Shown here piece by piece: positions 1-22,159 of a stretch of 22,159 nt of DNA. Positions within the stretch are counted from its first letter, which is position 1. The number at the start of each line of letters is the position of its first letter. A program made the translations under genes and the position numbers. Below the pieces are notes generated by a model. It searched no databases. It had not been told where the DNA came from and worked only from the letters and a program-made list of their open reading frames with translations. Source of the DNA: a virus; the IMG/VR virus record IMGVR_UViG_3300006870_002710, positions 1-22,159 of that record; one strand, given 5' to 3'.

Positions 1-285
1 TGGACCCCATAGAAGAAGTAGGGAATGTCCGAGAGCGTCAGCAGGAGTTGATACAGCAGCAGTAAGGAAATTACATCCCTCAAGATACGAAGAAGCAATC
101 CCGTGAGTGTACCAGCTTGTGACGAACGTTGTGCCAGTGAGCCAACCGCCCAGTGCCAGGTAAGCAGTAGGGAACAGAAGAAGACCTGACCAACCAACAA
201 AAACGAACCTATCACGCTTAAGCCAGTCATCGAGTACATCAAACCACCCCCTTGTTTGTTGTTGTGTTAGTGTGCTTGCGACCAT
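1..285 (-). CDS. psbD: Photosystem II D2 protein, 3' part cut by window edge
   Basis: This is the first 95 codons of the D2 reaction-centre protein. D2 pairs with D1 in the thylakoid membrane and carries the charge-separating cofactors of photosystem II. The translation starts [14 protein letters not shown] and continues with the D2-type segments [19 protein letters not shown] and [19 protein letters not shown], which I recognise from cyanobacterial D2. The reading frame is open to base 1, so the rest of the gene lies outside. AAGGA lies about 10 nt before the ATG and is a usable ribosome binding site. The gene follows psbA on the same strand, with the psbA terminator between them. I see no consensus promoter of its own in the gap, so it may depend on read-through or on a weak promoter. 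Confidence 0.96.
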
Positions 286-379
286 TAGTTTTTTCCTTTT
301 CTTTTTTTAACCAGAATAGTTGAGGGTAAGTATCCATGATAATCTCCCTCAGTTTGTAAGGTGTATTGTCGTCTATCAT
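239..379 (-). CDS. Possible 46-aa protein between psbA and psbD
   Basis: A small frame between the psbA terminator and psbD starts [20 protein letters not shown] and is charged and lysine-rich in its second half. It overlaps the first 47 nt of psbD in another frame. The first ATG follows the terminator T-run and has no Shine-Dalgarno. An internal ATG at 337 has GGGAG six nt upstream and would give a 32-aa product. I do not recognise the protein. It could be a leader ORF that couples translation into psbD, or simply non-coding sequence. Confidence 0.3.
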
Positions 380-390
380 AGTAGATGAAA

Positions 391-410
391 AAGGGACCCG
401 AAGGTCCCTT
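391..410 (-). terminator. Rho-independent terminator after psbA
   Basis: An 8-bp perfect inverted repeat (AAGGGACC / GGTCCCTT) encloses a UUCG loop closed by C-G, the most stable tetraloop type. On the minus strand it is followed by TTTTTC. It sits about 43 nt past the psbA stop codon. Confidence 0.9.
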
Positions 411-452
411 AGTTGTTTTCCTAATAAATGACTCTTATTAAGATTACGAGTA

Positions 453-1532
453 TCAACCAACAGCAGGTGCGGTGAGTGCAACAGGAGTTGACTCAGCAGC
501 AGCGAGGTCAAGAGGGAAGTTGTGAGCATTACGCTCATGCATTACCTCCATGCCGAGGTTGGCACGGTTGAGGACATCAGCCCAGGTGTTCAGGACTTTG
601 CCCTGACTATCCATGATGGACTGGTTGAAGTTGAAACCGTTGAGGTTGAATGCCATGGTGCTAACACCAAGAGCAGTGAACCAGATTCCTACAACAGGCC
701 AAGCAGCGAGGAAGAAGTGAAGTGAACGGGAGTTGTTGAAGGATGCATATTGGAAGATTAGACGACCAAAGTATCCATGAGCAGCAACAATGTTGTAAGT
801 CTCTTCTTCTTGACCGAACTTGTAACCATAGTTCTGGGACTCGTTCTCAGTGGTTTCACGAACTAGTGAAGATGTAACTAGTGAACCGTGCATTGCACTG
901 AATAGTGAACCACCGAAGACACCAGCCACACCAAGCATATGGAAGGGGTGCATCAGGATGTTATGTTCTGCCTGGAAAACAAGCATGAAGTTAAAAGTAC
1001 CACTAATGCCGAGAGGCATACCGTCAGAGAAAGATCCCTGACCAAAGGGGTAGACGAGGAAGACAGCAGAAGCAGCAGCAACAGGAGCGGAGTAAGCAAC
1101 ACAGATCCAAGGGCGCATACCCAGACGATAGGACAATTCCCACTCACGGCCCATGTAGCAGAAGATGCCGATTAGGAAGTGGAATACTACAAGTTGGTAA
1201 GGACCACCATTGTACAGCCACTCGTCAAGAGATGCAGCTTCCCAGATGGGATAGAAGTGTAGACCAATTGCATTAGAGGAAGGAACAACAGCACCAGAGA
1301 TGATGTTGTTGCCATAGAGAAGGGAACCTGCAACGGGTTCGCGAATTCCATCGATGTCAACTGGTGGGGCAGCGATGAATGCGATAATGAAACAAAGTGT
1401 AGCAGCTAGTAGGGTTGGAATCATAAGAGTTCCGAACCAGCCAACATAAAGACGATTGTTGGTGGAAGTTACCCAGTCAGTGAACTGTTCCCAAGTATTC
1501 GATTGTTTTTGTGAAAGAGTTGAAGCGGACAT
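453..1532 (-). CDS. psbA: Photosystem II D1 protein
   Basis: This is a complete D1 protein of 359 aa, against about 360 in cyanobacteria, with no intron. D1 is the fast-turnover reaction-centre subunit of photosystem II, and phage copies are known to supply it during infection. Key residues fall at the standard numbers: Tyr161 (redox-active TyrZ), Asp170 (Mn ligand), His190 and His198 (P680 ligand). Residue 130 is Glu, as in the high-light D1 form of cyanobacteria. The C-terminus has the CtpA processing site after Ala344, in LDLA followed by a 15-residue tail. There is no Shine-Dalgarno directly before the ATG. It is transcribed from a consensus promoter at 1704-1732 through a structured leader, and ends at the UUCG terminator at 391-410. 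Base composition looks more GC-rich than in the glycan genes, as is usual for phage psbA acquired from a host. Confidence 0.99.
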
Positions 1533-1697
1533 TTGAAAAAGGGTTAAGTAAAAGTTCGGGGGAACGAACCAGTTATTAGTATTTCCGTGCCACCCTCCGG
1601 CTCGGATATTAGAGACGTGATTTAGACTCCCTAGAGGTCTCGGTTTACGGGGAGTTTACAATAGATTAAAAAACGTTACGTTTCTTAACCCATTGAC
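1533..1697 (-). promoter_or_regulatory. Structured 5' leader of psbA
   Basis: The predicted leader is about 165 nt long. Visible inverted repeats are GTTCG/CGAAC at 1554-1558 and 1565-1569; a stem at 1585-1605 (CCG-A-GCC / GGC-A-CGG with one A-A mismatch) whose loop is GGAGGGT on the mRNA; and ACTCCC/GGGAGT at 1626-1631 and 1650-1655. The SD-like GGAGGG sits in that loop, about 60 nt from the start codon, while no SD lies next to the ATG. The Rfam PhotoRC-II motif is known upstream of psbA in marine cyanobacteria and phages; whether this leader belongs to it needs a covariance search. Confidence 0.5.
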
Positions 1698-1703
1698 TTA
1701 TTT

Positions 1704-1732
1704 AGTATAACAGAATCCAGAGGACCTGTCAA
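1704..1732 (-). promoter_or_regulatory. Sigma70-type promoter for psbA
   Basis: On the minus strand TTGACA (1727-1732) is separated by exactly 17 nt from TATACT (1704-1709). The start of transcription is expected near 1697. The -10 continues into TATACTAAATAA, so a late-promoter-like CTAAATA overlaps it; the same 12 bases recur at the promoter at 6548-6576. Confidence 0.85.
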
Positions 1733-1745
1733 GGGGTCTAATGGG

Positions 1746-1753
1746 GATAAATA
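1746..1753 (+). promoter_or_regulatory. T4-type late promoter, GATAAATA
   Basis: GATAAATA fits the NATAAATA late motif of T4-like cyanophages. It lies about 24 nt before the ATG at 1777, so transcription would begin around 1760 and drive the plus-strand exported-protein block. Its position also shows that the upstream in-frame ATG at 1741 cannot be used from this promoter. Confidence 0.65.
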
Positions 1754-1776
1754 GCCCAGCGTCTCAAAACGAGCGA

Positions 1777-2262
1777 ATGAAAAAAGCACTTGTGCTTCTT
1801 AGTATGTTAGCGATGGCGGCTCCTGCACATGCCGATATTACTCATAAAATTTCTTCCTCAGTTCAACTAACAGTTGATGCATCTGCCTCACAGGCAACTC
1901 GTCTTGGTTCTACTTATTCGGTAAGTGGTAGCAATCTTACTGTCACAACACCAGGTGGACTTGGAACACTTAGTTCAGGAAGTGCCGTTGACTATACAGC
2001 AACATCTTATACAGCACCCAGCACAGGGACATACTCTTTTAGCGAATCATTCATTGAAGGAGATGCAATCCCAACAGGAACGACCGTTTCTAGCGGTGTG
2101 GTTGGAACCTTACCCGCATTTGGAAGCGTCACCACAACTGCTGGTGGCGTGGCTGGTGCTCTCGCTGGTACTATCGATAGTACTCACACTATTGGACTAA
2201 CTGCTGGTGGCTCTGGTACTTCTGCTACTGGCCAATTTGTATCTGAAATTACTGTTAAATAA
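1777..2262 (+). CDS. Exported Ser/Thr/Gly-rich protein, function unknown
   Basis: This 161-aa protein has a clear signal peptide, MKKALVLLSMLAMAAPAHA, cut before DITHK. The mature part is poor in charged residues and very rich in Ser, Thr, Gly and Ala, with short beta-prone stretches such as GTYSFSESF and SATGQFVSEITVK. That composition resembles beta-solenoid or adhesin-like surface proteins. I chose the start at 1777 because it begins the signal peptide and lies downstream of the late promoter at 1746-1753; an in-frame ATG at 1741 would add 12 residues and overlap that promoter. It is first in a plus-strand block of three exported proteins. Late expression suggests a virion or lysis-stage role, but no family was recognised. 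Confidence 0.85.
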   Translation: MKKALVLLSMLAMAAPAHADITHKISSSVQLTVDASASQATRLGSTYSVSGSNLTVTTPGGLGTLSSGSAVDYTATSYTAPSTGTYSFSESFIEGDAIPTGTTVSSGVVGTLPAFGSVTTTAGGVAGALAGTIDSTHTIGLTAGGSGTSATGQFVSEITVK

Positions 2263-2272
2263 CGTATGGTAA

Positions 2273-2710
2273 ATGGTAATGAAACAAATTACAGTTGTGG
2301 GTGCCGTTGCTCTAATTGTATCGGCACCCCTTTCTGCGACTGCTGTTCCCGTTGTACCAAATTTCACTCAGGGTTCAATGACGAGCCACACAGAGACGAC
2401 GCAGAAGATAACAGAGACAATCAACTCGATGGACTATAACACAGGGTATCAATACTCTATAACTGGTAGTGGTATCTCTGCATCTGGATCATTATCTCCT
2501 TCAACATCATCTTCTTCATCAAATATCAATGGGGTGACTTCAACATGGACTGGATTAAACACACGACCAAACTTTGTTCAGACGACACCAGGGGCTGCAT
2601 TTCAGTATACAGAAACTTATATGGGTCCTGGTTTAAGCAATCAAACAATAATTCAAAGAACGACGGAAATAAAAAGCGTAACAGACACAACAAGTATATT
2701 CTCGCAATAA
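2273..2710 (+). CDS. Exported Ser/Thr-rich protein, function unknown
   Basis: The protein has 145 aa. An N-terminal signal peptide (KQITVVGAVALIVSAPLSA) has a likely cut near SATA-VPVVP. The mature part is rich in Ser, Thr and Asn (SLSPSTSSSSSNINGV) and nearly lacks Cys, like the protein before it. Two in-frame ATGs, at 2273 and 2279, are possible starts; neither has a convincing Shine-Dalgarno, and the second gives the more usual MKQ beginning. It starts 10 nt after the first exported gene and is presumably co-transcribed from the late promoter. Its last 166 nt would overlap the next gene if that gene starts at its only nearby ATG. Function unknown. Confidence 0.75.
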   Translation: MVMKQITVVGAVALIVSAPLSATAVPVVPNFTQGSMTSHTETTQKITETINSMDYNTGYQYSITGSGISASGSLSPSTSSSSSNINGVTSTWTGLNTRPNFVQTTPGAAFQYTETYMGPGLSNQTIIQRTTEIKSVTDTTSIFSQ

Positions 2711-3432
2711 TTACACTGTTCTTTGCAACACCTTCCCATGCTGAAACCGTTGGTGGTGTCTCTGCTACTGCTGCTCCTGTTGCTAATTCCTCAGGCAGTG
2801 TTACAAACCAGGCTATACAAGTTCTTCAGGGACCATACATTACAAACACCTATGGTGGTGGTATTCAATGCCAAGGGCCCACTCTTAACATTACCCCATT
2901 CATAACTGGATCTGCATCTGCTCAAAAACCATACGATCCATACTATATGGATCCTGTTTATGATATGAGAGATATGGATGAAGATGGTGCTCCAGACAAT
3001 CCTGGAGATATTCTTTATCGTATTCCAGTAAGAACTGGCCAAAAGGATAATTATAATCTTTCTCTTGGAGTTTCTGCTACTTGGTCAATACCACAAGATA
3101 AAAAACTACAAGACCAATGTAAAGAAGCAGCTGCTGCTAACATCGATCTGATGAAACAAACAACTGCTAATAAGAGATTAGATTTTGAAATTGCTAGACT
3201 AAAGAATTGTGGTGAGCTTATGAAGCAAGGTATCTACTTCCACCCCAAGTCACCGTATTATAAAGTGTGTGCGGATGTGGTTGTAACAAATCCTGGTGGT
3301 GTTATTCCTCCACACAGACATACTATCCCTTCGGTTTCAAAGTCTGCCGCAACACCCGAATCGCGTGTGAGCGTTCGCGCTGAAGATCTCGGCGGTCCCT
3401 TACGGACAGGACCTCAGGTGTCTTCCCCCTGA
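2545..3432 (+). CDS. Exported conserved-looking protein with unusual start
   Basis: The core is clear. A basic stretch (KKRNRHNK) and hydrophobic segment (YILAIITLFFATPSHA) form a signal peptide ending before ETVGG. A large soluble domain follows, with YDPYYMDPVYDMRDMDEDG, then SLGVSATWSIPQDKKLQ, a probable short coiled coil (EAAAANIDLMKQTTANKRLDF), a Cys in LKNCGEL and FHPKSPYYKVCAD. The start is the problem. No ATG, GTG or TTG lies near the signal peptide. The only standard one is ATG 2545, preceded by GGGGTG, which adds about 50 residues that overlap the previous gene out of frame. An ATT near 2697 is another possibility. The last 110 nt overlap the convergent gene at 3323-4093. Function unknown. 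Confidence 0.75.
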   Translation: MDWIKHTTKLCSDDTRGCISVYRNLYGSWFKQSNNNSKNDGNKKRNRHNKYILAIITLFFATPSHAETVGGVSATAAPVANSSGSVTNQAIQVLQGPYITNTYGGGIQCQGPTLNITPFITGSASAQKPYDPYYMDPVYDMRDMDEDGAPDNPGDILYRIPVRTGQKDNYNLSLGVSATWSIPQDKKLQDQCKEAAAANIDLMKQTTANKRLDFEIARLKNCGELMKQGIYFHPKSPYYKVCADVVVTNPGGVIPPHRHTIPSVSKSAATPESRVSVRAEDLGGPLRTGPQVSSP

Positions 3433-4093
3433 TAGCAGCAATCTTTTTCATAACTTTCTTGACCGTTGGTTTGACAACCTTGAGTAGGATGTCTGCCAGC
3501 GGTTTTGCCATAAGTGCTGATGCTGTTGCCACTACAGCAATACCACCAGTGGTCATGACAGCACCAGGACTAGGAAGACCAGCAACAATCTGCTCTGGTA
3601 GAGGCACTGGTTCTGTAATCTGAATACACTGATTGCCAACTAACTGGTAGTCAGTTACCTTCTTTCTGAACCCCTCAATGTATGTTCCTACAGGTTCCTT
3701 GGCCTGCTGTGCTGGTGTGGGGCAGTCCACCTTAGCAGTAGCAGGTGGTGCTGCCTGAGGTAGTTCTACTTGTCCTGGTGGTTCTGGTTTTTCTTTTCGT
3801 CTCGTATCTACCCCAGAAGGTCTTGTAGGAACTATCTGTTCAGGTTCAAAATTAATAGGATTATAACTGGGAATGCCAGAGTCACAATACGTAACCAAAC
3901 CTCTCTCGTCATCACTTCCAAGAGTTTTGGATTTGTTGTTTGCTTCATGAGCCTCAACACACCCAGGGATGTCCACGATAGGTACACCTATATTTACCGT
4001 AACTGGTGGTGCATATGGTAATGAGTATGAAGGATCATTAAAAGACCACTGAGGAATATCCAGTTCCCTAATTTTAATCTCTGGTATTTCCAT
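3323..4093 (-). CDS. Proline-rich protein with C-terminal membrane segment, unknown
   Basis: This 256-aa protein has a long proline-rich N-terminal half (IPQWSFNDPSYSLPYAPPV, KPEPPGQVELPQAAPPA). A hydrophobic segment follows at about residues 179-201 (VMTTGGIAVVATASALMAK), and the tail is strongly basic (LKVVKPTVKKVMKKIAAIRG, then Arg-rich). Four Cys lie before the membrane segment. The N-terminus MEIPEIKIRELDIP carries no signal peptide. No Shine-Dalgarno is visible. It converges with the plus-strand gene ending at 3432, and the two overlap by 110 nt. The preceding minus-strand genes encode small membrane proteins, so a membrane- or virion-associated role is conceivable. I do not recognise a family. 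Confidence 0.75.
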   Translation of the reverse strand: MEIPEIKIRELDIPQWSFNDPSYSLPYAPPVTVNIGVPIVDIPGCVEAHEANNKSKTLGSDDERGLVTYCDSGIPSYNPINFEPEQIVPTRPSGVDTRRKEKPEPPGQVELPQAAPPATAKVDCPTPAQQAKEPVGTYIEGFRKKVTDYQLVGNQCIQITEPVPLPEQIVAGLPSPGAVMTTGGIAVVATASALMAKPLADILLKVVKPTVKKVMKKIAAIRGKTPEVLSVRDRRDLQRERSHAIRVLRQTLKPKG

Positions 4094-4136
4094 TAATCAT
4101 GAAAAAAGTTTAGAATAGCCGTCCAAGCAGAATGAA

Positions 4137-4169
4137 AAGCAACGAAGAGAAAAAATTGCTCCGTTGCTT
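4137..4169 (-). terminator. Probable terminator / large hairpin after small membrane gene
   Basis: The 8-bp perfect repeat AAGCAACG/CGTTGCTT (4137-4144 and 4162-4169) can be extended by GAG/CTC with a two-base bulge. On the minus strand it is followed by TTTTC. The loop is large and contains a run of T. It lies about 100 nt downstream of the gene at 4268-4540 and could end that transcript. Confidence 0.45.
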
Positions 4170-4196
4170 CTTTTCTGATTTGTTTTTTATATGTGC

Positions 4197-4258
4197 GAGA
4201 AGTGTATGCAGTCCGAGTCATGACTATCAATTAATATTTTCATTATTTAACACTTCTC
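4197..4258. repeat. Long-range inverted repeat with central palindrome
   Basis: In the 174-nt non-coding gap, GAGAAGTGT (4197-4205) and ACACTTCTC (4250-4258) form a 9-bp perfect inverted repeat. It encloses 44 nt that contain the 10-base palindrome AGTCATGACT (4216-4225). It may be an RNA structure or an operator. On the minus strand the right arm runs into GTTAAATA, a one-mismatch late promoter motif. Confidence 0.5.
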
Positions 4259-4267
4259 ATGTAATTT

Positions 4268-4540
4268 TCAGAAAGGAATCGCACCGCCAGTTACATTTGG
4301 CAAAGGTGATTGTGTTGATTCTGAAACAACACCACCAGTCATTGATGGCATCTCGGGGATGGCTGAATTCACCATACCAGGAAGTGCTTCTGTAATTGTC
4401 TTGGTAATTTCCTCGGTAACTTTGGTGCGAGCATTCTCAATCATTACATCTTTGTTCATGTAAAGATAAGTTCCACCACCAATAACTCCAAGTGATACAA
4501 GACCAGATAGTAGAGCAATAGTATTAATCAACTTTTGCAT
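4268..4540 (-). CDS. Small protein with N-terminal membrane segment, unknown
   Basis: The protein has 90 aa. Residues 4-27 (LINTIALLSGLVSLGVIGGGTYLY) form one membrane helix. A charged helix (ENARTKVTEEITKTITEAL) and a Pro/Gly/Ser-rich tail ending in GGAIPF follow. The start is well supported: GAGGAG lies seven nt before the ATG. The gene overlaps the end of the preceding membrane gene by 17 nt, so the two are probably translated together. The layout (anchor, amphipathic helix, flexible tail) would fit a spanin- or holin-accessory-like role, but this is only inference. Confidence 0.8.
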   Translation of the reverse strand: MQKLINTIALLSGLVSLGVIGGGTYLYMNKDVMIENARTKVTEEITKTITEALPGMVNSAIPEMPSMTGGVVSESTQSPLPNVTGGAIPF

Positions 4541-4811
4541 CTTTCTTCTCCTCTTTTACAGTAGGTTCTTCTTTCTTTTTAGCAGGAACAACCCCAAATG
4601 TGGCTAGAGTCCCAGTAAAAACGCTGGCAATAAAAGTTGGATCGATATTCTTTTGAGGGACACCAGGAATAGTGACATAATTTAAAGTCAAAATTGCTGC
4701 AGACCAGCCCAAAATAAGAACGCGGACAAAGGTAGAAACACCTTCATCCGCCCAATCAAACTTGTTATCCTTTTTGGTATCCTCTTTTTTCTTCAGATTT
4801 GATTCTGTCAT
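4524..4811 (-). CDS. Two-helix membrane protein, possible holin
   Basis: This 95-aa protein has a very charged N-terminus (MTESNLKKKEDTKKDNKF), two membrane helices at about residues 28-48 (FVRVLILGWSAAILTLNYV) and 57-77 (PTFIASVFTGTLATFGVV), and a Lys/Glu-rich tail (KKKEEPTVKEEKKDAKVD). Two helices with highly charged ends are the layout of class II holins, which permeabilise the inner membrane at lysis. A late promoter (4834-4841) lies 23 nt upstream, agreeing with late expression. The predicted leader is only about 15 nt and has no Shine-Dalgarno. No sequence family was recognised, so the holin idea rests on topology and timing only. Confidence 0.8.
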   Translation of the reverse strand: MTESNLKKKEDTKKDNKFDWADEGVSTFVRVLILGWSAAILTLNYVTIPGVPQKNIDPTFIASVFTGTLATFGVVPAKKKEEPTVKEEKKDAKVD

Positions 4812-4833
4812 TTAAAAAGAGGTGAGGCCATGA

Positions 4834-4841
4834 TATTTATT
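4834..4841 (-). promoter_or_regulatory. T4-type late promoter, AATAAATA
   Basis: Read on the minus strand, AATAAATA fits the NATAAATA late motif. It overlaps the stop codon of the zincin-like gene (4837) and would start transcription near 4827, just before the two-helix membrane protein. Confidence 0.6.
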
Positions 4842-5526
4842 TAATATAACCATTCTCCTCAAGCCATTCTCTAGTCATCGGTGTTGGTTCATAGAAATCC
4901 CACATCCTACCTGTGGCACAAGCTTCTAATGCATGTGCTGTCATGCCCTCTGTGTGCCCTGCCCACATCGCTTCACGTTCCCATGGAAGTGATGATGTTG
5001 GATACGTGTCTTTTGCAATTTCAGCCCAGTATGAAGGAACATCTTCTTCGGGCATAATAATAGCAATCAAACTATTATTAATGCTGCCTGCCATACAATC
5101 TTGAGCAGCGTGCCATCCTTCATGTCTCATAACGGCCATCAGTGTAGATGGTCTGTGCATGAATGCTTTATTCAGATAGAAGTTATTAGAAACCGTATGG
5201 TAAACACCACGGTGGCCTGGTGGAAAATATTTAGAATCCGCAAGATATACTTTAATACCAACTTGATTGGATAGAATCAACATGTAGTTGAATTCTTCAG
5301 CAATAGTAGTAAACTTTTCTGGATCTTCATATTCAGAAGAAATATCCAATAAAGAAAATACTTCTTTTACACCATCAGTACATTCCTGGAGAATCATACA
5401 ACCCATGGCATCCATGGTGTAATAACCCCTGGTTGGTTCAGCTAGTACTGGATTAATCCCTAATAGGCAAGTACCAATTAGGGTTGAGCTCAAGGCATTT
5501 TTCCAATTTGTAAACAGATTCTTCAT
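4837..5526 (-). CDS. Exported zincin-like metalloprotease candidate
   Basis: The protein has 229 aa. A signal peptide (KNLFTNWKNALSSTLIGTCLLG) has a likely cut at VLA-E near residue 29. Residues 135-139 read HEGWH, a match to the zinc-binding HExxH motif, within AVMRHEGWHAAQDC. The surrounding helix is typical of zincins, although the third metal ligand is not obvious; Glu or His residues in PWEREAMWAGHTEGM are candidates. Cysteines in mature positions suggest disulfides, fitting export to the periplasm. If active, it could degrade periplasmic or cell-wall-associated protein. Its signal-peptide codons overlap the previous gene by 74 nt out of frame. Only weak SD-like GAGAAG lies before the ATG. 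HExxH alone can occur by chance, so the activity is unproven. Confidence 0.75.
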   Translation of the reverse strand: MKNLFTNWKNALSSTLIGTCLLGINPVLAEPTRGYYTMDAMGCMILQECTDGVKEVFSLLDISSEYEDPEKFTTIAEEFNYMLILSNQVGIKVYLADSKYFPPGHRGVYHTVSNNFYLNKAFMHRPSTLMAVMRHEGWHAAQDCMAGSINNSLIAIIMPEEDVPSYWAEIAKDTYPTSSLPWEREAMWAGHTEGMTAHALEACATGRMWDFYEPTPMTREWLEENGYIK

Positions 5527-5722
5527 GAACTTCTCTTAAATATTTTTCGAAGTGTGATTCGATATTGTCTACGTTGGTGTTGCCTTGACTTACCCAGTCA
5601 TGACAGAACTCGTAAACTGCTCGACAGTGATCATTTAAATGATGACTTAAGGCACGAAATACTGCAGCCCTAAGTTGCATTCTTTCTGGAGCATATCGCC
5701 AATCCTTTGGAAATTCAGACAT
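5453..5722 (-). CDS. Unknown 89-aa soluble protein
   Basis: This small, probably helical protein is rich in aromatic and His residues (ALSHHLNDHCRAVYEFCHDW, then YKLEKCLELNPNWYLPIRD). It has no signal peptide or membrane helix and I do not recognise it. Its 3' end overlaps the start of the zincin-like gene by 74 nt in another frame, an unusually long overlap for this genome. A consensus-like promoter lies directly upstream (5752-5779), so it is the first gene of a short transcript with the zincin-like gene. No Shine-Dalgarno is visible before the ATG. Confidence 0.7.
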   Translation of the reverse strand: MSEFPKDWRYAPERMQLRAAVFRALSHHLNDHCRAVYEFCHDWVSQGNTNVDNIESHFEKYLREVHEESVYKLEKCLELNPNWYLPIRD

Positions 5723-5751
5723 GGAAATAATAAAAAAGGACTATACTATGT

Positions 5752-5779
5752 ATGATACTAAATCAGTAGTTATTGTCAA
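5752..5779 (-). promoter_or_regulatory. Sigma70-type promoter for the 89-aa gene
   Basis: TTGACA (5774-5779) and TATCAT (5752-5757) are spaced by 16 nt on the minus strand. Start of transcription is expected near 5745. The -35 box lies inside the last codons of the 61-aa membrane gene. Confidence 0.65.
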
Positions 5780-5948
5780 CATATGATTTACATACTTTTA
5801 GATTGTTTCTACAATATTGTCGAACATATCCATGAACATCAATTTCCATCCTTTGATGTGCATGATTATGCACTGCTCCTATTAAAATGAAGATTCCTAC
5901 AATCAAAAGATTAAATTGAGTGACTGGATGAAAAATAATTTTAAGCAT
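5763..5948 (-). CDS. Small single-helix membrane protein, unknown
   Basis: The protein has 61 aa, with one hydrophobic segment (FNLLIVGIFILIGAV, about residues 13-27) followed by a His-rich turn (HNHAHQRM) and a polar tail with two Cys. The ATG comes two bases after the T-run of the outer-membrane gene's terminator and has no Shine-Dalgarno. It would therefore be expressed only by read-through or from a weak unseen promoter. The hydrophobic segment supports this start. Confidence 0.6.
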   Translation of the reverse strand: MLKIIFHPVTQFNLLIVGIFILIGAVHNHAHQRMEIDVHGYVRQYCRNNLKVCKSYVDNNY

Positions 5949-5949
5949 T

Positions 5950-5972
5950 AAAAAGGGGGACCGAAGTCCCCC
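5950..5972 (-). terminator. Rho-independent terminator after the outer-membrane gene
   Basis: On the minus strand GGGGGAC-TTCG-GTCCCCC forms a 7-bp stem with a UUCG loop, followed by TTTTT (5954-5950). It lies 25 nt past the stop at 5997 and runs into the start of the next gene. Confidence 0.92.
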
Positions 5973-5996
5973 TCATTATAGCACAGATTCAGTGAA

Positions 5997-6368
5997 TCAG
6001 AAGCTGTACTTGACGCCAAGCTTACCGCCGACGTTTAGATCATCGAACTCTTGCTGAGTGGTGATAGCAGAGAGTTCACCATAGATACCAAGTTGCTCAG
6101 TTACGGCAACACTAGCACCAACCTTACCAGAGAACTCGGTCTCAGACTCAGCACCATCAGGAGAAACGATGGTTGGGCCACCCTGAATATACCAGGCAGC
6201 AGACTCGCCTACGGGACCTTCGTAACCTACGTGCAGATCAGTTGCAGCGCCAGTGTAGTCTTCGCCAACCCAACCAGCGTTGGTCTCAACGTTGACATAG
6301 GGACCTGCAAAAGCAGCACCAGCGGACATGGAGAGAGCAGCAGTTGCTGCGAATACAGATTTGATCAT
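5997..6368 (-). CDS. Small outer-membrane beta-barrel-like (porin-like) protein
   Basis: The protein has 123 aa. The signal peptide MIKSVFAATAALSMSAGAAFA is cut before GPYVNVE. The mature 102 residues alternate polar and hydrophobic positions in beta-strand style (DLHVGYEGPV, AAWYIQGGPTIV, GKVGASVAVTEQLGIYGELS). They end in KLGVKYSF, with the C-terminal Phe that the BAM machinery recognises in outer-membrane proteins. The length would suit an eight-strand or smaller barrel. GAGG lies eight nt before the ATG. Two tandem consensus promoters and structured leaders precede the gene and a strong terminator follows, so it forms its own heavily expressed unit. A role in changing the envelope of the infected cell is inference. 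Confidence 0.85.
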   Translation of the reverse strand: MIKSVFAATAALSMSAGAAFAGPYVNVETNAGWVGEDYTGAATDLHVGYEGPVGESAAWYIQGGPTIVSPDGAESETEFSGKVGASVAVTEQLGIYGELSAITTQQEFDDLNVGGKLGVKYSF

Positions 6369-6390
6369 TTGAAATACCTCGTTTTTTGCT

Positions 6391-6436
6391 TGCGGAATGA
6401 TTACCCGCAGATGATGGATCGGTTCGACTCCCGATC
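6391..6436 (-). promoter_or_regulatory. Two-hairpin leader with T-arm-like sequence
   Basis: The short leader from the proximal promoter folds into GATCGG/CCGATC (6417-6422 and 6431-6436) and TGCGG/CCGCA (6391-6395 and 6405-6409), followed by an A-rich stretch and GAGG. The first hairpin lies within a few nt of the expected 5' end. The plus strand reads GGTTCGACTCCC, like the T-arm of a tRNA, but no acceptor stem can be built around it. Confidence 0.5.
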
Positions 6437-6445
6437 GCTTTGTGA

Positions 6446-6474
6446 ATTATAACACCCCTCGGGGGTGATGTCAA
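6446..6474 (-). promoter_or_regulatory. Proximal sigma70-type promoter of the outer-membrane gene
   Basis: TTGACA (6469-6474), 17 nt, TATAAT (6446-6451) on the minus strand: a perfect consensus. The spacer contains the inverted repeat CACCCC/GGGGTG (6453-6458 and 6462-6467), a possible operator or cruciform. Transcription should start near 6439. Confidence 0.85.
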
Positions 6475-6536
6475 CAGATTTGATCCGAGTAGTTGAGGGA
6501 TCTCCCATCTGTTGTAATTCGTAACATTGGGTTACG
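6472..6536 (-). promoter_or_regulatory. Hairpin-rich leader from the distal promoter
   Basis: Two structures follow the distal start site. CGTAAC/GTTACG (6520-6525 and 6531-6536) has a 5-nt loop. A long nested hairpin has outer arms CAACAGAT/ATCTGTTG (6472-6479 and 6507-6514) and inner arms GATCC/GGATC (6482-6486 and 6498-6502). One outer arm overlaps the -35 box of the proximal promoter. Confidence 0.5.
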
Positions 6537-6547
6537 ACTCATTATTT

Positions 6548-6576
6548 AGTATAGTTTAACTTGAACATTTTGTCAA
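6548..6576 (-). promoter_or_regulatory. Distal sigma70-type promoter of the outer-membrane gene
   Basis: TTGACA (6571-6576), 17 nt, TATACT (6548-6553) on the minus strand. Start expected near 6541, giving a leader of about 170 nt. The sequence TATACTAAATAA is identical to that at the psbA promoter. The -35 box begins two nt after the stop codon of the preceding hli gene. Confidence 0.85.
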
Positions 6577-6578
6577 GT

Positions 6579-6698
6579 TCACCACACTCCAGGAATAATT
6601 TGGCCAGTGGTGGCATAGGTTCCGACAGCGATGACGAAACCAAGCATGGCGAGACGAGAATTTAGAATCTCAGCCTCAGGGGTCCATCCGAATTTCAT
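6579..6698 (-). CDS. hli: High-light-inducible protein, short form (39 aa)
   Basis: This 39-aa single-helix protein of the chlorophyll a/b-binding superfamily has the HLIP core LNSRLAMLGFVIAVGTYATT, followed by GQIIPGVW. The Glu/Asn-Ser-Arg-x-Ala-Met-Leu-Gly signature at residues 10-20 is the chlorophyll-binding helix. HLIPs bind chlorophyll and protect photosystems under light stress; phage copies are well known. GGAGG lies seven nt before the ATG. The start overlaps the stop of the preceding 49-aa gene as ATGA. It is the last gene of the photosynthesis/redox operon, and the distal promoter of the outer-membrane gene follows directly. Confidence 0.93.
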   Translation of the reverse strand: MKFGWTPEAEILNSRLAMLGFVIAVGTYATTGQIIPGVW

Positions 6699-6844
6699 TG
6701 TTTTTCCTCCAGTGTTTTGTTGTAAATTACTACTTTACCATTTTCGTGAGTGAAGACTAATTCATCATCATGCCCCCAACAAAGTTCTTCGTAGAGAGCA
6801 TTTAATTTTTCCATGTCTTCATAAAGTTGGTTTGGATTAGGCAT
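6695..6844 (-). CDS. Unknown 49-aa acidic protein
   Basis: A 49-aa frame begins MPNPNQLYEDMEKLNALYEE and ends YNKTLEEKQ. It is acidic and probably has an N-terminal amphipathic helix followed by a short beta pair (DELVFTHENGKVVIY). The start overlaps the end of the thioredoxin-like gene by eight nt, and the stop overlaps the next hli start as ATGA. That exact fit in the chain makes it likely to be real in spite of its length. No family recognised. Confidence 0.75.
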   Translation of the reverse strand: MPNPNQLYEDMEKLNALYEELCWGHDDELVFTHENGKVVIYNKTLEEKQ

Positions 6845-7127
6845 ACTTTTCGACTAAACTTTTAATGTTCTGAGTAATTCCCATACCACCAACTTTTTCT
6901 TCTAGTTTGATACCATCAGCATCGGTGACGATAAGAACAGGAGTGGCTGTCACTCCATATTTTTTTGCCAGATCAAGATTTTCCTGTGGAATAGGAACAT
7001 CACTAAAGTCTTCTAAGTCAATCTTTTCGATCATACTTGTATCAACCTTAATGGAACTGAAGTATTTGTCCACTAAGGCACATGGACCACAGGATTTTTT
7101 AGAAAAAAGATAAAACTTATTTGACAT
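6837..7127 (-). CDS. Thioredoxin-like / glutaredoxin-like protein
   Basis: The 96-aa protein has the thioredoxin active site Cys-Gly-Pro-Cys at residues 13-16 (SKKSCGPCALVDKYF) and the cis-proline region ATPVLIV, followed by the final strand-helix (GGMGITQNIKSLVEKY). It should catalyse dithiol-disulfide exchange in the cytoplasm. It sits three genes after the ferredoxin, so electrons for reduction may come from the photosynthetic chain through ferredoxin-thioredoxin reductase; that link is inference. AAGG lies five nt before the ATG. The start overlaps the preceding gene by 11 nt. Confidence 0.85.
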   Translation of the reverse strand: MSNKFYLFSKKSCGPCALVDKYFSSIKVDTSMIEKIDLEDFSDVPIPQENLDLAKKYGVTATPVLIVTDADGIKLEEKVGGMGITQNIKSLVEKYA

Positions 7128-7437
7128 GATGGCCTTTGAGTTCGGGATTTGGTTGCGACTTAGTTAAATCGCGGCGAGATTGGTTTTTGATGATAATGAA
7201 TGCATCTTTGTTAATTTTACGAGTACCAATTGGTGATTGCCACTTCTTATTATACTCTTCACCAACATCAATACCAGAGATCGAAGTTCCTCCAATCTCT
7301 ACAACAATTTCATCATCACTATTCCAGTTTAAAGCTTCAATTAAATCTTGGATACGATCCATGATTCCATTATCTTCCCAGGCAAAAAACTCATCTTTGT
7401 TTTTTGTCCAATCACTTTTAGGAATATCATTAATCAT
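7117..7437 (-). CDS. Unknown 106-aa protein in the redox operon
   Basis: This is a soluble protein without Cys, signal or membrane segment. Recognisable parts are an acidic first half ([19 protein letters not shown]), a probable beta region ([20 protein letters not shown]) and a basic, disordered-looking tail ([18 protein letters not shown]). Its start overlaps the ferredoxin stop as ATGA and its end overlaps the thioredoxin-like gene. The position between two electron carriers suggests a connected role, but nothing in the sequence says which. Confidence 0.75.
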
Positions 7438-7727
7438 AAGTTTTCTTCTTGCTCAGTGAGAATCACACAGTCGCTGGTGGGATATGCCACACAGGTCAGG
7501 ACCCAACCCTCTTCAACTTGATCATCATCAAGGAAAGATTGCTCCTCATTGTCTACGGTGCCAGAGATAAGTTTCCCTGCACAAGCACTACAAGCGCCTG
7601 CTTTGCATGAAGAAGGAAGATCAACACCAGCCTCCTCAGCTGCCTCAAGAATGTACTGATCATCAGGACACTCGATTTTAGTTTCGGTGCCATCGGGAGA
7701 TTGGAGAGTAATACTGTAGATAGTCAT
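7434..7727 (-). CDS. petF: Plant-type [2Fe-2S] ferredoxin
   Basis: This 97-aa ferredoxin has cluster ligands Cys41, Cys46, Cys49 and Cys79 in the usual CxxxxCxxC...C spacing ([14 protein letters not shown] and LTCVAYP). It carries electrons from photosystem I to soluble reductases; cyanophage ferredoxins are known to support bilin and other reductases. I chose the ATG at 7727 because the stop of the 28-aa membrane gene overlaps it as TGATG and the protein then starts [13 protein letters not shown] like other ferredoxins. An upstream in-frame start at 7742 would add five residues. Confidence 0.97.
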
Positions 7728-7813
7728 CAGTAAGTTTCGCAAAGTTTTTCAACAGAAATTGCCAGTAGAACAAAGAATGAAATACTGGTAATGGTGAAGA
7801 TGGACTCGGCCAT
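7727..7813 (-). CDS. 28-aa single-helix membrane peptide between hli and petF
   Basis: A very short frame encodes a peptide starting [14 protein letters not shown] with one hydrophobic helix (about residues 5-20) and a short polar tail ending EKLCETY. Its ATG overlaps the hli stop as TAATG and its TGA overlaps the ferredoxin ATG as TGATG, so it fills the gap exactly. The size and topology match the small single-helix subunits of photosystems and cytochrome b6f, but I cannot match it to PsbM, PsbT, PetG, PetN or another known one. Confidence 0.7.
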
Positions 7814-8022
7814 TATACAATACCAAAGAACAAATTTCCAGTCAGAGCATAAGAAATAGAACCAGCAATAATCCCAAGCATAGCCCAGCGACCATTTGCC
7901 TTCTCTGCTTTCTCGGCATATGGTTCAATACCATAGCGATCAAGATCTTCTTTAGTCATATACATGGAAGGTTCTTTGGCAAACATATTGATTTGCCCGA
8001 ACTCGTTTTTTGTTACAGTCAT
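7813..8022 (-). CDS. hli: High-light-inducible protein, 69 aa
   Basis: This HLIP has the chlorophyll-binding helix EKANGRWAMLGIIAGSISYA at residues 41-60 and ends TGNLFFGIV. A longer soluble N-terminus with YMTKEDLDRYGIEPYAEK precedes it. I start it at 8022 (MTVTKNEFGQ). The frame is open further upstream to 8124, but those codons lie within the promoter and the preceding glycosyltransferase gene. No clear Shine-Dalgarno precedes this ATG. It is the first gene of the seven-gene photosynthesis/redox operon. HLIPs protect photosystems by binding chlorophyll and quenching excess energy. Confidence 0.95.
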   Translation of the reverse strand: MTVTKNEFGQINMFAKEPSMYMTKEDLDRYGIEPYAEKAEKANGRWAMLGIIAGSISYALTGNLFFGIV

Positions 8023-8049
8023 AATGATTTGTAAAGAACTGTTACAAAG

Positions 8050-8078
8050 AGTATATAGCAAATCTAAAGTTTTGTCAA
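8050..8078 (-). promoter_or_regulatory. Sigma70-type promoter of the hli-petF operon
   Basis: TTGACA (8073-8078), 17 nt, TATACT (8050-8055) on the minus strand. Start expected near 8043. The stop codon TGA of the GT25-like gene lies inside the -35 box, so the two operons abut with no spare bases and no visible terminator. Confidence 0.85.
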
Positions 8079-8863
8079 GAATTTTGTTCTGGTGGAAGTG
8101 TGCCATAGAACGGATCATATTCAAAGAATGGGTTCCAGTCTTCTATTTGGGACGATGAAGTTTTCCAAAAATCCCAGAGTCCATTATAACTCCCTTTATG
8201 GAATACATCAATATGAATGTCATGGATATCTGACCCAAGATCAATCTTGTATAGAAACAAAGGAATAGCAAATGTATTTCCAGAGTTATAAATCAAATCA
8301 TCAGCTACTGCTCTTGGTTTAACACCTTGATCCAATTTAAACTTGTCATCTCTACAATGAAGTTTTACGAGTTTCTGAGCATGGTGTCTGGTAATTAAAT
8401 AGCAGGCAGTCGAAAAATCATTTACAAACCTCTTATGGAGTCGCACAGTGACTTGCTGTGGATTGATGATTGCTAATTGAATAACATCAAAGTCATATGG
8501 GAGTTTTGATTCAAATTGTTTCCATGTGAATCCCCAATGTCTAACACACTCAAGATCACAATCATCTTCCATCATGATTAGATAATCATCATCACTGGTC
8601 TCAAGCCATTGCTTTAAGGCCTTAAGATGGGAAGTTGTGCATCCAATTTCACCAGAACTCATATTCTCTGGGTAACGACCTGTGAGAATGCTACTTAGAT
8701 CATCATCACGACCATCGCAAGCTGAAATTCTGGTATAGTTTTCAATACCCCAATATTCAAACTGACCCTCCATATACCTACGACGATCTTCCTTATCATC
8801 AAGGTTGATATAATAAATCTGAGGAATTCCCTTCAGTTTAAAAGTTGATTTATTCTTATCCAT
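8075..8863 (-). CDS. GT25-like (LPS galactosyltransferase-type) glycosyltransferase
   Basis: The 262-aa protein has the N-terminal family signature QIYYINLDDKEDRRRYM (residues 15-31) and SSGEIGCTTSHLKAL. An acidic EDDCD at residues 99-103 (YLIMMEDDCDLE) corresponds to the metal/nucleotide-binding DxD region. Family 25 enzymes transfer galactose or other hexoses in lipooligosaccharide (LgtB/Lex-type) or collagen glycosylation. Here it is the last gene of the glycan operon and probably acts late in assembly. The start is one nt after the GT11 stop (TGATATG). Donor and acceptor cannot be read from the sequence. Confidence 0.88.
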   Translation of the reverse strand: MDKNKSTFKLKGIPQIYYINLDDKEDRRRYMEGQFEYWGIENYTRISACDGRDDDLSSILTGRYPENMSSGEIGCTTSHLKALKQWLETSDDDYLIMMEDDCDLECVRHWGFTWKQFESKLPYDFDVIQLAIINPQQVTVRLHKRFVNDFSTACYLITRHHAQKLVKLHCRDDKFKLDQGVKPRAVADDLIYNSGNTFAIPLFLYKIDLGSDIHDIHIDVFHKGSYNGLWDFWKTSSSQIEDWNPFFEYDPFYGTLPPEQNS

Positions 8864-8864
8864 A

Positions 8865-9665
8865 TCAATTAGAATCCAATTGCTTCCAGTTTTGAGGGAT
8901 CAAATCTGTTAGAGATTTATCTTTATTGTTTGGACCAAACCATTTCATTGGTGCAATAACATCATCGGATCCAGATAGCCATGCACCCCACCATGAGAAT
9001 GATGAGTTGGCAATGATATGTGTCTTACACATTGACATTAGGCAAAGATCAAGACGATTGTCATTGGTTTCAGAGATACAGAACCTATCATCCTCAAACA
9101 ATTTTTGTTCTACACACCATTGTGGATCATCAGAGAAGACAAGAACCTGACGATCTGGTTCAAATTCATTCAGGGCCTTTTCGTAATAATCCATACCCAA
9201 ATTATAATGATTGCCACTGTTCTGAAGATAATCGGTTCTTCTTACATGAAGTGAGATTGGATTATCCCATTGAAAGATTTCTTGGCAGGGAGTACGAATC
9301 TCTTCTCGGAAAGTAAAGTCTTCTCTAATACTTGCTTCAATATGTTTGAAATATTTTTCGGACTGATAGAATCCCCATAAAGAAACATCATTGGGACATT
9401 GATTGAAAAGAAGTTCATCAAATTCAAATCCCCTTTCTTTTGCAAAGGGAGCATGGCCCATATCCAACATTCCAATATTGGACTTTGGTAGGTGTGGTAG
9501 TTCAAAGACTTCAAAGAGTTGATGTTCATACCACTCATTTTCAAAATTAGATTTTGGAATACCAAAATCATATCCTCTTCTAGCAGCAATGCCTCTCAAT
9601 GAGGCATATTGGAACATCTGATTTCCAAGTCTACCGAGTTGTCCTAGATGATTAAACGCTAGCAT
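8865..9665 (-). CDS. GT11-like alpha-1,2-fucosyltransferase, copy 2
   Basis: This 266-aa protein has GT11 hallmarks: N-terminal GRLGNQMFQYASLRGIA (residues 11-27), the donor-binding LHVRRTDYL (139-147) and IANSSFSWWGAWLSG near residue 220. GT11 enzymes normally move L-fucose from GDP-L-fucose to galactose in O-antigens and blood-group-like glycans. It is paralogous to the gene at 10458-11300 but clearly diverged in the middle. It overlaps the preceding GT-A gene by 14 nt. A GDP-mannose 3,5-epimerase-like enzyme heads the same operon, so the donor could be GDP-L-galactose instead of GDP-L-fucose; that is inference. Confidence 0.92.
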   Translation of the reverse strand: MLAFNHLGQLGRLGNQMFQYASLRGIAARRGYDFGIPKSNFENEWYEHQLFEVFELPHLPKSNIGMLDMGHAPFAKERGFEFDELLFNQCPNDVSLWGFYQSEKYFKHIEASIREDFTFREEIRTPCQEIFQWDNPISLHVRRTDYLQNSGNHYNLGMDYYEKALNEFEPDRQVLVFSDDPQWCVEQKLFEDDRFCISETNDNRLDLCLMSMCKTHIIANSSFSWWGAWLSGSDDVIAPMKWFGPNNKDKSLTDLIPQNWKQLDSN

Positions 9666-10458
9666 TTCGATTCTTCAGGTATGGTACATTTTGATAATAT
9701 GAAACTAGTTGTTCCTTTGGAGTATTTCTAAGTCTCTGCCAGAGTTGGTGATTCTCCATAAACTTTGGATTATTATAATGAGAATTATGAGTTCTGCCAT
9801 GTTCAAAATGCCAGATAGGGCCATCAATTCTACCAACTCTATATCCTAAAGCATTGAATCTATAATAGAATTCACAGTCCTCAGCACCCCAGGAAATAAA
9901 TTCTTCATTCCATAGACCACCTTTGATGACAGATTCTCTATTATAAAATTGAGTCCATCCAATCGTCGAAGATTCTGTCCTACACTGATCTGAAATGACA
10001 TCTAAATTGTGGCCAGAGTTAATAAATTTCTCAAACACTTCCATGGGATAGTTGACTTGATATTGCCATACCCCACATCCATAAGGATACACAACATCAA
10101 TCTGATCATTTACTATCGCTTCATATGCAGATAAATGTGATGAAATTGGATATACAACATCAACATCATGACTACAGACAACTTTAGTATCCGTCATAAG
10201 AATGAGATCATTTAAGATTCTAGTCTTATGAAATAGATTATCAGAACTCTCCTCAAAGACATGAGTCAGATTGTCAGTTGGAACAATCTTTTTAATTTCA
10301 GGAAGTGCTCTAAACTTAAAGGTTGAACGAGTATCAACTTCCTTTACAATTACTTTTGCTTTTGGAAAAGTTCTAAGAAGATAACTTACAGAAGTAATAA
10401 TATTTTTTAGCCTGTCCTCCGATTCAATTCGACAGGGCATGATATATGTTAAGTCCAT
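9652..10458 (-). CDS. GT-A glycosyltransferase (galactosyltransferase C-terminal type)
   Basis: The 268-aa protein has a GT-A fold layout. It starts MDLTYIMPCRIESEDRL, has an SHDVDVVYP motif (Asp98 and Asp100 as the DxD pair) and the acceptor-site block GGLWNEEFISWGAEDCEFYYR (Trp190-Gly-Ala-Glu-Asp194). That block is typical of the GT7 C-terminal / chondroitin-polymerase-like family. The start has GGAGG four nt upstream and overlaps the GT11 stop as TAATG. It should transfer a nucleotide-activated hexose in the cytoplasm as one step of the operon's glycan. Confidence 0.88.
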   Translation of the reverse strand: MDLTYIMPCRIESEDRLKNIITSVSYLLRTFPKAKVIVKEVDTRSTFKFRALPEIKKIVPTDNLTHVFEESSDNLFHKTRILNDLILMTDTKVVCSHDVDVVYPISSHLSAYEAIVNDQIDVVYPYGCGVWQYQVNYPMEVFEKFINSGHNLDVISDQCRTESSTIGWTQFYNRESVIKGGLWNEEFISWGAEDCEFYYRFNALGYRVGRIDGPIWHFEHGRTHNSHYNNPKFMENHQLWQRLRNTPKEQLVSYYQNVPYLKNRNASV

Positions 10459-11300
10459 TAAACCTCCATTTCAATCCACGATTCGGGAAGAAGATCACTC
10501 ATATCGTAATCATTGTATCTAGGTCCAAACCAAGGCTTGGGAGCAATGACTTTACCTCTACCATTTTGCAACCATGCACCCCACCAACTCATGGAACTAT
10601 TTGCAATGATAGCACCAGAGCAAAGACTCATCATACAAAGATCATAATAAGGAACCCATGATTGAACTCTACCATCGTTAGTATCTGATGTATGTTCATA
10701 CAACATATTACCTTCAGACATCAAAAATCGATCATCGGTAAAGTTTGATCTACACCATTCAAGATCATCAGAGAATACAAAAACAGAAACATCATCTGGA
10801 AATTCTTTTAGGGCCTTCTCATAATATGAGATAGGACAGACAGGATGGTTTTCTGGTTGTCTGACATAATCACCACGACGAACATGAAGAAAAATAGGAT
10901 TCTCATACTGAGAAATAATTTCTTCACATGGTTTTAGAATATCTTCTTTGAATGTAAAATCTTTACGGATAATTTCTTCAGCATTTTTAAAATACTTTTC
11001 CGTCTGGAAGTAATCATGTAGATTTACATTATCTGGGCAACCATTAAAAAAGTTTTCATTGAAATGAAAACACCCAGTGGCTACATTTTGCACACCTTGT
11101 TTATATCCAAGGTTTTGTTTGGTGACGGTGCTCATTTCAAAACAGTCAAAAAGACCATAATTTGAGTCACCATAACTATCGGGTGGTGGAATTACCCAAG
11201 AATATCCATTCTGTTTTGCAATACCACGAAGGCCTGCATATTGGAACATCTGGTTGCCTAAACGACCATTAGATCCCAATCTATTATAACTAATTGTCAT
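10458..11300 (-). CDS. GT11-like alpha-1,2-fucosyltransferase, copy 1
   Basis: The 280-aa protein begins MTISYNRLGSNGRLGNQMFQYAG; the GT11 signature follows with LHVRRGDYV and IANSSMSWWGAWLQNG, then VIAPKPWFGP. These are the donor-binding motifs of alpha-1,2- and alpha-1,6-fucosyltransferases that use GDP-sugars. It resembles the second GT11 gene (8865-9665) throughout, so the two arose by duplication or came in together; different acceptors are likely. AGGAG lies four nt before the ATG, and the cupin stop overlaps it as TGATG. Confidence 0.92.
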   Translation of the reverse strand: MTISYNRLGSNGRLGNQMFQYAGLRGIAKQNGYSWVIPPPDSYGDSNYGLFDCFEMSTVTKQNLGYKQGVQNVATGCFHFNENFFNGCPDNVNLHDYFQTEKYFKNAEEIIRKDFTFKEDILKPCEEIISQYENPIFLHVRRGDYVRQPENHPVCPISYYEKALKEFPDDVSVFVFSDDLEWCRSNFTDDRFLMSEGNMLYEHTSDTNDGRVQSWVPYYDLCMMSLCSGAIIANSSMSWWGAWLQNGRGKVIAPKPWFGPRYNDYDMSDLLPESWIEMEV

Positions 11301-11671
11301 CAGTCTCCTGGTTCAATACGAATACTATCTTCATCAAAATGCTCGGTAGAAAACTCAAACATTTCAGTATCTTCCATGGCATACATTCTATGCCTCATTC
11401 CAGTTGGAACATGAAACTTATCACCTTTTTGTAGGATGGTGACATCGGCTAGATCAATACTATCTTTCCAACCATAGTATACCATAAGTTTTCCACTATG
11501 TACATAAAAAACTTCGTCCTTTACATTGTGATAGTGCCAGGAGCACTGTTTTCCTCTGGCAAACCAAAGGATTTTTCCACAATATAAAGAACTATTTGCC
11601 AACCATTTTTCATAGCCCCATCCCTTTGATACAAATTTAATGGGGTCTTCAGGAGAAGAAGTCATTTGCAT
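11300..11671 (-). CDS. Cupin-fold protein, sugar-phosphate isomerase-like
   Basis: This 123-aa single-domain cupin has metal-ligand candidates His46, His48, Glu53 and His94 (CSWHYHNVKDEVFYVHSG and PTGMRHRMYA). It starts with WGYEKWLANSSLYCGKIL, as in type-II mannose-6-phosphate isomerase C-terminal cupins and related sugar isomerases. In this operon it may isomerise or epimerise a sugar or sugar phosphate, or be a metal-binding accessory. AAAGGA lies four nt before the ATG; an ATG two codons later is equally well spaced. The gene overlaps the HAD gene by 23 nt. Confidence 0.85.
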   Translation of the reverse strand: MQMTSSPEDPIKFVSKGWGYEKWLANSSLYCGKILWFARGKQCSWHYHNVKDEVFYVHSGKLMVYYGWKDSIDLADVTILQKGDKFHVPTGMRHRMYAMEDTEMFEFSTEHFDEDSIRIEPGD

Positions 11672-11972
11672 TCATTCCTTTATCGTCAATGTAATGATCG
11701 CCAGATGGCTTACCTAGATGAAGTTCATGATACTTGCACCCCCAAGATTTTAATTGGGAGTCCGTAAAGTTGTAGAATTCTTTCTCTGCCAATTCGCGAG
11801 AGTTGTCAAATCTACCCATACCTCTAGCAGTCAAATAGACAATATAATGCCCTTCATCATATAGTTTATTTATTACCTTGATTCTATCGAATCTAGGAAT
11901 AGCATGACTATATCGGCCTTCACCAGCACCAGGAAAACAGATTGTACCATCAATGTCAATGACATAACGCAT
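11649..11972 (-). CDS. HAD-family phosphatase, capsule-biosynthesis type
   Basis: The 107-aa protein has the HAD nucleophile motif DIDGTIC (Asp6, Asp8), the threonine motif in YLTARGM and the final acidic motif YIDDKGM, with LGKP before it. HAD enzymes of this short class are common in polysaccharide operons and act on sugar phosphates. The sequence agrees with DIDGTIC proteins beside nucleotidyltransferases. It could serve the role GmhB plays in heptose synthesis, but it is not closely GmhB-like. I start at ATG 11972, which overlaps the preceding stop (TGATG) and follows GGAGGTG. In-frame GTG codons upstream are less likely. Confidence 0.85.
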   Translation of the reverse strand: MRYVIDIDGTICFPGAGEGRYSHAIPRFDRIKVINKLYDEGHYIVYLTARGMGRFDNSRELAEKEFYNFTDSQLKSWGCKYHELHLGKPSGDHYIDDKGMNANDFFS

Positions 11973-12880
11973 CACTTGAAACACCTCCGATATGCCTCAT
12001 AGAAGTCAACAGTTTCCTGAGGAACATACTGCTTCCATAGATTCAGATTGTATAAAAGATCTTGAGTATAACGATAACCGATAATCTCTTTCTCTAAGTT
12101 AGTCACAAGATCCTGTACATTACGATCTTGATAGACAGATGCTTTGTTATATACAACACTCTGAGGGAACTTAAGTTGTGCGATATAACCACCCCAAATA
12201 TCATCCATACGACCAACATGAGGAAGAACAGTATAGTATGGAATCACTTCACGGGCCAAGAAAGTATTCTGACTGTTAAATGGTGAGATACAGTTAGAAC
12301 CATATGGTTTCTCAACATTGAACTTGACACATGGTTTCATTGACAGACGTGCCATTGCATCAATGTCAGGATCACCATCCCATAGATCAGCCTGAATTAG
12401 AACCTTGCGTTCATCTTTTCCAACATATCTTGTATCGCGACGATGTGGAACCTGTTGAATTGGAAATCCACGGTGCCATAGTTCTGGATAGTTTGTAACA
12501 GATAGTGGATCGAATACTTCGGTTGGAGATTCATATAGATCCATCTCAATGGTCTTACCAACTAGAAGATCCTTTCCCCAATCTTCACAGGGGATATTAT
12601 CATCATCTACGGTTGCAATAACATCGGCACCCTGTTCATATGCATAAACAAAACCAATATTCCTACGTTGAATGCTATTCCAACCAATAGTGTCCGATAG
12701 CTCTTTCCAACCGTGCTCCTGCATGTCTGGAGACAGGTACACACAGTTTAATTCTTTGTATAGGTGATGTGGGGTCTTTTTATCTCCAACGACCACCAGG
12801 GTCCACCCAGGCATCGCAGAGAAGTTCATGGTTGCCCGTGTGGGCTTATTGATTGTGGTTGTTACGATAAATTTTTTCAT
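11972..12880 (-). CDS. DUF288/STELLO-like glycosyltransferase
   Basis: The 302-aa protein begins MKKFIVTTTINKPTRATMNF and then has GWTLVVVGDKKTP, IGWNSIQRRNIGFVYAYEQG and the acidic VDDDNIP (residues 91-97), with GRMDDIWGGYIAQ further on. This order matches the DUF288 (STELLO) proteins, which are related to UDP-arabinose mutases and reversibly glycosylated proteins (GT75). The DDD triad probably binds the metal-nucleotide. Its substrate is unknown. It overlaps the preceding gene as ATGA. No strong Shine-Dalgarno is seen, so coupling to upstream translation is likely. Confidence 0.82.
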   Translation of the reverse strand: MKKFIVTTTINKPTRATMNFSAMPGWTLVVVGDKKTPHHLYKELNCVYLSPDMQEHGWKELSDTIGWNSIQRRNIGFVYAYEQGADVIATVDDDNIPCEDWGKDLLVGKTIEMDLYESPTEVFDPLSVTNYPELWHRGFPIQQVPHRRDTRYVGKDERKVLIQADLWDGDPDIDAMARLSMKPCVKFNVEKPYGSNCISPFNSQNTFLAREVIPYYTVLPHVGRMDDIWGGYIAQLKFPQSVVYNKASVYQDRNVQDLVTNLEKEIIGYRYTQDLLYNLNLWKQYVPQETVDFYEAYRRCFK

Positions 12881-13755
12881 TTCAGAAACTTCTCAACAAA
12901 ATGCTTAGTTGTGTAATTATTCACCGCCTTATTATAAGCGTTTTCTCTCATCTGGTCAAATTCATCATAGTTATTGACCACATGATTTAATATTTTCTTA
13001 AGATCTTCTTCGTCCTCAAAATACAGAAAATCTTTTTCTGGTTCAAAGAATTTTTCAATCGGATTCCAAGGATCCTTCTGACATAGAATCACACAACGTG
13101 CGAATGCTGCTTCAAACATTCTTGATTTAATCTGAGGGGCCCATCCTTTATCCAGTTGACTAAATGCTGCGTTCAGATCACCATAGGGAAAATTATAATA
13201 TCGTTCTGCAGTTTGTGGATTAATATTACACAGACCATGAACAACAGCGACTTTGGTTGCCGCATACATCATCATCTTATCAGCATAAGAACATCTGGGA
13301 ACATTTCCCATGCTGTAATGTCCAAACCTAAAATTATATCTTGTGAATACATTCTTGATATAACTTTCCCAAGGAACAGCCTTAGGCATACTACCAAAGT
13401 AAGAAACATCAATTATCTTTTCTGATGCTGGAGGAATCCAATCTTCACTGAATGGGAAGAATACAAACTCTCTATTATCAAAAAGTTCTGCAGTATATGG
13501 ACAGATTGTAAGAATCTTATCTGCCACTTCATGGAGTTTTACTTTATCTCCTGGTGCAACACAAAAATTTGGTTCTTCTAGAGTGAGAACCACTTTCTCC
13601 TTATCATCATAGCGACCCGAATAAAGATCTTTATAAAAGTCGGCCATGAAGAGATAACAATCTCTTGCCACACCTTCATACTTTTCAAAGTTCAGATAAT
13701 AAAGAGGATCTTCTGTGAGTCCATTTTCAGGTCTTAAAAAATTTAATACTTTCAT
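12877..13755 (-). CDS. GT-B glycosyltransferase, CgeB / group-1-like
   Basis: The 292-aa protein has the C-terminal GT-B pattern of the CgeB and Glyco_trans_1_2 families: PQIKSRMFEAAFARCVILC, then EPEKDFLYFEDEEDLKKIL, then a helical tail with YDEFDQMRENAYNKAVNNYT. The Arg-Met-Phe-Glu and EPEKDFLYF blocks bind the nucleotide sugar in that family. The N-terminal half is less conserved. It overlaps the kinase gene as ATGA, with GGTGA seven nt before the ATG. It is likely one of the transferases of the glycan, with unknown sugar. Confidence 0.8.
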   Translation of the reverse strand: MKVLNFLRPENGLTEDPLYYLNFEKYEGVARDCYLFMADFYKDLYSGRYDDKEKVVLTLEEPNFCVAPGDKVKLHEVADKILTICPYTAELFDNREFVFFPFSEDWIPPASEKIIDVSYFGSMPKAVPWESYIKNVFTRYNFRFGHYSMGNVPRCSYADKMMMYAATKVAVVHGLCNINPQTAERYYNFPYGDLNAAFSQLDKGWAPQIKSRMFEAAFARCVILCQKDPWNPIEKFFEPEKDFLYFEDEEDLKKILNHVVNNYDEFDQMRENAYNKAVNNYTTKHFVEKFLK

Positions 13756-14582
13756 AGTATTTCACCAATATCATTTTTATTTAACTGATATGTACCAGAG
13801 TGTTGTACAGATTTAGATGCCATCAAGATTGCTTTTTTAATTGATGATTGAACCGTTTCACCAGATGTATGAAGAACTGCAAAGGTTGCAAGGAAAACAT
13901 CTCCAGCTCCAGTGACATCATAGACATCAACTTTAGGTGCAGGAAAATATGAGTTCCCCCACTTTGCACCTGCTTTCCCTAGAGTCACAATAACCTCAGA
14001 ATTTTCTGACCAGGCTAATGCTCCCTCTTCTTCAAATTCATTGATCTTTAGAAATGCATTTTCATAGCAAGTAAGATCATTTTTTTTAGAATCAACAAAT
14101 ATCTTTCCCGTATAATTGGAGCAAATTAGATTTGCCACATCCCAAGGAATTAATCCCTTTTCATAATCAGAAAAGATGATTGCATCATAATAATTCAAAC
14201 CATTTGGGATTCTTCCACACTTTTTGTAGAAGTCCGACTCTGTTAGTGGTTGACTTACTAATTTTCCAGAATCAACTCTCAAGAGTTGTTGTCCAGATCT
14301 ATCATCAATATATCTTTTCTTAAGCAACTCTTCTGGATTATTTGAAATGAAATCAACTTTACATCCAAAGGCTTCAATGTTTGCTTTAACATTTGTTGCC
14401 ATTCCAGGAAACACTTTGGTACAATTCCAGTCAAAAACAGGAACGGGTGCCTCAGGACTCAGCCTGCGACACTCGCCATAGTGATATTCATCTTGACATG
14501 ATTCACCGATCAATAATACTCTCAACGATTTTGGTTGTAGAGTAGTCACCAATTCGGTCGAAGAATCTAACTTCTTTTGCAT
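13752..14582 (-). CDS. HldE/RfaE-like sugar kinase (PfkB family)
   Basis: The 276-aa protein resembles the kinase domain of HldE, which phosphorylates heptose 7-phosphate at C1 using ATP. The RfaE hallmark RLSPEAPVPVF is at residues 40-50, and the PfkB catalytic DVTGAGDVF at 222-230. In place of the usual GGAAN the sequence has PGMATNVKANI. The length is shorter than the roughly 320-residue kinase domain. In E. coli the kinase is fused to a C-terminal adenylyltransferase; here they are separate genes with the adenylyltransferase first. The start at 14582 overlaps that gene by 80 nt; an internal GTG or TTG start would shorten it. Altered residues leave the exact substrate open. Confidence 0.87.
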   Translation of the reverse strand: MQKKLDSSTELVTTLQPKSLRVLLIGESCQDEYHYGECRRLSPEAPVPVFDWNCTKVFPGMATNVKANIEAFGCKVDFISNNPEELLKKRYIDDRSGQQLLRVDSGKLVSQPLTESDFYKKCGRIPNGLNYYDAIIFSDYEKGLIPWDVANLICSNYTGKIFVDSKKNDLTCYENAFLKINEFEEEGALAWSENSEVIVTLGKAGAKWGNSYFPAPKVDVYDVTGAGDVFLATFAVLHTSGETVQSSIKKAILMASKSVQHSGTYQLNKNDIGEIL

Positions 14583-14913
14583 AATCAGAACCTACTACTT
14601 CCTTACCTTTCCAATCAGATCCAACCATCATTATATCAGGTTTTATCCGTTTTACAATATCTTGTAATTCTTCTTTGCTATCAAAAACGATAACTTCATC
14701 TATGTATCGAATTGATTCGAGGATAATTTTACGATTCAAGACTGGGTTTATTGGTCTGGAAATACCCTTCATTTCTTTGATTTTTCTGTCAGAGTCAATA
14801 GCAACAATTAACTTATCACCAAGACTTCTTGCAGTTTGAAACATTTTGATGTGTCCTGGATGAAGCAGATCAAAACATCCATTCACAAAGATAACTTTTG
14901 GTTTTAGTTTCAT
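14503..14913 (-). CDS. HldE C-domain-like sugar-1-phosphate nucleotidyltransferase
   Basis: The 136-aa protein is a cytidylyltransferase-fold enzyme. It has NGCFDLLHPGHIKMF with the HxGH motif at residues 18-21, DSDRKIKEMKG, and the C-terminal GDYSTTKIVESI, matching the ISTTxI region. These traits fit HldE C-terminal domains that make ADP-heptose from heptose 1-phosphate and ATP. Related enzymes make CDP-glycerol, so the nucleotide is not certain. It is encoded directly before the kinase and overlaps it, which supports one two-step activation pathway. The start overlaps the methyltransferase stop as ATGA. Confidence 0.9.
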   Translation of the reverse strand: MKLKPKVIFVNGCFDLLHPGHIKMFQTARSLGDKLIVAIDSDRKIKEMKGISRPINPVLNRKIILESIRYIDEVIVFDSKEELQDIVKRIKPDIMMVGSDWKGKEVVGSDYAKEVRFFDRIGDYSTTKIVESIIDR

Positions 14914-15404
14914 TTCTCAGCCATTACCATGAATGCATTGTTCAAGTCTACACCAGATACGAAAATATTTTTATATCCACGATCAAACATATAAGCCTGA
15001 ATAATTTCAGGAGTGAATACATGCTTATGCTTATAATTATTCCAAGGTCTCCAATATCTTTGACTGAAGTCTGGAAGATATAAGAACAGAGTTCCACCAG
15101 TCTTTAGTCTTTCATACCAATAGTCCATGGTGGCAACCCAATCGGGAACATGTTCCAAACAATGGCTAGAAAAAATATAATCTGGACGAACACCTTCAGG
15201 AAGATGATTAGCATCCCATGGATCATCAAAGTCAATGTCGATAGGTTGGGCATTTGGGAAAGCCCATTCTTTTTTCATACAACCAATATCATATCCCAGT
15301 CCTTTACAAACATGTAGTGCAAATGGAATAGCAAATTGAGATGCATTTCCTTCAGTTTGAAACTTAGGATACCATTTTTTTTGAAATTCAATAGTTTCGA
15401 TCAT
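14910..15404 (-). CDS. Class I SAM-dependent methyltransferase
   Basis: The 164-aa protein has a partial Rossmann-fold methyltransferase pattern: GYDIGCMKKEW as motif I, an acidic PIDIDFDD, then DYIFSSHCLEHVPDW with the His-Cys-Leu-Glu-His methyltransferase signature, and LKTGGTLFLYLPD. The canonical GxGxG is reduced to DIGC, but the rest fits the Methyltransf_11/23 group. A sugar or O-antigen methylation role is likely from context. GGAG lies six nt before the ATG, and it overlaps the preceding gene as ATGA. Confidence 0.82.
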   Translation of the reverse strand: MIETIEFQKKWYPKFQTEGNASQFAIPFALHVCKGLGYDIGCMKKEWAFPNAQPIDIDFDDPWDANHLPEGVRPDYIFSSHCLEHVPDWVATMDYWYERLKTGGTLFLYLPDFSQRYWRPWNNYKHKHVFTPEIIQAYMFDRGYKNIFVSGVDLNNAFMVMAEK

Positions 15405-16162
15405 TGATATCTCCAGGGTAAATTAAATAGATAACGAACTTGTGACCAATCTCCCCATCTGTGCCAGAGGAACAAAGGTTTCTTTGACATAGTATCAAAG
15501 AGTTGAGGCGATTCAAGAAGATAATTGATTGCTGTTTCAATCATGAATACAGCTGATGCTCTTTCAAAAACCATGCACCAGTCAAAGAGAGAATATCCAG
15601 GAATGATTTGATTCTCAACCACTTTATATCCACCATAACTCTGAGAGTCTGCAGGAATATGTGGAAAGAATTCTAACTTTGGACGTGTACACCACAGACG
15701 ATTCACGTATACAAACTCATCATCATCCTTTAATCCAAGGACATTATAGTATAGTTCTTTTTCTTTTTCAATATTTCTATTGAAATCAATATACTCTCTC
15801 CAGTCTTTCCAATCAAGGCCTAGATTATCATACTTACCTTTCATGATTGGGTGATAATCACCAAATCCTTGAAAGAAGAATAAATCGTCCTCCATTTTGG
15901 TTGGTGCCCCATGAATATATCGTTCCTTATATGGAAACTGACAGGACTCTGGGATTGGTTGTGTACTTCCATTTACTGGATTCTCATCATCACCCCAGGA
16001 AACAAACTCAAAATGCGGAATATAATCCTTTAACCATTTGAATTCATGAATGACAGGCCAATATACTTTATATCCAAGTTCATTTTGAATATAATGTGCC
16101 CCTTTTTGTAGGAAAAGAATATCCCCAAGACCACATGGTTGATAAATTAATCCTGTTTTCAT
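15401..16162 (-). CDS. Possible GT9-like glycosyltransferase, paralogue 2
   Basis: The 253-aa protein begins MKTGLIYQPCGLGDILFLQK, a glycine loop like that of ADP-heptose transferases (GT9). Near residue 209 it has SLFDWCMVFERASAVFMIET, comparable to the donor-site helix of GT-B enzymes. It is clearly homologous to the preceding gene (shared DWRxY and LGxKDxxEFxxxN blocks), so the two are tandem paralogues. AGGAG lies five nt before the ATG, and it overlaps its neighbour as ATGA. If it is GT9, the ADP-sugar made by the kinase/adenylyltransferase pair would be its natural donor; this is inference from a weak resemblance. Confidence 0.65.
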   Translation of the reverse strand: MKTGLIYQPCGLGDILFLQKGAHYIQNELGYKVYWPVIHEFKWLKDYIPHFEFVSWGDDENPVNGSTQPIPESCQFPYKERYIHGAPTKMEDDLFFFQGFGDYHPIMKGKYDNLGLDWKDWREYIDFNRNIEKEKELYYNVLGLKDDDEFVYVNRLWCTRPKLEFFPHIPADSQSYGGYKVVENQIIPGYSLFDWCMVFERASAVFMIETAINYLLESPQLFDTMSKKPLFLWHRWGDWSQVRYLFNLPWRYQ

Positions 16163-16881
16163 TCTAACTCCTGAGGAACTTTTTCACGCCACAACCATCT
16201 CTCATAATCTACCCATTGCCAAGGTGCATTGAATAGTTTTCCAACACATTCCTCTGTATTTTTGTAATGTCTTGGGTGACAGATAAGTGTATCTGCTTTG
16301 ATATTAAGAGTGTCTACAATATAATTTAGGCAGGTATCTACAATGTGAATTTGCTCTGCATTTTCAAGAATCCAACACCAATCAAATACGCTTGGAGTTA
16401 GATCTGTATCCATCCAAATGACTTTCCCATCATAATCTTCTGGAATACTTAACTCAACACCTTCATGTGGTTTACGAAAACTGTACCACTTGTTTGCAAA
16501 AATAAATGGTTCACCATCTTTGATACCCAACCTTTCTTTTAGTTGATTCTCTCTTTCATGATCACGTTTATATGTAAAATAATCTCTCCAATCATACCAA
16601 CCAACACCAGAAGAAGCATACTTTGATGTCATGATGTCAGCAGAACCATTTGGTTTTGGTTGATTGGAACAATCATATAACATGACATTTTCTGTGGGAA
16701 GATCGATGTTAGGCCCACATACAACTTCATTGGTGATTAATTGATTGACTCCAGAATTCCACATTTCATGTGTGACTGGATGATATACATTGTAACTTTT
16801 AGAAAGATCTTTACAAAGTTTCTGAATAAAAAAGATGTCCCCCAGCCCACCTTGCTGGAGAACAATTACATTTGCTTTCAT
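16159..16881 (-). CDS. Possible GT9-like glycosyltransferase, paralogue 1
   Basis: The 240-aa protein begins MKANVIVLQQGGLGDIFFIQ and has WYDWRDYFTYKRDHERE, LGIKDGEPFIFANK and SVFDWCWILENAEQIHIVDT, which align with the next gene. The glycine-rich N-terminus and the serine-acid-rich C-terminal helix resemble GT9-type GT-B transferases, but neither motif is strict. It overlaps the preceding gene as ATGA without a Shine-Dalgarno. Alternatively the pair is a phage-specific family with a non-catalytic role. Confidence 0.62.
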   Translation of the reverse strand: MKANVIVLQQGGLGDIFFIQKLCKDLSKSYNVYHPVTHEMWNSGVNQLITNEVVCGPNIDLPTENVMLYDCSNQPKPNGSADIMTSKYASSGVGWYDWRDYFTYKRDHERENQLKERLGIKDGEPFIFANKWYSFRKPHEGVELSIPEDYDGKVIWMDTDLTPSVFDWCWILENAEQIHIVDTCLNYIVDTLNIKADTLICHPRHYKNTEECVGKLFNAPWQWVDYERWLWREKVPQELE

Positions 16882-17507
16882 AGTTGAGCAATTTCTACAA
16901 TTTGTTCTTCCGTAGTACCAATTGGGAATGCTAGGAGATATCCTTGATCAGCAAGATGTTCAATGAGAACATGAGTATCACCAATAATCTCTTCTACAAA
17001 ATCATACCCATCGGCACCATATAGTTTCCTTTGGGCCCAGTTACCTGCTGTGAATTCGCGATCAACATAGATTCTTAGGTCATCCATAAAGATCACATCT
17101 TTAGATAGATCTCTGTTTTCCTTCATGATACGGAGTTCTTTCTCCATAGGAAGACGCTTATCAATGTCTGGTTCTTCACCATATCCTGCAGGGCCATAAT
17201 CAGCACCAGGAAAATGTGCATCTAACCAAAAGAGGGTGGGAGAATCATCCAGGTCACTCAGAACCTCTGCAAAACGATCCTCTGTATATCCCTTATACAG
17301 ATGAACGTAATCGAGTCCATCATATTTTTTTTCTAGATTCTCGTAGAGTTCATCATCTAGCTCTACACCATATGAATTATCTACCATTTCGGTGAGTAGA
17401 ATTTTATCCATACTAGAACCGTCACCAGTTCCACTCTCAACAAAGTTTTTGATATTAAATGCCTCAAGCATTTGTTTTAGTTTGACTGGATGATTAATTT
17501 GTCCCAT
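16878..17507 (-). CDS. Rossmann-fold protein, putative methyltransferase
   Basis: The 209-aa protein has NFVESGTGDGSSMDKIL as a motif-I-like loop (ExGxGxG), GVELDDELYENLEKKY with the acidic cofactor-binding residue, then LFWLDAHFPGADYG and VIFMDDLRIY. This agrees with the class I SAM-dependent methyltransferase fold, but I cannot name the family. I use ATG 17507; the frame is open three codons further through a TTG. The start is two nt after the GT10 stop (TAATCATG) with no Shine-Dalgarno, so it depends on reinitiation. It is acidic and soluble. Confidence 0.72.
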   Translation of the reverse strand: MGQINHPVKLKQMLEAFNIKNFVESGTGDGSSMDKILLTEMVDNSYGVELDDELYENLEKKYDGLDYVHLYKGYTEDRFAEVLSDLDDSPTLFWLDAHFPGADYGPAGYGEEPDIDKRLPMEKELRIMKENRDLSKDVIFMDDLRIYVDREFTAGNWAQRKLYGADGYDFVEEIIGDTHVLIEHLADQGYLLAFPIGTTEEQIVEIAQL

Positions 17508-17509
17508 GA

Positions 17510-18313
17510 TTAGCAAAAATAAGTAAGGTAGATAAAGTCTTCTAGGACTTCCATTTTTTTAGCAATCTCTAGATTATCTTTGATTGCTTCCATTTTACTG
17601 TGATAGAGTTCGTCTGAAATATAGAACTCATCAGTAAGATCAATTATACCATCTTTATTGAAATATTTTCCAATATCAGGAGCTCCAAGATAAACTGGAA
17701 TAGTTCCTGTGGCAAAACAATCTAGAAGTTTTTCAGTGAAATAGGTTTCATATTGTCCATTCTCAATCGCAACTGAGAACATGTAGTCACATAGTCCTTC
17801 TTCTTTGTGAAGGATTTCGTTGAATCCCCGACCATAAAGATCAACCTGATCTTTTAGCCTTTCAACCCATTCAAGACGAGTTGCATGTCCTTTGCACATT
17901 CTTTTATTAGATGCGATCATAGAAATCATTTTTGATTTCTCATAAATCTTGGGTTCTTTAATCCAGAAACCCTGTGCGGGACACCACTTGAACTTTGGAT
18001 CAATTGCAAGCAACTCTTGATTGTGAGTAAAGATTGCATCAAATGTATCCAGATATTGTTTTGGATTGATCTTTACTGCATCCACAATTTGTGGTGTAAT
18101 ATATCGTGACTCTAGGAGCCAAGCGTACTTTGGTCCTGGTTTTGGATCTATCCATGCCCAAGGGAGAGTGCTATCAATATAAAATGTAGCCTCTCCACCA
18201 TCCTTTACCCATTCAACATATTTCGATTCTTTACCATGAACAGAATATCCTTTATTACCATTTGTTAAATGGGTAAAAGTATCTCCTACAAGATTAAACT
18301 TTACGCGCTGCAT
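17510..18313 (-). CDS. GT10-like alpha-1,3-fucosyltransferase
   Basis: The 267-aa protein has the GT10 C-terminal donor-binding block DYMFSVAIENGQYETYFTEK, with TEKL at 193-196, followed by LLDCFATGTIPVYLGAPD. This block binds GDP-fucose in bacterial and animal alpha-1,3/4-fucosyltransferases. The N-terminal acceptor domain is shorter than in Helicobacter enzymes. Start 18313 is supported by GAGGAG seven nt upstream; an in-frame start at 18355 would lie deeper in the epimerase gene. It overlaps that gene by 20 nt. Direct coupling to a GDP-sugar epimerase suggests the donor is made by the neighbour. Confidence 0.9.
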   Translation of the reverse strand: MQRVKFNLVGDTFTHLTNGNKGYSVHGKESKYVEWVKDGGEATFYIDSTLPWAWIDPKPGPKYAWLLESRYITPQIVDAVKINPKQYLDTFDAIFTHNQELLAIDPKFKWCPAQGFWIKEPKIYEKSKMISMIASNKRMCKGHATRLEWVERLKDQVDLYGRGFNEILHKEEGLCDYMFSVAIENGQYETYFTEKLLDCFATGTIPVYLGAPDIGKYFNKDGIIDLTDEFYISDELYHSKMEAIKDNLEIAKKMEVLEDFIYLTYFC

Positions 18314-19391
18314 TAATTTGCTCCTCAATCCACTCATATGTCTTACGGATGCCATCTTCTAGAGTCTGAGAGTAATCCCAATCAAGTTTTTCACGAATCA
18401 GATCGTTATTGGAATTACGACCACGTACACCCTGAGGAGCATCGAGTTTGTAAATCTTCTGAACGACCTTACCAGAAACCTTGGCCGCAGTCTCAACCAG
18501 TTGATTGATAGTCACCATTTCTTCTGAGCCAATGTTCACTGGTCCCATAAAGTCTGAGTCCATCAATCTTCGAGTTGCTTCAATGCATTCGTCAATGTAC
18601 AAGAAGGAACGAGTCTGTAGACCATCTCCCCACACTTCGATAGCTCCACCTGTCTCTGGTAGGTAAGCAACCTTACGGCTGATTGCAGCTGGCGCTTTCT
18701 CTCTTCCACCGTCCCAGGTCCCTTCAGGGCCAAAGATATTGTGATAGCGAGCAATCCGAACAGGAATGCCGTGGTTGCGATTGTAGGCAAGATAGAGACG
18801 CTCACTGAAAAGTTTCTCCCATCCATACTCAGAGTCGGGGTTTGCTGGATATGCTGAATCTTCACGGCAATCGGGATTATCGGGGTCTAGTTGATTGTGT
18901 TCTGGATACATGCAAGCAGAACCAGAATAGAAGATCTTGGTAGGTTGATCTAGAGCAGGACGAACACACTCATGATTTGCAGGTTCCCCATCGAAAGTTT
19001 CATTGAGCTTACGAACTTCCTCAAGAACATTCAAATTGATGCTACATGAGTTGTGCATGATGTCTGCATCGTTCTCTCCAGTGAAAACAAAACCTGCACC
19101 GCCCATATCAGCAGCAAACTGATAGATCTCATCAAAAGGACGAATAGCACGATAAGGTACTGAATTATAGAAATTCCCCAACTCACCTTTGAACTGGATT
19201 ACACGACGCACAAAATTTGCATCACGAAGATCACCCTGCACAAACTCATCAGCAGCTGAATCAGAGAACTCAGGATATTTAAGATCTACACCACGAACCC
19301 AATATCCTTCGGACTTGAGTCGTTTGACCATGTGACTACCAATAAATCCACCTGCACCAAGAACCAGTGCAGTTTTTGTATTCTCAAACAT
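18294..19391 (-). CDS. GDP-mannose 3,5-epimerase-like enzyme
   Basis: This is a 365-aa short-chain dehydrogenase/epimerase. NAD is bound by GAGGFIG (residues 12-18). The catalytic set matches plant GDP-mannose 3,5-epimerase (GME): Cys160 in SGSACMYPE, Tyr189 and Lys193 in EYGWEK, and Lys232 in GGREKAPAA. Blocks AADMGGAGF, ARYHNIFGPEGTW, WGDGLQTRSF and VRGRNSNN are also GME-like, more so than GDP-fucose synthase-like. GME turns GDP-D-mannose into GDP-L-galactose (and L-gulose). It heads the sixteen-gene glycan operon behind the promoter embedded in a terminator, and overlaps the GT10 gene by 20 nt. Two insertions, near residues 60-85 and 130-150, are absent from the plant form as I recall it. 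GDP-mannose must come from the host. Confidence 0.9.
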   Translation of the reverse strand: MFENTKTALVLGAGGFIGSHMVKRLKSEGYWVRGVDLKYPEFSDSAADEFVQGDLRDANFVRRVIQFKGELGNFYNSVPYRAIRPFDEIYQFAADMGGAGFVFTGENDADIMHNSCSINLNVLEEVRKLNETFDGEPANHECVRPALDQPTKIFYSGSACMYPEHNQLDPDNPDCREDSAYPANPDSEYGWEKLFSERLYLAYNRNHGIPVRIARYHNIFGPEGTWDGGREKAPAAISRKVAYLPETGGAIEVWGDGLQTRSFLYIDECIEATRRLMDSDFMGPVNIGSEEMVTINQLVETAAKVSGKVVQKIYKLDAPQGVRGRNSNNDLIREKLDWDYSQTLEDGIRKTYEWIEEQINAARKV

Positions 19392-19417
19392 TTCTTTCTT
19401 TATATTCCTTCCTATGT

Positions 19418-19446
19418 ATAATACTAAAAAAGACCCTTGTTGTCAA
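19418..19446 (-). promoter_or_regulatory. Sigma70-type promoter of the glycan operon, inside a terminator
   Basis: TTGACA (19441-19446), 17 nt, TATTAT (19418-19423) on the minus strand, start expected near 19411, about 20 nt before the epimerase ATG. The -35 box lies in the loop and arm of the terminator hairpin, and the spacer is the hairpin's second arm and T-run. No other promoter was seen for the 11-kb operon. Confidence 0.8.
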
Positions 19447-19456
19447 GGGTCTTTTT
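19427..19456. terminator. Bidirectional-type terminator, 13-bp hairpin
   Basis: AAAAAGACCCTTG (19427-19439) and CAAGGGTCTTTTT (19444-19456) form a perfect 13-bp stem with a TTGT loop and A/T runs on both sides. It can end the 2OG-oxygenase transcript on the minus strand. Nothing is transcribed towards it on the plus strand. Confidence 0.9.
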
Positions 19457-19507
19457 GGGTTCAGGCTCGCCAGTTGGCATATTTAATGACCCTTACCAAC
19501 GGGGTCA
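19457..19507 (-). ncRNA. Candidate pseudoknotted RNA upstream of the epimerase
   Basis: On the minus strand GTTGG (19500-19496) pairs with CCAAC (19477-19473). The loop GGGTCA (19492-19487) can pair with TGAACCC (19463-19457) with one bulge, forming an H-type pseudoknot. An alternative hairpin TGACCC/GGGTCA spans the stop codon of the previous gene (19502-19507 with 19487-19492). The wcaG RNA motif is known from cyanophages upstream of wcaG-like epimerase and light-induced genes, so membership should be tested. The structure lies upstream of the predicted start site, so it could act only in read-through RNA. Confidence 0.35.
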
Positions 19508-20272
19508 GTTTTTCCAAAGAAAACTAAAAGGACATTTAGATTCTTTTTCTTGTTGTCCAAACATAAAGTCCTTAGACATAATTGGACTCAATCTCTTTAA
19601 GTTAATATTTCTATGAATTTTTAATTTGACATCTTTTGGTGGTTCTTTTTTTATCAATCGAAACTTGTCATCCATATTATTTGAGTAAAAACAAATTTCA
19701 TATATTGGATCACCTCTTTTGATGATTACAGATTTGCTAGTGTCATAAACATCATATGCAAATGAAATTGTTCTTGGCCAAGAAGAAAGGTTGAACCAAC
19801 CATTAACTATGGTTATGTTATTTTTTGCCGATGCATTTGGATATGCTCTTTGTTCAATCCAAATGTTTTTTTCTTTAGTCCAAAAAAGAAAATGAGGTGC
19901 TGTCAATTGCATCACTAACTTTTCTGGATCTGTTAGATACCATTTAGGACTTTCAAACGTTGGTCCAGTCAATACATTATAAGTATCTCCACTTATGTGA
20001 GGACTATTGACAAAGATTTCTCCAGTTTCTTCAAATTTGCTAAAGTCAAAATCAAATCTGATATCAATAGGACTGCGAACTATAAAAGTTCTTTTTGCTT
20101 TGTGTGACCAAGCGGGACATTCGTAATAGGATACTCTTTTATCGGCACTAAAAATTGCAGATTCAATAGGAAAAGAAAATCTATCATCAGCCAAAACAGA
20201 TTTTTCTGGTTCAAGCAGTTCATCATCTGTACCAAATCCAGACTCTGTTGGATAATAATAGATTGTTTTCAT
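19505..20272 (-). CDS. Unknown 255-aa protein
   Basis: This soluble protein with many aromatic residues probably has an all-beta core (RTFIVRSPIDIRFDFDFSKF, NITIVNGWFNLSSWPRTISF, IKRGDPIYEICFYSNN). There is no signal peptide. The start is two nt after the oxygenase stop (TGATCATG) without a Shine-Dalgarno, so it is coupled to the oxygenase and may work with it. A Lys/Arg-rich stretch near the C-terminus (KKEPPKDVKLKIHRNINLKR) could bind nucleic acid or membrane. I do not recognise a family. Confidence 0.82.
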   Translation of the reverse strand: MKTIYYYPTESGFGTDDELLEPEKSVLADDRFSFPIESAIFSADKRVSYYECPAWSHKAKRTFIVRSPIDIRFDFDFSKFEETGEIFVNSPHISGDTYNVLTGPTFESPKWYLTDPEKLVMQLTAPHFLFWTKEKNIWIEQRAYPNASAKNNITIVNGWFNLSSWPRTISFAYDVYDTSKSVIIKRGDPIYEICFYSNNMDDKFRLIKKEPPKDVKLKIHRNINLKRLSPIMSKDFMFGQQEKESKCPFSFLWKN

Positions 20273-20274
20273 GA

Positions 20275-20838
20275 TCAGAAATTAAACAGTGTAGAGATAT
20301 TGAAAGAAATTGTACATCTTTCTTTCTTTGAAGGAATTACATAGTGAAGTAGATTTGCTGGAAAAATTATTACTGTTCCCTCTTTCATTTCTTTGGTATC
20401 AATTTCCTTGTGCAAATAAAACATTTGCGATAGGTCAGTAAACATGGTATTGTTCACTTCGTTAATATCCAATAGATATGCGGCAGAAAATGTTGTAGAA
20501 GTATTTTGATGAGTATGTGCTTCTTGATATCCACCCTCTGGATAATAATTCCACCAAATATCTTCAAGATGGCTTTCGTAAGGTGGTATTGCTAATTCAA
20601 CCTCCGAAAACATTTCATCCAAAGGTTTCCATACAATAGAATCTAGAATCCAATCTTCTCTTATAAAATCATTTGAATATTTAATGGAAGTATAAACATA
20701 ACTCTTCCAATGTATTGTGTAGTCTTCTTTATTTTCATTATAAAGATCTTTGATTTGCGGAAGAAGATAATCTTTAATTTCTTTGTGGTTTGGAACCTCA
20801 GTCCAAAAAATAAAAGGAGCGTTAAATTTTTTATGCAT
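20275..20838 (-). CDS. 2-oxoglutarate/Fe(II) oxygenase
   Basis: The 187-aa enzyme has the layout of the 2OG-FeII_Oxy_5 family common in T4-like cyanophages. The iron ligands are probably His108 or His110 of EAHTHQN and His165 of PANLLHYV, with Arg174 for 2-oxoglutarate binding. WWNYYPEGGYQEAHTH and GTVIIFPANLLHYV are the family blocks. These enzymes use oxygen and 2-oxoglutarate to hydroxylate a protein, sugar or small molecule; the substrate is unknown here. No Shine-Dalgarno is seen. It seems to be transcribed with the two small genes upstream from the promoter at 21345-21374. Confidence 0.85.
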   Translation of the reverse strand: MHKKFNAPFIFWTEVPNHKEIKDYLLPQIKDLYNENKEDYTIHWKSYVYTSIKYSNDFIREDWILDSIVWKPLDEMFSEVELAIPPYESHLEDIWWNYYPEGGYQEAHTHQNTSTTFSAAYLLDINEVNNTMFTDLSQMFYLHKEIDTKEMKEGTVIIFPANLLHYVIPSKKERCTISFNISTLFNF

Positions 20839-20876
20839 AATTGTATTATTGGGTCAATGACTCCACCAGGGCTAGT

Positions 20877-21110
20877 TTATCGACATACCGAGTCTTTTTG
20901 ATAACAAGGTACACCTTCTGGATCAAGCCATTTAGTGTATTCAAAATCTTCCATTGCAGTCATGAGTTGCATTTGATTATCACAGAGATACATATCACTA
21001 TAACGTTTAGTCCAACTATCTGCTTTTTGAATGCGGTAGTCAGGGAACCCATTTTCTAGGGTTCCACATTCAACATAACGATAAGGAAAATGTTCTAGAA
21101 GAACCTTCAT
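20877..21110 (-). CDS. Unknown 77-aa protein
   Basis: This small soluble protein starts MKVLLEHFPYRYVECG and contains many Tyr, Asp and four Cys (EDFEYTKWLDPEGVPCYQKD). Its start overlaps the preceding gene as ATGA and has GGAGG four nt upstream, which makes it a confident gene. There is no known family. About 36 nt separate it from the oxygenase gene. Confidence 0.8.
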   Translation of the reverse strand: MKVLLEHFPYRYVECGTLENGFPDYRIQKADSWTKRYSDMYLCDNQMQLMTAMEDFEYTKWLDPEGVPCYQKDSVCR

Positions 21111-21322
21111 GCAACCTCCACAGATTCAAGATCAGCATAAATTTGTTCCATCAGAATTTCATAATCATCAAGTGGATCACCAGAAAAAACAATTCCTTCA
21201 TTTTCATAGAAGCGACGAACTTTTTTGAAAAGTTTTGGATTTTTTACGTCCAAGAGAAAATCACCGTTAGAAGCACCACGAAGAATTTGAATGTCTTTCT
21301 TGAACTTAGAAGTCAGTGTCAT
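21107..21322 (-). CDS. Unknown 71-aa protein
   Basis: The protein begins MTLTSKFKKDIQILRGASNG and ends in an acidic helix (DDYEILMEQIYADLESVEVA). It is probably helical, without membrane segment or Cys. A consensus promoter lies 23 nt upstream, so it is the first gene of the transcript that includes the oxygenase. Function unknown. Confidence 0.78.
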   Translation of the reverse strand: MTLTSKFKKDIQILRGASNGDFLLDVKNPKLFKKVRRFYENEGIVFSGDPLDDYEILMEQIYADLESVEVA

Positions 21323-21344
21323 GTGTCTGATTGATTACCTAGTC

Positions 21345-21374
21345 ATTATAAGGGGTTCAATGGGGGTTTGTCAA
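21345..21374 (-). promoter_or_regulatory. Sigma70-type promoter of the oxygenase transcript
   Basis: TTGACA (21369-21374), 18 nt, TATAAT (21345-21350) on the minus strand, start near 21338. The stop codon TGA of the zinc-ribbon-like gene (21371-21373) is inside the -35 box. Confidence 0.8.
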
Positions 21375-21652
21375 TCCTTTTCGTACTCGTCAGTCATTTT
21401 TTTATGGAGACTTTCAAAGTCACTGGTCAGATCTTCAAGGCGTTTGGCCCATGTATCTCCACCATCTGAACCACGTCGTGGATTGATGCACTGGTGACTT
21501 CCCAGTTTATTACACACAAGACCAGCAAGGTCTAACTCATTGCCCTTTTTACCAGTGCCAGACCAGTAGTGTTGGCCATTAATCCAAATAGCACCACACT
21601 TAGGGCATTCCGCTCTGCTCATAGACAGATCGGACATTTCTTTTTTATCCAT
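21371..21652 (-). CDS. Zinc-ribbon-like small protein
   Basis: The 93-aa protein has a CPKCGAIWINGQHYWSG block (Cys pair two residues apart), then LVCNKLGSHQCINPRRG with two more Cys. Together these could make a four-Cys zinc site. A helical tail with many Glu and Lys follows. This Cys-rich region with GQHYWSGTG recurs in cyanophages as far as I recall, but no function is known to me. The first ATG (21652) is used; an ATG five codons later is possible. Confidence 0.8.
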   Translation of the reverse strand: MDKKEMSDLSMSRAECPKCGAIWINGQHYWSGTGKKGNELDLAGLVCNKLGSHQCINPRRGSDGGDTWAKRLEDLTSDFESLHKKMTDEYEKD

Positions 21653-21664
21653 TTTCGTTTGAAG

Positions 21665-21856
21665 TTAGTTTTCCCAGTCACGAGGTGGAAGGTTAAGTTG
21701 CTTCTCTAATTTCTTTTTGAAAAACCACATCTTAACTTTAATTACTAGATACCTCAATTGAAGATCTAGATAAAAGATAAGTTTTGATGTTTCCTCAGTA
21801 CCAGCAATCGCAACTAGGACCACCAACGTAAGAACAAGTAGGTAAAAAATGTTCAT
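21665..21856 (-). CDS. Small membrane protein, 63 aa
   Basis: The N-terminal helix (IFYLLVLTLVVLVAIAG, residues 3-19) is followed by an amphipathic, Lys-rich second half (VIKVKMWFFKKKLEKQLN). It starts four nt after the stop of the gene before it, with GAGG 12 nt upstream. One-helix anchors with basic tails are common in phage accessory genes. Function unknown. Confidence 0.75.
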   Translation of the reverse strand: MNIFYLLVLTLVVLVAIAGTEETSKLIFYLDLQLRYLVIKVKMWFFKKKLEKQLNLPPRDWEN

Positions 21857-21860
21857 AAGG

Positions 21861-22061
21861 CTATTTAACCTCTTCCATTTTTACAAACTTTTCCCTCAAG
21901 TCATAATAAAGTTTAAAGTTTTCTGTGGTGACATAATAACCAGTGATAGCAGAGCTATTACAGGTGTATCCATAACCCCTTACTTTTTCACATTGACCAT
22001 CGATATTAAAGCATTTGCTGGTGTGAAGATAGTCGTGATAGCGTTGGTCCAGGTTGATCAT
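21861..22061 (-). CDS. Unknown 66-aa protein
   Basis: This small soluble protein begins MINLDQRYHDYLHTSKCFN and is rich in Tyr, with three Cys in the first half (SKCFNIDGQCEKVRGYGYTC), suggesting a metal or disulfide site. The C-terminus is charged (LREKFVKMEEVK). Its start overlaps the stop of the gene at the window edge as ATGA. No family recognised. Confidence 0.75.
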   Translation of the reverse strand: MINLDQRYHDYLHTSKCFNIDGQCEKVRGYGYTCNSSAITGYYVTTENFKLYYDLREKFVKMEEVK

Positions 22062-22159
22062 CGGATTTCAAAATCGAGTTTGCGAACTTTGCGTTTCCGC
22101 CTGTTCTCTTGGTATTCTAGGTCCTGATTGCTGAGTGTGCCACCCTTCTTTAGATTGTT
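22058..22159 (-). CDS. C-terminal end of an unknown protein, cut by window edge
   Basis: The last 33 codons and the stop of a gene that continues beyond the window. The visible end is basic (QENRRKRKVRKLDFEIR) and hydrophilic. The ATGA overlap with the next gene and the uninterrupted frame to the edge support it. Too little remains for a functional call. Confidence 0.65.
   Translation of the reverse strand, partial: NNLKKGGTLSNQDLEYQENRRKRKVRKLDFEIR

Follow-up and report, generated by a model that had tools for sequence, protein, structure and literature searches.

A putative sigma70-type promoter nested in a terminator hairpin upstream of a viral nucleotide-sugar epimerase gene

Hairpin and promoter elements in the epimerase upstream region

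Judging from its sequence, a 39 nt element upstream of a nucleotide-sugar epimerase gene probably constitutes a compact junction of an intrinsic terminator and a sigma70-type promoter, which would insulate the downstream genes and then restart transcription. The window, i.e. the complete record of 22,159 bases from a virus of marine cyanobacteria that was analyzed, carries the genes around this junction all on the minus strand, and the element lies in a 113 nt intergenic gap between the phrog_17480 gene and the epimerase gene. Along the minus strand, this gap is composed of a conserved block, the hairpin, T6 and TATTAT, followed by the ATG at 19391 (Table 1). A sequence-only reading of this DNA had described a 13-bp hairpin with TTGACA across arm and loop, which was confirmed at base resolution. 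The 17 nt spacing to TATTAT also held, whereas the spacer, previously taken to be the second arm with the T-run, consists of the last loop base, the 3' arm and TAG. Similarly, the hairpin itself was recovered, but the gene directly upstream of it is phrog_17480 and the oxygenase gene, whose transcript it had been proposed to end, is located one gene further up.

Folded alone, the hairpin RNA reached -17.1 kcal/mol and none of 200 shuffled sequences folded as well. With this stable GC-rich hairpin followed by a U-tract, the element has the composition of an intrinsic (Rho-independent) terminator. The promoter matches the consensus at 11 of 12 positions with a 17 nt spacer and the epimerase ATG 26 nt downstream, and thus has the hexamers at 16-18 nt spacing before a gene that define sigma70-type (SigA) promoters. 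Promoter-like sites in the region numbered 40 compared to 35.2 in shuffles (sd 7.1), and are thus not above shuffles. This count speaks for the element being a terminator only, with a promoter match that arose by chance in an AT-rich spacer, a reading that we nevertheless regard as very unlikely in view of the recurrence described below. Since a promoter match in AT-rich DNA alone proves little, terminators were surveyed across genomes.

Table 1. Features of the junction and its flanking genes (positions in the window).
Feature	Position	Strand	Basis
Terminator hairpin, 13 bp, loop ACAA	19427..19456	-	sequence and RNA fold
Hairpin 5' arm AAAAAGACCCTTG	19456-19444	-	sequence
Hairpin loop ACAA	19443-19440	-	sequence
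Hairpin 3' arm CAAGGGTCTTTTT	19439-19427	-	sequence
T6 run: terminator U-tract, also within promoter spacer	19426..19431	-	sequence
Putative -35 hexamer TTGACA: TTG in 5' arm, ACA in loop	19441..19446	-	sequence; TTG kept at related sites
17-nt spacer: last loop base, entire 3' arm and TAG	19424..19440	-	sequence
Putative -10 hexamer TATTAT	19418..19423	-	sequence; -10-like hexamers pile up 18 nt from loop centre in relatives
Predicted transcription start	19411	-	spacing alone
Nucleotide-sugar epimerase, downstream gene	18294..19391	-	PF01370, phrog_540
phrog_17480, upstream gene, no assigned function	19505..20272	-	phrog match
2OG-Fe(II) oxygenase, next gene beyond phrog_17480	20275..20838	-	PF13759, phrog_81
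Conserved block from the upstream stop codon (overlapped), possible pseudoknot, ends in TGGCGAGCCTGA	19461..19507	-	sequence comparison

In the proposed mechanism, RNA polymerase arriving from phrog_17480 would transcribe the hairpin and the U-tract and stop at about 19426. The same DNA as a duplex would act as promoter for a sigma70-type holoenzyme (host SigA), with the -35 in loop and arm, the spacer formed by the 3' arm and the T-run, the -10 right behind the T-run and a start near 19411. The new mRNA would lack the hairpin and carry a leader of about 20 nt ahead of the epimerase ATG. The sugar cluster would be insulated from upstream transcription and gain a start of its own at minimal cost in DNA, and the junction could remain with its gene through swaps of upstream genes. 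The end of the T-run lies about 18 nt from the loop centre. Since a 17 nt spacer and half of a -35 hexamer together take up 20 nt, a loop-borne -35 brings the -10 to where the U-tract ends.

Nested promoters at cyanophage terminators

The survey covered 13 complete cyanophage records and phage T4, with terminators defined by a stem of at least 7 bp, at least 4 G-C pairs and T at 6 or more of 8 positions, and a promoter was called nested when it matched at least 10 of 12 positions and its -35 was centred on the hairpin loop. In the 13 cyanophage genomes, 23 of 216 terminators carried such a promoter, compared to a mean of 1.16 (sd 1.96, maximum 13) for 200 permuted motif pairs. Permuted motifs contain near copies of the real motif, hence maxima of 13 here and of 21 and 78 elsewhere, and the means are the useful figures. 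Nested sites were found in S-SKS1 (6), P-SSM4 (4), S-T4 (3), Sf-CH5, P-SSM2, S-SM2 and P-HM1 (2 each), Bellamy and S-RSM4 (1 each), and none at this threshold in Syn9, S-PM2, S-SSM7 and P-SSP7 (4 of the 13 cyanophages). Lowering the threshold to 9 of 12 matches gave 29/216, and 30 sites were counted when the -10 letters were not fixed, against a permuted mean of 6.2 (maximum 21). The comparison with other cyanophage intergenic regions, which the sequence-only reading had suggested, thus recovered the same nesting.

Phage T4 had no nested promoter at any of its 24 terminators at similar G+C content (0.353 vs 0.354-0.411 in the cyanophages), and an 800 kb portion of the host WH7803 likewise gave none at 42 terminators; with 60% G+C, this genome is not a composition-matched control. 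Among the listed IMG/VR loci that matched a control pattern unable to pair, 4/91 terminators were nested (two of them identical; permuted 0.36). Stems of at least 8 bp were present in 31 of the 121 listed IMG/VR pattern matches vs 2/117 for the control pattern, whose four unpaired bases were counted in its favour; stem extension beyond the pattern was the measure used. A stem-selected set was not used as evidence; one of its 26 members (L041) is a coding match and not a true site.

Loop-centred -35 hexamers with a -10 at fixed distance thus exceed permuted motifs by far and are lacking at the 24 T4 and 42 WH7803 terminators, which argues against a terminator with a fortuitous promoter match. 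As far as sequence comparison goes, it is the nesting and its recurrence that exclude chance, and not the promoter match itself. The stems at nested sites are mostly unrelated, apart from one shared by Bellamy and S-SM2 and that of the window shared by S-T4 and Sf-CH5, and range from 7 to 14 bp with loops of 3-8 nt. The recurrence with different stems and fixed geometry supports the earlier proposal that one element may end one unit and start the next. Nested junctions also precede other genes, including psbA (S-SKS1), genes for a restriction endonuclease and a helicase (P-SSM4), and hli03 (S-SM2).

Among the other cyanophage terminators, 54/216 had a -10 but no matching -35 and 106/216 had none. 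In a further 27/216 the terminator leads straight into a late-type motif (TATAAATA or CTAAATA), with which the T-run is apparently shared, as in 3/24 of T4. Promoters also accumulated 35-45 nt upstream of loop centres, but in part these derived from conserved gene ends and were dropped as a class. A host origin of the element was set aside: one stem pattern matched 0/151 genomes of the family of WH7803, and the 42 terminators in the 800 kb of WH7803, a control of differing composition, lacked nesting.

Promoters of the phage N4 virion RNA polymerase are recognised as an extruded DNA hairpin, and hairpin-dependent promoters of this type are found in phages and plasmids. The window element resembles them in that promoter and hairpin share bases, and a perfect 13-bp palindrome surrounds the -35, as would be expected if a DNA cruciform regulated the promoter. 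At the threshold of 9 of 12 matches, however, 29 nested promoters were on the strand of the T-run RNA and only 4 on the opposite strand (23 vs 3 at 10 of 12; 216 terminators). Such a bias agrees with termination at the RNA level but not with a cruciform, which would be symmetric. Moreover, stem and loop lengths vary, and part of the orthologous epimerase promoters lack the hairpin. Unlike in N4-type promoters, duplex hexamers are kept here, while the hairpin is optional and free in sequence. The pattern is not that of a hairpin that is needed and independent of transcription direction; control by extrusion, which had been suggested before, is not supported by these data and appears extremely improbable.

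Conservation at epimerase and wcaG RNA loci

S-T4 has the window element at 96% identity over 101 nt, and Sf-CH5 and Sf-CH8 have it at 91%, in all cases before the epimerase gene and in Sf-CH5 despite a different upstream gene. The S-T4 record (MH412654) contains a second matching place for the 113 nt query. Among the best 80 epimerase-bearing IMG/VR loci, 32 were nested and the strict call failed in 48; of the latter, 6 share the hairpin but have TTGCAT as a weak -35, a promoter-like match lacking a hairpin occurs in 30 (some of these may be due to chance), and 12 have neither. Epimerase sites were also picked solely by a T-run with a -10 behind it, so that the -10 letters belonged to the selection; of the 34 distinct sequences among the matches listed, 31 had a stem of at least 8 bp, and in 30 of these 31 the loop centre was 18.0-18.5 nt from the -10. 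Hairpin-less promoters and loop-to-(-10) distances together indicate that at the epimerase site the promoter looks like the more constant part, with an optional hairpin of free sequence. In one contig (L079:95-140), the element of the window precedes another kind of sugar gene (dTDP-glucose dehydratase type), and the junction perhaps moves between cassettes.

An Rfam scan that included the window found the wcaG RNA (RF01761) immediately before the hairpin at 14 of 18 related loci. The block in the window itself gave no wcaG match above the Rfam gathering score, but it shares the TGGCGAGCCTGA end motif with the 3' end of wcaG and likewise precedes a gene of the exopolysaccharide/sugar class found behind wcaG in cyanophages. 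It can form pseudoknot pairings between TGACCC and GGGTCA and between GTTGG and CCAAC. Comparison of five sequences revealed two both-sided changes in the first helix and none in the second, and 24 of 500 shuffles reached the score, so that the case for the pseudoknot is weak. Window positions 19461-19524 (minus strand) scored 17 bits to the c-di-GMP-II-GCG riboswitch (cut-off 47.9) via UGGCGAGCC, the letters in which wcaG also ends.

An independent scan by the wcaG 3' end, applying no hairpin or promoter criterion, yielded at least 120 stretches, 117 of them usable and 107 distinct. Among these matches listed, 80/107 had a terminator with a nested promoter (-35 down to 3/6, sum at least 9). 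The rest comprised 2 with a weak -35 and a correctly spaced -10, 4 with a terminator and a late motif, 1 with a tandem promoter, 9 with a terminator only, 3 with a promoter only, and 8 with neither, two of which run into tRNA-like sequence. Many wcaG-linked loops read TTGCAT, which matches the -35 consensus at 3/6 positions. Terminators with a stem of at least 7 bp were present in 95 of the 107 listed sites, and in 77 of these 95 a -10-like hexamer started 17-20 nt from the loop centre (70 at 18), compared to a permuted mean of 23.8 in a set that includes the real motif itself (maximum 78). In S-PM2 (~122950-123050) and S-RSM4 (~29450-29560), a short hairpin comes behind the wcaG region and leads into tRNA-like sequence instead of a promoter junction.

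Covariation was scanned over all column pairs in 43 non-redundant of 101 listed sites, whose selection used the -10 letters and the T-run but neither the stem nor the -35. The six pairs with the strongest covariation fell on the axes of one hairpin and were paired in 72-95% of the 43 sites, and T, T and G at positions -23 to -21 were kept in 38, 38 and 31 of them while the remaining stem varied. The hexamers are conserved beyond the needs of the stem, with TTG kept inside a varying stem and the -10 at a constant position. Two superposed constraints predict this combination of pairs that vary freely around TTG and conserved letters within it. The best reading is therefore that the same bases are probably constrained both as RNA stem and as DNA promoter; the retained TTG is not expected of a terminator only, and the covarying stem together with the conserved -35 and -10 further supports the view of one element with both functions.

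wcaG has been placed in potential 5'-UTRs of exopolysaccharide and high-light genes and listed as a riboswitch candidate, as the accessible part of the original description states (Weinberg 2010, PMC2864571). This status and its location directly before the hairpin would suit an arrangement in which wcaG, or the pseudoknot block of the window, is an aptamer, the hairpin a switchable terminator and the promoter a by-pass. However, the hairpin stems vary freely while wcaG is conserved, which argues against a conserved antiterminator pairing between aptamer and terminator, and by inspection none was found. Furthermore, P-SSM2, P-SSM4 and P-HM1 have nested junctions without a wcaG match. We therefore consider a riboswitch unlikely. 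Kissing between TGCA of the wcaG tail and the TTGCAT loop was rejected, as by eye the tails GTGCATG and GAGCCTG each go with different loops.

Unlike its 5'-UTR assignment, wcaG is usually located upstream of the nested promoter and of the predicted start; an epimerase mRNA from that promoter, if used, would therefore lack wcaG. For 85 full copies listed, the distance from the nearest upstream ORF end to the start of wcaG was at most 20 nt in 24 and at most 40 nt in 48 (median 33), figures that are rough since ORFs were called mechanically; 37 copies leave room for another promoter and 30 lie inside a same-strand ORF. In Bellamy, wcaG occupies 157834-157933, between an upstream CDS with its last base at 157835 and the epimerase gene, which starts at 158006. 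We tentatively propose, as a possibility that we rate well below even chances, that cyanophage wcaG is the 3' end of the preceding transcript instead of a 5'-UTR riboswitch, and that stop codon, wcaG, terminator and nested promoter form one conserved module in which nesting hands polymerase between operons and wcaG acts on 3'-end formation, RNA stability or read-through.

Relation to known systems and further sites

T4-like phages have terminators and promoters between operons that are listed as separate signals, with no mention of nesting in the accessible parts of these reports (Nolan 2006, PMC1524935; Sullivan 2010, PMC3037559); the latter also covers cyanophage terminators and sigma70-type promoters. 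The junction shares with such borders an intrinsic terminator between co-directional units and a sigma70-type promoter for the next one, and differs in its loop-borne -35, found at 0/24 T4 terminators. In the accessible open-licence literature, including PMC10134795, PMC1524935, PMC7698491, PMC5780444 and PMC2988021, no description was found of systematic nesting or of wcaG upstream of a sugar-gene promoter, and the words promoter and terminator are absent from the main text, as available, of two cyanophage wcaG papers (PMC9964418, PMC9602691).

According to the accessible parts of two studies, bacterial polymerase can in vitro remain on the DNA once it has terminated and initiate again from nearby promoters (Harden 2020, PMC6978322; Song 2024, PMC11347151). 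In the junction, the termination site and the predicted start are only about 15 nt apart, and the terminating polymerase would cover the promoter, making coupling or exclusion possible. The terminated polymerase might thus stay on the DNA and restart at the nested promoter, which would couple the downstream operon to upstream transcription or shut it under heavy upstream traffic. Those studies likewise concern a promoter close to a terminator, but with E. coli polymerase and separate sites. As compactness accounts for the same geometry, we regard such a hand-over as conceivable but rather doubtful, and prefer the compact junction that insulates and restarts. An influence of polymerase passage through the element on initiation, as suggested in the sequence-only reading, is plausible, and that interpretation as a whole is partly supported.

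If the promoter is active as predicted, its bases would serve two codes at once, the RNA stem and the DNA promoter, and the rule of a loop centre about 18 nt from the -10 offers a simple finder of operon borders in cyanophage genomes. Many sugar genes would then have their predicted start behind the wcaG RNA, making the standing guess on this orphan RNA testable, and the junctions could be natural minimal-distance templates for asking whether recycling of terminated polymerase is relevant in cells.

Upstream of psbA (453-1532), the window contains a PhotoRC-II RNA (RF01717, 72.6 bits; 1571-1667, minus strand) between the gene and its likely promoter. The latter (~1700-1745, minus strand; GACCCCTTGACAGGTC...TATACTAAATA) reads TTGACA-17-TATACT. 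Its -35 occupies the loop of a 4-bp stem that lacks a T-run, and its -10 is joined to the late motif CTAAATA. The psbA promoter of S-SKS1 is fully nested, and the psbA upstream region of the window is perhaps a decayed nested junction. A promoter match of 12/12 with an 18 nt spacer and no hairpin was found at 21374-21345 (minus strand). Three IMG/VR contigs (L049, L060, L106) carry GCCCCTTGACACCCAAGGGGC with an 18 nt spacer. L049 had no match among phage records; the ORFs downstream in the three contigs resemble prophage antirepressors, and these sites perhaps represent independent nesting outside cyanophages.
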